Source of the DNA: Oceanimonas smirnovii ATCC BAA-899
Lineage (GTDB): Bacteria > Pseudomonadota > Gammaproteobacteria > Enterobacterales > Aeromonadaceae
Direction: 5' to 3'
NCBI RefSeq assembly: GCF_000381965.1
Contig: NZ_KB908462.1
Span: 1 to 64,000 of the forward strand
DNA: 64,000 nucleotides
The notes under the pieces were generated by a model. The model was not told the DNA's origin. It was given only the letters and a program-made list of their open reading frames with translations, and did not search any database. A program made the position numbers and the translations under genes. Below are positions 1 to 64,000 of the stretch, in pieces (the stretch's first letter is position 1; each line of letters starts with the position of its first letter).

Positions 1-29
1 TTAAAGAGCGTGACCGCTTTCGCTGGTCA
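1..29 (-). promoter_or_regulatory. rRNA operon leader antitermination site (boxB-boxA)
   Basis: On the minus strand a hairpin with arms TGACC/GGTCA, inner GC pairs and a GAAA tetraloop (11-29) is followed by GCTCTTTAA (1-9), which matches the boxA core of enterobacterial rrn leaders. A boxB hairpin plus boxA just downstream of tandem rrn promoters is the established loading site for the Nus antitermination complex. The 16S gene itself must lie beyond the left edge of the window. Confidence 0.85.
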
Positions 30-66
30 GGGCTGCGTATTCTACGCAACTCTTGGTGTTCGTCAA
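30..66 (-). promoter_or_regulatory. rrn promoter P2
   Basis: Minus-strand -35 TTGACG (61-66) and -10 TAGAAT (39-44) are separated by 16 bp, with a GC-rich discriminator and an AT-rich stretch upstream (67-95) that could act as an UP element. Position and spacing match the downstream promoter of tandem rRNA operon promoters. It fires leftward, out of the window. Confidence 0.85.
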
Positions 67-136
67 GCGTTGAATCAAACTTTATTTTGTTGTCTTTCAA
101 CGTTTGTGACCGTAGGCCGCTTGCCCCGTGTCAGTG

Positions 137-171
137 GATGCGCATTATAGGGAGCCGCGATTTTTGCGCAA
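137..171 (-). promoter_or_regulatory. rrn promoter P1
   Basis: Minus-strand -35 TTGCGC (166-171), 16 bp spacer and -10 TATAAT (144-149) are followed by GCGC and an ATCCACTGACACGG start region, nearly the same as E. coli rrnB P1 after its -10. The GC discriminator is the hallmark of a stringently controlled, growth-rate-regulated promoter. A/T-rich sequence at 175-200 may be the UP element. Confidence 0.88.
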
Positions 172-235
172 GGGCTTTTTTGACAAAAATACGGCTTTTA
201 GCGCCGAACGCTTATTAACCCAGCAAAACCACATG

Positions 236-256
236 TTAGCCACAGAGTTATACACA
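236..256 (+). promoter_or_regulatory. Pair of DnaA-box-like sequences
   Basis: TTATACACA (248-256) is an exact match to the TTATNCACA DnaA box, and TTAGCCACA (236-244) differs from it at one position. They lie 3 bp apart in the same orientation between rrn P1 and yrdA. No other origin features (AT-rich unwinding region, dnaA, gidA) are near, so a regulatory or titration site is more likely than an origin. Confidence 0.4.
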
Positions 257-324
257 GATCCTGCACTTTTATCTGGGTTTCGGTACTATATTGCCCTGTC
301 AGCCCCCAATAAAGAGATGAAGGC

Positions 325-861
325 ATGAAATCATTAAAGGCATACCAGGGAATCGTTCCAACGCTGGGCGAGCGCGTGTTTGTGGAAGAATCTGCCGTGC
401 TTTACGGCGACATTATTCTGGGTAACGACAGCAGCATCTGGCCTCTGGTTGCCGCCCGGGGCGATGTGAACCACATTCGCATCGGTGCCCGTACCAATAT
501 TCAGGATGGCAGCGTGCTGCACGTCACCCGCCAAAGTGATTCCCGCCCCGACGGCCTGCCGTTGCTGATCGGGGATGACGTAACGGTTGGTCACAAGGCC
601 ATGTTGCACGCCTGCACCATCGGTAATCGGGTACTGGTGGGCATGGGTGCCATTATTCTGGATGGTGCCATCGTTGAAGACGATGTGATTATCGGTGCCG
701 GCAGTCTGGTGCCGCCGGGCAAGCGACTGAAGACAGGTTTTTTATATGTCGGCTCACCGGTGCGTCAGGCGCGCCCGCTGACCGAGGAAGAAAAGGCATT
801 TTTGCCCGCCTCAGCCGACAACTATGTACGCCTGAAGGATGAATATCTCCAGCAGAGGTAA
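325..861 (+). CDS. yrdA: Gamma-class carbonic anhydrase-like protein YrdA
   Basis: This 178-residue protein is a left-handed parallel beta-helix of hexapeptide repeats, seen as repeated [LIV]-G-x-x-x-x units from about residue 25 to 140 (for example VARGDVNHIRIGARTNIQDG and GHKAMLHACTIGN). The histidines there are placed like the metal ligands of the gamma carbonic anhydrase/YrdA family. Enzymatic activity is unproven for most YrdA proteins. It diverges from the rrn operon, and the same neighbourhood (rrn, yrdA, yrdB, aroE) exists in E. coli. It starts at the ATG preceded by a GA-rich site. It is probably transcribed alone, as a repeat-borne bidirectional terminator lies downstream. Confidence 0.9.
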   Translation: MKSLKAYQGIVPTLGERVFVEESAVLYGDIILGNDSSIWPLVAARGDVNHIRIGARTNIQDGSVLHVTRQSDSRPDGLPLLIGDDVTVGHKAMLHACTIGNRVLVGMGAIILDGAIVEDDVIIGAGSLVPPGKRLKTGFLYVGSPVRQARPLTEEEKAFLPASADNYVRLKDEYLQQR

Positions 862-864
862 TCA

Positions 865-1300
865 ACAGACAAATCTCGGTCACAAATATCATCGTCTGCA
901 GAGCAGTGCACTATCGTCGCTCAAAGCGCACTACTTCGCCGGCACGCTGTGAATACCTCCATGTACGCTCCGTCGCGTCATCCCTGACGCGAAGGGCACG
1001 GCGAAGCAGACACCCTTTGCCCTCCTCTGCACGCCTGACGCTGACTGATTGTATGCAGATAATGCCGATGTTGCCCGAAGTAGCAGTGGAGATTGCCGTA
1101 GCCGACCATTAAATGCCAGGGATGGCATTTTCGAGCGTTCATGGGGCGAGCTTTGCTCGCCATGACGAATTAAAAAAGCCTGACCGAACATTAACTATGT
1201 TCGCAACAGGCTTTTTTAGTGAGTGGCAATAAGTGAAGCGTGTCGGCGGAGTGCAACCGCACTGATGCTTCGCGTAGCGCCCTCTCTGCCGGCTCTTGAC
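865..1300. repeat. Intergenic repeat cluster between yrdA and yrdB
   Basis: No gene is credible in these 450 bp. They hold three repeat units. One is a 20-nt palindrome at 973-992 with a conserved minus-strand flank reaching to about 936. A second palindrome at 1111-1130 is followed by a GGCGAGC/GCTCGCC hairpin (about 1143-1161) and a long terminator-like hairpin (1172-1217). The third is a 36-nt motif at 1238-1273 that recurs at 25379-25414. The stretch about 1003-1235 is closely matched, in inverted orientation, at 38212-38446. The hairpin at 1172-1217 has A and T runs on both sides, so it could terminate both flanking convergent genes. Confidence 0.8.
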
Positions 1301-1313
1301 CAAGATACAAGCC

Positions 1314-1574
1314 CTACAGGCTGATGCTGCCGTCCGGTGCAAAGGCTTCTTCTTCGATGCGCTCGCACACCAGCTCTTCAATATCAAAGCGCACCTGCTC
1401 AAAGGCCAGCATGGCACTGGCCTCATCGGGTAACTGCTGACCCGCCAGGTGCTCCAGCCGGTGCTGAGTGATAAAACAGAATACCTGCCTGCCCTGCCAG
1501 TGAGCACTGAAGGCCAGCCGTTGTTCTTCGGGCTGCCAGTAAACTTCGTCGCCGACAATAATGTCCTGATTCAT
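1314..1574 (-). CDS. yrdB: DUF1488 family protein (YrdB-like)
   Basis: An acidic 86-residue protein whose order and features (W-x-P near residue 14, aromatic-rich centre, acidic C-terminus) fit the DUF1488 family to which E. coli YrdB belongs. Its function is unknown. The start codon overlaps the aroE stop by 4 nt (ATGA), so the two are translationally coupled, as in enterobacteria. The repeat-borne hairpin at 1172-1217 lies just downstream and probably ends this transcript. Confidence 0.82.
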   Translation of the reverse strand: MNQDIIVGDEVYWQPEEQRLAFSAHWQGRQVFCFITQHRLEHLAGQQLPDEASAMLAFEQVRFDIEELVCERIEEEAFAPDGSISL

Positions 1575-2395
1575 TGTGCCTGCTCCAGTCTGGTCCTGAG
1601 TGCCTGCAGTACCGGTGCCATATTCGGGCGCACACCACGCCAGAGATAAAAGCTTTCTGCCGCCTGTCCTACCAGCATGCCCAGGCCATCATAACGATGA
1701 CTGACGCCCTGCTCCGCCGCCCAGCACATAAAGGGAGTTTCTTCCCGCCCATACATCATATCGTAGACATGGGTGCCGGAATGGCAAAGGCTGGCAGGCA
1801 AGGTCAGCCGCTCTCCCTGCAAACTGGCAGAAGTGCTGTTAATAATCAGATCAAAGGATCCCTGCAAGGCATCAAGCGGCTGGCTGCTGACCGGTCCCAG
1901 GCTGGCAAAGCGGCTGGCCAGTTCATCGGCCCGTGCCCGCGTGCGATTGGTCACCACCAGCATGGCCGGCTGCTCCGCCAGCAACGGGCCCATCACTCCC
2001 CGGGCTGCTCCGCCCGCGCCCAGCAGCAAAATGCGTTTATCCGTCAGCGGTACGCCCAGTCGTTTTAAATCCATGACCAGGCCGGCCCCGTCGGTATTAT
2101 CGGCAAATAACCGGCCATCGCTCATTACTTTAAGAGTATTAACCGCTTCTGCCAGACTGGCACGCTCACTCAGCTCATCGGCTACCGCCAGCGCATCGGT
2201 TTTAAAAGGAACAGTCACATTGCAGCCAAGTCCCCCCTGCTTTACGAAATCCGCTATTCCCTGAGCAAAACCATCCAGTGGCAACAATAGCCTCTCGTAG
2301 CTGATTTGCTGACCGGTTTGATCGGCAAATGCCTGATGAATAAAGGGTGACTGACTGTGAGCGATGGGATTACCGGTAACGACGTATCTGTCCAT
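1571..2395 (-). CDS. aroE: Shikimate dehydrogenase (NADP+)
   Basis: Catalyses NADPH-dependent reduction of 3-dehydroshikimate to shikimate in aromatic amino-acid synthesis; cytoplasmic. The 275-residue protein has the N-terminal substrate motif NPIAHSQSP, the catalytic Lys in VTVPFK, the NTDGAG motif, a glycine-rich nucleotide motif GAGGAARG, the NRTRARA phosphate-binding turn typical of NADP, and the C-terminal DGLGMLVGQA motif. The chosen ATG at 2395 aligns with the family start and has a GAGAAG site upstream; an ATG 12 nt earlier lacks one. It is the proximal gene of a pair with yrdB. Confidence 0.97.
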   Translation of the reverse strand: MDRYVVTGNPIAHSQSPFIHQAFADQTGQQISYERLLLPLDGFAQGIADFVKQGGLGCNVTVPFKTDALAVADELSERASLAEAVNTLKVMSDGRLFADNTDGAGLVMDLKRLGVPLTDKRILLLGAGGAARGVMGPLLAEQPAMLVVTNRTRARADELASRFASLGPVSSQPLDALQGSFDLIINSTSASLQGERLTLPASLCHSGTHVYDMMYGREETPFMCWAAEQGVSHRYDGLGMLVGQAAESFYLWRGVRPNMAPVLQALRTRLEQAQ

Positions 2396-2524
2396 GATGC
2401 TTCTCACTGCTACTGAATTTAAAGGAGATAGAAATTATATTGCCATCAAAGGCATTTTTTTGGTTGCATTAGCCGCCAAAACGAATAGATTTTGCGCTAA
2501 CGAACAAAATAATTGTGGTTGGCC

Positions 2525-4871
<2,347 letters not shown>

Positions 4872-4894
4872 GAAAACGAAATTCCTGAAGATGT

Positions 4895-5437
4895 TTATTG
4901 CTGGTAACCACAGCCTTTTTTCGGGCAACAAAGCCGGCCCTTGCGCTCGGTAAGAATACCAAAACCGCACTCCGGGCAGGGTTTGGCTACCGGTTTGTCG
5001 TTAACAATATAGCGGCAGCCCGGGTAAGCATCGCAGGCATAAAAGCGCTTGCCGTAACGGGAGGTACGAGCCACCAGATGACCTTTTTCGCACACCGGAC
5101 AGGCAGGATCGCTGTTGCCCTGATCGTTGATATCAGCCACATAATGACACTCGGGATAGTGAGAGCAGCCAATAAAAAGTCCGTAGCGCCCCTTGCGAAT
5201 GGCCAGGGTATGACCACACAGCGGGCAGGTACTGCCTTTCAGCAGTTTTTCCACGTCTTCATCGTGCTCAATGACCTTGAGCGGCCTCAGATAGTCACAA
5301 CCGGGATAGGCTGAACAGCCAAGAAAGGCACCATGCTTGCCATGGCGCAACTGCAGAGGTTTGCCACAAGCCGGGCAAGCCTCTTCGGCCGGGCCTGAAT
5401 GCTGGCCACTGAACAGACTGGTATCGATTTTCGACAT
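4895..5437 (-). CDS. yrdD: Topoisomerase I zinc-finger-domain protein (YrdD-like)
   Basis: The 180-residue protein consists of four tandem CxxC...C topoisomerase-I C-terminal zinc-ribbon repeats (CPACGKPL, CPLCGHTL, CPVCEKGHL, CPECGFGIL), each with an FxGCSxYPxC-like half. There is no catalytic topoisomerase core. It probably binds single-stranded nucleic acid, but the physiological role is unknown. Its position directly before tsaC is conserved with enterobacterial yrdD. Confidence 0.9.
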   Translation of the reverse strand: MSKIDTSLFSGQHSGPAEEACPACGKPLQLRHGKHGAFLGCSAYPGCDYLRPLKVIEHDEDVEKLLKGSTCPLCGHTLAIRKGRYGLFIGCSHYPECHYVADINDQGNSDPACPVCEKGHLVARTSRYGKRFYACDAYPGCRYIVNDKPVAKPCPECGFGILTERKGRLCCPKKGCGYQQ

Positions 5438-5486
5438 GCCGCGCCTCCGAATTCACTGGCTGTGAAGTCTACCAGCGCGGCCGGGA

Positions 5487-5960
5487 TCAGTGAACCGCTC
5501 CGTCAGGTTGTTCAAACAGCAGATCTTCCAGCTCGTGATAAGCCGACTCACTCCCGGGCACATTGAACAGCACCATCAGCACTACCCACTTGAGGTCATC
5601 GAGTTCAATCACCGGCGAGTCCAGCTCCATTACCCGGTCAATCACAATTTCGCGGGTTTCGGCATTCAGCACCTTGATTTGCTCAAGGAACAACAAAAAA
5701 CCACGCCCTTCGGTGTCGAGCTTATACAGCTCTTCCGGTGTATAGATGCGGAATGAATCGGGAGCAGAGCAGGCCCAGGCCGGCGGCTCTTCTGCTTCCT
5801 GCAGTGCAGCCAGGCGTTCCAGCCAGGCCAGCGCCTTGAGGATCTCTTCCTTGTTGAAGCCCGCGTCAGTCAGTTCTTCAGCGAGTTCATCCTGATCCAC
5901 CATGGTGTCTACATCTGCATGGATGTAGGTCTCGAACAAGTACATCAGTACTTCGAACAT
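5487..5960 (-). CDS. smg: Smg family protein (DUF494)
   Basis: A 157-residue acidic protein starting [16 protein letters not shown], the conserved N-terminus of the Smg/DUF494 family. Its function is unknown; the family is always found beside dprA. The frame is open for 36 codons upstream of the ATG at 5960, but that part overlaps dprA. The start lies 2 nt after the dprA stop, with the GAGGAGC ribosome-binding site inside the dprA end, which implies coupling. Confidence 0.92.
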
Positions 5961-5962
5961 GA

Positions 5963-7060
5963 TCAGCTCCTCCTCGCTCTGACATAACCCCCGGGCACGG
6001 ATTCCACCCAGCCGGCCAATTCCAGCTCGACCAACCGGGTTAACACCTGATGCACCGGCTGCTGGCAACGTTCTGCAATAATATCCAGTGCCGTTGCCTC
6101 TAAACCTACGTTATCCAACAAGTCCGGATAAGGCAATAATTGCTCCGTGGCAGCATCGTGAATTTTGACCGCTGCCGCAGAGAAGCCCGCCAGCTCTTCC
6201 AGTACGTCATTGGCCTCTTCCACCAGCTTGGCCCCCTGCTGTATTAACCGGTTACAGCCTGTCGCCTGCGGGTTTTGCCGGGCACCGGGCACGGCAAATA
6301 CCTCTCGATTCTGCTCCAGGGCAAAGCGGGCAGTAATCAGCGAGCCACTGCGCTCAGCCGCTTCCATGACCAGCACCCCAAGAGCAAGACCGCTGATAAT
6401 GCGGTTTCGTCTCGGAAACAGAAATGCCTGTGGTTTTTCCCAGGGGTAACATTCAGACATAATGACACCACCACACTCCACGATGTGACGAGCCAGCCGC
6501 AGATGCCGTTTGGGATGGCACTGGGCCAGCCCGGAGCCAAACACCGCCAGCGTGGTACCGCCGGCATTCAGGGCGGCCTGATGAGCCAGACCATCAATCC
6601 CCATGGCAAGTCCGGAGGTAATGGCCAGCCCCGCTTCAACCAGAGGCGGAATAAGCTGGCGAGTGTTCTCCTTGCCCACATAGGAAGGATGCCGGCTGCC
6701 CACCACCGCCAGCTGGGGCAGTGTCAGCACCGCCGGATCCCCTTCTACAAATAACAGTAAGGGCGCGGCAGAAACCCGATTGAGTTGCTCGGGGTAGCGT
6801 GGATCGGCGCGCGTCAGCAAATGGCGCTCGGGGCCATCATTCAGCCACGCCAGCACTCGTTCCAGCAGGGCATGCTGAGGCGTCAGCAGATGAGTGAGAA
6901 TGGAGTCATCCAGGCCGGTTTCGCGCAAATATTCCGCCCGGCAGCAATTTTCCTGCAGTTTTTGCCACAGTTTCCAGCCGCGCACCGGGCCCAGGCCCTT
7001 GGCCTGCTGCAGGGCCAGCCAGGGTAATAAAGCGTGAGCATCAAGGTCTGTGTTGGTCAT
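5963..7060 (-). CDS. dprA: DNA-processing protein DprA/Smf
   Basis: Loads RecA on incoming single-stranded DNA during natural transformation, and is present in many non-competent species too. The 365 residues contain an N-terminal SAM-like region, a Rossmann-like core with [32 protein letters not shown] and [12 protein letters not shown] (all canonical DprA motifs), and a C-terminal winged-helix (about 300-360). First gene of a leftward cluster, divergent from def. Confidence 0.96.
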
Positions 7061-7150
7061 CTTCCTCTGCCTGCTGCCGACTGTTGCTGATTTTTGTGTT
7101 GCAAATGGCTAAAATACTGACAGAACCTAATACAGGAAATGAATCTCGTT

Positions 7151-7660
7151 ATGGCCAAAGTTTTAGAAGTATTGCGCTTTCCCGATGAACGCCTCAGAAC
7201 CGTCGCCAGGCCGGTAGACGCCTTTACTCCCGAGTTACAGACCATTGTAGATGATATGTTTGAGACCATGTATGCCGAAGAAGGCATCGGTCTGGCCGCC
7301 ACTCAGGTGGATATTCATCAGCGTCTTATTGTGATCGACGTGTCCGAAGACCGGGAGCACCCCCTGGTGCTGATCAATCCGGAAATTCTGGAAAGCCACG
7401 GCAGCACCGGCATTGAAGAAGGCTGCCTGTCGGTGCCCGGTGCCCGCGCTCTGGTACCCCGGGCCGAAAAAGTAAAAATTCGTGCGCAAGACAGACACGG
7501 CGAGACCTTTGAGCTGGAAGCGGACGATCTGCTGGCCATCTGCATTCAGCATGAAATGGATCACCTGCAAGGCAAACTGTTTGTGGATTACCTGTCTCCG
7601 CTCAAGCGCCAGCGCATTCGTCAGAAAATGGAAAAAATGGCCCGTCAGGAACAGCGCTGA
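7151..7660 (+). CDS. def: Peptide deformylase
   Basis: Removes the N-formyl group from nascent proteins. The three metal-site motifs are intact: GIGLAATQ (residues 45-52), EGCLSVPG (90-97, metal ligand Cys92) and HEMDH (134-138). Protein length is 169 residues. An ATG 12 nt upstream abuts AGGAA with no spacer, so ATG 7151 is chosen; it also gives the family N-terminus. First gene of def-fmt-rsmB-trkA, diverging from dprA as in E. coli. Confidence 0.97.
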
Positions 7661-7680
7661 TTCATCGCTAAGGATTTTTC

Positions 7681-8625
7681 TTGAGCAAACTCAATCTGGT
7701 TTTTGCCGGCACGCCCGACTTTGCCGCCCGCCATCTGCAGGCGCTGCTGGATGCCGGCCACAATGTCATTGCCGTTTACACTCAGCCAGACCGCCCTGCG
7801 GGCCGGGGCAAAAAGCTGACCCCAAGCCCGGTCAAGGTGACCGCCGAGCAGGCCGGGCTGCCTGTGTATCAACCCCAGAGCCTGCGTGACGAAACCGCCC
7901 AGGCCGAGCTGGCCGCCCTGGGTGCCGATCTGATGGTGGTGGTGGCCTACGGCCTGATCCTGCCGCAAGTGGTGCTCGATACGCCGCGCCTGGGCTGCAT
8001 TAACGTGCATGGCTCCCTGCTGCCCCGCTGGCGTGGTGCCGCCCCCATTCAGCGTGCCATCTGGGCCGGCGATGCCAACACCGGCGTGACCATCATGCAG
8101 ATGGACAAGGGTTTGGATACCGGTGCCATGCTGCACAAGGCCAGCCTGCCCATCGAGGCCGGCGACACCTCTGCCAGCCTCTATGAAAAACTGGCAGAGC
8201 TGGGCCCGCAGGCGCTGCTGCACACCCTTGGCCAGCTGGAAAGTGGCAGCGCCAACGCCGAGCCGCAGAACGATGCCGGAGCCAGCTATGCCGAAAAGCT
8301 CAGCAAGGAAGAAGCCCGCATTGACTGGAGCCTGCCTGCCGGGCAACTGGAGCGCTGCGTGCGCGCCTTTAACCCCTGGCCGGTCAGCTACTTTATGGTG
8401 GCGGAGCACAATATCAAACTGTGGCAGACGCAAGTACTGGATCAAGGCACCGATGCCGCTCCCGGCACCATTCTGGCCGCTGGTAAAGCCGGCATAGACG
8501 TGGCCACCGGCCAGGGTGTGCTGCGCCTGCTCAGCCTGCAGCCCCCGGGCAAAAAAGCCATGAGCTGCCAGGATTTGCTCAATGCCCGTAAAGACTGGTT
8601 CACTCCGGGCAGCCAGCTGTACTGA
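7681..8625 (+). CDS. fmt: Methionyl-tRNA formyltransferase
   Basis: Transfers formyl from 10-formyl-THF to Met-tRNAfMet. The 314 residues have the N-terminal motif FAGTPDFAA, the catalytic [18 protein letters not shown] block (N-x-H-G-S) and a C-terminal tRNA-binding OB domain. It begins with TTG, placed 6 nt after AAGGA; no ATG fits. Twenty nt separate it from def. Confidence 0.97.
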
Positions 8626-8650
8626 TGTTCGCCAACCACAAGAGAACGCC

Positions 8651-9946
8651 ATGAAAACTCGCGCCGCCGCGGCCAATATTGTTCACCGGGTGATCAATCA
8701 GGGTCAGTCCCTGTCTGCCCTGCTGCCCCGCTATCAGCAGGAGGTGGCCGCCAAGGATCGCGCCCTGCTGCAGGAGCTGTGCTTTGGCACACTGCGCTGG
8801 TACAGCCGGCTCGACGCCATGGCCAAGCAACTGCTCGACAAGCCGCTCAAGGGCAAATACCAGCCGGTGCATGCCCTGCTGCTGGTGGGGCTGTATCAGC
8901 TGCTCTATACCCGGGTACCGCCTCATGCAGCGCTGGCCGAAACCGTGGCCGCCTGCAAACGGCTCAAGGCCGATCCGTTCAAGGGGCTGGTCAACGGCGT
9001 GCTGCGCAATGTGCAGCGCCGGCAGCAGGAGCTGGAAGAAAAGGTGGATGCCCTGCCTCAGCTGCGTCAGGCCCACCCCAACTGGCTGATGAAACGGCTG
9101 CAGCAGGCCTATCCCGAGCAGTGGCAGGCCATTATGGCCGCCAATAACTGCCACCCGCCCATGTGGATTCGAGTGAACGAGACCCACCACAGCCGCGACC
9201 AGTATATGGCGCTGCTGGCGGAGCAGGGCATTGAGGCCAGTGCCGACCCGCTGGCCGCCCAGGCGCTGCGGCTGGGCCGGCCGGTGGATGTTACCACCCT
9301 GCCCGGTTTCAGCGAGGGCCATTGTTCGGTGCAGGATGCCGCTGCCCAGATGGCCGCGCAACTGCTCGATCCGCAGCCCGGTGAGCTGATCCTTGACGCC
9401 TGTGCCGCCCCCGGTGGTAAAACCGCCCATATTCTGGAGCGCCAGCCGGCGCTGAAGCAGCTGGTGGCCATTGATATGGACGCCGACCGGCTGGAGCGGG
9501 TGCATCAGAACCTGGACCGCATCGGCCTTGAGGCCACCGTGCTGCAGGGCGATGCCGCCAGGCCGCAGGACTGGTGGCAAGGGCCGCAATTTGATCGCAT
9601 TCTGCTTGATGCGCCCTGCTCCGCCACCGGCGTGATCCGTCGCCACCCTGATATCAAATGGCTGCGCCGGCCCGAAGACATCGCCCAGCTGGCGGCGCTG
9701 CAGTCGCAAATTCTGGATGCCCAGTGGCAGCAACTGAAACCCGGCGGTATGCTGCTCTATGCCACCTGCTCGGTATTACCGGACGAAAACCGCGAGCAGG
9801 TAAAGGCTTTTCTGGCCCGCACGCCCGACGCCTTGCTGCAGCCCCTGCATGATGGCGATACGCCGCAGCAACCGGGCTGGCAGCTGCTGCCGGATGAACA
9901 CGGACGGGACGGTTTCTATTACGCCAAAATAGCGAAACAGGCATGA
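8651..9946 (+). CDS. rsmB: 16S rRNA m5C967 methyltransferase RsmB
   Basis: SAM-dependent enzyme methylating C967 of 16S rRNA. The 431 residues comprise an N-terminal NusB-like domain (about 1-140) and a Rossmann methyltransferase domain with [11 protein letters not shown], and the two catalytic cysteines in DAPCSATG and [14 protein letters not shown]. The ATG at 8651 gives the family N-terminus [12 protein letters not shown]. The stop overlaps the trkA start by 4 nt. Confidence 0.97.
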
Positions 9947-11319
9947 AAATCATCATTCTGGGGGCCGGCCAGGTAGGCGGCACGCTGGCAGAAAACCTGG
10001 TGGGTGAAAATAACGACATCACCCTGGTCGACACCAACACGGAACGGCTGCGCGAGCTGCAGGACAAATATGATCTGCGGGTCGTCAATGGCCATGGTGC
10101 CTATCCGTCGGTGCTGCGGGAAGCCGGTGCTCAGGATGCCGACATGCTGGTGGCGGTCACCAACAGCGACGAAACCAATATGATTGCCTGTCAGGTGGCC
10201 TATTCCCTGTTCAACACGCCCAACAAGGTGGCCCGTATTCGCTCACCGGAGTTTCTGGCGGAGCGGGAGCGGCTGTTTATGAACGAGGCCATTCCGGTAG
10301 ATAGCCTGATCGCTCCCGAGCAGCTGGTGACCGAATATATTTACCGGCTGATTCAGTATCCCGGTGCCCTGCAGGTGGTGGACTTTGCCGAAGGCAAGGT
10401 GGGTCTGGTGGCCATCAAGGCTTATTATGGCGGCCCTCTGGTGGGCAATGCGCTCTCTACTCTGCGGGATCACATGCCCAGCATAGATACCCGGGTGGCG
10501 GCCATTTTTCGCCAGGACAGGCCCATACGCCCGCAGGGTACCACCATTATCGAGGCGGACGATGAAGTCTTTTTTGTCGCTGCCAGCGGCCATATTCGCG
10601 CGGTGATGTCTGAGCTGCAACGGCTGGAAAGTGACTATAAGCGCATCATGATAGTGGGTGGTGGCAATATAGGAGCAGGGCTTGCCAGCCGGCTGGAGCG
10701 ACAATATTCAGTCAAGCTGATCGAACACAGCCCCAAGCGGGCTGAACAGCTGTCGGAAATGCTGGAGCACACCATGGTGTTTTGTGGTGATGCTTCGGAT
10801 CAGGAGCTGCTGATTGAAGAGCATATCGATCAGGTCGACGTTTTTATTGCGGTCACCAACCAGGACGAAGCCAACATAATGTCGGCCATGCTCGCCAAGA
10901 AAATGGGTGCCCGCAAGGTGATGGTGCTTATTCAGCGCGGTGCCTATGTGGATCTGGTGCAGGGCGGCACCATAGACGTGGCCATCTCGCCCCAGCAGGC
11001 CACCATTTCGGCCCTGCTGACCCATGTGCGCCGGGCCGACATCGTCAACGTCTATTCCCTGCGCCGGGGGGCTGCCGAAGCCATAGAGGCCATTGCCCAT
11101 GGCGACAGCAGCACTTCCAGAGTGGTGGGCCGCATGGTGGGCGATCTCAAGCTGCCGCCGGGCACCACCATAGGGGCCATAGTACGGGGCGAAGAAGTCT
11201 TGATTGGCCACGATAAAACCGTCATCGAACAAAATGACCATGTGGTGCTGTTTCTGGTCGACAAAAAGTTTATTCCCGAGGTGGAGCGGCTGTTTCAGCC
11301 CAGCCCCTTCTTTTTATAA
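9943..11319 (+). CDS. trkA: Trk potassium uptake system NAD-binding protein TrkA
   Basis: Peripheral cytoplasmic subunit that gates the TrkG/H potassium channel. The 458-residue protein has two tandem RCK units: Rossmann folds with GAGQVG (residue 7 on) and GGGNIG (about 239), each followed by a TrkA-C domain. The channel gene is not in the window. ATGA overlap with rsmB couples the genes. Its 3' end overlaps the convergent rmuC by 6 nt and no separate terminator is seen. Confidence 0.97.
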
Positions 11320-12666
11320 CTCCTTTGGCACTGACTCCAGCGCCGGCTCTTCGGTGATCCGGCTTTGCTCCTGCAGGTGCTCAGGCAAGGGCTTGGTCAC
11401 TTCCACTCCCAGCTCGCGAAAGGCCTCCGCCTGGCGCACCAGATTACCCCGGCCCTGGCACAAACGCTTCATGGCACGCTGATAGCTGTCATCGGCACGG
11501 CGCAGTGAGCCCCCCACCGCCTCCATGTCTTCGGTAAACAGCCGCAATTTTTCATAGAGCTTGCCCGCCGACTCGGCAATGCGCCGGGCATTCTGATTCT
11601 GCCGCTCTACCCGCCACAGGTTCTCTATGGTACGCAGCGCCACCAGCAGGTTAGTGGGGCTGACCAGCAGAATATTATGGTCAAGGGCATATTTCACCAG
11701 TGCTGGCTCGTGCTCTACCGCCACCAGAAACGCCGGCTCTACCGCCACAAACATGAGCACATAGTCCAGGGTGCGCACCCCCTGCAGCTGATGATAATCC
11801 TTGCGCCCCAGCTCACGAATATGGCCCCGCACAGAGGCAACATGCTCCCGCAGTGCCTGCTCGCGTTCGCCCTGAGTTTCACCGTTGAAATAACGCTCAT
11901 AGGCGGTAAGTGATACCTTGGCGTCGATGATAATGTCCTTGTCCTGGGGCAGGTGCACTATCACATCGGGCTGATAACGCTTGCCGTCGGCGTTGCTCAG
12001 GCTTTGCTGGGTGCTGTATTCATGGCCTTCCCGCAGGCCCGACTCGGACAGCACTCGTGACAATACCACTTCGCCCCAGTTGCCCTGCTGCTTGCTGTCT
12101 CCTTTCAGGGCGCGGGTCAGGGCGCTGGTGTCGGCACTCATCTGTTTATGCAGCTCAGCCAGCCGTTCAATCTCAAACTTCAGGCTGTGGCGCTGGCGGC
12201 TTTCGTCAGCATAGGTTTCCTGCATATTTCGGCGAAAGCCTTCCAGCTGCTCGCGCAGCGGCCCCAGCAGGGTGTCCAGGCTATGCTGGTTCAGCTCCCG
12301 CAGGTTATGGGTTTTCTGCTCGAAAATGCGCTGGGCCAGATTTTCGAACTGCTGCTGCAGGCGGGCTTCACTGTCTTCAAACTGAGCCTGTTTATCTGCT
12401 GCCCACTGCCGCTCCTGACGCAGCAGGGTTTCGTACTCCTTGAGCCGGCCGTTCATTTTCAGCACCAGCTGCTGCTGTTGCTCCAGTCGCTGGCGCGTGT
12501 CCTGTAATTCGGCGCTGCGCTCGGTCAGGGCCTGCTGCCAGTGTTCGCCCTGCTGAGCCGTCAGCTGCAGCCGCACGCCAAGAGTGATGCGGGCCAGCCC
12601 CCAGCCAGCCAGGGCAGACAGTGCCGCCAGCCCCAGCGGCCAGTAGGTGGGCAGCCACTCCGTCAT
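11314..12666 (-). CDS. rmuC: DNA recombination protein RmuC
   Basis: The 450-residue protein has one N-terminal membrane segment (about 8-25), a long coiled coil (about 35-170, rich in Q/E/L heptads) and the C-terminal RmuC nuclease-like domain ([14 protein letters not shown]-type region, [34 protein letters not shown]). RmuC limits recombination at inverted repeats. The ATG at 12666 is 6 nt after GGAG; the ATG 6 nt earlier directly abuts it. It overlaps the end of the preceding small membrane gene. Confidence 0.93.
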
Positions 12667-12902
12667 CGCCATCTCCGGCGCACTATCAGGTCCATCACGC
12701 GAAGATTAAGCCGCCACCACAGCAACACATATAAAAAATACAGAGAAACCAGAAGCCATTTATGGTGGTTTACGCCGGTATCGAACTCACTTAACGACAG
12801 GCCGGTCAGTTCTACATAACCAAATATCAGTACAGGAAACATCAGAAATACCGACCAGCGCCAGGTGATAGTCAGTAGCTTGATTATAAAGCTGTCATTC
12901 AC
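12663..12902 (-). CDS. Small membrane protein, unknown function
   Basis: Not recognised. 79 residues with two likely membrane helices (about 16-32 and 48-64) and a basic tail ending RRRWR, which by the positive-inside rule places the C-terminus in the cytoplasm. Its ATG overlaps the kinase stop by 4 nt, and its end overlaps the rmuC start, so it is embedded in a kinase-X-rmuC operon. Tight coupling on both sides supports it being real. Confidence 0.7.
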   Translation of the reverse strand: MNDSFIIKLLTITWRWSVFLMFPVLIFGYVELTGLSLSEFDTGVNHHKWLLVSLYFLYVLLWWRLNLRVMDLIVRRRWR

Positions 12903-13819
12903 TCAGGTTGCTCTCCGCAGGCTTGGATCAGGCTGAGCTTATCAGTGCTCATGGAGAATTTCAGCTCACCGGCCAGATACCGGAGCAACTGGGGCGAAGG
13001 AATGGACGAGGCCGATGTCAGAGTGCAGGCTGCCCAGTTGCCGGCTTCTGCCAGTGCCTCGGCCATTGGCCAGCCTGAGCACAGACCATGAATAAGTCCG
13101 CCGGCAAAGGCATCACCTGCGCCGGTGGCATCCACCGGCGTCACTGCCGGAGCCGGCACATACAGCCGCTGCCCGGCAGAAATGGCCTCGGCACCCCGCT
13201 CACCGTGGGTAAGCACCAGCCACTCCAGCGAATCACCGGCCAGCTGTCTGGCATGCTGCCAAGGATCCGACAGCGTCCCCACGTCAGCGGCAGAGGCAAT
13301 CATAATGCGGCAGGGACGTAACCAGCGACCACCGGCAGGATACTGACTGATCACCAGGCTGTGCGGGTTCATGGCCATCATATAATCTGCTGCCTGCTCG
13401 CCGTCGGTATTGACGTAAAGGCAATCTACCGGCTCCTGAGGCAAACATACAGGCAAGGCCGGCGGCCGGGCCTGACGCAGTATGGTGCGCTCACCCCGGC
13501 TGTCTACCAGCACCAGCAGCTCACCGGTGCTGCCCTCAAAGCGCTCGATATAATCCGTGTTAAGCCCCAGCTCTCTTGCCTGCTGCAGCAGCCAGTCACC
13601 GGTGTCATCATTGCCCAGCCGGGTTACCGGCAGCACTCTGTGGCCGGCCCAGCACAGGCCAGTGCCGGTGTTGGCGGCTCCGCCTCCCAGGCGACGACCG
13701 CCGTCCCGGTAATTCAGGCGACTGCCGGCAACCAGCGGCGCTTCCAGCTGCAGCACATGATCACAGTTCAGGTTAGCCAGCAATACCATGGTTTTGGTTT
13801 CTGTTTTTGCTTTCGCCAC
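12899..13819 (-). CDS. PfkB/ribokinase-family carbohydrate kinase
   Basis: 306 residues of ribokinase fold: N-terminal glycine-rich substrate loop GGGAANTG, the TRLGNDDTGDW segment, and the C-terminal anion-hole/catalytic motif DATGAGDAFAGG with the catalytic Asp. The substrate cannot be assigned. Two GTG candidates exist: the one at 13819 lies about 6 nt after AAGGAG and is preferred over 13825, which abuts it. It is upstream of and coupled to a small membrane gene and rmuC. Confidence 0.85.
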   Translation of the reverse strand: MAKAKTETKTMVLLANLNCDHVLQLEAPLVAGSRLNYRDGGRRLGGGAANTGTGLCWAGHRVLPVTRLGNDDTGDWLLQQARELGLNTDYIERFEGSTGELLVLVDSRGERTILRQARPPALPVCLPQEPVDCLYVNTDGEQAADYMMAMNPHSLVISQYPAGGRWLRPCRIMIASAADVGTLSDPWQHARQLAGDSLEWLVLTHGERGAEAISAGQRLYVPAPAVTPVDATGAGDAFAGGLIHGLCSGWPMAEALAEAGNWAACTLTSASSIPSPQLLRYLAGELKFSMSTDKLSLIQACGEQPE

Positions 13820-13895
13820 GGGCACTCCTTTATTCAGCAGGCCCGCATCTTACCGCTCACCTCCCTGCCGGCACCAGCCTCTGTTTGCCCGACGC

Positions 13896-13909
13896 TTGAT
13901 ACAGGTCAA
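13896..13909. promoter_or_regulatory. FNR/Anr-type operator candidate
   Basis: TTGATacagGTCAA has the 5-4-5 architecture of an FNR site (TTGAT-N4-ATCAA) with one mismatch. It lies in the gap between the divergent kinase and chemoreceptor genes, 76 bp from the kinase start and 186 bp from the chemoreceptor start, so it could serve either. No supporting promoter was pinned down. Confidence 0.4.
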
Positions 13910-14095
13910 GATTCAAAGACCCATAAGGCTACCTTTTGTCAGTGTATTACTGCTATGCTGCTGCAACGGTCATGAAGGTGAAGGCCGTATTAACACCAAT
14001 ATCAATAAGCATGGGACGCTTTAGCCTGTTGTCGAATATGCCACCGCAGGCAGCCACAGGCTCACAAGCCACCCTCAGAGCCCTCGAGGATGGAT

Positions 14096-15778
14096 ATGCA
14101 ATTTTTTAATAACCTCAGTTTGCGCAACAAACTGATGGTCATGGTCATTACGCTGTTTATCGGATTAATACTGGTTCAGATTTCTGCCATGACCGGCCTT
14201 CATATTGAACTGCTCAAGGCACGTCAGGAAAAGGTACGAGAGCAGGTTGAAACAGCCACGTCTCTGGTTAACCACTATTACGAACAACGCCAGCGGCTCG
14301 GTGACAGCCGCAGCCGCGAGCTGGCACTGGAAGCCGTTCGCGCCATGCGTTATGGCGATGGTGGTTACATGTGGATCAACGACATGCAGCACCGGCTGGT
14401 GATGCATCCCCTCAAGCCCGACGAAGAAGGGCGCGATATGACCCAGGTCACTGATGCTGATGGCCATTATCACTGGCAGGCCATGGTAAACAGCGTCAAG
14501 GACAGCGGCGCAGGCTTCGTAGAATACACCTATATCGGCCCTCAGTTTGACAGTCCTCAGCAAAAAGTCTCTTACGTGCAGGGTTTTGCTCCCTGGGGAT
14601 GGGTGATTGGCAGCGGCGTTTATCTCAGCGACGTTAACGAACTGTTCTGGCAGCAGGCGAGCAAATCATTGGCACTGACCGTTATGGTGGTTCTGGTGGC
14701 ACTGGTATTAATCATGATTATTACTCGCACCCTTACCTTTTCGGTTGCCCGCGTGCAGGAAGTGATCGCTCGCTTTGGGCAGGGCGATCTGGCTGCCCGC
14801 ACCGGTGCAACCCGCACCGATGAAATCGGCCAGCTTTCTCGCGGCGTGGATACCATGGGTGAGCAATTATGCACCCTGCTGGCTCAGGTGCGGGAAGCCG
14901 CCAATCTGCTGGATGGTGAAGCCGAAGGGCTGAGTGTAAAAAGCCGGCAAACCCGCGCCAGCATGCAAAATCAGTTCAATGAGGTAGATCAGGTCGCCAC
15001 TGCGATGAACGAAATGAATGCCACCGTGCACGAAGTGGCCCGTCATGCCAGCGATGCGTCCGCAGCGGCAGAAAAAGCCAATCAGGAAGCCAGCATGGGC
15101 CATGAGGATGTTAACCGCAGCATCAGCAGTATGCAGCAGCTGGCCGACTCAGTGGGTGAAGCGGGCCAGGCCATGGAAGAGCTGGAAAGCCAGACCCGTC
15201 AGATTGACTCTGTGGTGGAAGTGATCCGCAATATCTCCGAGCAGACCAACCTGCTGGCACTGAACGCCGCCATTGAAGCCGCCCGGGCCGGCGAATCAGG
15301 CCGGGGCTTTGCCGTGGTAGCCGATGAGGTTCGCTCCCTGGCACTGCGTACTCAGGAATCTACCGGTGAGATTCAGCGTATGATCCAGCAACTGCAAAGC
15401 CATGCCGGCACCGTATCGGAACACATGACCAACAGCCAGGAACAGGCTGCCATCAGCATGGATGTGGTGCGTGCCGCCGGCCGGGACCTGGAGCAGATCC
15501 TGACGGAAGTGCAGAGCATTAACGATATGAATGCCCAGATTGCCACTGCGTCGGAAGAGCAGTCGGCAGTAGCGGAAGAAATTAACCGCAACCTGCTCAA
15601 TATTAACGAAGGCTCCAGAGAGGCGCTGCAGGTCGCGGATCTGATTTCGGAAAGCAGTGAGCGGGTACATGAGTCGTCTCATCAGCTGACTCAGCAAATT
15701 GCCCGGTTTCAGCTTGAGCGAACCGCGCCCGACAAGCCCCGGCAGGAGCCGGCCTTATTAACAGAGGCTCAGGCCTGA
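14096..15778 (+). CDS. Methyl-accepting chemotaxis protein, single Cache sensor
   Basis: The 560-residue receptor has TM1 (about 13-33), a periplasmic sCache_2-type domain with the signature GYMWINDM and MHP (about 80-165), TM2 (about 190-210), HAMP (about 212-265) and a cytoplasmic signalling hairpin whose tip reads [20 protein letters not shown]. The ligand is unknown; sCache_2 receptors often bind small organic acids. The ATG at 14096 lies 6 nt from GAGG; an ATG 6 nt earlier abuts it. It stands alone, with a strong terminator after it. Confidence 0.93.
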
Positions 15779-15784
15779 ACAAAA

Positions 15785-15812
15785 ACGCCGCTCGGTTGAG
15801 CGGCGTTTTTTA
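15785..15812. terminator. Bidirectional intrinsic terminator
   Basis: Stem ACGCCGCTC/GAGCGGCGT with loop GGTT, T-run on the right and A-run on the left. It serves both the chemoreceptor (+) and the convergent aminotransferase (-). Confidence 0.92.
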
Positions 15813-15824
15813 TGGGGGTGAATG

Positions 15825-16958
15825 TCAGTTCTGCAGCACCTTATCCAGTGCGGCTTCAAAGGTGGCCACAGTGCGGTCCACGTTTTTCAGTTTGTCGAGA
15901 CCAAACAGGCCCAGCCGGAAGGTCTGAAAATCAGCGGGCTCGTCACAGGCCAGTGGCACGCCCGAGGCAATTTGCAGGCCTTCGGCGGCAAACTTGCTGC
16001 CGCTCTTGATGCCGGCGTCGTCGGTATAACACACCACCACACCCGGAGCAGCAAAGCCGCTGGCCGCCACACTCTTGATGCCACGGGAAGACAAAGCTGC
16101 ACGAATTTTATCGCCCAGCTCCTGCTGACGCTGTTTCATCAGCGCAAAGCCAAACTCACGGCTTTCTGTAATGGTATCGCGGAACATGGTGAGTGCATCG
16201 GTAGGCATGGTGGCGTGATAGGCATGGCCGCCCTGCTCATAGGTTTCCATGATCTGCAGCCATTTTTTCAGATCAATGGCAAAGCTGGAGCTTTGAGTGT
16301 GCTCAATGCGCTCCCGGGCCAGTTTGCTCAGCATCACCAGGCCACAGCAGGGTGAGCTGCTCCAGCCCTTTTGCGGTGCGCTCAGCAGAATATCTACGCC
16401 GCAGGCTTCCATATCTACCCAGATGGTGCCGGAAGCAATGCAGTCAATCACCAGCAAACCGCCCACCTCATGCACCGCTTCAGCCATGGCGCGAATATAG
16501 TCGTCGGGCAGCATAATGCCGGCAGCGGTTTCTACATGAGCAGCAAACACCATATCGGGCTTTTGCTCACGAATGGCGGCGACCACTTCCTCAATGGGTG
16601 CGGGAGCCATGGCGGCCTGAGGGCCATCCTCAATGGTGCGGGCCTTGAGCACGGTTTCGGATGCGGGAATGCTGCCGGCTTCAAAGATCTGACTCCAGCG
16701 ATAGCTGAACCAACCATTACGCACCACCAGACAGTGCTTGTTACTGGCAAACTGCCGGGCTACCGCTTCCATGCCGTAAGTACCACTGCCGGGAACAATC
16801 ACGGTGGAATGAGCGTGATAGAGCTCTTTCAGACTGGCAGAGATGTCTTTCATCACTTGCTGAAAGCGGCCGGACATATGGTTCAGCGCACGGTCGGTAT
16901 AAACCACGGAATATTCCAGCAGACCATCAGGGTCGATATTGGGCAGCAATCCGGACAT
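15825..16958 (-). CDS. Class V aminotransferase (alanine/serine-glyoxylate type)
   Basis: 377-residue PLP enzyme of fold type I. PGSGTYGMEAVARQ near the N-terminus, the VIDCIASGTIWVDMEA region containing the PLP-pyridine Asp, and SAPQKGW carrying the Schiff-base Lys place it with alanine-glyoxylate/serine-pyruvate aminotransferases. The specific amino donor is not determinable. The frame runs 21 codons further upstream, but ATG 16958 has an AGGTGATT site and starts the conserved region. It is monocistronic, with an AT-rich 280-bp divergent gap to the S4-domain gene. Confidence 0.88.
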   Translation of the reverse strand: MSGLLPNIDPDGLLEYSVVYTDRALNHMSGRFQQVMKDISASLKELYHAHSTVIVPGSGTYGMEAVARQFASNKHCLVVRNGWFSYRWSQIFEAGSIPASETVLKARTIEDGPQAAMAPAPIEEVVAAIREQKPDMVFAAHVETAAGIMLPDDYIRAMAEAVHEVGGLLVIDCIASGTIWVDMEACGVDILLSAPQKGWSSSPCCGLVMLSKLARERIEHTQSSSFAIDLKKWLQIMETYEQGGHAYHATMPTDALTMFRDTITESREFGFALMKQRQQELGDKIRAALSSRGIKSVAASGFAAPGVVVCYTDDAGIKSGSKFAAEGLQIASGVPLACDEPADFQTFRLGLFGLDKLKNVDRTVATFEAALDKVLQN

Positions 16959-17238
16959 AATCACCTCTTGATAACGTAACTGACTTAAACACAGGGACGC
17001 ACACACATCGCCAAGCATCACAGGACTCAGAATGGCACAGTCTTGCCTCCAGGGGCAGCGTCAAATCATGAGAAGATAACAACACAGCAAATGGCGTGGT
17101 CCAAACCGTTTATAATGCCCAGAACCGGACAAAACAGCAAAGAAACAATTGATAAAACCAAGAATTAACTAAAATTGTAAAATTTAAAACTATTTTTACT
17201 ACTTAACGCAATTCAAACCACCACCAAAGAGACACTCA

Positions 17239-17454
17239 ATGAACGAAACATTCTGCCTGGAAGGCAATGATTTTATTCCCCTGTGCAACCTGCTGAAAGT
17301 ACTGGGCTGGTGCGACTCGGGTGCCATGGCCAAAGCGGTGATTGATGAGGGTGCCGTGACCGTAAATGGCCAGGTAGAAGTGCGCAAGCGTTGCAAGATA
17401 ACAGCCGGACAGGAAGTTCACTTTAACGGCCAGACCGTCACGGTCAGCCGATAA
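17239..17454 (+). CDS. ybcJ: S4-domain RNA-binding protein (YbcJ-like)
   Basis: A 71-residue protein that is essentially one S4 RNA-binding domain: [37 protein letters not shown]-type helix-turn-helix plus beta hairpin. It matches the YbcJ family, whose target RNA is uncertain. It starts at ATG after an A/G-rich stretch and is followed at once by a strong terminator and the convergent tRNA-Pro. Confidence 0.88.
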
Positions 17455-17456
17455 CA

Positions 17457-17487
17457 AAAAAGCCTCGCATTGCTGCGAGGCTTTTTT
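17457..17487. terminator. Intrinsic terminator
   Basis: Stem AGCCTCGC/GCGAGGCT with loop ATTGCT, A-run before and T-run after. It ends ybcJ and, read on the other strand, probably the tRNA-Pro transcript as well. Confidence 0.92.
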
Positions 17488-17495
17488 ATTGAATC

Positions 17496-17572
<77 letters not shown>

Positions 17573-17622
17573 TTAACGGAGCGAGAATGTACCGAAACCG
17601 CGGTTCCCTTGCAAGCCCTTTT

Positions 17623-18324
17623 TTAGCTTTGCGTCGCTTTTGGCCCCAATAAGCGCAGAGTCCAGTCATCCACCCGGCCTGCCGCCAGATAATCTGCCGC
17701 TTTTTTGCGCCAGTTGGGGGATAAGTGTTCAAGCCCGGCCAGCTCCCGCAATCCATCAGCATCAAAACCGCGGTTGAACACAATATCACCGGCTCGCCTG
17801 ACCGGCATGCCCGGACAAGGCCGCTCCACCAGTTCAATATTCGCAGCCGGCGGTACCATACCTTCTTCCAGCACCCGCAGCAGCCAGCCGGTACGGCCGT
17901 TGGCCTGCACCAGTACCGAGAAAAAGTCATGTCCAAAACGGGCATTGAGTTTATAACAGGGCGAGCGTGGCTGGCTGATTTGCACCAGGGCGTCCCCCAG
18001 CCGAAACACATCACCAATGCAGGCGTTGTCTTCCGTCAGTCCGGTGCCGGACAGGTTCTCGCCAAACGCCCCGGGGACCAGCCGCTCGCGGCTGTCGGTC
18101 AGCCCCATACCCTCGAACCACTGGTGCCACACCGGGTAATGCTCCGCCGGATAATAATGCAACGCCCGCTCGGGTCCGCCATGAAAGCGGGTAGATACCT
18201 GCTCGTCTCCTTTCAGTCCGGTGCGGCTGCAGAACAGGGCCGCACTGACCGGCTGTTTGTCAATGGCGCTGGTAATGTCCGGCGTCAGTTGACCGGCGCT
18301 GCCGGTAAGCAGGGTAACAAACAT
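17623..18324 (-). CDS. MOSC domain protein (YiiM-like)
   Basis: 233-residue protein with the MOSC core: GLKGDEQVSTRFHGGPERALHYYPAEHY (YiiM-type), GAFGENLSGTGLTEDN, and SQPRSPCYKLNARFG with the conserved Cys. MOSC proteins bind or transfer the molybdenum cofactor; E. coli YiiM acts on N-hydroxylated compounds. A short helical 3-alpha C-terminal region follows. ATG 18324 has GGGAG upstream. It may be read into the tRNA-Pro gene downstream, as only 50 nt separate them. Confidence 0.88.
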   Translation of the reverse strand: MFVTLLTGSAGQLTPDITSAIDKQPVSAALFCSRTGLKGDEQVSTRFHGGPERALHYYPAEHYPVWHQWFEGMGLTDSRERLVPGAFGENLSGTGLTEDNACIGDVFRLGDALVQISQPRSPCYKLNARFGHDFFSVLVQANGRTGWLLRVLEEGMVPPAANIELVERPCPGMPVRRAGDIVFNRGFDADGLRELAGLEHLSPNWRKKAADYLAAGRVDDWTLRLLGPKATQS

Positions 18325-18448
18325 GAAAGCTCCCGTTGTGACAGTGGCCTCACATAAAATCACTTTTTACTATGGCCGGCAAGCTTGAAAAAACAGGCGG
18401 ACCATACCAATAATCGTTACATACTCAGGCAAGGGAGCCGCCTCTTAG

Positions 18449-19438
18449 ATGAATATCGCTTTTTTCAGCAACCGTCCCTATATGCAGGCCGCGTTTACCG
18501 AGCATAACCACAGGCACGGTTTTAACATTACCTGGTTTGATGTTGCCCTGAACGATACAACCGCCTTGCTTGGCCAGGGGTTTGATGCTGTCTGCGTGTT
18601 TGTAAACGATCACCTTAACGCCGATGTTATCAGACTGCTGGCTGAAGGCGGCGTCAGGCACATTGCCCTGCGCTGCGCCGGCTACAACAATGTAGACCTG
18701 GACGCTGCTAACCGGGCGGGCATGAATGTGGTGCGGGTACCGGCCTACTCTCCTGAAGCCGTGGCCGAACACACAGTAGGGCTGATGCTCACGCTTAACC
18801 GCCATATTCACAAGGCCTATCAACGCACCCGTGATGCCAACTTTTCCCTTAACGGCATGGTTGGCTTCAATATGCATGGTAAAACCGCCGGTATTATCGG
18901 CGCGGGAAAAATCGGCCTGGCAACGCTGCGCATTCTGAAAGGGCTGGGCATGAAGTTACTGGTACATGATCCTGTTCAGGATGACGCCGTGCTGGCCATG
19001 GGAGCAGAATATGCGCCGCTTGAGCGGCTGTTTGCCGAGTCGGACGTGATCAGCCTGCACTGTCCGCTGACGCCTGACAACTATCATCTGCTTAACCGCC
19101 ACAGCTTTGCGCAGATGAAGCATGGCGTCATGATCATCAACACCAGCCGGGGCGGACTGCTGAATGCCAGAGACGCCATTGATGCCATTAACACTGGTAA
19201 AATTGGTCATCTGGGGCTGGATGTATACGAAGAAGAAGATCACCTGTTTTTTGAAGACAAATCCTGTCAGATAATACAAGACGAGATCTTCCACTTGCTT
19301 TCCGCCTATCCTAACGTCATTCTCACTGGACATCAGGCTTTCTTAACAAATGAAGCTCTGTCTGCTATCGCTGAGGTGACTCTCGACAATCTGCAGTGTC
19401 TCGCCGATAGTCTGCCCTGTCATAACAAAATTAATTAA
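18449..19438 (+). CDS. ldhA: Fermentative D-lactate dehydrogenase
   Basis: NADH-dependent reduction of pyruvate to D-lactate. 329 residues of the D-2-hydroxyacid dehydrogenase family, very close to E. coli LdhA: substrate motif CAGYNNVD, AEHTVGLML, dinucleotide motif GAGKIG, NTSRGGL (catalytic Arg), and the catalytic His in GHQAFLT. A GGGAG site lies upstream of the ATG. The ldhA-hslJ order is the same as in E. coli. The last part, from about 19330, is less GC-rich. Confidence 0.95.
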   Translation: MNIAFFSNRPYMQAAFTEHNHRHGFNITWFDVALNDTTALLGQGFDAVCVFVNDHLNADVIRLLAEGGVRHIALRCAGYNNVDLDAANRAGMNVVRVPAYSPEAVAEHTVGLMLTLNRHIHKAYQRTRDANFSLNGMVGFNMHGKTAGIIGAGKIGLATLRILKGLGMKLLVHDPVQDDAVLAMGAEYAPLERLFAESDVISLHCPLTPDNYHLLNRHSFAQMKHGVMIINTSRGGLLNARDAIDAINTGKIGHLGLDVYEEEDHLFFEDKSCQIIQDEIFHLLSAYPNVILTGHQAFLTNEALSAIAEVTLDNLQCLADSLPCHNKIN

Positions 19439-19447
19439 GGAGCACTT

Positions 19448-19858
19448 ATGAAACTCGCTTTTGCCGCTACCACCGCTCTGTTACTCACTGCCTGCAGCGG
19501 CGGTCTGAAAGTGGTCGAGTCCGACCTGCAGCATCATCACTGGAATCTGACCGCCGTTAACGGTGAAGCCGTTGGTGCCGATATCAAATCAGAGCTGGAA
19601 ATCGGAGAGCACTTCTCCATTAACGGCCAGGCCGGCTGTAACCGTTTCTTTGGCAGCGCCACTCTGAAGCAGGGCGTGCTCAAGGCAGAACCCCTGGCCA
19701 CCACACAGATGGCTTGCTCACCGGATGCCCAGAAAGTAGAGATTGCCGTGCTCAACACCCTGAACAAGGGAGCTACCGTGATTCAAGACAGCCAGCAACT
19801 CATCCTGAAAGGCGAAGAATATACCCTGACCTACCAACTGGCCGACTGGATGAAATAA
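19448..19858 (+). CDS. hslJ: META-domain lipoprotein HslJ
   Basis: 136 residues with a short signal peptide and lipobox LTAC (Cys16), giving an outer- or inner-membrane lipoprotein, followed by one META domain (W-N-L-T-A-V-N, then GCNRFFG and the TTQMAC motif). HslJ is linked to novobiocin and heat responses in E. coli. AAGGAGC precedes the ATG. Its stop overlaps the trxC start by one base (TAATG). Confidence 0.9.
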   Translation: MKLAFAATTALLLTACSGGLKVVESDLQHHHWNLTAVNGEAVGADIKSELEIGEHFSINGQAGCNRFFGSATLKQGVLKAEPLATTQMACSPDAQKVEIAVLNTLNKGATVIQDSQQLILKGEEYTLTYQLADWMK

Positions 19859-20289
19859 TGAGCGAACAGTTCCTGGTATGTCCGGCCTGTTCGGCACGCA
19901 ACCGGGTGCCGGCAGCGCGGCTGCAACAGGCCCCGAAATGTGGCAAGTGCAAAGCTGAGCTGACACCAGCGACAGCGCTTGAGCTGGATGGCCCGGCTCT
20001 GGAGCGCTTGCTGGTAAACGAAAGCCTGCCGTTAGTGCTGGACTTCTGGGCCCCCTGGTGCGGCCCCTGCAAAATGATGGCCCCCATATTTGAAGCTGCC
20101 GCCGGTGAGCTTGCCGGCCGTTTGCGCCTGGCCAAGCTGAACACCGAGGAGCATCAGCAGGCCGCAGCCCGTTTTGGCATTCGCTCCATTCCCACCCTGA
20201 TCGTGTTTAAAAACGGAAAGGAAATTGCCCGCCAGTCCGGTGCCCTGCCCGCTGGCCAGCTGAATCAGTGGTTACGTCAGTTTTATTGA
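19858..20289 (+). CDS. trxC: Thioredoxin 2 (zinc-binding)
   Basis: Disulfide reductase induced by oxidative stress in E. coli. 143 residues: N-terminal zinc site from Cys8, Cys11, Cys28 and Cys31, then a thioredoxin fold with WCGPC (Cys68/Cys71) and the cis-Pro in SIPTL. The TAATG overlap with hslJ indicates translational coupling. Confidence 0.95.
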   Translation: MSEQFLVCPACSARNRVPAARLQQAPKCGKCKAELTPATALELDGPALERLLVNESLPLVLDFWAPWCGPCKMMAPIFEAAAGELAGRLRLAKLNTEEHQQAAARFGIRSIPTLIVFKNGKEIARQSGALPAGQLNQWLRQFY

Positions 20290-20327
20290 TGACAGTTCCG
20301 GCACTGCTGAGTCAGTGCCGTACTGTC
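20290..20327 (+). terminator. Probable intrinsic terminator after trxC
   Basis: Inner stem CGGCACTG/CAGTGCCG with loop CTGAGT and an outer ACAGT/ACTGT extension, followed by CTTTGATT. The T-run is weak, but the position directly after the stop supports termination of ldhA-hslJ-trxC. Confidence 0.65.
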
Positions 20328-20386
20328 TTTGATTCCGGCATCAAATTGTTTAACACGCCAACTTCACAACACGTTTCAGGCATTTC

Positions 20387-20411
20387 CATGTGAATATCAT
20401 TCACATTTTTT
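20387..20411 (+). promoter_or_regulatory. AT-rich hairpin upstream of the glutathione reductase gene
   Basis: ATGTGAAT-ATC-ATTCACAT followed by TTTTTT. As RNA it is a short terminator-like hairpin; as DNA it is a 19-bp near-palindrome about 90 bp before the next start and could be an operator. The function is undecided. Confidence 0.45.
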
Positions 20412-20497
20412 GAATAGTCGGCTCGAATATTCCCGCTTTATGAAAGACATACCGGCTTCCATACTGAACCCAGGTTTATCGTTAACGGAGGCAAGCC

Positions 20498-21484
20498 ATG
20501 GGCAAGCTGATAGAAGGGGTATGGCATGATGTCTGGTATAACACCGACAAGAATAAAGGCCGCTTTGAGCGCAGTGAAAGCCGCTACCGCAACTGGGTGA
20601 CGGCCGATGGCAGCCCAGGCCCCACAGGTGACGGCGGTTTTGCTGCCGAGCCGGACCGCTACCATCTTTATGTATCGCTCGCCTGCCCCTGGGCTCACCG
20701 CACCCTGATTATGCGCAAGCTCAAAGGCCTTGAGGATCTGATTACCATCTCTGTGGTACATCCGTTAATGCAAGAGCACGGCTGGACCTTTGACACCGGC
20801 TTTGACGATACCACCGGCGACCAGCTTTACGGGCACAACTACCTGCACCAGCTTTACACACAGGCTGACCCGCACTATTCGGGCCGGGTGACCGTACCCA
20901 TTCTGTGGGACAAACAACGCCAGACCATTGTCAGTAACGAGTCGGCAGATATAGTACGGATGTTCAACAGCGCCTTTGACAAGGTCGGTGCCCACGCCGG
21001 CAACTACTATCCGGCTGAGCTGCAGGAACAAATAGAGCAGCTCAATAGCACTATTTACGATACGGTTAATAACGGCGTATACAAGGCCGGTTTTGCCACC
21101 AGTCAGGCCGCCTACGACGAGGCCATTGAGCCGCTGTTCGCGACGCTTGATCGGCTGGAACAACACCTGAACACCCGGCGCTGGCTGCTGGGCAACCGGC
21201 TTACCGAAGCCGACATTCGGTTGTGGACTACCCTGGTTCGCTTTGATGCGGTCTATCACACTCACTTCAAGTGTGATCGCAGGCGTATCAGTGATTATCA
21301 CAATCTTTATGGTTTATTAAGAGACCTCTATCAGCAAACGGGCATCGCTGACACCGTCAATATGGATCATATTCGCCATCACTATTTCTGCAGCCACTCA
21401 ACCATTAACCCCAGCGGTATTATTTCGGCGGGGCCGCAACAGGACTGGTGGCAACCCCATGATCGGGCCGGGCGTTTTTTGTAA
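20498..21484 (+). CDS. yqjG: Glutathionyl-hydroquinone reductase (YqjG/Xi class)
   Basis: Reduces glutathionyl-hydroquinones with release of GSSG. The 328-residue Xi-class GST has the catalytic motif CPWAHRT (Cys near residue 63), SNESADIVRM, and the helical C-terminal domain with LTEADIRLWTTLVRFDAVY. A GGAGGC site precedes the ATG. Thirteen nt before the pirin gene, so co-transcribed; pirin and YqjG pairs are frequent in proteobacteria. Confidence 0.93.
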   Translation: MGKLIEGVWHDVWYNTDKNKGRFERSESRYRNWVTADGSPGPTGDGGFAAEPDRYHLYVSLACPWAHRTLIMRKLKGLEDLITISVVHPLMQEHGWTFDTGFDDTTGDQLYGHNYLHQLYTQADPHYSGRVTVPILWDKQRQTIVSNESADIVRMFNSAFDKVGAHAGNYYPAELQEQIEQLNSTIYDTVNNGVYKAGFATSQAAYDEAIEPLFATLDRLEQHLNTRRWLLGNRLTEADIRLWTTLVRFDAVYHTHFKCDRRRISDYHNLYGLLRDLYQQTGIADTVNMDHIRHHYFCSHSTINPSGIISAGPQQDWWQPHDRAGRFL

Positions 21485-21496
21485 GGAGCGACCTAT

Positions 21497-22342
21497 ATGA
21501 CAGCAAGAACCATCACCACACTTTATCCGCCGCTGGATACTCAGGATGGTGCCGGTGTGCGCCTGCGCCGGGTACTGGGGCAGCATCAGCATCAACGCAT
21601 GGATCCCTTTCTGATGATGGATCACTTCGTTTCTGATGAGGCCGCCGACTACATTGCCGGCTTTCCCGATCATCCGCATCGGGGGTTTGAAACCATTACC
21701 TATATGCTGGACGGCCACATGTTGCACCGGGATCATATGGGTAACCAAGGTCATCTGCGTCCCGGTGACGTACAATGGATGACGGCTGGCCGTGGGGTAA
21801 TCCACTCAGAAATGCCCCAGCAGGAAGCCGGTCGCATGCAGGGGTTTCAAATCTGGCTCAATCTGCCGGCAGCACTCAAAATGCAACCGGCCCGTTACCA
21901 GGATATTCCTGCTGATCAGCTGCCGCGCATTCCCCTTGCAGACAATGGCAAACTGGTGCTGCTGGCTGGAGAACTGCGCCTGGCAGATCAAATCTGGACA
22001 GGGCCCATCCGCAGCGAGCATACTCAGCCGCTTATTGCCGATATTCATCTTGCTCCCGAACAGCCGCTGACACTGCCCCTGACAAAGGAGCTAAACGCGC
22101 TGTTATATGCCTTTGAAGGCGATATCAGGGTCAATGAGCAGGCTTTGCCTGCAAGGCAAAGCGCTGTTCTGAGTGCAGGAGACCACCTTATACTGACGGC
22201 AGGCAGCAGCGGAGGCAGAGCACTGCTGCTGGCAGGACGGCCGCTTCATGAGCCCGTAGTGCAGTACGGCCCTTTTGTGATGAACACACAAGCAGAAATT
22301 GAACAGGCGATGATGGATTACCGGGCAGGCAAACTGGTATAA
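21497..22342 (+). CDS. Pirin family protein
   Basis: 281-residue bicupin. The N-terminal cupin has the metal ligands in HPHRGFETITYML and the HSEMPQ region; the C-terminal cupin starts about residue 170. E. coli YhhW-type pirins have quercetinase activity; the natural substrate here is unknown. GGAGCG precedes the ATG. Second gene of the yqjG operon. Confidence 0.92.
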   Translation: MTARTITTLYPPLDTQDGAGVRLRRVLGQHQHQRMDPFLMMDHFVSDEAADYIAGFPDHPHRGFETITYMLDGHMLHRDHMGNQGHLRPGDVQWMTAGRGVIHSEMPQQEAGRMQGFQIWLNLPAALKMQPARYQDIPADQLPRIPLADNGKLVLLAGELRLADQIWTGPIRSEHTQPLIADIHLAPEQPLTLPLTKELNALLYAFEGDIRVNEQALPARQSAVLSAGDHLILTAGSSGGRALLLAGRPLHEPVVQYGPFVMNTQAEIEQAMMDYRAGKLV

Positions 22343-22372
22343 CTGCCTTTTTAAACTCAGCAGGAAATCATC

Positions 22373-22789
22373 ATGGAAGCATCTGAACAGCAACGACTGA
22401 AAACGATTCTTTCAAACACTCACAATATTGCTGTGGTGGGTGCCTCAAACCGCCCCGAACGGGCCAGTTATCAGGTAATGGAATATCTGCAACAGCAAGG
22501 CTACCGGGTGTTTCCGGTTAATCCGCAGCTGGCCGGTGCTGTTATTCTGGGGGAGACCTGTGTCTCGGGCCTGGAGGATCTGGATGAGCCGGTGCAACTG
22601 GTGAACGTGTTTCGCCGGGGCGAATATGCCGCTGATATTGCCGATGAAGCCATTGAGCACGAAGCGCTATGCCTGTGGCTGCAGGAAGGCATTACCAGCC
22701 ACTCAGCGGCAGAGGCAGCCGCCGAGGCCGAGCTGGAATATGTGGAAGACAGCTGCATCAAGGTAGTGCACCGGGAATTGCTGGGGTAA
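22373..22789 (+). CDS. CoA-binding domain protein (YccU-like)
   Basis: 138 residues forming one Rossmann-type CoA-binding domain: VVGASNRPERASYQVMEYLQ at residues 19-38, VFPVNP, and a C-terminal ECIKVVHREL-like end (here DSCIKVVHREL). The biochemical function is unknown. A CAGGA site precedes the ATG. Probably the third gene of the yqjG-pirin run (30-nt gap). Confidence 0.88.
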   Translation: MEASEQQRLKTILSNTHNIAVVGASNRPERASYQVMEYLQQQGYRVFPVNPQLAGAVILGETCVSGLEDLDEPVQLVNVFRRGEYAADIADEAIEHEALCLWLQEGITSHSAAEAAAEAELEYVEDSCIKVVHRELLG

Positions 22790-22847
22790 GGAAAAAGTCG
22801 TCTGTAGCCGCTCCCTTTACTCTCCTTGTTAGCACCTTTGCAATAAT

Positions 22848-22872
22848 AAAGGGGCCATCCTGGCCCCTTTTG
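22848..22872. terminator. Bidirectional intrinsic terminator
   Basis: Stem GGGGCCA/TGGCCCC with loop TCC, flanked by A and T runs. It serves the CoA-binding gene (+) and the copper chaperone gene (-), which converge here. Confidence 0.92.
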
Positions 22873-22876
22873 AAAC

Positions 22877-23365
22877 TTAGTGGTGGTGATGCCCTTCATC
22901 GTGGGCCATCTTCACTGGCTCGGGCGCAGTGGTGTCCACGGATATTTCTACTTCCACCTCACCGGCCTGCTCAAAGTTCAGGATCAGAGGAAAGCGGTCG
23001 CCTTCCTTGGGTGCCTGTTTCAGCCCCATCAGCATCAGGTGATGGCCGCCCGGGGCCAGGGTGACAGCCTCACCTGCCGGCACCGGCAGGTTGTCGAGCT
23101 GGCGCATTCTCATCATGTCACCGTCCATCACATGGGTATGGATCTCCACTCGCTCGGATACCGGACTCTCGGCGCTCAGCAGCACATCATCGGTGTTGCC
23201 ATGGTTATTTATCACCAGATAGGCGCTGCCGTTGACCGCCATGGGCGGGGCCGGACGACTCCACGGGTGATCAATATGCAGGCCGCCCTGCTCATATTCG
23301 TGAGCTACAACACCAGTGGCGCTCAGCAGCAACAAAGAGGCAAGGGCACTACGCATTAGCTTCAT
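22877..23365 (-). CDS. Periplasmic copper chaperone PCu(A)C
   Basis: 162 residues with a signal peptide (about 1-21, cleavage near VVA-HE) and a PCuAC cupredoxin-like domain. The H/M copper motif is visible: His76/His78 and the Met-rich stretch 80-87, then HHLMLM at 108-113. The extreme C-terminus is His-rich (HDEGHHHH), giving a second metal-binding tail. PCuAC delivers Cu(I) to the CuA/CuB sites of haem-copper oxidases. The ATG at 23365 has AAGGAG. It lies next to a RegBA-type redox system, with a RegA-like operator beside its likely -35. Confidence 0.92.
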   Translation of the reverse strand: MKLMRSALASLLLLSATGVVAHEYEQGGLHIDHPWSRPAPPMAVNGSAYLVINNHGNTDDVLLSAESPVSERVEIHTHVMDGDMMRMRQLDNLPVPAGEAVTLAPGGHHLMLMGLKQAPKEGDRFPLILNFEQAGEVEVEISVDTTAPEPVKMAHDEGHHHH

Positions 23366-23480
23366 GTTTTCACTCCTTAAAATAAAAAAGAGCGGCACTG
23401 GTTGGCACCGCCGGAATCCGTTGCACGGGTAGTGAAAGATGAGTCCCGTTTATAGTAGAAAAAAGTGACTCGTTGCACCA

Positions 23481-23497
23481 TGCGGCACATTGTCGCA
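23481..23497 (-). promoter_or_regulatory. RegA/PrrA-type operator candidate upstream of the PCuAC gene
   Basis: Minus strand TGCGACAATGTGCCGCA, a TGCGRCA-N3-TGYCGCA inverted repeat. It sits directly upstream of a plausible promoter (TGCAAC ... TATAAA) for the copper chaperone gene, in an activator position. The same 14 defined bases recur at 25356-25372 before regB. GCGGC/GTCGC half-sites are known for RegA/PrrA of Rhodobacter. Confidence 0.6.
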
Positions 23498-23501
23498 GCG
23501 G

Positions 23502-24029
23502 TTAACGACTGACAGCGTGCTTTTGCAGCATGCGCTGCAGAGTACGCCGGTGCATGCCCAGGGCGCGGGCAGTGGCCGAAATATTGCCATCGTGCTGCTG
23601 CAATACAAACTGCACATATTCCCACTGATGACGTTTGAGCGACGGGGATTCCTCCTCGATACTCAGGCCCGCGGTCTGCTCGGCATCATCTTCTTCAAAC
23701 GCGGCAAGAATGGCGTCAATTTCTGCCGGTTTGGGCAGGTACTGCACCGCACCCAGTTTGATGGCGGCAATGGCGGTACTGATGCTGGCATAACCGGTGA
23801 GCACCACAATACGCGCTCGAGGCTGAGCCGCCACCAGCTCCGGCAGCAGTTGCAGGCCGCTTTCGCCATTCAGGTTCAGATCCAGCAAAATGCCCTGAAA
23901 GCGGGCCGGCAGCGCCAGCGCCTCGTCGCCGGTGGCCGCCCATTCCAGATTCAACCCGCGACGTTTAAAGCCCCGGCACAACAGGCGGGCAAAGGTTTCG
24001 TTGTCATCCACCAGCAAAAAGTCTGTCAT
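23502..24029 (-). CDS. regA: Redox response regulator, RegA/PrrA/ActR family
   Basis: 175 residues: receiver domain with phospho-acceptor Asp50 and the LPKP motif, and a Fis-type HTH at about 135-170 ending MHRRTLQRMLQK, the strongly conserved RegA/PrrA DNA-recognition segment. This family activates oxidase, haem and energy-conservation genes in response to respiratory redox state. Overlaps the sensor gene by 4 nt. Smaller than the usual 180-190 residues but complete. The Pseudomonas counterpart is RoxR. Confidence 0.9.
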   Translation of the reverse strand: MTDFLLVDDNETFARLLCRGFKRRGLNLEWAATGDEALALPARFQGILLDLNLNGESGLQLLPELVAAQPRARIVVLTGYASISTAIAAIKLGAVQYLPKPAEIDAILAAFEEDDAEQTAGLSIEEESPSLKRHQWEYVQFVLQQHDGNISATARALGMHRRTLQRMLQKHAVSR

Positions 24030-25297
24030 GCGCTCGGCTCCAGAGGCAGCAAAATGCGGGCATAGACGCCGCCTTCGGCGTGATTACTGAGTTCCAGCCG
24101 GCCGTTCAGCCGCGACAGAGTCGCGTGAGACAGCCAGACTCCGAGCCCGAGACCGGCGGGTTTGCCCGAATCAAACTGATCCAGTCCGGCCCGGCGCAAC
24201 TGGGCCTCGCTCAGCACGCCGCTGCGGTTATGTACGCCCAGCTCCCAGTCGCCGTTGTGATGAAAATGCGTATGCAGCTCAATACGGCCTTCCCCGGCAT
24301 CGGCGGCGTTATTAAGAATATTAAACAGCGCCGGCCAGAACAACGGGCTGAGCCGCACCCTAGGGTCCTGTTCCGCTACCGGTCGCTGCCAGTCTACCCG
24401 CACTTCCGGTCGCAGATTCTGCCACTGAGCCAGCCGCTCCCCAAGCGTGTGATACAACCGTACCGGTTCTTGCTCTACCTGACTCTGAGACTTAAGCCGG
24501 CTCAGAATATCGGCGCATTGCTGCAACTGAGTGTGAGCCAGTTGCAGATCTTCCTGCACTTCTTCAGGCAGATCGGGAGTCTCGCGCAGCTCTTCGTTAA
24601 GCAGAAACAGGTTGTTGAGAGGCGTGGATAGCTGGTGAGTCAGGCTTGCCGCCTCCATCGCCAGCACCAGCAGCCGCTCGTCGGTGTCCTGACGCTGATA
24701 GGCCTGATTGAGCCGCCGCTCCCGCTCGCCGAGAATACGCACCAGCCGGGATACACAGGTGGTGATCAAGCCAGCTGACAAAGCAAAGGTCAGCCACATG
24801 CCTGCCAGATGCAGATTGAACAGGGCCTCGTGGTCGCCGTGACCAGCGTGCTCCCCCGCCGGCAGCGGCACATGCCAGAAAAACAGCAGCAGATAAAAGG
24901 CGGTGGCGATACCCGTAAGCCCCCAGGCAAAGCGCGCTGAACACACCAGTGCAGCCATCACCAGCGGCAGCAAAAACAGCACCGCCAGCGGGTTGCTGGC
25001 ACCACCGGTCAGCCCCAGCACCAGTCCCAGCGCCAGCACATCCAGCAGCAGACCTTGTTGCAGCAGCCTCTGCGCCGGTCGTCCTTTCTGCCCGGCCTGA
25101 GCCAGCCAGAGATTCAGCCCGGCCATACCCGCCGCCGCCAATGCCAGCGGCAGCAGCGGCAAGCCGAGTTGCAGCAGATAAAACACCAAAGTGCTGGTGC
25201 CCAGCACAGCCACAAACACCCAACGACTGTACAGGCTGAAACGCAGCACGCGATCCAGATCGAGCAATGGCAGAGTGGCGGAAAGGGGTCTGGTCAT
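24026..25297 (-). CDS. regB: Redox sensor histidine kinase, RegB/PrrB family
   Basis: 424 residues with six likely membrane helices in the first 190, the quinone-sensing signature GGASNP (98-103, family GGxxNPF), an H-box LTHQLSTPLNN with His221, and a C-terminal ATPase domain (NILNNAADAG, GLGLGVWLSH). Cysteines occur at 181 and in the linker after the H-box (QQCADIL), where RegB carries its redox-active Cys. ATG 25297 is followed by the family-like MTRPLSATLPLLDLDRVLRF. Forms an operon with regA. Confidence 0.9.
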   Translation of the reverse strand: MTRPLSATLPLLDLDRVLRFSLYSRWVFVAVLGTSTLVFYLLQLGLPLLPLALAAAGMAGLNLWLAQAGQKGRPAQRLLQQGLLLDVLALGLVLGLTGGASNPLAVLFLLPLVMAALVCSARFAWGLTGIATAFYLLLFFWHVPLPAGEHAGHGDHEALFNLHLAGMWLTFALSAGLITTCVSRLVRILGERERRLNQAYQRQDTDERLLVLAMEAASLTHQLSTPLNNLFLLNEELRETPDLPEEVQEDLQLAHTQLQQCADILSRLKSQSQVEQEPVRLYHTLGERLAQWQNLRPEVRVDWQRPVAEQDPRVRLSPLFWPALFNILNNAADAGEGRIELHTHFHHNGDWELGVHNRSGVLSEAQLRRAGLDQFDSGKPAGLGLGVWLSHATLSRLNGRLELSNHAEGGVYARILLPLEPSA

Positions 25298-25347
25298 GGC
25301 GGCGGAACAACACACAAACAAAGCGTCATGGTAGCACGAATAAAAAC

Positions 25348-25382
25348 GCCACAAGTGCGGCAAAATGTCGCACTTGTGGCGT
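25348..25382 (-). terminator. Strong hairpin: terminator with embedded RegA-like site
   Basis: Perfect 13-bp arms CGCCACAAGTGCG/CGCACTTGTGGCG with a 9-nt loop, then TTTTTATT on the minus strand: a textbook terminator for the NhaC-like gene that ends at 25427. Its centre (25356-25372, minus TGCGACATTTTGCCGCA) also matches, at all 14 defined positions, the operator candidate at 23481-23497, and it lies just upstream of a possible regB promoter (TTGTGG, TACCAT). Confidence 0.8.
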
Positions 25383-25414
25383 GTCGGCGAAGCGCAACCC
25401 TGCTGGTGCTTCGC
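25379..25414. repeat. Short dispersed intergenic motif, copy 2
   Basis: 36-nt sequence matching 1238-1273 at 30 of 36 positions in the same orientation. Its ends GCGAAGC/GCTTCGC can pair as a hairpin. Confidence 0.6.
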
Positions 25415-25426
25415 ATTGCCAAATTC

Positions 25427-27373
25427 TCAGGAGGGTGTTTTGGCTACCTTAACAGGCTCAACAGTGACCGGCTCGCTTTCCTCGGCATCGGCCCGCTTGC
25501 CCAGCAGCCGCAGGCCGGCGGCCATGGCCAGGGTGCAGAGTACGATGCCCAGCCACCAGGGCATGCCATAGGCCACGGGCACCACACCGAGCAGGGTGGC
25601 AATCACCCCCACAAACAGCGCATAGGGCAGCTGAGTACGCACATGCTCCACCAGACCGCAGCCCGAGGCCATGGCCGCCAGCAGCGTGGTCTCGGCCAAG
25701 GGCGAACAATGGTCGCCCCAGACCGCCCCCGCCAGCACCGCCGCCACCGAGGCGTAGAACAGGTGCATGGCTTCAGGATCACCGGCCAGGCCGTGGTGCT
25801 GCAGCACCGCCCAGGCCAGAGGCACCACCAGCGGCATCATGATGCCCATCACCCCCCAGGATGAGCCGGTGGCAAAGGCGGTAAAGGCCGACAGCACAAA
25901 CACGCTCACTGGAATCAGCTCCGGCTGCAGGCTGTCGCTGAGCACGCTCACCAGGTAGTCGCTGGTGTTCAGGGTTTCGTTCACCGACGACAACGCCCAG
26001 GCCATCATCAGAATGGTGATGGGCAGCAGCATCGACTTCACCCCTTCAAACCAGTAATGGGCGGCCTCGTCCATGCTCAGCAGGCCCTGAATACGGGTCA
26101 TCACCAGTGCCACCAGGGTACTGAGCAGTGAGCCCCACATCATGGCGGTAAAGGAGTCGCTGTTACCGAACACCTCCCGCAGGCTGGCCTCGGCGGGAAA
26201 ACCCAGCTCACTCAGGCCGGTGTACCAGATACCCCCAAGAGTGGTCACCACCAGTACCGTCATGGGAATAATGGCGTTCAGGGCGCGGTGAGGAATGCCC
26301 GGCTTGGCATCGATGCTGGCTTCCTCGGCAATCGCTTCCCGGTCGGTCAGTTCATCGTCCGTCTCTGCTTGCAGGCGAACCGCTCTCTGCTCGGCCCTGA
26401 GCATGGGGCCGAAATCGCGACCGGAAAGGCTGATCATAAACACGAACATCAGCGCCAGAATGGGGTAGAAGCTGTAACTGATGGACGCCATGAACACGCC
26501 GTAGGCGGAGCCGTCAAAGCCGTCTACCAGACTGAGCGCCTCGTCAATCAGCCCTACCTGAAAGCCAATCCAGGTGGTCACCAGCAAAATAGCGGACACA
26601 GGTGCGGCGGTGGAGTCGACCAGATAAGCCAGCTTTTCCCGGGAGATGCGCAGCCGGTCGGTAATGTTACGCATGGTATTGCCGACAATCAGCGCATTGG
26701 CGTAGTCATCAAAGAAAATGGCGGTACCAAGCAAACCCGTTGTGGTCTGGGCGCTGCGCCGGCCGCGCACAAAGCGGGTAATGTGCCGGGCAATGCCCAC
26801 GGTGCCGCCGTTGCGCGAGATAATGCCCACCATGCCGCCGATCAGCAGGCAGAACAGCACCACCGACATGTGTTCAGAGTCGCTGGCGGCGGCCAGCACG
26901 TGCACGTTCACCGAGTCGAGCACGCTGTTAAGCAGCTTGTCGCCGGCCAGACCATAACCCAGCCAGCCGCCACAGCAGATGGCCACAAACAGCGCCAGAA
27001 TCACCTGCCGGAACGCCAGCGCCAGCACAATGGCCAGCAGCGCCGGCACCACCGACAGCCAGGCCGCAATGGCCGGACTGGCCGTTTCGGCCAGCACGGT
27101 GCCGGCCTCATTCTGCAGGCTGAGCGCCAGGCTGTCGGCCTGGGTTACCAGCTCAATGGTCGCCTCACCATTCTCAAACATCACCGGCTGACGGTTGTTT
27201 TCCTGCACCAGCCAGAGCGGCTCACTGCCGCTCACCGTCACCTCAAAGGGAATGCCTTTCAGTACCAGTGCAGGCACTTCCAGGCTGGGGGCATCTGCCC
27301 GGGCCAACCCGGGCAGCAGTAAAACAAGGGCCAGCAGCGGCATCAGCCAGCGGCGAAAGTTACATCCTTCCAT
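25427..27373 (-). CDS. NhaC-family Na+/H+ antiporter-like carrier with periplasmic N-terminal domain
   Basis: 648 residues: a cleavable signal peptide (about 1-26, ending ARA-DA), an about 90-residue beta-rich periplasmic domain, then 11-12 membrane helices of the NhaC family with FFDDYANALIVGNTMRNITDR, YLVDSTAAPVSA and the GSSWGVMGIMMPL motif, and a charged cytoplasmic loop (about 330-365). NhaC relatives carry Na+/H+ or amines and amino acids; the substrate is unknown. Being 15 nt downstream of puuA in the same direction, it is probably part of the polyamine regulon, perhaps as a polyamine or GABA carrier (inference). Confidence 0.85.
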   Translation of the reverse strand: MEGCNFRRWLMPLLALVLLLPGLARADAPSLEVPALVLKGIPFEVTVSGSEPLWLVQENNRQPVMFENGEATIELVTQADSLALSLQNEAGTVLAETASPAIAAWLSVVPALLAIVLALAFRQVILALFVAICCGGWLGYGLAGDKLLNSVLDSVNVHVLAAASDSEHMSVVLFCLLIGGMVGIISRNGGTVGIARHITRFVRGRRSAQTTTGLLGTAIFFDDYANALIVGNTMRNITDRLRISREKLAYLVDSTAAPVSAILLVTTWIGFQVGLIDEALSLVDGFDGSAYGVFMASISYSFYPILALMFVFMISLSGRDFGPMLRAEQRAVRLQAETDDELTDREAIAEEASIDAKPGIPHRALNAIIPMTVLVVTTLGGIWYTGLSELGFPAEASLREVFGNSDSFTAMMWGSLLSTLVALVMTRIQGLLSMDEAAHYWFEGVKSMLLPITILMMAWALSSVNETLNTSDYLVSVLSDSLQPELIPVSVFVLSAFTAFATGSSWGVMGIMMPLVVPLAWAVLQHHGLAGDPEAMHLFYASVAAVLAGAVWGDHCSPLAETTLLAAMASGCGLVEHVRTQLPYALFVGVIATLLGVVPVAYGMPWWLGIVLCTLAMAAGLRLLGKRADAEESEPVTVEPVKVAKTPS

Positions 27374-27387
27374 GGGACTTGCTCCTG

Positions 27388-28761
27388 TCAGACCGAACGC
27401 AGATACCAGTCATACTCCTGCGAGCTGACGTGGCGCATAAACAGTTGCCGTTCGCCGTAGCGGTTGGCGTGGTACACCCGGCAGAACTCCTGACCCAGGT
27501 ATTCCGGCAGGATCTCATTTTGCTGCCACTGATCCAGCGCCTGAATCCAGCTGTTGGGCAGACTGGGGAGATGGCTGGCATAGGCGTTGCCGGTCACGGG
27601 CTCAGGGGCGCTCAGCCGGTGGGTCAGGCCATGGTGAATGCCGGCCAGAATGCTGGCCACCAGCAGGTAGGGATTGACATCGGCACCGGCCACGCGGTGT
27701 TCCAGGCGGCGGGCGGCGGGGTTGCCGCCGGGAATGCGTACCGCCACGGTGCGATTGTCGGCACCCCAGGTCTGGCTCATGGGCACATAAAAGCCGGGCT
27801 GAAAACGGCGGTAGCTGTTGGCATTGGGGGCAAACACCACCATCGACTCGGGCATCAGCGCCAGCACACCGGCCACCGCCTGTTGCAACAGATCATTGCC
27901 CAATGGGTTGTCGTCGTGGCTGCAGAAGCGGTTGTTGCCCTCGCTATCGATAAGGCTCACATGAATATGGGTGCCGCTGCCTGCCTCCTGGTTGTAGGGC
28001 TTGGCCATAAAGGTGGCTTCCATACTGTGGCGGGCTGCCACCCCCTTGATCAGCCGCTTGAGCAACACCGCCTCGTCGCAGGCCTGCATGGCATCGGGTC
28101 TGTGCTTGAGGTTGATCTCAAACTGGCCCGGGGCACACTCGGCAATGGCGGTGTCCACCGGCAGGTTCTGAGTCATGGCCGACTGCTGAATGCTTTCAAG
28201 AAAATCGCAGTAGTCATCCAGATCCGACAGCGAATACACCTGACACTGACGATCCCGCTTGCCACTCACCGGCGACACCGGCGGCTGCAGCTGGTGCTCG
28301 TCGTCCCGCTCCCGGTCGATCACATAAAACTCGGTTTCCACCGCCACCACCGGCGTCAGGCCCAGCGTGGAAAAGCGATCCAGCACCCGCTGCAGCACAT
28401 GACGAGGATCGTACACAAAGGGACTATGATCGTTTTCATACATGCTCATCAGCAGCTGGGCACAGGGTCTGTCCTGCCAGGGCACCCGGCTCAGGGTGCC
28501 GGGCACCGGAAAGCACAGCCGGTCACCCTCGCCCTGATCCAGCCCCAGTCCGGTTTCCTCAATGGTATTGCCGTTAATGTCGAGGGCAAACAGCGAGGCC
28601 GGCAGGCAGACCCCTTCCTCGTAGGCCTTGAGCAGGCTGTCCCGGGGAATGCGCTTGCCGCGGATCACCCCGTTGATGTCGCCGATCATCAGATCGATGG
28701 AATTGATATCCGGGTTTCGTTCCAGAAACTCCCGGGCCTCTTGCATGCCCCTGTCACTCAT
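27388..28761 (-). CDS. puuA: Gamma-glutamylpolyamine synthetase (glutamine synthetase family)
   Basis: ATP-dependent ligation of glutamate to putrescine or related amines, the first step of the Puu/Spu route. 457 residues of GS fold: beta-grasp N-domain with DLMIGDINGVIRGKRIP, then EFYVIDRE, GQFEINLKH, GSGTHIHVSL and NSYRRFQPGF, with the C-terminal EHRVAGADVNPYL. The N-terminus lacks the long loop of true GlnA. ATG 28761 (AGGTCACC upstream) is chosen; the frame stays open upstream but reaches into the promoter region. Divergent from puuD, with a PuuR-type site between. Confidence 0.9.
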   Translation of the reverse strand: MSDRGMQEAREFLERNPDINSIDLMIGDINGVIRGKRIPRDSLLKAYEEGVCLPASLFALDINGNTIEETGLGLDQGEGDRLCFPVPGTLSRVPWQDRPCAQLLMSMYENDHSPFVYDPRHVLQRVLDRFSTLGLTPVVAVETEFYVIDRERDDEHQLQPPVSPVSGKRDRQCQVYSLSDLDDYCDFLESIQQSAMTQNLPVDTAIAECAPGQFEINLKHRPDAMQACDEAVLLKRLIKGVAARHSMEATFMAKPYNQEAGSGTHIHVSLIDSEGNNRFCSHDDNPLGNDLLQQAVAGVLALMPESMVVFAPNANSYRRFQPGFYVPMSQTWGADNRTVAVRIPGGNPAARRLEHRVAGADVNPYLLVASILAGIHHGLTHRLSAPEPVTGNAYASHLPSLPNSWIQALDQWQQNEILPEYLGQEFCRVYHANRYGERQLFMRHVSSQEYDWYLRSV

Positions 28762-28812
28762 GGTGACCTCCATGTTGTGTTTTAATAACCACCTAGAATG
28801 CCATTTGTTATA

Positions 28813-28824
28813 GGATAATGAACG
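28813..28824 (+). promoter_or_regulatory. PuuR operator candidate
   Basis: GGATAATGAACG contains the ATAATGAAC core of the E. coli PuuR recognition sequence and lies 52 bp upstream of puuA in the divergent puuA-puuD region. A related GATAGTGAACG sits just before puuR itself (37049-37059). Confidence 0.5.
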
Positions 28825-29024
28825 AAACAAGACAATCACTTGAGCATCACAATAGTTAATAAATTGTAAAAAAGAGTTAACCCTGTCACATATTTCAAAC
28901 CTAAACTCCCTTTTAAAGCCTGTTTTCACTGGATTTAGGCTGATTGACGTGCTTCCATGCGGATATGGAATCGGCACTCAAGGCCGTTGAATATATAAAC
29001 CGACTGGTTTGAGCAGGTGAAAAT

Positions 29025-29786
29025 ATGGAAAGAATAATGCACAAGCCTCTGATCGGCGTCACCGCCTGTCAGCGACAGATTGAAGGGCACCAGTGCCACA
29101 TGGTGGTGAACAAGTACGTGGACGCCCTGCGCCATTCGGCGAAGGTGGAAGTGGTGCTGCTGCCGGCCCTGGCCGAGGGCCTGAACGAAGGGATCCTGGA
29201 GCGCCTCGACGGCCTTTGCCTCACCGGCAGCTACAGCAATGTAGATCCGCGCCATTACGCCGCCGATCAGGATCATGCAGACTGCCGGCTGGATCAGGAT
29301 CGGGACGGATCCGCGCTGTCGTTGATCCGTGCCGCCCGCCGGCTGCAACTGCCGCTGCTCGGCATCTGCCGCGGCCTGCAGGAAATGAACGTGGCCTGGG
29401 GCGGCAGCCTGCGCCAACCGCTGCAGGAACTGCCCGGCCTGATGGATCACCGCGAGCCGGACAGCGGCGGAGTGAACTCGCATTACGAGCCGGCTCATGC
29501 CCTCAGTCTGAACCCGGACGGCCTGCTGCACCGGCTCACCGGTGAGCTGAACTTCGAGGTGAACTCATTGCACCAGCAGGGCATCGACCGCCTGGGCGAA
29601 GGCCTGCTGGCCGAGGCCCTGGCCCCGGACGGCCTGGTGGAAGCCATCAGCGATCCCACCCTGCCTTTTGCCCTGGGCGTGCAGTGGCACCCGGAGTGGC
29701 GCACCGACGAACACCCGCTCTATGCCGCCATCTTTACCGCCTTTGGCGCCGCCTGCGCGAACTACCGCCAGCGCGTCAACGCCTGA
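29025..29786 (+). CDS. puuD: Gamma-glutamyl-GABA hydrolase (class I glutamine amidotransferase-like)
   Basis: Releases GABA (or the longer omega-amino acid) from its gamma-glutamyl conjugate. 253-residue peptidase C26 fold with the nucleophile Cys115 in LLGICRGLQE and the His222/Glu224 pair in GVQWHPEW. GITACQ-like N-terminus. Starts at ATG 29025 after CAGGTGAA. A dispersed palindromic repeat separates it from the following aminotransferase gene. Confidence 0.93.
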   Translation: MERIMHKPLIGVTACQRQIEGHQCHMVVNKYVDALRHSAKVEVVLLPALAEGLNEGILERLDGLCLTGSYSNVDPRHYAADQDHADCRLDQDRDGSALSLIRAARRLQLPLLGICRGLQEMNVAWGGSLRQPLQELPGLMDHREPDSGGVNSHYEPAHALSLNPDGLLHRLTGELNFEVNSLHQQGIDRLGEGLLAEALAPDGLVEAISDPTLPFALGVQWHPEWRTDEHPLYAAIFTAFGAACANYRQRVNA

Positions 29787-29944
29787 CAGCAGATTCACTC
29801 GAACAAGAAGGGGACAGGCCGTTGCCTTAGCCAACCGTCGATGGCAGGGATGCCATCGTCGAGCATACATGGAAGTACTTGCTGCGTGTTGGCGTGGCAA
29901 TGGGCTGTACCCGAGACAGACACATGAACAAAAAGGACACCATC
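29787..29944. repeat. Dispersed palindromic repeat between puuD and the aminotransferase gene
   Basis: A 20-nt palindrome (29839-29858) with centre CAGGGATG is followed by GAGCATACATGGAAGTA and GCGTGTTGGC. It matches, with altered arms, the units at 936-992 (inverse), 1111-1145 and 38288-38328 (inverse). It lies inside a probable operon and could be a site of RNA processing or partial termination. Confidence 0.75.
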
Positions 29945-31306
29945 ATGCATCAGTACAACACTCAAGACCTGCGCAAACAGGACGGCCAGCACCACCTGCA
30001 TCCCTTTACCGACACCAAGGATCTGGGCAGCAACAGCCGCATCATTACCGGGGCTGAAGGCATTTATATTATTGATTCCGAAGGCAACCGCATTCTCGAT
30101 GCCATGGCCGGCCTCTGGTGCGTGAACCTGGGCTATGGCCGCCAGGAGCTGGTGGACGCGGCCGCCGCCCAGATGACCGAGCTGCCCTACTACAACAACT
30201 TCTTCAAGACCGCCCATCCGCCGGCGATCAAACTGGCCAAAAAGCTGACCGAGCTGGCCCCGGAGCACATCAACCACGTGTTCTTTACCGGCTCCGGTTC
30301 CGAGTCCAACGACACGGTCGTGCGCATGGTACGCCGCTACTGGCAGCTCAAGGGCCAGCCGGAAAAAACCGTGATCATCGGCCGGCGCAACGGCTACCAC
30401 GGCTCCACCGTGGCCGGTGCCAGCCTGGGTGGCATGGCCCCCATGCACGAGCAGGGCGGCCCCATGCTGGCGGACGTGGAGCACATCGCTCAGCCCTACT
30501 GGTTTGGCGAAGGCCGGGAAATGAGCCCGGAAGCATTCGGCCTGCTGGCGGCGCGGTCGCTGGAGCAGAAGATCAAGGAGCTGGGGGTAGACCGGGTGGC
30601 GGCCTTTATTGCCGAGCCGGTGCAGGGTGCCGGCGGCGTGATCATTCCGCCCGACAGCTACTGGCCCGAAATTCAGCGCATCTGCGATCACTACGGCATT
30701 CTGCTGATTGCCGACGAGGTGATCTGCGGCTTCGGCCGGCTGGGCCAGTGGTTCGGCAGCCAGCACTTCAATATCAAGCCCGATCTCATGCCCATCGCCA
30801 AGGGGCTGTCTTCCGGCTACCTGCCCATCGGCGGCGTGCTGGTGGGTGACCGGGTGGCCGAGACCCTGATCGAGCAGGGCGGCGAGTTCTACCACGGCTT
30901 TACCTACTCCGGTCATCCGGCCTGCGCCGCCGTGGCGTTGCGCAACCTGGAGCTGATGGAAGAAGACGGCGTGCTGGAGCAGGTGCGCGAGGTGGCCGCA
31001 CCCTATTTTGCCGAGCGCTGGGCCAGCCTGACGGATCACCCGCTGGTGGGCGAGACCCGTAGTCTCGGCCTGTTGGGTGCCCTGGAGCTGGTGGCCAACA
31101 AAACCACTCTGGACCGCTTTGAGCCGGGTATCGGCAGCCGCTGCCGGGACAACTGCTTTAACACCGGCATAGTAATGCGCTCCGTGGGCGAAACCATGGT
31201 GGTGTCGCCGCCCTTGGTGATCACTAAGCCTGAAATCGACGAACTGGTGCGCCTGGCCCGGGAAAGCCTGGACGCCACCGCTCGCCAGCTGGGCATCATG
31301 AGCTGA
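29945..31306 (+). CDS. spuC: Class III omega-aminotransferase, putrescine/polyamine-pyruvate type (SpuC-like)
   Basis: Transfers the amino group of putrescine or a gamma-glutamyl polyamine to pyruvate. 453 residues: N-terminal HLHPFTD and GSGSESND, the PLP-binding ADEV (Asp257), and the Schiff-base Lys286 in PIAKGLSSG. Strong resemblance to Pseudomonas SpuC. The ATG at 29945 has AAGGA 8 nt upstream; in-frame ATGs at 29879 and 29924 fall in or near the repeat. Occupies the place that PuuB or PuuE would have in E. coli. Confidence 0.9.
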   Translation: MHQYNTQDLRKQDGQHHLHPFTDTKDLGSNSRIITGAEGIYIIDSEGNRILDAMAGLWCVNLGYGRQELVDAAAAQMTELPYYNNFFKTAHPPAIKLAKKLTELAPEHINHVFFTGSGSESNDTVVRMVRRYWQLKGQPEKTVIIGRRNGYHGSTVAGASLGGMAPMHEQGGPMLADVEHIAQPYWFGEGREMSPEAFGLLAARSLEQKIKELGVDRVAAFIAEPVQGAGGVIIPPDSYWPEIQRICDHYGILLIADEVICGFGRLGQWFGSQHFNIKPDLMPIAKGLSSGYLPIGGVLVGDRVAETLIEQGGEFYHGFTYSGHPACAAVALRNLELMEEDGVLEQVREVAAPYFAERWASLTDHPLVGETRSLGLLGALELVANKTTLDRFEPGIGSRCRDNCFNTGIVMRSVGETMVVSPPLVITKPEIDELVRLARESLDATARQLGIMS

Positions 31307-31316
31307 GGAGGCGACC

Positions 31317-32810
31317 ATGACCCAACATTCTTTTGCCCACTGGCAAACTCTGAGTGAAGGACTACGGCCCGAGGGCCGCGCCTTTATCAACGGCTGCTAC
31401 TGCTATGCCCTGTCCGGAGCACGCTTTGCCAGCCACAACCCGGCTACCGGTGCGCAACTAGCCGAGGTGGCCAGCTGCGACGAGCAGGACGCCAACCTGG
31501 CGGTGGCCCACGCGCGCGCCGCCCTGCCCCACTGGGCCGGACTGGCCCCGGCGGAGCGCAAACAGGTATTGCTGCGCTTCGCCGACCTGGTAGAGCAACA
31601 CACCGAGGAGCTGGCGCTGCTGGAAACTCTGGACATGGGCAAGCCCATTGCCAACAGCCTGGAAGTGGACCTGCCGGCGGCGGTGCGCTGCCTGCGCTGG
31701 AACGCCGAGGCCATCGACAAGGTGTATGGCGAAATCGCCCCCACTGCCGCCAGCAGCCTGGGGCTGGTGACCCGGGAACCACTGGGGGTGGTGGCCGCCA
31801 TCGTGCCCTGGAACTTTCCGCTGATGATGGCCTGCTGGAAAATCGCCCCGGCCCTGGCCGCCGGCAATACCGTGATCTTGAAGCCGTCGGAAAAGTCTCC
31901 TCTCAGCGCCCTGCGGCTGGCGGCCCTGGCCCATGACGCCGGCCTGCCCGCCGGCGTGTTGCAGGTGCTGCCCGGCTACGGTCATACCGTGGGCAAGGCC
32001 CTGGCCCTGCACATGGACGTGAACGCCCTGGCTTTTACCGGCTCCACCGCCGTGGGCAAGCTGCTGACCCAGTATGCGGGCGAGTCCAATATGAAACGCA
32101 CCTTTATGGAGTGCGGCGGCAAGAGCGCCAATATCGTGTTTGCCGACGCCGGCAACCTGGATCGCGTGGCGCAACAGGCGGCCCAGGCCATTTTCTACAA
32201 CCAGGGCGAGGTGTGCATCGCCGGATCCCGGCTGCTGGTGGAAAACGCCATCAAGGACGAGCTGATAGAGCGCATTGTGCACCACGCCGCCAGCTGGCAG
32301 CCGGGCAACCCGTTGGATCCAGCCACCGCCATGGGTGCCATCGTCGATGCCACCCAGCTCGACGGCATTGCCGGCCATGTGGCGGCGGCACACAAACAGG
32401 GCGCGCGCCTGCGCACCGGTGGCGAGCCGGTGAGCATCAATGGCGGCCTGTATTTTGCCCCCACCGTGTTTGATAACGTGGACAACAGCATGGCGCTGGC
32501 ACGGGAAGAGGTGTTCGGCCCTGTGCTGGCGGTGATTGGCTTTGACAGTGCCGACGAAGCAGTGGCCATTGCCAACGACTCCCCTTACGGCCTGGCGGCG
32601 GCGGTCTGGACCCAAAACCTGGACCGCGCCCTGACCACAGCCCGGCGGCTGGAGTCGGGCCAGGTATTCGTTAACAACTACGCCGGCGGCGACATGACGG
32701 TGCCTTTTGGCGGCTATAAGCAATCCGGCAACGGCCGGGACAAGTCGCTGCATTCCCTGGCCGAATACAGCCAGCTGAAAACCACCTGGATAGAGTTCGG
32801 GGCGGGCTGA
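31317..32810 (+). CDS. puuC: Gamma-glutamylaminobutyraldehyde dehydrogenase (ALDH family)
   Basis: NAD(P)-dependent oxidation of the aminoaldehyde made by the transaminase. 497 residues with the ALDH signatures: PWNFPLMMACWKIAPALAAGN, GSTAVG, catalytic Glu265 in MECGGKS and Cys300 in NQGEVCIAGSR, and the C-terminal PFGGYKQSGNGRDKS characteristic of PuuC/KauB. GGAGGCGACC precedes the ATG, 10 nt after the aminotransferase stop. Last gene of the rightward polyamine operon. Confidence 0.93.
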   Translation: MTQHSFAHWQTLSEGLRPEGRAFINGCYCYALSGARFASHNPATGAQLAEVASCDEQDANLAVAHARAALPHWAGLAPAERKQVLLRFADLVEQHTEELALLETLDMGKPIANSLEVDLPAAVRCLRWNAEAIDKVYGEIAPTAASSLGLVTREPLGVVAAIVPWNFPLMMACWKIAPALAAGNTVILKPSEKSPLSALRLAALAHDAGLPAGVLQVLPGYGHTVGKALALHMDVNALAFTGSTAVGKLLTQYAGESNMKRTFMECGGKSANIVFADAGNLDRVAQQAAQAIFYNQGEVCIAGSRLLVENAIKDELIERIVHHAASWQPGNPLDPATAMGAIVDATQLDGIAGHVAAAHKQGARLRTGGEPVSINGGLYFAPTVFDNVDNSMALAREEVFGPVLAVIGFDSADEAVAIANDSPYGLAAAVWTQNLDRALTTARRLESGQVFVNNYAGGDMTVPFGGYKQSGNGRDKSLHSLAEYSQLKTTWIEFGAG

Positions 32811-32845
32811 CCGTGACTTGAAGCACCAGCAGACCGAAAAACACC

Positions 32846-32875
32846 AAGGGCGCCGGAAGGCGCCCTTTCTTTTTA
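32846..32875. terminator. Bidirectional intrinsic terminator
   Basis: Stem AAGGGCGCC/GGCGCCCTT with loop GGAA and a long T-run. It ends puuC (+). On the minus strand it directly follows the LuxR-type gene, but with a weaker T-run. Confidence 0.92.
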
Positions 32876-33643
32876 CTCCACACCCAGCTGCCGTAAAAAC
32901 AGCTGAAACAGCTCGGCCTGACTATTGATGGCGAGCTTGCCATAAATGTTCTTGCGGTGATTTTTTACCGTGCCCGGGCTGATGCACAGCAGGTCGGCAA
33001 TGGCCGGGGCACTGTGCCCTTGCAAAAACAGCCGTGCCACCTGCTGCTCACGTTCGCTCAGACGTTCATCCATAAACTCTTCAGAGCCCGCCCCATCGTC
33101 ACCCGCAGGCTGCCAGTGGTGCTTTTCCAGCAGCGCCTGCAACAGGGGGAACAGGTAGGCCATTTTTTCGCTCAGCAGGCGACCGTCAGGGTGCAGCGGG
33201 GGCTGATAAAAGCCAAAGGAAAAAGCCAGGGTGGTATTCGTGTTGGGTGAGAAAAAACACATCAGCTCGTCATGCAGGCCCAGTCCGGTGTAGTAGGTCA
33301 GAAAATACTCGCTGCGCCGGAATTCCGAAGGAGCTATGTCATCCAGACGAAATACGCCGGTAGTCGGGTGGTTCAGCCAGTACTGGTAAAAAGGATCGAG
33401 CTGATACATACCGGCACAGTAAGGATGCAGAGTTTTCGCTTCTTGTTGGTGGTTCAGATTATGCAACAGTATTTCGGGGCTGCGCAGGCGGTGAAACCGG
33501 CATAGCACCAGATCGATACCGGCAAAATAGCTTTCCAGGCAAGCCTGAAGCTCAGGAAGAAACCCCTTGCAATCAACTTGTGACAACAGTTGCGCCAGGG
33601 GTTCAAGAGAAGTGGGTGCAATATCCTTTTGCATGAACGCCAT
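32873..33643 (-). CDS. LuxR-family transcriptional regulator (orphan)
   Basis: 256 residues with a C-terminal LuxR HTH (about 190-250: LSEREQQVARLFLQGHSAPAIADLL...TVKNHRKNIYGKL). The N-terminal about 170 residues contain no acyl-homoserine-lactone signature that I can recognise and no receiver Asp, so the signal is unknown. The start is uncertain: GTG 33649, ATG 33643 or ATG 33634 are in frame and none has a strong Shine-Dalgarno. An 8-10-8 inverted repeat overlaps this point. Lies between the polyamine catabolic operon and the deacetylase gene, so a role in that regulon is possible. Confidence 0.8.
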   Translation of the reverse strand: MAFMQKDIAPTSLEPLAQLLSQVDCKGFLPELQACLESYFAGIDLVLCRFHRLRSPEILLHNLNHQQEAKTLHPYCAGMYQLDPFYQYWLNHPTTGVFRLDDIAPSEFRRSEYFLTYYTGLGLHDELMCFFSPNTNTTLAFSFGFYQPPLHPDGRLLSEKMAYLFPLLQALLEKHHWQPAGDDGAGSEEFMDERLSEREQQVARLFLQGHSAPAIADLLCISPGTVKNHRKNIYGKLAINSQAELFQLFLRQLGVE

Positions 33644-33669
33644 ATTCACCGATCAATAAAACGGTGAAT
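33644..33669. promoter_or_regulatory. Inverted repeat at the 5' end of the LuxR-type gene
   Basis: ATTCACCG (33644-33651) and CGGTGAAT (33662-33669) are perfect 8-bp arms around a 10-bp spacer. The position at the start codon suggests an operator for autoregulation, or an RNA hairpin that hides the start. Confidence 0.5.
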
Positions 33670-33688
33670 AAAATGTAACATTCCAAAC

Positions 33689-33723
33689 AGGCCCTGACCA
33701 GTTTTTGCACCAGGTCAGGGCCT
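33689..33723 (-). terminator. Hairpin downstream of the deacetylase gene
   Basis: Perfect 11-bp stem AGGCCCTGACC/GGTCAGGGCCT with a 13-nt loop, directly after the deacetylase stop codon. Read on the minus strand it is followed by TGTTTGG, so the T-run is poor; termination is likely but may be incomplete. Confidence 0.6.
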
Positions 33724-33728
33724 GGTCA

Positions 33729-34835
33729 TCATCCGTGAATATCCTGCAATAATGGCTGCAGGCTTTCGATCAGCGCTGCCTGATGAGGCTGCAGCTCCTG
33801 CTGGCCCCAACGGGCAATATCCCCTCCCGCCGGATCGGGCACATGAATGTCGCTTCGGCTCAGGGTTTCGATCACCCGGTGGCCACAGAAGGGCACATAG
33901 CCTTCCGAATAGCCTCCTTCATGCACCATCACCAGCCGGCCTCGGCACAGGCGATCGGCGGCGGCCATCACCCTGGCGGTGAGCTGGCCAAAGGCATCAG
34001 CATTAAGCAGCATGCAGCCGAGCGGATCCATGGCGCTGGCATCAAAGCCACAGGCCACCACGATCAACTCGGGCTGAAAACGATCCAACGCCGGGATCAC
34101 CAGTTGATCCATGGCCGCCAAATAGGTGCCAATGCCGGATCCGGCCGGCAGCGGTACGTTGAGGTTATAACCAAAGCCGGCCCCACTGCCCCGCTCGTCT
34201 GCACTGCCCGAGTCAATGGGATAGTTGTTGTCGTGATGCAGGGAGATGGTCAGCACCTCGGCATCCTCATAAAACGCCTGCTGAGTGCCGTTGCCATGGT
34301 GCACATCCCAGTCAATCACCGCGACCCGGCGCACCAGCCCCTTTGCCTGGGCCGCCCGAATGGCGATGGGAATATTGCCCAGCAGGCAAAATCCCATGCC
34401 CCGATCCGCTTCAGCGTGATGCCCGGGCGGGCGCGACAGGCAGTAGCCGTTGTCGACTTCGCCCCTGAGCACCGCCGCCACCGTGGCCATGGCCAGGCCG
34501 GCCGAGCGGCAGGCAATGGGAAAGGCATCCTGACGAAAGGGCGCATACTGGCCGGCATCACCGAAGCCCTGTTCGCTCATGGCGCTCAGCTCGTCAATGT
34601 ATCGTCCGGTATGAAAGCGCAGCAAATCTTCCCGGGTGGCCGGCTCGGCGTGCACCGGGGTCAGCTGCTCCAGCAGGCCACTCACCGCCAGCAGGTTGCG
34701 CAACCGGCGCTTGGTTTCCGGGTGCTCCGCGGCGGCGGCGGGCTGCACAAAGCCACCGGGGCGATCAAACACCGAGCAGGGGCCAGCATCGTGCCACAGG
34801 CAGTGTTCGTGAAAGGCGAATCCGGTTCGTTTCAT
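33729..34835 (-). CDS. Class II histone-deacetylase-family amidohydrolase (acetylpolyamine deacetylase candidate)
   Basis: 368-residue arginase/deacetylase fold with all catalytic features: tandem His139/His140 in PPGHHAE, zinc ligands Asp177 and His179 in DWDVHHGNGT, the third ligand Asp264 in CGFDASAMDP, and Tyr308 in HEGGYSE. Bacterial members of this family deacetylate acetylpolyamines and related amides. Its place in a polyamine island, 20 nt downstream of an NhaC-like carrier in the same direction, supports an acetylpolyamine amidohydrolase role (inference). The exact substrate is unknown. Confidence 0.88.
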   Translation of the reverse strand: MKRTGFAFHEHCLWHDAGPCSVFDRPGGFVQPAAAAEHPETKRRLRNLLAVSGLLEQLTPVHAEPATREDLLRFHTGRYIDELSAMSEQGFGDAGQYAPFRQDAFPIACRSAGLAMATVAAVLRGEVDNGYCLSRPPGHHAEADRGMGFCLLGNIPIAIRAAQAKGLVRRVAVIDWDVHHGNGTQQAFYEDAEVLTISLHHDNNYPIDSGSADERGSGAGFGYNLNVPLPAGSGIGTYLAAMDQLVIPALDRFQPELIVVACGFDASAMDPLGCMLLNADAFGQLTARVMAAADRLCRGRLVMVHEGGYSEGYVPFCGHRVIETLSRSDIHVPDPAGGDIARWGQQELQPHQAALIESLQPLLQDIHG

Positions 34836-34855
34836 CTTGTTCTCCTTGTTTCAAA

Positions 34856-36295
34856 TCAGGCCAGCAGCCACAGCACTACCGTGGTGACGGCAGCGGCAAT
34901 CAGGGTATAGGGCAGCTGGCTGAGGGCATGTTGCATCGGGCTGATGCCGCAGCCGCGGGCGGAGATCACGGTGGAATCCCCAAAAAAGCAGGCATGGCTG
35001 CCAAAGACCCCCGCCGACACCACGGCCCCCAGGGTCAGCGCCATATTGGCGTCCAGAGCCTGCGCCAGGGGGATCATGATGGGAAAGGCGATGGCATACA
35101 CACCCCAGAAGGAGCCGGTGGCAAAGGTCAGCCCGGCCAGCACCAGAAAGCTCAGCGCCGGCAGCCACTGGGCATTCATATAGGGGGTGATGGTGTCGAT
35201 CAGATAAGGCGCCAGCCCCAGCTTCTCGTTGACTGCCTGCAGTACAAAGGCCGCAAACACGATGCCCAGCGGCAGCAACATGGTGGCCATGCCCTGAATA
35301 ATTTCATCAAACAGCCGGGGCAGACTGGCCAGCCCCTGCAGCCGGTACAGCACCAGCGATACCACCAGGGCGCAGCCCACGCCCATCAGCGCATCAATAT
35401 TGAAATACCAGGTGGCCAGCAGCAGGGTCAGCACCGGCAGCATGAAGTTCACCAGTCGCGGCGGCTGGCGATGGCCCGGCTCGTCCTGTTCGATAGCCTC
35501 GCTGTTGTCTGCCAGGCAGTCACGCTCTGCCTGCTTCATGGTGCCAAGCAGCGGCATCACGCCAAAAGCCACCAGGGGCACCAGCAGCAGGGCCACCCAG
35601 GGGTACACCAGGTAGGGCAACAGGCTCAGGTAATAATTGAAGCCTTGCCCTTCCGGCACCAGGCCATTGGCTTCAATCAGGCCGGCGAGATAAATTACCC
35701 AGGTGGAAAACGGGATCAGCAGGCACACCGGTGCCGAAGTGGAGTCCACCACATAGGCCAGCATGTCCCGGGAGATTTTCAGCTTGTCCGACAGCTTGCG
35801 CATGGCGGTGCTGACGGTCAGAGCATTGAGGTAGTCATCAATAAAAATGGCAATGCCCAGCAGCCAACTGGCCATCAGGGCATGAGAGCGACGCTTGACG
35901 TATTTGCCCAGACTGTCGCTGAAGGCCAGAGTCGCACCGGAAAATTGCAGCAGGGCAATCAGACTACCGAGCAGGCCGCACACCAGAATAAGCCAGCCCA
36001 TAATGGGCCCCTGCATCACCTCCAGGGTGCTGGCCACAAAGTTGTGCAGCGTCCGCTGTGGCTCCACCAGGGCAAAGCCCGTCAGGGCACCGGCCAGCAG
36101 CGGCTCCAGCGTGCGCCGGGTCAGCAGCGCCAGCCCCAGCACCACCAGGGTGGGCACCAGGGCAAAGAGCCCGAACTCGCCTTCAGTCTTGCCCGCACCG
36201 AGTGCTAACACCAGCAGAAACAGACCGGTCAATATTGCCAGCCTGGTCCAGCCGATGGGCAGTTGCTCCATGCGGGGGGTCAGTATTTTCTCCAT
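34856..36295 (-). CDS. NhaC-family Na+/H+ antiporter-like carrier
   Basis: 479 residues with about 11-12 membrane helices; conserved NhaC segments IFIDDYLNALTVSTAMRKLSDK, YVVDSTSAPVCLLIPFSTW and TGSFWGVYAIAFPIMIP. It lacks the periplasmic N-domain of the other NhaC protein at 25427. ATG 36295 has GAAGAGG upstream; an in-frame ATG 78 nt earlier coincides with an 18-bp palindrome and is rejected. First gene of a carrier-deacetylase operon, likely importing the substrate of the deacetylase (inference). Confidence 0.86.
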   Translation of the reverse strand: MEKILTPRMEQLPIGWTRLAILTGLFLLVLALGAGKTEGEFGLFALVPTLVVLGLALLTRRTLEPLLAGALTGFALVEPQRTLHNFVASTLEVMQGPIMGWLILVCGLLGSLIALLQFSGATLAFSDSLGKYVKRRSHALMASWLLGIAIFIDDYLNALTVSTAMRKLSDKLKISRDMLAYVVDSTSAPVCLLIPFSTWVIYLAGLIEANGLVPEGQGFNYYLSLLPYLVYPWVALLLVPLVAFGVMPLLGTMKQAERDCLADNSEAIEQDEPGHRQPPRLVNFMLPVLTLLLATWYFNIDALMGVGCALVVSLVLYRLQGLASLPRLFDEIIQGMATMLLPLGIVFAAFVLQAVNEKLGLAPYLIDTITPYMNAQWLPALSFLVLAGLTFATGSFWGVYAIAFPIMIPLAQALDANMALTLGAVVSAGVFGSHACFFGDSTVISARGCGISPMQHALSQLPYTLIAAAVTTVVLWLLA

Positions 36296-36355
36296 AGCCT
36301 CTTCCTTGTCTGTCCGTTGACGCTTCATCATAGAGGCAGACGGAAAGTGGCCGAC

Positions 36356-36373
36356 ATGTCCCTTAAGGGACAT
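36356..36373. promoter_or_regulatory. 18-bp perfect palindrome upstream of the carrier-deacetylase operon
   Basis: ATGTCCCTTAAGGGACAT, perfectly self-complementary, 60 bp upstream of the carrier start codon. It looks like a dimeric-repressor operator. It does not resemble the PuuR-type sites, so another regulator is implied. No second copy was noticed in the window. Confidence 0.6.
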
Positions 36374-36465
36374 TTGACGTGATCTGAGTCACACCAGCAG
36401 TTAACTTTTTATAAACAAAAATAAAACAAATGATGGGGTGGCGAGGGTATTACCCTCGCTAAAAC

Positions 36466-37041
36466 TCAGAAATGCTTGGCCGGAGTGGAGCAGCTGACGA
36501 TACGGCAGGGCTGATCGCTGATATTGCGAAAACGGTGGGGCTGAGTGGTGGAGAAGTAATAGCTGTCGCCGGCCTTCAGCAGCCGGTGCTGAGCGCCTAT
36601 GGTAATTTCGATTTCTCCTTCTATCACCACGCCGGCTTCCTCGCCGTGGTAGGCCATCATGTCGTGGCCGGTGTCCACGCCAGGCGGGTAGGTTTCCACA
36701 ATAAATGACATGGCCCGGTTCTTGCGGTTATAGCCCACCAGTTTCAAAGACAGATTACCGCTGCCCACGTCCTGCAGCTCGTCGGGGCTGAAAAAGATCT
36801 GATCGGTGTTTTGCAGATCCAGGGTAAAAAACTCACCCACCGTCATGGGAATGCCGTCGAGGATCTTTTTCAGCGAGCTGACCGACGGGCTGACCTTGCC
36901 CTGCTCAATCAGCGACAGGCTGGAGTGGGTCACGCCGGTGCGTTTGGCCAGCTCCCGCTGGGAAATATTGCGCATCAGGCGCACCGCCTTGAGGCGGGTA
37001 CCCACATCGTTATTGTCGTCGCCCTGCTTCGCCGTTGTCAT
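36466..37041 (-). CDS. puuR: PuuR-type XRE/cupin repressor of polyamine catabolism
   Basis: 191 residues: N-terminal XRE HTH (about 14-68: GTRLKAVRLMRNISQRELAKRTGVTHSSLSLIEQGKVSPSVSSL) and C-terminal cupin_2 domain (about 115-185: AYHGEEAGVVIEGEIEI). E. coli PuuR represses puu operons and is released by putrescine; the Pseudomonas counterpart is PauR. Faces the same way as the carrier-deacetylase operon but is separated by 170 bp. A GATAGTGAACG site 7 bp before its start suggests autorepression. Confidence 0.92.
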   Translation of the reverse strand: MTTAKQGDDNNDVGTRLKAVRLMRNISQRELAKRTGVTHSSLSLIEQGKVSPSVSSLKKILDGIPMTVGEFFTLDLQNTDQIFFSPDELQDVGSGNLSLKLVGYNRKNRAMSFIVETYPPGVDTGHDMMAYHGEEAGVVIEGEIEITIGAQHRLLKAGDSYYFSTTQPHRFRNISDQPCRIVSCSTPAKHF

Positions 37042-37048
37042 ATTTCTC

Positions 37049-37059
37049 CGTTCACTATC
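37049..37059 (-). promoter_or_regulatory. PuuR operator candidate at puuR
   Basis: Minus-strand GATAGTGAACG lies 7 bp upstream of the puuR start and differs at one base from the GATAATGAACG found upstream of puuA. Confidence 0.45.
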
Positions 37060-37120
37060 AGAAAACCCTCGGCCAAATTCTACTCAAGGGAGGATTCGGC
37101 TGTAAATTGAATTAAGACAC

Positions 37121-38119
37121 TTACAGCCCGGCCTGCTCCAGCCGGGTGGCCATATCACCCAGGCCGTCCAGCCCCTGAATATCCGTGGGCTGCAGATATA
37201 ACGGATAGCGATTCAGACCGGCAAAGGTTCGCTCTATCTCAGCCAGATGTGTTTTTTCCTGGCTTCGGCGTTGTGCCAGAAAAGCACCGTCAGCTTCATC
37301 AGGCAGAATGCGGTTCACCACCAGGCCGGCCAGGGGCAATTTTTCTTCCCGCAGTGCTGTTACCGCCCGTTCTGTTTCCAGTATTGGCAGCTTTTCGGGA
37401 GTGAGCACAAACAGCAGTGCAGTCTGCTCGCCGTTGGTCAGCAACCGGCGAGTGCGCTGAAACAGCCGCTGACGCGCCAGCAGCGTTTCGGTAATGGATT
37501 TGGTGCGTTCGTCCATACCGGCGGTTTCGTGAGCCCGCGGATCGCCAAAAGGGCTGTCCACGTCCTTGCCCGGGGTTAAATGGTCCAGCACCTCGCCCAG
37601 TTTTTCCGAGCGCTGGTTGCTTTTGAGCATCCCTTGAGTCCAGGCGGCCATGGCCTCGGGCAAACTGAGCAGGCGCAGGGTGTGGCCGGTGGGGGCGGTA
37701 TCGAAAATCACCAGGTCATGAGTTTGCAGCCCTTCTTCCATCACTCTGGCCATGCGCTCCAGCAGTGCCGCTTCCTGGGCCCCCGGCGATTGGCGGGTGA
37801 GGCGCATCTGTCGCTCCACCTCGCCGTACATCTCGGGCCGGGTAAAGCGTTTAAGCTGCGCCAGCACCCGGGCCAGGTGCTGCTCCACTTCATGATCCGG
37901 ATCCAGCTCCAGAGCGTCTAGATTGGGGGCCAGCCGGGTAATGGTATCGCCAATTTCCCGCCCAAAGGCATCGGCCAGGCTGTGAGCGGGATCGGTGGAC
38001 ACCAGCAGGCAGCGCTTTCCCCGGCGGGCCGCCAGCAGCGCCAGCGACGAGGACACAGTGGTCTTGCCCACGCCTCCCTTGCCGCCCACCAGCAAGACGC
38101 GCTTGTCGGTCAGTAACAT
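37121..38119 (-). CDS. ArsA/GET3-family ATPase
   Basis: 332 residues, a single ArsA half: deviant Walker A GGKGGVGKTT (12-21), the switch STDPAHSLADAFG, and the DTAPTGHTLRLLSLP block. No ars genes are nearby, so arsenite export is unlikely. ArsA-like ATPases occur together with CstA and small CC-tailed proteins in several proteobacteria, which is the order seen here (38482, 38751). The role there is unknown. The frame is open 27 codons upstream, but ATG 38119 has GGAGAG and gives the family N-terminus. Confidence 0.88.
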   Translation of the reverse strand: MLLTDKRVLLVGGKGGVGKTTVSSSLALLAARRGKRCLLVSTDPAHSLADAFGREIGDTITRLAPNLDALELDPDHEVEQHLARVLAQLKRFTRPEMYGEVERQMRLTRQSPGAQEAALLERMARVMEEGLQTHDLVIFDTAPTGHTLRLLSLPEAMAAWTQGMLKSNQRSEKLGEVLDHLTPGKDVDSPFGDPRAHETAGMDERTKSITETLLARQRLFQRTRRLLTNGEQTALLFVLTPEKLPILETERAVTALREEKLPLAGLVVNRILPDEADGAFLAQRRSQEKTHLAEIERTFAGLNRYPLYLQPTDIQGLDGLGDMATRLEQAGL

Positions 38120-38211
38120 GTCATCTCTCCAAACAGTAAGGCCGGCACACAAAGCCAATCCCCGCATGCGAAGCGACAGCAGGGTTACCTTCTTCGACAT
38201 GCTTCATGGAA

Positions 38212-38446
38212 TGCCACTCATTAAAAAGCCTGCTGCGAACATACTTAATGTTCGTTCAGGCTTTTTACTTCGTCACGGCGAGCAAGCTCGCCCCATGTAA
38301 CGCTCGGCACATGCCATCCCTGGCATGTGACGGTCGAATACGGCAATCCCTGCTCCCGCTTCGTCAAACAAAGGCGTTGCCTGACTTGTATTACAGGCAA
38401 CTGAGTGCTCGGCAGGGAGGGAAAAGGGAACGGCTCCACCGACCCT
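38212..38446 (-). repeat. Large dispersed intergenic repeat, copy 2 (inverted relative to 1003-1235)
   Basis: Read on the minus strand it follows 1003-1235 almost base for base in its distal half: palindrome with centre CAGGGATG (38309-38328), GAGCGTTACATGG, a GGCGAGC/GCTCGCC hairpin, then the AAAAAGCCTG ... CAGGCTTTTT hairpin enclosing CGAACAT/ATGTTCG (38224-38267). It fills the 362-bp gap between the CC-tailed gene and the ArsA-type gene. The remaining bases of that gap hold no visible gene. Confidence 0.8.
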
Positions 38447-38481
38447 TTTTCCGACCTTTGCCAAGCCAGAAGACAACTCAA

Positions 38482-38754
38482 TCAGCAGCAGCGAAAGTGA
38501 TCCAGCGGCGAGTGCTCCATGCCCATGCGCTGGTGCCAGTCGTGAAACCGCTCCAGCAGCAGAGGCTGCAGTTCCAGGGTGTAATAGGAGGCCGGATTCG
38601 GCACGCCCATCATCTCCGAGAATACCAGCAGCATAAAGAGATCGTCTTCCTCGCGCCGGGCCCGGGCAATAGCCGCCCGGTAGGGCGCGTTATAGACTTC
38701 TTCCGCATACCGGCTGGCCTTGTCTATCCAGGCCAGCACCCGCTTGATTTTCAC
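38482..38754 (-). CDS. Small CstA-associated protein with C-terminal Cys-Cys (cory-CC-star type)
   Basis: 90 residues, mostly helical, with a central FMLLVFSEMMGVPNPASYYTLEL and ending FRCC immediately before the stop. This C-terminal double cysteine and the position directly behind cstA are the marks of the cory-CC-star family; its function is not known. The ATG overlaps the cstA stop by 4 nt. The two terminal cysteines could bind a metal or the ArsA-type ATPase encoded downstream (inference). Confidence 0.85.
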   Translation of the reverse strand: MKIKRVLAWIDKASRYAEEVYNAPYRAAIARARREEDDLFMLLVFSEMMGVPNPASYYTLELQPLLLERFHDWHQRMGMEHSPLDHFRCC

Positions 38755-40433
38755 GACTTGTTCTCGGCGCTTTCAGCTTTGCCACTGCGCAGCTTGTTCA
38801 GGGTAGAGCCACACTCCAGCGCCACCAGAATGGCCGCCGCCAGCACTACCAGATCAAGAGTAAACAGGAACCAGTTGGCCTGTGCATAGAAGTCCTTAAG
38901 CTGGATCAACAGTGCCAGAACTGTCATTACCAGCAGGAACAGCAGCGGGATCAGGGTCACATACATGGGCCGGCCCAGACGCGCCAGCATCACAGTGATC
39001 ACCAGCAGGGTCAGACCCGCCAGCAGCTGGTTGGTGGTGCCGAACAACGGCCAGATCAGCAAGCCGCCGGAGCCGTCGCCACCGGAGCCAAAGGCCAGCA
39101 ACAGGCAGGAAGCTACCGCCAACAGGGTGGCCGGGGCCGCTTTCTGCATCCAGTTGATGTTATAGATGCTGCCCCACTCCTGGAAAATATAGCGCTGCAG
39201 CCGCAGGCCGGTGTCCATGGTGGTGCCGGCAAACAACACCGCCATTACCGTGAGAATGGTTTGCGACAGCTCGATGTCAAAGCCCAGGCCATTGCTCAGA
39301 ATATTGGCTCCGCCCTGCACAAAAGCGGCTACCCCGCCCTGACCAAAGCCGCTGTACACGGCCTGCCAGTCGGCGAGCGTCGCAAAACCGGCGGTGGCGG
39401 CAATGATCGCGGCCAGTGCCAGGCACCCTTCCCCGATAGCGCCGAAATAGCCCACAAAGCGCAGGTCGGTTTCCTTGTCGAGCTGTTTGGAGGTGGTGCC
39501 GGACGACACCAGACCATGAAAGCCGGAGATAGCACCACAGGCAATGGTCACAAACAACAGTGGCAGCAGCGAGGGCGTGCCTTCCGGCACATTGTCGTTA
39601 AAGGCCGGGGCCACCACATCCGGAGCCGACAGCAATACGGCACCATAAAGCAGACCCAGACCTACAAACAGCTGCAGACCGTTAATGTAGTCGCGGGGTT
39701 GCAGCAGCATCCATACTGGCAGCAACGAGGCAATGGCGGCATATACAAACAGCAGAATAATCCACTGAGCCTTGTCGGTCAGGCCCATAAACATCTCGGG
39801 CAGCGCTAGCGGCATGGAAGGCCCTACCCAGATCAGGGCATAAAGCGCAATCACGCCCACAATGGAAACGGTGATCAGACCAATCATTTTGCGGTAAATC
39901 AGCTGACCGATAATCAGTGCCACCACAATGGCCCCCCATACCGGCACCACAGAGGTCTGGAACTTGGTCAGCAGACCGGCGATGACCACCGCAAATACGG
40001 CGTTAACCATCAACAGCACCAGGAAGATGACGATCATAAAGATGCTGCGGGCGCGCTTGCCCACCACATCACCGGTGAGCGCGCCCACCGATTTGGCCTT
40101 GTTGCGGTTACTGGCCCAGATAGCCCCCGCATCGTGCACGCCGGCAAAAAAGATGGTACCAAACACCACCCACAAAAAGGCCGGCACCCAGCCCCAGATC
40201 ACCGCAATAGCAGGCCCCACTATGGGTGCCGCCCCGGCTACCGAGGTGAAATGATGACCCCAAAGCACAAATTTGTTGGTGGGCACATAATCTATGCCGT
40301 CCTCAAACTCGTGCGCCGGCGTCCGAAAGCCGGGATCCAGCCGAAATATTTTTTCGGCCACAAACTTGGAATACACAAAATAGCCGAGCGCCATGGCACC
40401 CAGCCCAACCAACATCAGGAATATGGCATTCAT
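38751..40433 (-). CDS. cstA: Carbon starvation protein A (peptide/pyruvate permease family)
   Basis: 560-residue inner-membrane protein with about 15-16 helices: N-terminal YFVYSKFVAEKIFRLDP, RTPAHEFEDGIDYVPTNKFVLWGHHFTSVAGAAPIVGPAIAVIWGW, HDAGAIWASNRNKAKSVG, and the C-terminal PLFGTTNQLLAGLTL. It is shorter than E. coli CstA (about 700), like the class found with CC-tailed partners. CstA relatives import peptides or pyruvate. ATG 40433 preferred over an upstream in-frame ATG, because it gives the family start. Confidence 0.94.
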   Translation of the reverse strand: MNAIFLMLVGLGAMALGYFVYSKFVAEKIFRLDPGFRTPAHEFEDGIDYVPTNKFVLWGHHFTSVAGAAPIVGPAIAVIWGWVPAFLWVVFGTIFFAGVHDAGAIWASNRNKAKSVGALTGDVVGKRARSIFMIVIFLVLLMVNAVFAVVIAGLLTKFQTSVVPVWGAIVVALIIGQLIYRKMIGLITVSIVGVIALYALIWVGPSMPLALPEMFMGLTDKAQWIILLFVYAAIASLLPVWMLLQPRDYINGLQLFVGLGLLYGAVLLSAPDVVAPAFNDNVPEGTPSLLPLLFVTIACGAISGFHGLVSSGTTSKQLDKETDLRFVGYFGAIGEGCLALAAIIAATAGFATLADWQAVYSGFGQGGVAAFVQGGANILSNGLGFDIELSQTILTVMAVLFAGTTMDTGLRLQRYIFQEWGSIYNINWMQKAAPATLLAVASCLLLAFGSGGDGSGGLLIWPLFGTTNQLLAGLTLLVITVMLARLGRPMYVTLIPLLFLLVMTVLALLIQLKDFYAQANWFLFTLDLVVLAAAILVALECGSTLNKLRSGKAESAENKS

Positions 40434-40499
40434 TGCACCGCTCTCCCGTAACGAATTTTCCCTGTTATTATCCGTAGCGCGGATCATCAGATCCGGCAC

Positions 40500-40715
40500 T
40501 CCTAAAGGCTACAATAGAAAGGAAAAACCGCTCAGAATCAACATACTAGCTATAAATTCAAATGGCACTCAATTAAGTGGCAGCGGTATATACAAGGTGA
40601 GCTCATCACAAACAAATCAACCACTTGGAAATATGGAAATCAAGCAGTTATAAACACTAAAAAATAACAAAAAATAAGAATAATAAATAAATCGATTCCA
40701 AGGGCTGACGCAAAC
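40500..40715. other. AT-rich intergenic stretch
   Basis: Markedly AT-rich compared with the rest of the window. It holds the cstA promoter region and the 3' flank of the DUF2960 gene. An 86-codon frame crosses it (40393-40653), but it has no family resemblance or ribosome-binding site. No terminator with a clear stem was found for the DUF2960 gene. Confidence 0.5.
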
Positions 40716-40961
40716 TTATTCGTCTTTAAAGATCGTGACCTGAGTCACACCCAGCTTACGAAAATATTCTTCCCGGAACTCCTTCATGGTCTTTCTGTTG
40801 TTGCGGCTGATATTGGCAAGCTGATCTTCCATGCGGCGAAACTCTGCCAGATCCAGCCCTTCAGCGGTGGCAATGGCATCGTAGATGCTGTGGTGCTTGT
40901 CATTGGCATAGCCAATTTCTTTTTGTTGTTTGCGATAGTGATAACGAATGCGAAAAGCCAT
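40716..40961 (-). CDS. DUF2960 family protein
   Basis: 81 residues, basic N-terminus (MAFRIRYHYRKQQKEIGYANDKHHSIYDAIATAEG) and helical C-terminal part; this pattern is the DUF2960 family, found mainly in Vibrionaceae, Aeromonadaceae and Shewanella. Unknown function. The ATG at 40961 with GGAG 9 nt upstream is used; a longer frame runs into the dctB promoter. Divergent from dctB. Confidence 0.82.
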   Translation of the reverse strand: MAFRIRYHYRKQQKEIGYANDKHHSIYDAIATAEGLDLAEFRRMEDQLANISRNNRKTMKEFREEYFRKLGVTQVTIFKDE

Positions 40962-41070
40962 AATGAAAAACTCCGTGAAAACGTCATTGTCGCTGCAAAG
41001 TGCCTGTGCACTCAAGAGTGCGGGAGCCATCACGCCAATTTACCGCCGTAACGCGCATAATACGCCCATC

Positions 41071-42879
41071 ATGAGACGGAACTCCCTTGCCCTTTTTCTG
41101 CTGCTGTTGTTTGGCACCCTGCTGGTTAGCACAGCGTTGTTCTGGCACGCCCGGGAGCAGGGGCTGGCAGATATTCGCCAGCATGCGCAAGTAAGCCTGG
41201 GCCGCTACATTACCAACCTGCGTCATCAGCTGGCACGCCATCAGGACTTGCCCCGGCTGCTGGCCGATCAGCATCAGCTCAAGGCGCTGCTGAACGATCC
41301 CGATAACCCGCAAAAAACCGATGAGGCTAACCGCTATCTGGCCCGGGTTAATGCCACCATGGGTGCCACCGACAGTTATCTTATCAACAGCAACGGCATG
41401 ACTCTGGCCGCCAGCAACTGGGATCAGGCCGCGCCCTTTGTGGGGAACGACTACAGCTTTCGCCCCTATTTTCAGCAGGCCATGGAGGGAGGGCTGGGCC
41501 GCTATTTTGCCCTTGGCAATACTTCCCGGGTGCGAGGATATTTCTTTTCCGCGCCGGTGCGCCAGCAGGGACAGATTATTGGCGTGACCGTGGTCAAGGT
41601 AGATCTGGAAGACATAGAAGGCAGCTGGAACGACCCGCTGCAGGACATTCTGGTCATGGACGAAGACGGCGTTATTTTTATCTCCACCCGCCACCAGTGG
41701 CGCTTTCGCCTGTTGCCCAAACCCGGCCTGCTCACGCCGGATCCGCAGCTGCTCAGCCGTATTGAAGGCAGCCGCCGTTATGAAAGAGTACAGCTGCAGC
41801 CGCTGCCCCTGCAGCAAAGAGACACCACACCAAGAGGCAATCAGCTGCTGACCATGAAAGGCGAGGAAGCCAGCGGCCATTATCTGCTGGTGAGCGAACT
41901 GCTGCCGGATGTGGGCATGCGGGTTGCCATTCTGGCCAATCTCAAGCCACTCAGAGAGCGCATAGCCCGCACTCTGGTTGCCGGACTTGGTACTTTCTGG
42001 ACACTGGCGGCGCTGCTGTTATTTTTGCGGGCCCGGCATCGCATGAAGGTGCGCCATCAGCGGGAGCTGCAACAAGCTCATGAAGCCCTGGAGCGCAGGG
42101 TAGAGCAGCGCACTCATCAGCTCACCGACAGCAACCGGCGGCTGAAGCAGGAAGTAGAGCAACACCGGCAAACCCAGAGTCAGCTGATCCAGGCTGCCAA
42201 AATGGCGGTGCTGGGACAATTATCTGCCGGCATTAATCATGAGCTGAACCAGCCACTCACCGCCATTCGCCAGTTTGCCGATAATGGCCGCAAGCTGCTG
42301 GAGCGAGGCCGCACCGAGGCAGTAGCTGGCAATCTGGAAGAAATTGGCGGCCTGGCAAATCGTATGGCCGCCATTTTGCAGCCGCTGCGTGAGTTTGCCC
42401 GCCAGCATCATGCCGGCAACACCCATACTACCCTGGCCCAGCTGCGCCGGGGCGTAATGGTCTTGATGGGAGCCGAGCTGGAAAAGCACAAGGCAAGGCT
42501 GTACTGGCCTGATGAACAGGACAATCTTGCAGTAGCTGGGGATCAGGGCCGGCTGGAGCAGGTGCTGGTTAATTTGATTGGCAATGCACTGCAGGCCATG
42601 ACCGAAACGCCGTCACCACGTATTGATATTCATGTTCAGGCCAGTACTGCTCAGGTTACTCTTGCCCTGCGCGATCATGGTCCCGGCCTGAGCGAACAGG
42701 CGCTGGCCCATATTTTTGAGCCTTTCTTTACTACCAAATCCACCGGCCTCGGGCTGGGGCTGTCCATCTCTCACCGCATAGTAGAAAGTCTGAACGGTGA
42801 ACTGACCGCTGCCAACCATCCTGACGGGGGTGCCGTCTTTACCCTGGTACTGAACCGCATGCATAAGGAGCCCGCATGA
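41071..42879 (+). CDS. dctB: C4-dicarboxylate sensor histidine kinase DctB
   Basis: 602 residues: TM1 (about 6-24), periplasmic double-Cache sensor (about 30-300) with YLINSNGMTLAASNWD and RPYFQQAMEG, TM2 (about 303-322), a coiled coil (328-375), a HisKA H-box with His390 in AGINHELNQPLTAIR, and the ATPase domain (NLIGNALQAM, GLGLGLSISH). DctB senses C4-dicarboxylates and phosphorylates DctD. ATG 41071 is chosen although the frame opens earlier, because it starts the signal-anchor. Overlaps dctD by 4 nt. Confidence 0.93.
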   Translation: MRRNSLALFLLLLFGTLLVSTALFWHAREQGLADIRQHAQVSLGRYITNLRHQLARHQDLPRLLADQHQLKALLNDPDNPQKTDEANRYLARVNATMGATDSYLINSNGMTLAASNWDQAAPFVGNDYSFRPYFQQAMEGGLGRYFALGNTSRVRGYFFSAPVRQQGQIIGVTVVKVDLEDIEGSWNDPLQDILVMDEDGVIFISTRHQWRFRLLPKPGLLTPDPQLLSRIEGSRRYERVQLQPLPLQQRDTTPRGNQLLTMKGEEASGHYLLVSELLPDVGMRVAILANLKPLRERIARTLVAGLGTFWTLAALLLFLRARHRMKVRHQRELQQAHEALERRVEQRTHQLTDSNRRLKQEVEQHRQTQSQLIQAAKMAVLGQLSAGINHELNQPLTAIRQFADNGRKLLERGRTEAVAGNLEEIGGLANRMAAILQPLREFARQHHAGNTHTTLAQLRRGVMVLMGAELEKHKARLYWPDEQDNLAVAGDQGRLEQVLVNLIGNALQAMTETPSPRIDIHVQASTAQVTLALRDHGPGLSEQALAHIFEPFFTTKSTGLGLGLSISHRIVESLNGELTAANHPDGGAVFTLVLNRMHKEPA

Positions 42880-44231
42880 CTTCGCCCCATATTTTGCTGA
42901 TTGATGACGATGCTGCCATTTTGCGCTCCGCCAGCCAGACCCTGGAGCTGGAAGACTACCGGGTCTGTACCCTGGACAGGGCCGACAAGGCGCTGCCGCT
43001 GCTCAATGAAGATTTTGCCGGCATCGTGATTACCGATATCAACATGCCGGGCACCACCGGACTGGAACTGCTGGCCAGAATAAAAACCATTGATTCAAAT
43101 ATTCCGGTCATTCTTATTACCGGCTTTGGCGATATTTCCATGGCGGTCAGTGCCATTCGTAACGGCGCTTACGACTTTATTGAAAAGCCATTTTCATCAG
43201 ATCTGCTGCTTGATGTGGTGCACAGGGCTCTGGAAAAGCGTGCCCTTACTCTGGATAACCGCCGCCTGCGCCAGGAGCTGCAGGCTCAGAGCGCTCCCGG
43301 CCCGCGTATTCTGGGCAGCTCACCGGCAGTGCAGGACCTGCGCCGGCTGGTGCAAAGCGTGGCGTCCAGCCCGGCGGATATTCTGCTGATGGGGGAAACC
43401 GGCTCGGGCAAGGATCTGCTGGCCCGCTACATTCACGAACACAGCCCGCGCCGGAACAAAAACTTTGTTGCCATCAACTGCGGCGGCATGCCGGAAAACC
43501 TGATTGAGTCTGAACTGTTTGGTCATGAAAAAGGGGCCTTTACCGATGCTAAAGAGAGGCGCATCGGCAAGCTGGAACATGCCCACGGCGGTACTCTGTT
43601 TCTGGATGAAATAGAAAGCATGCCCATGAGCCTGCAAATCAAACTGCTGCGGGTACTGGAAGAGCGTGCCATTGAACGGCTGGGTTCGAACCGGCTGATC
43701 CCGCTGGATATTCGTATTATTGCCGCCACCAAGGCTAATTTGCGCGCCCTGGCCGATGCCAGTGATTTTCGTGAAGATCTCTATTACCGGCTGAATGTGG
43801 TGCGCATCGACATTCCGCCGCTGCGCGCCCGCCCCGACGATATTCCGCTGTTGTTTCAGCATTTTGCGCTGCTGGCATCCGCTCAGTTTGAACGGGAAAT
43901 ACCGCCGTTATCAGCCCCGCAGCTGCAGCAGCTGCTGAGCCATTCCTGGCCGGGCAATGTGCGGGAGCTGCGCAATCTGGCGGAGCGCTATGTGCTGCTG
44001 GGCGAGGCCTGCTCCTTTGACCTGAGTGAACACAGCCAGACCGAGACGCCTGCCAGCGGGCAGGGGCTGGCCGCCCGGGTGGATCAGTTTGAGAAAACCC
44101 TGATTCAATCCGAGCTGGCCCGCCACGGCGGCTCCATCAAGCACACTCAGGAAAGCCTGCAACTGCCCCGTAAAACCCTGTACGACAAAATGAAAAAACA
44201 CGGCCTGGACAAGAACGACTACAAGGGCTGA
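42876..44231 (+). CDS. dctD: Sigma-54-dependent response regulator DctD
   Basis: 451 residues: receiver (Asp54, Lys104), AAA+ domain with Walker A GETGSGKD (173-180), and C-terminal Fis-type HTH (about 410-445). The sigma-54 contact loop reads GAFTDA (220-225) rather than the usual GAFTGA. A Walker B FLDEIE follows. Partner of DctB. Candidate target: the sigma-54 promoter at 45072-45088 before the TAXI-TRAP operon; the DctPQM operon at 59688 shows no such promoter. Confidence 0.93.
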   Translation: MTSPHILLIDDDAAILRSASQTLELEDYRVCTLDRADKALPLLNEDFAGIVITDINMPGTTGLELLARIKTIDSNIPVILITGFGDISMAVSAIRNGAYDFIEKPFSSDLLLDVVHRALEKRALTLDNRRLRQELQAQSAPGPRILGSSPAVQDLRRLVQSVASSPADILLMGETGSGKDLLARYIHEHSPRRNKNFVAINCGGMPENLIESELFGHEKGAFTDAKERRIGKLEHAHGGTLFLDEIESMPMSLQIKLLRVLEERAIERLGSNRLIPLDIRIIAATKANLRALADASDFREDLYYRLNVVRIDIPPLRARPDDIPLLFQHFALLASAQFEREIPPLSAPQLQQLLSHSWPGNVRELRNLAERYVLLGEACSFDLSEHSQTETPASGQGLAARVDQFEKTLIQSELARHGGSIKHTQESLQLPRKTLYDKMKKHGLDKNDYKG

Positions 44232-44360
44232 ACGCTTGTCGTTTGCCATGCCGTGCACACACGTCGGCAATCGCGCTATCGCTTCGCATTGCATACATGC
44301 TCACTCTTGCTTTTAACGCCGCACGATTTAATATAAGAAAAAACTAAATTAGAGGTAGTT

Positions 44361-44786
44361 ATGGCAACGAAAACTTACACAGTAAAAACCGAAATGGGAA
44401 ATACCTGGCAGGTGCGGGCTCAGGTGGGCTCACATCAAATGATCATCGATCAGCCCTCTGCCGGCGACACCGGTCCCAATCCGCTGGATACCTTTCTGTT
44501 TGCGCTGGCGGGCTGTGTTTCCACCATTGCCAAAATGGCTGCCCGGGAGCAGGGCGTTGAGCTGCGCGGCATCAATGTTGAAGTTAATGGCGAGCTGAAC
44601 CCGGCGGGGCTGGCGGGCAAGCCCAGTGACGATCCGGTGGGCTTCAAGCACATCAACATCAGTGCCGACATCGACGCCGATCTTGATGACGCCGAAAAAC
44701 AGGCTTTTCTGGATCTGGTCTGTGCCCGCTGCCCGGTGCACGACAACCTGCTGCGGGCCACTTCGGTCAGCCACCAGAGCCGTTAA
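44361..44786 (+). CDS. OsmC/Ohr-family protein
   Basis: 141 residues with OsmC fold features: GPNPLDTFLFALAGCVSTIAKMAAR (first Cys, residue 52) and DLVCARCPVHDNLLRAT with two cysteines about residue 120. The second Cys context RCPVH is typical of the YhfA-like/OsmC group, and peroxidase activity is plausible. GAGGTAGTT precedes the ATG. Isolated between dctD and the TRAP promoter. Confidence 0.85.
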   Translation: MATKTYTVKTEMGNTWQVRAQVGSHQMIIDQPSAGDTGPNPLDTFLFALAGCVSTIAKMAAREQGVELRGINVEVNGELNPAGLAGKPSDDPVGFKHINISADIDADLDDAEKQAFLDLVCARCPVHDNLLRATSVSHQSR

Positions 44787-44793
44787 TCCATTG

Positions 44794-44813
44794 ATGGGGG
44801 GATTTCCACCCAT
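44794..44813. promoter_or_regulatory. Quasi-palindromic motif, copy 1 (activator-site candidate)
   Basis: ATGGGGGGATTTCCACCCAT, directly after the osmC stop. It matches 18 of 20 positions of the motif at 44968-44987, 174 bp away in the same orientation. Possible distal DctD-type enhancer site for the sigma-54 promoter at 45072; it is also close to the osmC terminator. Confidence 0.5.
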
Positions 44814-44817
44814 GATC

Positions 44818-44842
44818 AAAGCGCCCAGGGGCGCTTTTTTTT
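44818..44842 (+). terminator. Intrinsic terminator after osmC
   Basis: Stem AAAGCGCC/GGCGCTTT with loop CAGG and eight T. Confidence 0.9.
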
Positions 44843-44945
44843 GTCAGGTCACCTCACGTAGCGGCACTGCAACCTCAGGCAACGCCGGTCTTGCCTGTGT
44901 CTTCACTGCCCGTTAAAACATTCAGACAAGACAATATGTGTGAAA

Positions 44946-44987
44946 ATCCGCCCATGCGCTGATTAAGATGGGCGGATTACCACCCAT
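44946..44987. promoter_or_regulatory. Upstream activator-site cluster for the TAXI-TRAP operon
   Basis: Two overlapping elements. ATCCGCCCAT (44946-44955) and ATGGGCGGAT (44968-44977) form a perfect inverted repeat with a 12-bp spacer, and ATGGGCGGATTACCACCCAT (44968-44987) repeats the 44794-44813 motif. They lie 85-125 bp upstream of the -24 element, the usual range of sigma-54 enhancer sites. The 279-bp gap 44843-45121 outside these elements and the promoter shows nothing else. Confidence 0.6.
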
Positions 44988-45071
44988 TTAACATTCATAT
45001 TCATACCAGCGGCTCTGCTTCCATTATCGCAAAACCAGTGCTGGCCTGACTTAACAATACCTTAGCCTGAG

Positions 45072-45088
45072 TTGGCCCCGATTTTGCT
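45072..45088 (+). promoter_or_regulatory. Sigma-54 (RpoN) promoter of the TAXI-TRAP operon
   Basis: TTGGCCCCGATTTTGCT: GG at 45074-45075 and GC at 45086-45087 separated by exactly 10 bp, matching TTGGCACG-N4-TTGCT. It lies about 60 bp upstream of the permease start, with enhancer-like palindromes further upstream and the sigma-54 activator gene dctD close by. Confidence 0.8.
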
Positions 45089-45148
45089 AATAAGCTGTTA
45101 ATCAAAACAGCAGCTTATTAGCGGCTGGTGAAAAAACGAGGTTAAGGA

Positions 45149-47344
45149 ATGTCACAGCAACAACTCGACGAGCTCAGCCCACAAGAGCAAAAAAAGCTTC
45201 AGGAGCTGATGGAAAAGGATGCCAAGTCCGAGCGCAAGCTCACCGGGCCCTGGGCCTGGCTGGTGGCGGCGCTGGCCGCGGCCATGGTCGTTCTTTACTT
45301 TTACGGTGCCGGCGTCGCCGCCCTCAGCACCCAATACCATCTTGGCATTTATGTGCTGATCACTTTTGTGCTGGTATTTCTGCTCTATCCTGCCGGCAGC
45401 CGCGGAGCCCATGCCGGCCTTTCCATTATAAGCGCTGCCCTGCTGGCCTTGCTGGCCGGCTGCTTTGTCATTTACGACTCCCCCACCACGCTTTACCAGC
45501 AATTCACGCTGTTCAAGGAGACCTGGGAATACGACGGCCTGAGCGTAGCGCTGGAGCAGGATGCCGACAAACTGCACTATGTGCTGCTGCTTACCCTGCC
45601 CTTTGCCGCCCTGATGCTGCCATTGGATCAGTGGCTGAGCCGGCGCAACAGCAACAGCCCCACCGCCAGCGATGTAGTGCTGGCGTTGATGGTAGCCGGC
45701 ACAGTGCTGTACTGGATCAGCCAGTTTGAAGCGCTCAACTACCGGGCCGGAGCCGAAAACGAGGTAGACATGCTGGTGAGCGTGGTGGGTCTTCTGCTGT
45801 CGCTGGAGATCTGCCGCCGGGTGCTGGGCTGGTCCATCACCCTGATCGGTGTGGGCATGATCGCTTTTGCCCTGTTCGGCCCCTACCTGCCGGAGCTGTT
45901 TGCCCACCGCGGTTTTCGCTTTGAGCGCCTCGCCACCGCCCTGTTCCTGACCACCAACGGCGTGTTCGGGGTGATGGCAAACGTACTGGCGACCTATGTG
46001 ATTCTGTTTATCTTTTTTGGCGCCTTCTTGCAGAAGTCCGGTGCCGGCAAGTTCTTTATCGACCTGCCCCTGGCCATGGCCGGGCGTTCCACCGGCGGCC
46101 CGGCCAAGGTGGCGGTGATCTCCTCTGCCCTGTTCGGATCTGTGTCCGGCTCCGCCATTGCCAACACAGTGTCGTCCGGCGCCTTTACCATTCCCATGAT
46201 GAAACGAGCCGGCTTCAAGCCCCACGTGGCCGGCGCTATTGAGCCCGCCGCCTCCATCGGTGGCATGTTCCTGCCCCCCATTATGGGCGCGGGCGGCTTT
46301 CTGATGGCCGAGCTCACCGGCACCCCCTATTCCACCATCATGATCCTGTCCATCGGGCCGGCCATTCTGTACTTCCTGGCGGTGTACTGCATGGTGCACT
46401 TCGAGGCCAAGAAACACGGCCTGGTGGGCGTGCAGGACGAGGAAATCCCCCACTGGAAAACCGTGTTCAAGAGCGGCTGGTACTATGCCCTGCCGCTGGT
46501 GATCATTACCGTGCTATTGCTGGCCGGCCGCTCCGCCGGTAACTCGGCATTCTGGGCCACGTTGTCGTGCATTGCAGTAAGCTGGGTCAACAAGGAAACC
46601 CGCATGGGGCCGAAGCAAATCTGGGAAGCCATTCAGGTAGGCGCGCGCAACACCCTGATTGTGGGTGCCACCATCGGCGTGATTGGCGTCATTGTGGGCA
46701 CCATTTCCCTCACCGGCATGGGCCTCAAGTTTTCGGATCTGATCATCTCCATGGCCGGTGACAGCCTGCTGCTGGCGCTGGTACTGGTGGCCATTGCCTC
46801 ACTGGTGCTGGGCATGGGCGTGCCGGTGACCGCCGCCTACCTGATTGTGGCCGTGCTGGCAGTGCCGGCCCTGGGCGAGTTCGGCGTCTCGGCCATTGCC
46901 GCCCACATGATAGTGTACTGGCTGTCCCAGGATTCCAACATCACGCCGCCGGTGTGCGTGGCCGCCTATGCCGGTGCCGCCATTGCCGGCTCGGATCCGT
47001 GGAAAACCGGCTGGACCTCCTTCAAGTTCGCCAAAATGCTGTACGTGATGCCACTGCTGTTTGCCTATGTACCGGCCATGCTGCTCGACGGCACTACCCT
47101 GGAGATCATCACCGCCTTTACGTCGGCCACTCTTGGGACCCTGGCCTTTGGTGCCTTTGCCATGGGCTATCTGCGCCGTAAAACTCACTGGCACGAATGG
47201 CTGCTGCTCGGTGCCGGCACCCTGCTGCTGTACTGGCCTACCTTTATATCGGATATCGCCGGCCTGGCGCTGGTGGCACTGGTGTGGTGGCTGCAGCGCG
47301 AAGGCGGTGCGACTCCCGCCGTTCACCATTCCAACGCCCATTAA
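45149..47344 (+). CDS. TRAP transporter permease, fused DctQ-DctM (TAXI type)
   Basis: 731 residues: a hydrophilic N-terminus (1-30), an N-terminal 4-helix DctQ-like part, and a 12-14-helix DctM part with SSALFGSVSGSAIANTVSSGAFTIPMMKRAGF and EPAASIGGMFLPPIMGAGGFLMAE, characteristic of TAXI-family TRAP permeases. Moves a substrate handed over by the binding protein encoded at 47852, driven by Na+ or H+. The substrate is unknown; dicarboxylates or glutamate are family precedents. GGTTAAGGA precedes the ATG. Confidence 0.93.
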   Translation: MSQQQLDELSPQEQKKLQELMEKDAKSERKLTGPWAWLVAALAAAMVVLYFYGAGVAALSTQYHLGIYVLITFVLVFLLYPAGSRGAHAGLSIISAALLALLAGCFVIYDSPTTLYQQFTLFKETWEYDGLSVALEQDADKLHYVLLLTLPFAALMLPLDQWLSRRNSNSPTASDVVLALMVAGTVLYWISQFEALNYRAGAENEVDMLVSVVGLLLSLEICRRVLGWSITLIGVGMIAFALFGPYLPELFAHRGFRFERLATALFLTTNGVFGVMANVLATYVILFIFFGAFLQKSGAGKFFIDLPLAMAGRSTGGPAKVAVISSALFGSVSGSAIANTVSSGAFTIPMMKRAGFKPHVAGAIEPAASIGGMFLPPIMGAGGFLMAELTGTPYSTIMILSIGPAILYFLAVYCMVHFEAKKHGLVGVQDEEIPHWKTVFKSGWYYALPLVIITVLLLAGRSAGNSAFWATLSCIAVSWVNKETRMGPKQIWEAIQVGARNTLIVGATIGVIGVIVGTISLTGMGLKFSDLIISMAGDSLLLALVLVAIASLVLGMGVPVTAAYLIVAVLAVPALGEFGVSAIAAHMIVYWLSQDSNITPPVCVAAYAGAAIAGSDPWKTGWTSFKFAKMLYVMPLLFAYVPAMLLDGTTLEIITAFTSATLGTLAFGAFAMGYLRRKTHWHEWLLLGAGTLLLYWPTFISDIAGLALVALVWWLQREGGATPAVHHSNAH

Positions 47345-47353
47345 GGAGCATGC

Positions 47354-47803
47354 ATGTCTGTTATTACTCATATTTTGTATGCCACCGACTTCTCTGAAGG
47401 GGCCGCTGAAGCAGCGGTCCTGGCCCGGGAGCTGGCCAAAGCCCACGGCGCACGCTTGCACCTGCTGCATGTGATCACCGAGCTGGATGACCGGCACCGT
47501 CGGGGCATTCCCGCCAGTGTGATGGAATCCTTTGTAAAAGAAGTTAAAACCCAGGCCATGGCCGATTTGCACAGCTTTCAGAGGCGTTATTTTCAGGGGC
47601 TGGAGAACCAGCTGACCACCGAGCTGCGTCTGGGGCACGGTGCCGACGAAATTCTGGCCAGTGCCACTGAAACAGGTGCCAGCCTGATTGTGCTCGGCAC
47701 CCGCAGCCGGCGCGGGATGGAAAAATGGCTTATCGGCTCCACCGCCGAGCGGGTGCTGCGCCAGTCTGCGTTGCCAGTACTGACCGTACCCGAGCGCAGC
47801 TGA
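47354..47803 (+). CDS. Universal stress protein (UspA family) inside the TRAP operon
   Basis: 149-residue single Usp domain: ILYATDFSEGAAEAA at the start and LIVLGTRSRRGMEKWLIGST near the end. The ATP-binding motif G-x2-G-x9-G(S/T) is altered to G-x2-S-x9-G-S, so nucleotide binding is uncertain. It sits between permease and binding-protein genes (9 and 48 nt gaps). TeaD of the Halomonas ectoine TRAP system is a precedent for Usp proteins regulating TRAP carriers. Confidence 0.9.
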   Translation: MSVITHILYATDFSEGAAEAAVLARELAKAHGARLHLLHVITELDDRHRRGIPASVMESFVKEVKTQAMADLHSFQRRYFQGLENQLTTELRLGHGADEILASATETGASLIVLGTRSRRGMEKWLIGSTAERVLRQSALPVLTVPERS

Positions 47804-47851
47804 CATTATTCATTGGAAGACCATAAACGTAACGACAACGAGGACATCATC

Positions 47852-48844
47852 ATGACCAAGCATACCCACTCCTTTCGCGTGTTAACCACCCTGGCGGTGG
47901 CCACTGTCGCCAGCCTGGGCGCTGCCACTACCCAGGCTCAGACCGAGCGTCTGGCTTTTTCCGGCGGCCCCGACGGCGGTACTTTTCAGTATTTTTCCAA
48001 CGGCATTTCCACCCGGCTGTCCCGCACCCTGGACGGGGTGGAAGTATCCAACATGGCCTCTGCCGGCTCGGTGGAAAACCTGCGCCGGGTTAACTCCCGT
48101 GATGCCGACTTTGGCATTGTCTATTCCGGCGACATGTTTCTGGGCCTGAACGGCAAGCTGACCAACGACACCCGCAAATACCGCAACGCCAAGGCGGTGT
48201 CCTACCTTTACGGTGCACCCGCCCACCTGATTGTGCTCGACGGTGCCGACATTACTGAAGTATCCCAGCTTGAAGGCAAGAGCGTGGCTGTGGGTCCGGC
48301 CGGCTCCGGTGCTGCCGCCTCGGCCCAGCGCTTTTTTGAAAGCGTAGGCCTGTGGGACAAGATCACCCCGCAATACATCGGCTATAACCAGGGTGCTTCC
48401 GCACTTGGGGACCGCCAGATCGATGCCCTCTGGGTGTTTGCCGGCTTCCCCAATGCCTCGGTTATTCAGGCTGCCTCCAGCAACGACATTCGCCTGTTGC
48501 AGGTACATGAAGCCGCAAGCCAGGGCACCCTGTTTCAGGATCACCCTTACTACGCCGAAGTGACCATTCCCGCCGGCACCTACCCGGGCGTGGACTACGA
48601 CGTGGTGACAGTACAGGACTCCGCCCTGTGGGTGGCCGGCCGTCATCTGTCTGCGGATCAGGTCGCTGCCAGCCTGAAACAAATTTATTCCGAGGAAGGG
48701 CTGACCTTTATGCGCTCTGTATCTCAGGCCGCAGCTTCAATGAGCATCGATTCGGGCACCATGGGCATAGTGACGCCGCTGCACGATGGTGCCAAGGCCT
48801 TCTGGACCGAGCAGGGCAAAACCCTGACTGATCAGCAGCAATAA
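47852..48844 (+). CDS. TAXI-family TRAP substrate-binding protein
   Basis: 330 residues with a signal peptide (about 1-29, ending TQA-Q), then the TAXI domain: FSGGPDGGTFQYFSNGIS, VSNMASAGSVENLRRVNSRDADFGIVYSGD, and VGPAGSGAAASAQRFFE. The start ATG 47852 has GAGGA 8 nt upstream and gives the signal peptide. Last gene of the permease-usp-binding protein operon. Confidence 0.92.
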   Translation: MTKHTHSFRVLTTLAVATVASLGAATTQAQTERLAFSGGPDGGTFQYFSNGISTRLSRTLDGVEVSNMASAGSVENLRRVNSRDADFGIVYSGDMFLGLNGKLTNDTRKYRNAKAVSYLYGAPAHLIVLDGADITEVSQLEGKSVAVGPAGSGAAASAQRFFESVGLWDKITPQYIGYNQGASALGDRQIDALWVFAGFPNASVIQAASSNDIRLLQVHEAASQGTLFQDHPYYAEVTIPAGTYPGVDYDVVTVQDSALWVAGRHLSADQVAASLKQIYSEEGLTFMRSVSQAAASMSIDSGTMGIVTPLHDGAKAFWTEQGKTLTDQQQ

Positions 48845-48868
48845 AATACTCGCTTTTCCTCTCTAATT

Positions 48869-48896
48869 AACGGGCCCATTGCGGCCCGTTTTCTTG
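48869..48896 (+). terminator. Intrinsic terminator of the TAXI-TRAP operon
   Basis: Stem ACGGGCC/GGCCCGT with loop CATTGC followed by TTTCTT. Confidence 0.88.
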
Positions 48897-48940
48897 TTAT
48901 AGTCTTTGAGTTATTTTTTCTACCTTCTCAGGAGACAGTG

Positions 48941-49504
48941 ATGACGCACTTATATCCCGAACAGGATGCCCTTCTCGACACTGCCCTGGATCTGGCACTG
49001 GAGCGCGGCTGGCACGGCTTTTGTTTACGCCAGCTGGCCGATGCCGGGAACATGACCCTGGCTGAGCTGAGCCAATATTACCGCTCTCGCGATGATCTGG
49101 CAGAAGCCCTGTTCGACCGGGCCGATCAGGCCATGCTGAGTGTGCAGCAAGACTGGCAGCAGCCTCTGCATGAGCGGCTGTTCAGCACCCTGATGGTCTG
49201 GTTTGATTCCCTGTCGCCCTATCGCAGTCTGGTTAAAGACATGCTCGGCTACAAGCTGGAACCCGGCCATCTGCACCTGCAGGCCCATGGCATTACCCGG
49301 GTAAGCCGCACCGTGCAGTGGCTGCTGGAAGCCACCGACTGGCAGGCGGGTGGTCTGCGCCGCAGTGCCGGCGAGGTGGCGCTGACCGGCATTTATCTCA
49401 CTGCCATGGCCAGCTTTGTTAATGATGCCAGCGATCATTTCGACACCACAGAAACCTTGCTCTATGGTCTGCTGAGGCGTTCAAGCCGCCTGCTGCAGGA
49501 CTGA
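48941..49504 (+). CDS. TetR-like regulator
   Basis: 187 residues with a TetR-type N-terminal HTH (about 8-52: ALDLALERGWHGFCLRQLADAGNMTLAELSQYYRSRDDLAEALFDRAD) and an all-helical C-terminal part that resembles the COQ9-like subgroup of TetR proteins. The ligand is unknown. ATG 48941 is placed 6 nt after GGAG; a GTG 3 nt earlier is possible. Eighteen nt upstream of the unknown 456-residue gene, so probably co-transcribed. Confidence 0.82.
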   Translation: MTHLYPEQDALLDTALDLALERGWHGFCLRQLADAGNMTLAELSQYYRSRDDLAEALFDRADQAMLSVQQDWQQPLHERLFSTLMVWFDSLSPYRSLVKDMLGYKLEPGHLHLQAHGITRVSRTVQWLLEATDWQAGGLRRSAGEVALTGIYLTAMASFVNDASDHFDTTETLLYGLLRRSSRLLQD

Positions 49505-49522
49505 CACCGGAGCCTGCACCTT

Positions 49523-50893
49523 GTGATTTTTGCCGAACGTAAAGACGGTCATCTGCTCAAGCTGTCGCGCATTTTGCGGGAAGCCACCGAGCACCGCTTT
49601 GAGCTTTATCTGTTTGTGCCCGGCGAGCTGGGACTGAACAGCACTGTGGTGCCCGAAGAAAGCTTTTATCACAACGCCATTCATACCAGCCGCACCTATT
49701 TCAGTGACAGGCCGCACCTGCCGCTGGTGCACAGCCGGCTGGCGGAGCGGGGCAAGCTCACGCCCGAGCAATACCGGCTCAGTCTCAGCCTTTATGGTTA
49801 TCAGTATGTGGTGGGGCTGGAGCAGTCCTGTCACGATCTGCGCAACCACATGGAAACAGTAGAGCTGGAAAAGGTGGAAGAAGTGGTGGCTCTGGCCCAG
49901 GACATTCTCAGCCGGCTGCGCCGCCGCGTGCCCACCGACGACACCCTGCGCAAGTATTACACCAACATAGACAACTATGTGTCCTGGTTTACCGAGCAGC
50001 GGCTGCTGGGGCTGGTGGCTCACCTGCCCCGCAACGGCGACTATAAAACCGTGAAGTCCATGCTGCTGGATGTGTGTCAGCTCGAGCGCCAGCACCGCAT
50101 AGAGCACCAATACAATACCGCCCATGCCAGCGATTCATTATCCCGCATTTCCAACAAGATGCGGCTGTTGCGCCGGCTGATCGAATACCCGGTCACCCTC
50201 AAGGAAAAAACCCGGGAGCTGGGCGGCGGCGAGCAAAAACTGCTTAAATCCGTGGTCACCGCCGTGGTGATGACCACTGTCTCGCTGGCCGCTTATGAAG
50301 TACGGGAAACCCTGGGTGGTATTTCCATGATGGTGATTTTTGCTCTGGCCCTGCTCTATGCACTGCGGGAGCTGTTCAAGGACGACCTGCGCAACACCCT
50401 CTGGCGCTGGCTGCGCAAGGGCAGACCCAAATGGCGGCGGCAGTATTTTGATGTGCACAGCAGTCAGCCCGTGGGCCGCCAGCTGGAATGGTTTGATTAC
50501 AAGCGTCCGTCCCGGGTGCCCGATGAGGTACGCGCCGTGCGTCGGGCCAGCATCAGCCAGCGGGAAGAAGTGGTGATGTTTTACGGCAGCCATTCGCGCA
50601 TGCTGCCCACCCGATTTCTGACCGGCTATGAACAGACCCGGGAAAGCCTGCAGCTGGATTTAAGCATGCTGGCACGGCTAATGGAAAAAGGCTCTCACCA
50701 TGTGTATCAGCTTAAAGACAATCAGGTGGCCCGCCAGCCGGTGGAAAAACGCTATCTGTTCAACCTGGTCACCCGCGAGGTTCAGGGCCAGAAGCCACCG
50801 GTGCTGCAGCGCTGGAAGGTGGTGGTCAGCCGCTCCAAGATAGTGGAAATTGAAGAAATTCCGCAATCATCAAAAAACGGAAAAAAGCTGTAA
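49523..50893 (+). CDS. Uncharacterised membrane protein, 456 residues
   Basis: Not recognised. GTG start after a GGAG-containing site. The first 240 residues are soluble and charged, with helical segments (for example 100-135). Two membrane helices follow at about 240-258 and 265-283, joined by a very short loop (a hairpin), and then about 170 basic residues ([17 protein letters not shown]). Both large domains would then face the cytoplasm. It follows the TetR-like gene closely and precedes the bufferin operon by 82 bp. Confidence 0.78.
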
Positions 50894-50914
50894 GAATCCG
50901 GCCCTCTCATTCGA
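50889..50914 (+). promoter_or_regulatory. ECF-sigma promoter candidate of the bufferin operon
   Basis: GTAAGA (50889-50894), 16-bp spacer, CGAC (50911-50914). This resembles the GTAACC-N16-CGAA type known for the Caulobacter SigF regulon, which includes similar DUF2282 operons. It lies 62 bp before the precursor start and overlaps the end of the upstream gene, consistent with autoregulation by the operon's own sigma factor. Confidence 0.45.
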
Positions 50915-50975
50915 CTGTACAGAAGAACAGACACACAAGACGGTTTGTTTCTTCACTGACAGAAGGATGCTGAGT

Positions 50976-51284
50976 ATGAATAAGGTCAACACTGCTACTA
51001 CCCTTGCCTTTGCCCTGAGCACAGCACTGGCCGCTTCCGGCACGGCGCTTGCCGACAATCACAGCGGCATCAAAGGCGAGATGGAAAAATGCTACGGCGT
51101 GGCCCTGGCCGGCCAGAATGACTGCGCAGCCGGCCCCGGCACCAGCTGCGCCGGCACATCAAAAACCGACTATCAGGGCAATGCCTGGAAACTGGTGCCC
51201 GCCGGCACCTGTCTGGAAACCGACTCCCCCACCTCGCCCACCGGCAAGGGCCAGCTGAACGCCTTTGATGAAGTAAAGGCCTGA
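50976..51284 (+). CDS. bufA: Bufferin-type RiPP precursor (DUF2282, BufA1)
   Basis: 102-residue secreted peptide: signal peptide 1-26 (ALA-D), then a core with four cysteines, Cys39 in [15 protein letters not shown], Cys50, Cys58 in [10 protein letters not shown] and Cys79 in PAGTCL, the standard BufA1 pattern. In characterised bufferins an MNIO enzyme converts core cysteines into thiooxazole groups, and the periplasmic product binds copper. ATG 50976 is 8 nt after AGGA; two earlier in-frame ATGs lack this. First gene of bufA-bufB-bufC-doxX-sigma-antisigma. Confidence 0.93.
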
Positions 51285-51299
51285 GCCCAGGGAGGCACC

Positions 51300-52187
51300 A
51301 TGACCACATCGTTTAACCGGGCGTCGTCGGGTGCCTTTTCCCTGCCGGCCTCGGCGGGGCTGGGGCTCAAACTGCAGCACACCGAGGAAATACTCACCAC
51401 TCACCCGCCCCTGGGCTTTGTGGAAATTCATGCGGAAAATTTTATGGTGGCGGGCGGCCCCCGCCATCATTACTTAAGCCGTATTCGGCAGCATTACGCG
51501 TTGTCGGTCCATGGTGTGGGCCTGTCGCTGGGGGGAAAGGAACCTCTGAACCAGGAGCATCTGACCCGGCTGGCGCAACTGGTTGCACGTTATCAGCCCG
51601 AGGCGGTGTCGGAGCATATCGCCTGGTCCGGACTGGGCGGCCGCTATACCAATGATCTGCTGCCCCTGGCTTACACGCCCGCCAGTCTGCAACGGCTGTG
51701 CAGCCATATCGACCAGGTGCAGCAAACACTGAACCGCCCCATTATGGTGGAAAACCCCGCCACCTATCTGCGCTTTACCGAATCCACCCTGAGTGAGGCC
51801 GATTTTATCAGCGAGGCGGTGCGCCGCACCGGCTGTGGCCTGCTGCTGGATGTAAACAATGTGTATGTGTCGGCGGTCAATCACCATTACGACGCCCGGG
51901 CCTATATTCAGGCGCTGCCACTGGACCGGGCAGGCGAAGTGCACCTGGCGGGCTTTGACGAACAGGCCGACGACAGCGGCGCGCCCCTGCTGATAGACAG
52001 TCACGGCAGCCCGGTGGCCGAGCCGGTGTGGGCGTTGTACCAATGGCTGCTGGCGCACACCGGCCCCCTGCCCACCCTGCTGGAGCGGGACAATAATGTG
52101 CCCGCCCTGAATGAGTTACTGACAGAAACGGCGCATATTCAGCGCCTGCTCGATGAGCCACGTCTCAGGGAGTGCCGCCATGCATGA
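51300..52187 (+). CDS. bufB: MNIO/DUF692 multinuclear iron enzyme BufB
   Basis: 295-residue TIM-barrel enzyme of the DUF692 family: GFVEIHAENFM, LSVHGVGLSLGG, VSEHIAWSG, MVENPATYL, LLLDVNNVYVSAVNHHYD, EVHLAGFDEQ and PTLLERDNN. These carry the His/Asp/Glu iron ligands of MNIO proteins. Expected to modify cysteines of the precursor encoded 15 nt upstream. GGGAGGCACC precedes the ATG. Ends by overlapping bufC. Confidence 0.94.
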   Translation: MTTSFNRASSGAFSLPASAGLGLKLQHTEEILTTHPPLGFVEIHAENFMVAGGPRHHYLSRIRQHYALSVHGVGLSLGGKEPLNQEHLTRLAQLVARYQPEAVSEHIAWSGLGGRYTNDLLPLAYTPASLQRLCSHIDQVQQTLNRPIMVENPATYLRFTESTLSEADFISEAVRRTGCGLLLDVNNVYVSAVNHHYDARAYIQALPLDRAGEVHLAGFDEQADDSGAPLLIDSHGSPVAEPVWALYQWLLAHTGPLPTLLERDNNVPALNELLTETAHIQRLLDEPRLRECRHA

Positions 52188-52932
52188 CGCCTTTCTCGAC
52201 GCCCTGCTCGACCCGGTCCGGCCGGTGCCCGATGCTGTGGCCGCCCATGACGGCCGGCAGGCCCGCTTCAACGTCTATCGCAATAACGTGCGGGTGTCAC
52301 TGACCGAGGCGCTGGCGGCGCAGTTCCCGGTATGCCGGCAACTGGTGGGGGAAGACTTTTTTAACGCCATGACAGGTTGTTATATAGCGCAGTCGTTGCC
52401 CGCCTCACCGCTGCTTACCGACTATGGCCACAGCCTGCCTGAGTTTATCGAGGGCTTTGCTCCCGCTGCCAGTGTGCCCTATCTGGCGGATATGGCGCGG
52501 CTGGAGCTGGCGGTACAAGCCGTGCTCCATGCAGCCGATGCCAGGCCACTGCCACCGGAACAATTACAGTTGCTGCTGGCGGATCCGGAACGTCTGGCCA
52601 GCCACAAGCTGAAACTGAGCCCCGACTGTGCCCTGCTGCGCTCAGCCTTTGCAGTAGGTTCCATCTGGCTGGCCCACCAGGGCGAGGGCCGGCTTAAAGA
52701 CATACAGGCCGCCACTGCGGAAAATGCCCTGCTACTGCGCACCAGCCTGTCGGTTGCCCTGCTGCGCCTGAATAACGCCGATGCCGCCTTTATGGCCGGG
52801 CTGCTGACCGGTCAGCCTTTAGGGCTGGCCCTTGAGCGCACGACACAGCAGCACCCGCAGTATAACCCCGCCAATATGCTGAACTGCCTGCTGCGCCAGC
52901 GCCTGATCACCGGTACAGGAGCTGCATCATGA
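52180..52932 (+). CDS. bufC: DUF2063 bufferin partner protein BufC
   Basis: 250 residues; N-terminal DUF2063 domain (RFNVYRNNVRVSLTEALAAQFPVCRQLVGEDFF, then DYGHSLPEFIEGFAPAASVPYLADMARLE). In MNIO systems this protein delivers or recognises the precursor. ATG 52180 has GGAG 7 nt upstream and overlaps the bufB stop by 8 nt; an ATG 27 nt earlier is possible but lacks a site. Confidence 0.92.
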   Translation: MHDAFLDALLDPVRPVPDAVAAHDGRQARFNVYRNNVRVSLTEALAAQFPVCRQLVGEDFFNAMTGCYIAQSLPASPLLTDYGHSLPEFIEGFAPAASVPYLADMARLELAVQAVLHAADARPLPPEQLQLLLADPERLASHKLKLSPDCALLRSAFAVGSIWLAHQGEGRLKDIQAATAENALLLRTSLSVALLRLNNADAAFMAGLLTGQPLGLALERTTQQHPQYNPANMLNCLLRQRLITGTGAAS

Positions 52933-53411
52933 AGCTGACCAACACACTGTGTACCTGGCGCAACGTGCTTAATCGTCTGCCCCATTCATTTATCGCCCTG
53001 CTGGGCCGGTTTGCCATTGCCGCCGTGTTCTGGCGCTCGGGCCAGACCAAGGTAGACAACTTCAGCCTCGACATCGTCAGCGGCGAGTTCAGTCTGGGCT
53101 GGCCCAGCCTGAATCCGTCTGCGGTGTTTCTGTTTCGGGAAGAGTACCGGCTGCCGCTGATTTCTCCCGAGCTGGGTGCCCTGCTGGCGGCTACTGCCGA
53201 GCATGTGTTTCCGCTGCTGTTGTTGCTGGGGCTGGCAACCCGGCTGTCGGCGCTGGCGCTGCTGGCCATGACCCTGGTGATCCAGGTGCTGGTGTATCCC
53301 GGTGCCTGGCCGCTGCACGGCGTCTGGGCCACGGTATTACTGCTGCTGGCCGCTCGCGGGCCGGGCATCATTTCAGTGGATTATTGGCTAACCGGAAAAC
53401 GGTGTGATTAA
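52929..53411 (+). CDS. DoxX-family membrane protein of the bufferin operon
   Basis: 160 residues, four membrane helices, with the DoxX hallmarks GRFAIAAVFWRSGQTKV and AEHVFPLLLLLGLATRLSALALLAMT. Exact role unknown; DoxX proteins regularly accompany BufABC. ATGA overlap with bufC. Its stop precedes the sigma-factor start by 40 nt. Confidence 0.9.
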   Translation: MKLTNTLCTWRNVLNRLPHSFIALLGRFAIAAVFWRSGQTKVDNFSLDIVSGEFSLGWPSLNPSAVFLFREEYRLPLISPELGALLAATAEHVFPLLLLLGLATRLSALALLAMTLVIQVLVYPGAWPLHGVWATVLLLLAARGPGIISVDYWLTGKRCD

Positions 53412-53451
53412 CTGTTACTTATCTCACCATACCCAACTGACAAGGATTGTT

Positions 53452-54039
53452 ATGGCGATTTCTTCCGGTGCCAGTGCTGGGCTGAACGAGCAACTGCGGC
53501 TGCAGATGCTGAAATTTGCCACCCTGCAACTGCGCGATCCCACGCTGGCGGAAGACGCCGTGCAGGAAGCCATGCTGGGAGCTTTCCGCTATGCCGACTC
53601 CTTTAACGGCAAGGCCGCCTACAAAACCTGGGTGTTTGCCATTCTCAAGCACAAAATTGCCGATGAGTTACGCAAGCGCCAAAAGCTTGCCACCGTCAGC
53701 GAACTGAATGATGAGGACGATCAGCAGTTTGAAGAAAAGCTGTTTAATCAAAACGGCCGCTGGCACAAGCAGGAGCGACCGCAGCGCTGGAGCTCCCCCG
53801 ACGACAGCCTGGAAGATGAACGCTTCTGGCAAATCTTTGAAGCCTGCCTCAACGGCTTGCCTGCCAGTCAGGGCAGAGTCTTTATGATGCGGGAGTTTGT
53901 GGGGCTGGAAAGTTCAGAGATCTGTGCCGAGCTTGCCCTCACCGTCAGTAACCTGAATGTGCTGCTGTACCGGGCACGGCTCAGATTGCGGGCATGTCTG
54001 GAAAATCGCTGGCAGCAACAAGGAGACTGCGCATGCTGA
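53452..54039 (+). CDS. ECF RNA polymerase sigma factor
   Basis: 195 residues: sigma region 2 (about 12-75: FATLQLRDPTLAEDAVQEAMLGAFRYADSFNGKAAYKTWVFAILKHKIADELRKR) and region 4 (about 130-185: GLPASQGRVFMMREFVGLESSEICAELALTVSNLNVLLYRARLRLR). Between them is a charged insertion of about 50 residues. The start at 53452 has AGGA 5 nt upstream; an earlier ATG would overlap doxX. Expected to drive its own operon via the promoter candidate at 50889. Confidence 0.92.
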   Translation: MAISSGASAGLNEQLRLQMLKFATLQLRDPTLAEDAVQEAMLGAFRYADSFNGKAAYKTWVFAILKHKIADELRKRQKLATVSELNDEDDQQFEEKLFNQNGRWHKQERPQRWSSPDDSLEDERFWQIFEACLNGLPASQGRVFMMREFVGLESSEICAELALTVSNLNVLLYRARLRLRACLENRWQQQGDCAC

Positions 54040-54209
54040 AATGTCACCAGGCGACCCGGTTAATGTCTGAAGCTCAGGAACGCCCTCTCAACGCCAGAGA
54101 AAAACTGAGCCTGAGAATGCACACTCTGATGTGTGCTGCCTGCCATCACTTTCAGCAGCAGCTGCCGGTATTACGCCGGCTCAGCCAGGCCTATACCAAA
54201 CGCAAATAG
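54033..54209 (+). CDS. Zinc-finger anti-sigma factor, soluble, 58 residues
   Basis: A minimal ZAS domain: CHQATRL at the start and the HTLMCAACHHF motif (His-x3-Cys-x2-Cys) at residues 29-36. No membrane helix, so the whole protein is cytoplasmic. The start overlaps the sigma-factor stop by 7 nt. AAGGAG lies 6 nt before. Such proteins release sigma on zinc loss, oxidation or metal exchange; the trigger here is inferred to be copper or thiol stress. Confidence 0.88.
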   Translation: MLKCHQATRLMSEAQERPLNAREKLSLRMHTLMCAACHHFQQQLPVLRRLSQAYTKRK

Positions 54210-54229
54210 GCCCGGTGTTTACCGGGCCT
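54208..54229. terminator. Hairpin between convergent anti-sigma and chemoreceptor genes
   Basis: Perfect 9-bp stem AGGCCCGGT/ACCGGGCCT with loop GTTT, starting in the anti-sigma stop codon. No T-run on either strand, so only a weak or Rho-assisted terminator. Confidence 0.5.
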
Positions 54230-54242
54230 GAAGGTGCGGGCC

Positions 54243-55796
54243 TCAGCGCTTCAGCCGCACCACCAGATCATGCAGCTCGGCAGATACCGATTGCAGTGCA
54301 TCCATGCTGGCGGCAGCAGCATCCGCTTGCTCCAGTCCGGAATCGGAGACTTCCGCCATGGTCACCGCCTGGCGGTTAATGTCTTCCGCCACACAGGCCT
54401 GTTGCTCCACGGCGGTAGCCATCTGCAATGACATATCGGCAATACGGGACACAGCTCCGGCAATGCCTTCAAGAGTTTGCTCGGTTTCCACCACTCGCGC
54501 CAGCCCCGATTCGGCACTGGCTTTACCCTGCTCCGCCACATTCACCGAGGAGCCGGCCCGCTCGGTCAGCTCCGCTACTATGCGGTGAATTTCGCCGGTA
54601 GACTCCCGGGTGCGGGCTGCCAGCTGACGTACCTCATCGGCTACCACCGCAAAACCGCGACCGTGTTCACCGGCCCTGGCCGCTTCAATGGCGGCATTCA
54701 ATGCCAGCAGATTGGTCTGTTCAGACAGGGTTTCAATCATGCCAGCTACCTGCGCAATGGCAGCGGTCTGCTCCGCCAGCTGCCGCACTTCACCACTGAT
54801 GTCGTCCACGGTATGCTTAAGACCGGCAATGGCTTCCCGGGTCACCCCTGCCACATTCAGCCCCTGCGCAGCCATGTGGCTGACAGTGTCGGCCTGACTG
54901 GCGGTTTCCTGTACATGAGTGGTCACGTCATGAATGGTGGTGCTCATTTCATTCATGGCGGTGGCCACCAGCTCGGTCTGCTCCCGCAGTCCGGCCATGC
55001 CTTCACGAGTCTGCCGGAACTGTACTGCACCATCATCGGAACGGCGGCTGACTCTGGCAGCAGCATCTTCAATGCGGGTAATGGCAGCCAGCAACCGTGC
55101 CCGTTCACTGCGGATCCCTACATATAACCGGCCCGGCATGCCCTGCTCACGGCTGAGGGTTCGGACCGCCAGCTCATGACGAAAGGCATTGCCCAACAGG
55201 TTATCAAGCTGCCTGAGAGTGCGAACATGGCGGTAATGACTCCAGCCGGCAAAGGCCGCCAGCGCTGTCAGCTCCAGCGCAATGCCGGCCCCGGTTCTTG
55301 AGGTAAGCAGCAAACCTGCCACCGCCAGCTGACTTGCCCCCAGCCAGAGCAGAGGCTGCCTGAGCCAACCCAAAGAGAACTCTTTCTTACCGGTGCGCAA
55401 TTGTTCATACAGCCGCTCGGCCCGCTCTACATCGGCGCGGGACGGGCAGGAGCGCACCGATTCATAGCCCACGGTTTTACCGTTTTCGGTAATGGGAGAC
55501 ATATAAGCATCTACCCAGTAGAAGTCGCCGTTTTTGCAGCGGTTTTTTACCAGCCCCATCCAGGTTTTACCGGCCTTGAGGTGCTCCCACATTACCCTGA
55601 AGGCCTGGGCCGGCATATCGGGATGGCGGATCATATTGTGAGGCTGGCCTATCAGCTCATCCCGGGCATAGCCGCTTATCGCCACAAAAGCGTCATTGCA
55701 ATGCAGTATATTGCCCTGAATATCGGTTGTTGAGATCAGGCGCTCACCAGCACTAAAGGTGCGCTCATTATTTGTAACTGGAAGGTTTTCTCGCAT
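54243..55796 (-). CDS. PAS-domain chemoreceptor (Aer-like)
   Basis: 517 residues: N-terminal PAS domain (about 15-115: [49 protein letters not shown]), two membrane helices (about 145-185) with a short periplasmic loop, and a signalling domain with [36 protein letters not shown]. Resembles the Aer energy/oxygen receptors, which use FAD in PAS; the cofactor cannot be read from sequence. Its C-terminus ends LVVRLKR with no pentapeptide tether. A sigma-28 promoter candidate lies upstream. Confidence 0.92.
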
Positions 55797-56125
55797 TAAA
55801 CGTCCTTTATTACTACGACAAACAAACCAAAAGACGATCTCTTATGCTAAATACAGAATAAACAACTGCTGGCAGTATTCTGGCTCAGGGAAAGATGATT
55901 TAGTTTTTATGAATATTATAACGTCTTATCGGCACTGCCAGAAGGCGACTTTAACTGACAATTTCTTTCTTATTTGAAGTGGAACACTTAAGTCCCGGGG
56001 GCCAACTGTCATACAATGAGCGCCGGAAATTCCGCGCAGCGTATGTCGAGCGCCAGTATCCGATACCCTCTGGTACCAGGCACGGCCGCTGCTCCCCCAA
56101 CACCAACCTGGGAAATAGGGAAATA
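55797..56125. other. Divergent promoter region between chemoreceptor and icd
   Basis: 329 bp. It contains the sigma-28 candidate (55926-55953, minus). The icd side is preceded by a GC-richer 140-bp leader from about 55990, with a possible -10 TACAAT near 56013. No terminator, repeat or small gene was found. The codons upstream of the icd start remain open but carry no family sequence. Confidence 0.5.
55926..55953 (-). promoter_or_regulatory. Sigma-28 (FliA) flagellar promoter candidate
   Basis: Minus strand TAAA (55950-55953), 16-bp spacer, GCCGATAA (55926-55933): an exact -10 match and -35 core to the FliA consensus TAAA-N15-GCCGATAA, with the spacer one longer. It lies 130 bp upstream of the PAS chemoreceptor start and reads toward it. 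Confidence 0.65.
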
Positions 56126-58357
<2,232 letters not shown>

Positions 58358-58381
58358 ACATCTGTTTTAATTACATAAAGT

Positions 58382-58412
58382 AAACCCGGCTGCGGCCGGG
58401 TTTTTATTTTTT
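58382..58412 (+). terminator. Intrinsic terminator of icd
   Basis: Stem AAACCCGGC/GCCGGGTTT with loop TGCG and a T-rich tail. The following 58413-58596 holds only the mipA upstream region, including an ATGGG/CCCAT inverted repeat at 58481-58498. Confidence 0.92.
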
Positions 58413-58596
58413 GTTGCTCAATACAGAAAAAGCACGCTTCAGCTTTATAGCCATTGCTCACCCCTGTTTTCCTGCCCAATATGGGCACTTACACCCATAA
58501 CACGCCTGCTGACCATGATAGACTCACGCGGATTTTATGTTCCGGTGCCATCCTTACTGGTGCCTCACGCTTTTTTTGCTTCAGGAGCATTATGTT

Positions 58597-59349
58597 ATGT
58601 ACAAACTGATTGGTTGCACTCTGGCGGCCCTGCCACTGCTGGCCGCTCCGGCCATGGCACAATCCCTTAGCGGCAGTGTCGGTGTCTCGGTAACACAAGC
58701 ACCGGACTATCTGGGCAGTGATCACTATGAAACCCGGGTGCTGCCCGATGTTAATCTGCGCTACGGTGAGCAGTTCTATCTGAACCTCAGAGATGGTCTG
58801 GGCTGGAATATTTATCATCATCAGGGCTTAACCCTGTCTCCTTTTATCGGCTATGTGCCGGGTCGCGATAATGAAGGCGACCTGAGCCGCTTTGACCAGG
58901 TAGACGGCGGCCTGACCGGCGGCCTGCGCCTGCAGTACCGTCCCGGCCCCTGGAACGTAACATTAAAGGCACAGGCACCCATGACGGGTGATATGGACGG
59001 ATATCAGGTCACGCTGCGCGCTGGCTGGCAGCAAAGTCTGACTCCTGAGTGGTCTGCAGGTATTGGCCCCAGCCTGACCTACAGCAGCAAGGAATGGACA
59101 CAAAGCCTGTTCCGGGTGTCGGCCCGTGATGCACTGAAAAGCGGCTTTCAACGCTATGAGCCCGGTGATGGCTACTGGCGACTGGGCCTGAGCGGTCATG
59201 TAAATTACCGCTTTGCTTCTCACTGGTCTGTTACCGGTCTGGCCGGCATCACTCAGCTGACCGGCGATGCCAAAGACAGCCCCATCGTCCGCGATGCCGG
59301 TGACGATGTGCAGGCGCTGGCCGGCATGGTACTGAGCTACCACTTCTGA
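58597..59349 (+). CDS. MipA/OmpV-family outer-membrane protein
   Basis: 250 residues: signal peptide 1-21 (APAMA-Q), then alternating amphipathic strands of a small beta barrel (PDYLGSDHYETRVLPDVNLRYG, DGLGWNIYHHQGLTLSPFIGYVPGRD) and a terminal aromatic residue (YHF). MipA in E. coli is a scaffold for murein enzymes, whereas OmpV-like proteins are often osmo- or metal-responsive. ATG 58597 gives the signal peptide, with CAGGAG upstream. Monocistronic. Confidence 0.9.
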   Translation: MYKLIGCTLAALPLLAAPAMAQSLSGSVGVSVTQAPDYLGSDHYETRVLPDVNLRYGEQFYLNLRDGLGWNIYHHQGLTLSPFIGYVPGRDNEGDLSRFDQVDGGLTGGLRLQYRPGPWNVTLKAQAPMTGDMDGYQVTLRAGWQQSLTPEWSAGIGPSLTYSSKEWTQSLFRVSARDALKSGFQRYEPGDGYWRLGLSGHVNYRFASHWSVTGLAGITQLTGDAKDSPIVRDAGDDVQALAGMVLSYHF

Positions 59350-59352
59350 GTT

Positions 59353-59383
59353 AAAAACAGGCAACCGGGTTGCCTGTTTTTTC
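59353..59383 (+). terminator. Intrinsic terminator of mipA
   Basis: Stem AAAACAGGCAAC/GTTGCCTGTTTT with a 3-nt loop and T-run. Confidence 0.9.
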
Positions 59384-59500
59384 ATTTCCGGACTAAGCTT
59401 GCCGTCAGCAAAAGAGCAACACTTGGTTACCATTGTAATATTTAGATTGCTATCCTTTCGTCAGTGTCACCATCTTTTTCATTTCGCTCACAACACTTAT

Positions 59501-59550
59501 AAAAATCCATAAAAAGCAGCAAAACACCGCAAAAACCATGCCAAAACACA
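59501..59550. promoter_or_regulatory. Phased A-tracts (intrinsically curved DNA) upstream of dctP
   Basis: Runs of four or five A begin at 59501, 59511, 59521 and 59531, an exact 10-bp period, with a fifth at 59543. Phased A-tracts bend DNA. They lie about 140-190 bp before the dctP start in an otherwise empty 304-bp gap (59384-59687) and may bind IHF/H-NS or assist promoter activation. No sigma-54 promoter was found in the gap. Confidence 0.7.
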
Positions 59551-59687
59551 CAAATCAGCACCTCTAAGTTTGTCTTTGATCACCAAACTCCAGTTGAGCC
59601 CCTCCCCTTTTCTTGCGTCTTTTTACTTATTTTGCCAGTCTATAAAAGCAATTAAGGTTAGAACACGAAACCATAACGGAGCATCGA

Positions 59688-60710
59688 ATGGATATGCAAA
59701 AGGGATTCAAGTTCAGAAAACTGGCCGGTATTTCGGCCCTGGCCATGTTCGCCTGTGGTGCTGCTCAGGCCGATACCTGGCGTTATGCCCACGAAGAATA
59801 TGAAGGCGATGTGCAGGATGTGTTCGCCTACAAGTTCAAGGAATACATTGAAGACAACTCGGATCATCAGCTGCAGATTTACCGCTTTGGTGAACTGGGT
59901 GAGTCTGATGACATTATGGAGCAGACTCAGGCTGGCATTCTGAACTTTGTAAACCAGTCCCCCGGCTTTACCGGCGCTCTGATCCCGGAAGCTCAGATCT
60001 TCTTTATTCCTTACCTGATGCCCACCGAGATGGGGGATGTGGTCAGCTTCTTCCGTGAAAGTAAGGCCATCAACGAGAAATTCCCCGAGCTGTATGCGGA
60101 AAAGGGTCTGGAGCTGCTGCAAATGTATCCGGAAGGTGAGTTTGTGGTGACCCTGGATGAGCCGATCACCTCGCCGGATGAGCTGAAAAACAAGAAAATC
60201 CGGGTCATGACCAACCCGCTGCTGTCGGAAACCTATTCCGCCTTTGGTGCTACGCCCACGCCCCTGCCCTGGGGTGAGGTATACGGTGCCCTGCAGACCA
60301 ACATGATTCAGGGTCAGGAAAACCCCATCTTCTGGATCGAATCCGGTGGTCTGTATGAAGTGTCACCCAACCTGGTGTTTACCGGACATGGCTGGTTTAC
60401 CACTGCCATGATGGCCAACCAGGACTTCTACAACGGCTTGTCCGATGAAGACAAGCAGCTGGTACAAAAAGCCTCTGACTACGCCTTTGAAGAAATTCTC
60501 GAGCACATCGACGGCCTTGCCGAGCGCTCACTGGAGAAAATCACCAGCAGCAGCGACGACGTCACTGTCACCCGTCTGAATGACGAACAGATTGCTGTCT
60601 TCCGCGAGCGCGCTCCTCAGGTGGAAGCCAAGTTTATTGAAATGACCGGCGACCGCGGCAAGGAGCTGCTGAACACCTTTAAAGAAGATCTTAAAAACGT
60701 TACCAACTAA
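59688..60710 (+). CDS. dctP: TRAP transporter substrate-binding protein DctP
   Basis: 340 residues: signal peptide (about 1-28, AAQA-D), then the DctP fold with YKFKEYIEDNSDHQLQIYRFGELG and the ligand-site blocks KKIRVMTNPLLSETYSAFGATPTPLPWGEVYGAL and MIQGQENPIFWI. The conserved Arg of KIRVM would bind a carboxylate. GGAG is 6 nt before the ATG. First gene of dctPQM-usp. A 7-bp GC hairpin after its stop may raise its expression over the permeases. Confidence 0.94.
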   Translation: MDMQKGFKFRKLAGISALAMFACGAAQADTWRYAHEEYEGDVQDVFAYKFKEYIEDNSDHQLQIYRFGELGESDDIMEQTQAGILNFVNQSPGFTGALIPEAQIFFIPYLMPTEMGDVVSFFRESKAINEKFPELYAEKGLELLQMYPEGEFVVTLDEPITSPDELKNKKIRVMTNPLLSETYSAFGATPTPLPWGEVYGALQTNMIQGQENPIFWIESGGLYEVSPNLVFTGHGWFTTAMMANQDFYNGLSDEDKQLVQKASDYAFEEILEHIDGLAERSLEKITSSSDDVTVTRLNDEQIAVFRERAPQVEAKFIEMTGDRGKELLNTFKEDLKNVTN

Positions 60711-60718
60711 CCTGAACG

Positions 60719-60744
60719 GGGCGCCTGGCGCCCCTTCTCTTTTA
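60719..60744 (+). terminator. Intercistronic attenuator between dctP and dctQ
   Basis: GGGGCGC/GCGCCCC with loop CTG followed by TTCTCTTTT. A partial terminator here would give the usual excess of binding protein over permease. Confidence 0.65.
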
Positions 60745-60781
60745 CCCTGGCCGGCTCTTTCATCTGGTCAAGGAGTACGCA

Positions 60782-61378
60782 ATGTCTGACAAAAACCAAG
60801 AAGCTGTGGAAGACGATACTGCCGGTTATACCTCCGGCCTGCCCGGTATACTGGGCTGGATAGACGAGGGTATAGCACGTATTGAAGCCGTTATGCTGGC
60901 CGCCGGTGTGCTGCTGATGGCCATTAACACCTGCACCAACGTGATCGCCCGCTTTGTGTTTGGTGAAGGTTTTTTCTTCTCGGGCGAAATCAACCGCATT
61001 CTTATTATCCTCATTACCTTTGCCGGCCTGGGCTATGCCGCCCGCCATGGCCGCCATATTCGTATGTCGGCCCTGTATGACTCGCTATCGGTGAAATGGC
61101 GTAAAGCGCTGATGGTGCTGATCTCCCTGTTTACCTCCGCCGTTATGTTCTTTTTGTGCTATCACGCTTACGGCTATATCGACACCCTGTACAGCCGGGG
61201 CCGCATTTTGCCGGCGCTGGGCTTTGAGATCTGGTGGATTTATCTGTGGGTGCCGGTGGGCTTTGCCATTACCGGCATTCAGTATTTTCTTACCGCCGTT
61301 AAAAACATCACCAGCCGGGGCGTATATCTGTCTACCGGTGTGCTGGACGGCTATGACGACACCGAAACCGAAGTATAA
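60782..61378 (+). CDS. dctQ: TRAP transporter small permease DctQ
   Basis: 198 residues, four membrane helices (about 37-57, 74-92, 113-133, 155-175) with the family features [21 protein letters not shown] and GRHIRMSAL. Auxiliary subunit joined to DctM. AAGGAGTACGCA precedes the ATG. Confidence 0.92.
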
Positions 61379-61389
61379 GGGCTGATTTC

Positions 61390-62676
61390 ATGGCAACACT
61401 GTTAATGTCGATCATGATTGGCCTGCTGCTGCTGGGCTTTCCCATGATGATTCCGCTGATCACCGCTGCTGTGGTTGGCTTTGTAATGATGTTCGACGGC
61501 TTTGGCCAGATGGGCACCTTTATTCAGCAGATGATGGGCGGCATTCGCCCGGCCTCGCTGATTGCGGTGCCCATGTTTATTCTGGCCGCCGATATTATGA
61601 CCCGGGGTCATTCTGCCGACCGGCTGATCAATATGGTCATGGCCTTTATCGGGCATATCAAGGGCGGGCTGGCCATCAGTACCGCTACTTCCTGTACTCT
61701 GTTCGGGGCCGTTTCCGGTTCTACGCAGGCCACTGTGGTGGCAGTGGGCTCGCCACTGCGGCCCAAAATGCTGCGCGCCGGCTATTCCGATCCCTTTACC
61801 CTGGCACTGATCATCAACGCCAGTGATATCGCCTTTTTGATCCCGCCAAGCATCGGCATGATTATTTATGGCGTTATATCGGAAACCTCTATTGCCGAGC
61901 TGTTTATTGCTGGTATAGGCCCGGGCCTGTTGATCCTGTTTATGTTCTCGCTCTACTGCCTGTATTACGCCCACAAGAACAAGGTGCCCACCGAGCCCAA
62001 GGCCAGCTGGCGTGAGCGGGGGGTGGCAGTGCGCCAGGCATTGTGGCCGCTGTTCTTTCCGGTGATTATTGTGGGCGGGATTTACGGCGGTATTTTCAGC
62101 CCCACCGAGGCTGCGGCCGTGTGCGTGCTTTATGCCTTTCTGCTGGAGTTTGTGGTGTTCCGTTCGCTCAAGCTGCCGGATATTTATCGCATTGCCAAAT
62201 CCACTGGTCTCATCACCGCTGTGGTGTTTATTCTGGTGGCGGTAGGCAACGGGTTTTCCTGGATATTGTCGTTTGCCCAGGTGCCGCAAACCATACTGGA
62301 GTCGGTGGGAGTTAATGAAGCCGGCCCGGTAGGTGTGCTGATTGCCATTTGTGTGGCCTTCTTTATTGCCTGCATGTTTGTGGATCCGATAGTGGTCATT
62401 CTGGTGCTCACGCCCATTTTTGCGCCGGCCATTCAGTCTACCGGCCTGGATCCGGTACTGGTGGGCGTGCTGATCACCCTGCAGGTGGCCATCGGCTCGG
62501 CCACGCCGCCCTTTGGCTGTGATATTTTTACCGCCATCGCTATTTTCAAACGCCCGTACATGGAAGTGATCAGAGGTACGCCGCCCTTTATCTTTATGCT
62601 GGTGGCGGCAGCGGCGCTGATTATCGCCTTTCCCGAGATCGCGCTGTACTTCCGGGATCTGGCCTTTGCGGACTAA
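61390..62676 (+). CDS. dctM: TRAP transporter large permease DctM
   Basis: 428 residues, about 11-12 helices: PMFILAADIMTRG, GAVSGSTQATVVAVGSPLRPKML, INASDIAFLIPPSIGMIIYG, GIFSPTEAAAVCVLYAFLL and ATPPFGCDIFTAIAIF. Ion-coupled transport subunit. Starts 11 nt after dctQ; its stop precedes the usp gene by 9 nt. Confidence 0.94.
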   Translation: MATLLMSIMIGLLLLGFPMMIPLITAAVVGFVMMFDGFGQMGTFIQQMMGGIRPASLIAVPMFILAADIMTRGHSADRLINMVMAFIGHIKGGLAISTATSCTLFGAVSGSTQATVVAVGSPLRPKMLRAGYSDPFTLALIINASDIAFLIPPSIGMIIYGVISETSIAELFIAGIGPGLLILFMFSLYCLYYAHKNKVPTEPKASWRERGVAVRQALWPLFFPVIIVGGIYGGIFSPTEAAAVCVLYAFLLEFVVFRSLKLPDIYRIAKSTGLITAVVFILVAVGNGFSWILSFAQVPQTILESVGVNEAGPVGVLIAICVAFFIACMFVDPIVVILVLTPIFAPAIQSTGLDPVLVGVLITLQVAIGSATPPFGCDIFTAIAIFKRPYMEVIRGTPPFIFMLVAAAALIIAFPEIALYFRDLAFAD

Positions 62677-62685
62677 GGAGGCAAT

Positions 62686-63129
62686 GTGTTCAAACGAATA
62701 GTCGTGGCCGTAGACGGCTCCGATACCGCACTCAAAGCCGTAGACAAGGCGGTGCAGCTGCAGCAGCTGCTGCCCGAGGCCGAGATATATCTGATTTGTG
62801 TCTACAAGCACCACAGCCTGTTTGAAGCCAGTCTGTCCATTGGCCGGCCGGCAGAAATGGATATTCCCGACAAAGTACTGACGGAATATGCCAAGGAAGT
62901 GGTCAACTTTGCCAAGGCCCACGCCCTTGGCAAAGGGGCCACTCACCTGCGCGGCTTTGTGCGCGGTGGCCGCCCTTCCAAGGTGATTGTAAAATTTGCC
63001 AAAGAAAAAGAAGCCGACCTGATAGTGGTGGGCACCCGCGGTACCCACAGCGACAAGGACGGCATGCTGCTGGGCAGTGTATCCCACCGAGTGACCAGTG
63101 CCGCTAAATGTCCGGTACTGGTGGTGTGA
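62686..63129 (+). CDS. Universal stress protein (TeaD-like), end of the DctPQM operon
   Basis: 147-residue Usp domain: VVAVDGSDTALKAV at the N-terminus and DLIVVGTRGTHSDKDGMLLGSVSH near the C-terminus, where the ATP motif reads G-x2-G-x10-G-S, one residue longer than canonical. GTG start 6 nt after AAGGAGG. Corresponds in position to TeaD of the Halomonas TeaABC system, which lowers TRAP carrier activity. Confidence 0.91.
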   Translation: MFKRIVVAVDGSDTALKAVDKAVQLQQLLPEAEIYLICVYKHHSLFEASLSIGRPAEMDIPDKVLTEYAKEVVNFAKAHALGKGATHLRGFVRGGRPSKVIVKFAKEKEADLIVVGTRGTHSDKDGMLLGSVSHRVTSAAKCPVLVV

Positions 63130-63146
63130 AAATAACCCAGCAATAA

Positions 63147-63180
63147 AAAAGGCCGGTGAGCAGTGCTCGCCGGCCTTTTG
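63147..63180. terminator. Bidirectional intrinsic terminator
   Basis: Stem AAAAGGCCGG/CCGGCCTTTT with a loop that itself contains a GAGCA/TGCTC hairpin. Serves the usp gene (+) and sstT (-). Confidence 0.92.
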
Positions 63181-63200
63181 CTTACAGGGGGCTTTGCAAA

Positions 63201-64000
63201 TTACTTTTTATTCTCGTCGGCCATGCAGGCCGCGGCGGTAAACAGCACGTCAGTGGAGCTGTTCAGGCCGGTTTCAGCAGAGTCTTGCAGCACACCAATA
63301 ATAAAGCCCACGGCCACTACCTGCATGGCAATGTCGTTGGGAATGCCAAACAGACTGCAGGCCAGCGGAATAAGCAGCAGAGAGCCGCCGGCCACACCGG
63401 AAGCACCGCAGGCAGACACAGACGCTACCACGCTCAGCAGCAGGGCGGTCATCATGTCTACTTCAATACCCAGTGTGTGCACCGCCGCCAGAGTGAGCAC
63501 GGTAATGGTAATGGCGGCACCGCCCATATTGATGGTGGCTCCCAGGGGAATGGACACGGAATAGGTGTCTTCATGTAATTTGAGCTTTTTGCACAGCTCC
63601 ATGTTGACCGGAATGTTGGCAGCAGAGCTGCGGGTAAAGAAAGCGGTCACACCGCTTTCGCGCAGGCACTGCAGCACCAGCGGATAGGGGTTGCGACGGA
63701 TTTTCAGGTATACCAGCAGCGGGTTCACCACCAGCGCGATGATCAGCATGGCACCCAGTAATACTGCCAGCAGCTGGGCATAACCCCAGAGCGCATCAAA
63801 TCCGGTGCTGGCAATGGTGTTGGCCACCAGACCAAAAATACCGATGGGAGCCAGCCGGATCACAAACTTCACAATGGCAGACACGCCCATAGACAGATCA
63901 GCCAGCAGGGTTTTAGTGCTGTCGCCGGCATGATGAAACGCCAGCCCCAGGCCAACAGCCCAGGCCAGCACACCAATGAAGTTGCCGGTCAGCAGGGCAT
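63201..64000 (-). CDS. sstT: Serine/threonine:Na+ symporter SstT (5' end missing)
   Basis: The C-terminal about 266 residues of an SstT/dicarboxylate-cation symporter; the frame is open to the right edge, so the start is outside. Conserved segments: [67 protein letters not shown] and [22 protein letters not shown], the SstT end. Imports serine and threonine with Na+. Confidence 0.95.

Follow-up and report, generated by a model that had tools for sequence, protein, structure and literature searches.

Gene content of the locus

The window, a stretch of 64,000 nucleotides from Oceanimonas smirnovii, contained six genes on the + strand in the order bufA-bufB-bufC-doxX-ECF sigma-ZAS (positions 50976–54209), with a promoter element on one side and a hairpin on the other:

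50889–50915 (+): ECF promoter TGTAAGAA-N15-CGAC, conserved 5' of bufA, sole strict match in the genome
50976–51284 (+): bufA, Buf1/DUF2282 precursor, 102 aa; PF10048, 2e-25
51300–52187 (+): bufB, MNIO/DUF692 maturase, 295 aa; NF050167 MNIO_BufB, 375 bits, cut-off 310
52180–52932 (+): bufC, DUF2063 partner, PME1 / RRE-type; PF09836, 4e-24
52929–53411 (+): doxX, DoxX-family inner-membrane protein; PF07681, 2e-15
53452–54039 (+): ECF sigma factor of the TIGR02943 family, 195 aa; TIGR02943, 248 bits, cut-off 162
54033–54209 (+): ZAS-type anti-sigma, 58 aa; NF052368, 71 bits, cut-off 50; zf-HC2
54208–54229 (strand.): strong hairpin between the anti-sigma gene and a convergent MCP gene; fold z = -2.96

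All frames were intact. The gene order and overlapping starts described in the initial annotation were found again, with overlaps of 8 nt for bufB/bufC, 4 nt for bufC/doxX and 7 nt for sigma/ZAS. The 40 nt between doxX and the sigma gene were the only notable gap in the operon. The hairpin is a plausible end of transcription, lacking a good T tract; the terminator scan around it gave a match on the - strand only.

Conserved residues of the encoded proteins

The locus is a genuine bufferin operon of the Buf1 (DUF2282) type, a kind that has been described before. This identity, already proposed from the letters alone, was supported by the Pfam and NCBIfam matches and by residues conserved across relatives. 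In BufA, the four core cysteines reported in the BufA1 pattern correspond to C39, C50, C58 and C79, invariant in the 146 relatives compared, in a protein that matches PF10048. The leader, read by inspection, was of the Sec type and ended in ALA, with A26 present in 91% of the same relatives. Assignment to Buf2 (BufA2) was rejected, as NF050166 gave 20.8 bits against a cut-off of 60 and the core cysteines are four and not 6 or 12. Eight BufB residues (H71, H106, E151, D184, H215, D233, H235 and E262) were conserved at 98–99% among 122 relatives. The PDB search returned 3bww as structural relative of BufB (2e-42), and BufB has its His/Asp/Glu metal-ligand residues in common with 3bww and MbnB. 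BufC scored 50 bits with NCBIfam HvfC, under its cut-off of 142, and the PDB search found no relative for it. In DoxX, positions R27, K41, E91, R105, H130, W133 and D151 were conserved at 95–99% (109 relatives).

The ATG of the sigma gene is preceded by AAGGA. The likeness of this sigma factor to ECF group 13 (sigE of Neisseria, RpoE2 of Haemophilus) consists of TIGR02943/PRK12544-type similarity and a similar promoter alone, no ECF group models having been applied. Its C-terminal CxC is limited to the Oceanimonas lineage and was therefore rejected as a general metal sensor. Like the ZAS proteins RsrA, MseR and HrsE, the 58-aa anti-sigma is small and soluble, and its gene accompanies that of an ECF sigma. 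Its ligands, C4-X25-H30-X3-C34-X2-C37, were each 99–100% conserved in 99 relatives, 98 of which displayed the pattern C/H-X23-26-H-X3-C-X2-C. No transmembrane segment was detected in it (window hydropathy maximum 0.44), and the PDB search gave chance heme-site matches only. An NrsF identity was rejected for this zf-HC2 protein without TM segment.

A promoter motif that accompanies the ZAS gene

The element at 50889–50915, overlooked in the initial annotation, corresponds to an ECF promoter, TGTAAKAA-N15-CG[A/T]C, located 60 bp 5' of bufA. The upstream ORF (49523–50893) ends in the TAA within TGTAAGAA, so that its stop codon overlaps the -35 element. A Neisseria-like GTNA-type pattern was tried first and gave few matches; the motif read from the alignment was used instead. 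The strict motif was present 5' of bufA in 31 of the 36 sigma-linked loci, which belong to several families (0.0 expected by shuffling), and the relaxed motif in 34 of 36, compared to 0.05 in shuffled sequences. At many loci where the sigma gene has its own promoter, the motif was also found 5' of that gene (24/81 strict and 39/81 relaxed, versus 0.05 and 0.15 shuffled). The -10 of strict family sites was always CGAC or CGTC. In two Oceanimonas-type bufA promoters (G047 and G043) CGAC is replaced by CAGAC. No sigma-70-like promoter was visible on the + strand 5' of bufA or 5' of the sigma gene.

An independent DUF2282-based survey of gammaproteobacteria provided 80 loci. The strict motif occurred at four of the nine ZAS-linked loci and at none of the 71 others (p=8e-5); two of the nine were devoid of any recognisable motif. 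Counted per genome, and only where the bufA region was read, the motif was observed in 9/13 gammaproteobacterial genomes with ZAS versus 2/57 without it (Fisher test, p=5e-7). Seven Aeromonas buf loci had neither ZAS nor motif, and Aeromonas RU39B had both. The sigma-ZAS pair adjoins bufABC-doxX, in three gene orders, in Oceanimonas, Marinomonas, Vibrio, Aromatoleum, Thermomonas, Aeromonas RU39B and others. As linked anti-sigma, ZAS was commoner than NrsF in this sample (9 versus 2 of the 80 loci).

The strict motif occurred once in the 64-kb window (0.01 expected) and once in the whole 3.28-Mb genome. Conserved at bufA, tracking the ZAS gene and with this one strict site, it speaks for the self-regulation that had been suggested for the operon. 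The same count goes against the suggested link to the PCuAC and RegBA (histidine-kinase) genes 27 kb away: the PCuAC gene is real (22877–23398), and the motif is absent there, so that membership of these genes in the same regulon was rejected.

Proposed mechanism and trigger

We propose, with a probability of about 0.78, that the Buf1 bufferin operon is a self-contained positive-feedback module under its own sigma/ZAS pair. In this model, BufBC would turn the two central cysteines of BufA into thiooxazoles in the cytoplasm. BufA would then be exported by Sec, its outer cysteines pairing as a disulphide, and in the periplasm the modified protein would sequester copper; DoxX is a putative helper in the inner membrane. 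The TIGR02943 ECF sigma, product of the last gene but one, would read the sole promoter of the operon. The cytoplasmic ZAS would keep the sigma bound for as long as its zinc/thiol site (C4, H30, C34 and C37) is intact. Either a thiol oxidant (HOCl, for example) or a soft metal (Cu(I) or a different one) would attack this site and free the sigma, which would amplify the whole operon including its own gene and that of its inhibitor. As the upstream stop codon lies over the -35 element, slight read-through from the upstream gene could supply a basal sigma/anti-sigma pair. The copper-protection role is attributed by analogy with experimentally studied homologues: Caulobacter Buf1 carries thiooxazoles on its central cysteines, chelates copper and confers a growth benefit under copper (PMC12452194).

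The statement that the sigma trigger is undescribed was too strong. The closest characterised relative, RpoE2/HrsE of H. influenzae, is induced by hypochlorite and switches on a homologous MNIO-DUF2063-DoxX operon together with methionine-sulfoxide repair (PMC7907618); sigma-ZAS control of an MNIO operon is also documented in Neisseria (PMC2893595). In Caulobacter, the response of the operon to Cr/Cd runs through a different anti-sigma (PMC3511200). H2O2, diamide and singlet oxygen had no effect on the meningococcal ZAS protein MseR (PMC2893595), a result that weighs against the trigger proposed above.

It is conceivable, if less probable than not, that the operon is mainly a response to HOCl or thiol stress. 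The sigma would then answer oxidative damage to the envelope, and copper buffering would be a side benefit, given that copper and oxidants act in concert. The H. influenzae system favours such a role. So do the genes found behind the same promoter in near relatives, which code for a VTT-MerA-like flavoprotein, a thioredoxin-fold protein and a DUF417 protein with weak similarity to RclC. Against it, the gig operons of Cupriavidus (PMC10304878) and Legionella (PMC5413113) are induced by copper, and in O. smirnovii the VTT-flavoprotein is gone, the strict motif being left at the bufferin operon only.

History of the regulon

In the sigma tree, the Oceanimonas and Zobellella/Oceanisphaera orthologues group together (support 100/100). 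The Oceanisphaera-/Zobellella-type loci L036, L037, L236 and L240 have the orthologous sigma and ZAS and the same promoter motif. There, the pair is linked to ArsS, TIGR04283, TIGR04282 and the VTT-flavoprotein, whereas the Oceanimonas pair is linked to the bufferin genes, downstream of doxX in that clade. Near relatives possess several motif-bearing sites beyond the sigma-ZAS locus; in the O. smirnovii genome and one relative, the other sigma targets tested are absent. Judged by these differences, the one-operon switch appears to have arisen from a multi-target stress sigma. The differing location of the pair was established by computation, and from it we infer the direction of the relocation. 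A fuller scenario, to which we give slightly less than even odds, is that the ZAS-sigma pair, serving a multi-target redox/metalloid regulon in relatives, moved behind the bufferin operon and then lost its other targets. The result would be a one-promoter positive-feedback capsule with its own operon as the regulator's sole output, sensing copper or oxidants in the cytoplasm, compared to the periplasm in the NrsF version.

A one-operon switch would be wrong if the sigma still drove other O. smirnovii genes through weaker promoter variants, which we regard as unlikely. The several motif sites of relatives leave some room for such variants, as do family promoters that depart from the strict form, for example those with CAGAC in L004 and L006. 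However, allowing one mismatch gave 10 further sites in the genome compared to 47 for a reversed-pattern control, so that these near-matches are unsupported as extra targets. None lay near known regulon genes, and one CAGAC-variant site fell inside a cytochrome c gene. That the DUF2282 cluster is a passive relic carried without use is very improbable: loss of the operon is common (DUF2282 is missing in 13 of the 23 genomes of the genus), but the six frames are intact, and across species the promoter was kept in step with the residues of active sites and ligands.

Comparison with known systems

The new element is the wiring, a sigma, a ZAS and a matching ECF promoter placed on the known Buf1 gene set. 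Published descriptions of Buf1 operons mention the membrane protein NrsF and no ZAS, and no ZAS-type Buf1 operon was found in the literature searched, most subscription papers being outside its reach. The soluble ZAS marks a second class of control among Buf1 bufferins, next to the described NrsF class. The motif allows sigma targets to be predicted and opens the trigger of bufferin synthesis to direct testing; in the series of relatives, a sigma factor is clearly seen to switch operon and narrow its regulon.

Caulobacter vibrioides sigF-nrsF (CC3252–CC3257) and S. meliloti RpoE7 / SMb20530–20527 (ECF16) have the same DUF2282-DUF692-DUF2063-DoxX core and an autoregulated ECF sigma, as proposed for Oceanimonas. 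The -35 is of the TGTAA type in both (GTAACC-N16-CGAA in Caulobacter, PMC3511200; TGTAAC...CGAA in S. meliloti, PMC6180224), with a -10 of CGAA compared to CGAC at the O. smirnovii promoter and CGAC/CGTC across its family. Their anti-sigma NrsF spans the membrane six times and has periplasmic cysteines, in contrast to the cytoplasmic zinc-finger protein of Oceanimonas. Their sigma genes are divergent, whereas Oceanimonas has them at the end of the buf operon and in the same direction. Cupriavidus metallidurans gigPABT / rpoQ-rsqA, induced by copper and gold, likewise combines Buf1 core genes with a neighbouring ECF sigma/anti-sigma pair. It differs by divergent sigma genes and a membrane-bound RsqA; control by RpoQ is undemonstrated, with no evidence obtained that it initiates gig transcription (PMC10304878). 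In Neisseria sigE/MseR (NMB2140–NMB2145, PMC2893595) and H. influenzae RpoE2/HrsE (PMC7907618), an ECF sigma and a small ZAS control precursor-MNIO-DUF2063-DoxX genes, as proposed for Oceanimonas. Their promoter, GTMAGBWTT / CGTCTAAH, resembles TGTAAKAA / CGWC. The precursor is of the EGKCG (oxazolin/gonophorin) type, whereas that of Oceanimonas is a DUF2282 Buf1, and msrAB belongs to their regulons, unlike in Oceanimonas. The Haemophilus sigma genes lie away from the operon, but Neisseria, like Oceanimonas, keeps sigma, ZAS and targets in one autoregulated operon.

Organization of the operon

A six-gene bufferin operon with its own ECF sigma and anti-sigma genes had been proposed in the initial annotation; the frames checked in the window confirmed it at the same coordinates, with all genes intact.

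Features of the operon and of the genes discussed with it
49523–50893, 456-aa ORF, no Pfam or NCBIfam match
50976–51284, + strand, bufA, DUF2282 precursor (2e-25)
51300–52187, + strand, bufB, MNIO maturase (MNIO_BufB, 375 bits, cut-off 310)
52180–52932, + strand, bufC, DUF2063 partner (4e-24; alternative start 52153)
52929–53411, + strand, doxX (DoxX, 2e-15)
53452–54039, + strand, ECF sigma (TIGR02943, 248 bits, cut-off 162)
54033–54209, + strand, anti-sigma of the zinc-binding (ZAS) type (NF052368, 71 bits, cut-off 50)
22877–23398, PCuAC copper chaperone (1.9e-41)
24026–25363, HisKA/HATPase histidine kinase

The sigma start was placed at the ATG at 53452, which has an AAGGA box, a GTG at 53404 being also possible. 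The genome holds a single copy of the operon, with one MNIO gene and one DUF2282 gene. A Buf2 identity for BufA was ruled out (20.8 bits for a cut-off of 60). The operon is preceded by TRAP-type transporter genes, a TetR-like gene and the 456-aa ORF, which is kept ahead of bufA in near relatives even when the sigma–ZAS pair is elsewhere. Downstream, a convergent MCP-PAS gene is followed by a monomeric isocitrate dehydrogenase gene.

The four cysteines of BufA were invariant in all 146 aligned relatives; in Buf1, the modification is on the two central cysteines and a disulphide joins the outer two (PMC12452194). The BufB residues H71, H106, E151, D184, H215, D233, H235 and E262, kept in 98–99% of 122 sequences, align with 3bww and largely with MbnB. 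In DoxX, the conservation of the charged residues R27, K41, E91, R105, H130 and D151 suggests a real function, without indicating its nature. The ligand-type residues C4, H30, C34 and C37 of the anti-sigma are conserved among relatives, a C/H-X(20-30)-H-X3-C-X2-C pattern being present in 98 of 99; the protein in the window lacks hydrophobic segments, and its spacing, C-X25-H-X3-C-X2-C, fits the ZAS definition quoted in PMC7907618. The sigma factor ends in a Cys-x-Cys tail (GDCAC; gene at 53452–54039), found in most Oceanimonas, Zobellella and Oceanisphaera orthologues and absent elsewhere.

A candidate sigma promoter accompanies the ZAS gene

Aligned bufA-upstream regions of near relatives revealed a block, TGTAAgAA...CGAC, represented in the window by TGTAAGAATCCGGCCCTCTCATTCGAC (50889–50915). 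The ORF before it (49523–50893) terminates at the TAA of this sequence, a stop codon that forms part of the candidate -35 element. The strict form, TGTAANAA-N14/15-CG[AT]C, was sought in the 250 bp before bufA in loci found by genome search with the sigma protein, expectations being drawn from dinucleotide shuffles. It was present in 31 of 36 loci (0.0 shuffled), with a 15 nt spacer in 30 of the 31, and the relaxed form in 34 (0.05 shuffled). Before the sigma gene, the values were 24 of 81 loci (0.05) and 39 of 81 (0.15), respectively. Sites were present with the sigma–ZAS pair upstream of, convergent to or downstream of bufABC-doxX. A sigma-70 type promoter scan of the + strand detected none before bufA or the sigma gene. 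In locus L168, the promoter stands in two identical tandem copies 5' of bufA (G134:C3:19375-19400 and 19454-19479). In L059, from an uncultured Vibrio, four tandem bufA copies precede bufB (7820–9310), two of them with their own upstream motif.

An independent survey was seeded with DUF2282 instead of the sigma factor, and DUF2282 was present in 95 of 370 gammaproteobacterial genomes. ZAS and the membrane anti-sigma NrsF were sought in 80 of these; among the 80 loci read, nine Buf1 operons were linked to ZAS and two to NrsF. The strict motif occurred in 4/9 ZAS-linked loci versus 0/71 others (p=8e-5), and either form in 9/13 examined genomes with a ZAS gene versus 2/57 without (p=5e-7), in genomes drawn across families, with p-values that take no account of relatedness. 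Within the Aeromonadaceae, seven Aeromonas buf loci without ZAS also lacked the motif, and the Aeromonas locus with ZAS (RU39B, L082/L130) has it.

Proposed narrowing to one target and relocation of the pair

The strict motif occurred once in the Oceanimonas smirnovii genome, at bufA (shuffle expectation, 0.01 per 64 kb). Allowing one mismatch added ten sites, none near a plausible target and fewer than with a reversed-pattern control, which is made imperfect by the scarcity of TAA in coding frames. The PCuAC and histidine kinase genes, to which the operon had been related, are indeed present about 27 kb away, but the motif was found neither there nor at the flanking genes. Near relatives carry this motif ahead of the sigma gene and also ahead of genes for a VTT(TVP38)-MerA-like flavoprotein, a predicted secreted peptide of 63 aa that has two cysteines, a SoxA/MauG-like cytochrome with DUF6969, an SSF symporter, a thioredoxin-fold protein and a weakly RclC-like DUF417 protein. 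The predicted peptide (63–78 aa, ..GDGVDNRHCMLMKKRG..PGYC) directly follows the motif in several relatives (L225:3377-3568, L227:3526-3717, L230:5674-5910, L233:3879-4073); the one copy scanned had no Pfam or NCBIfam match. In Zobellella/Oceanisphaera-type loci (L036, L037, L236, L240, L243), the orthologous pair adjoins ArsS (TIGR04167), TIGR04283 and TIGR04282 genes, the motif is present before the VTT-MerA-like flavoprotein gene and others, and the regulon of these relatives is apparently undescribed.

Among 23 genomes of the window's GTDB genus, ZAS was found in 18, always as a single copy, including all ten with DUF2282, and lay within about 2 kb of an ArsS gene in ten genomes. In G044, G053 and G057, the buf operon stands behind the same upstream ORF (75–81% identity) with the motif present, no sigma–ZAS pair follows doxX and the single sigma gene lies at another site. 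In the Oceanimonas clade (G000, the window's genome, with G041, G043, G047, G051, G055 and G058), the single pair directly follows doxX and no longer adjoins ArsS. Both arrangements group together in the sigma tree (100/100 support). Only G000 and G041, among ZAS carriers, lacked both ArsS and the VTT-flavoprotein. The simplest reading is that the pair relocated into the buf operon and that the ArsS and VTT-flavoprotein targets were then lost; parsimony suggests this direction of relocation.

Proposed switch and comparison with known systems

We propose that a soft metal or an oxidant would hit the cytoplasmic thiol/zinc site and release the sigma factor, which would then exert positive feedback on one promoter. 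HOCl is effective in Haemophilus and several oxidants are ineffective in Neisseria (PMC7907618, PMC2893595). In Caulobacter, thiooxazoles are present on Buf1, which binds both Cu(I) and Cu(II) (PMC12452194), and 5-thiooxazoles are widely installed by MNIO-DUF2063 pairs (PMC13097082).

Among the papers searched, none reported a Buf1 operon with a ZAS switch, its promoter or the narrowing to a single target. The core buf operon is already known. Sigma-controlled Buf1 operons have been described with NrsF (PMC3511200, PMC12452194), and sigma–ZAS control has been described for EGKCG-type operons, the sigma factors restrained by the ZAS proteins HrsE and MseR activating MNIO-DUF2063-DoxX operons (PMC7907618, PMC2893595).
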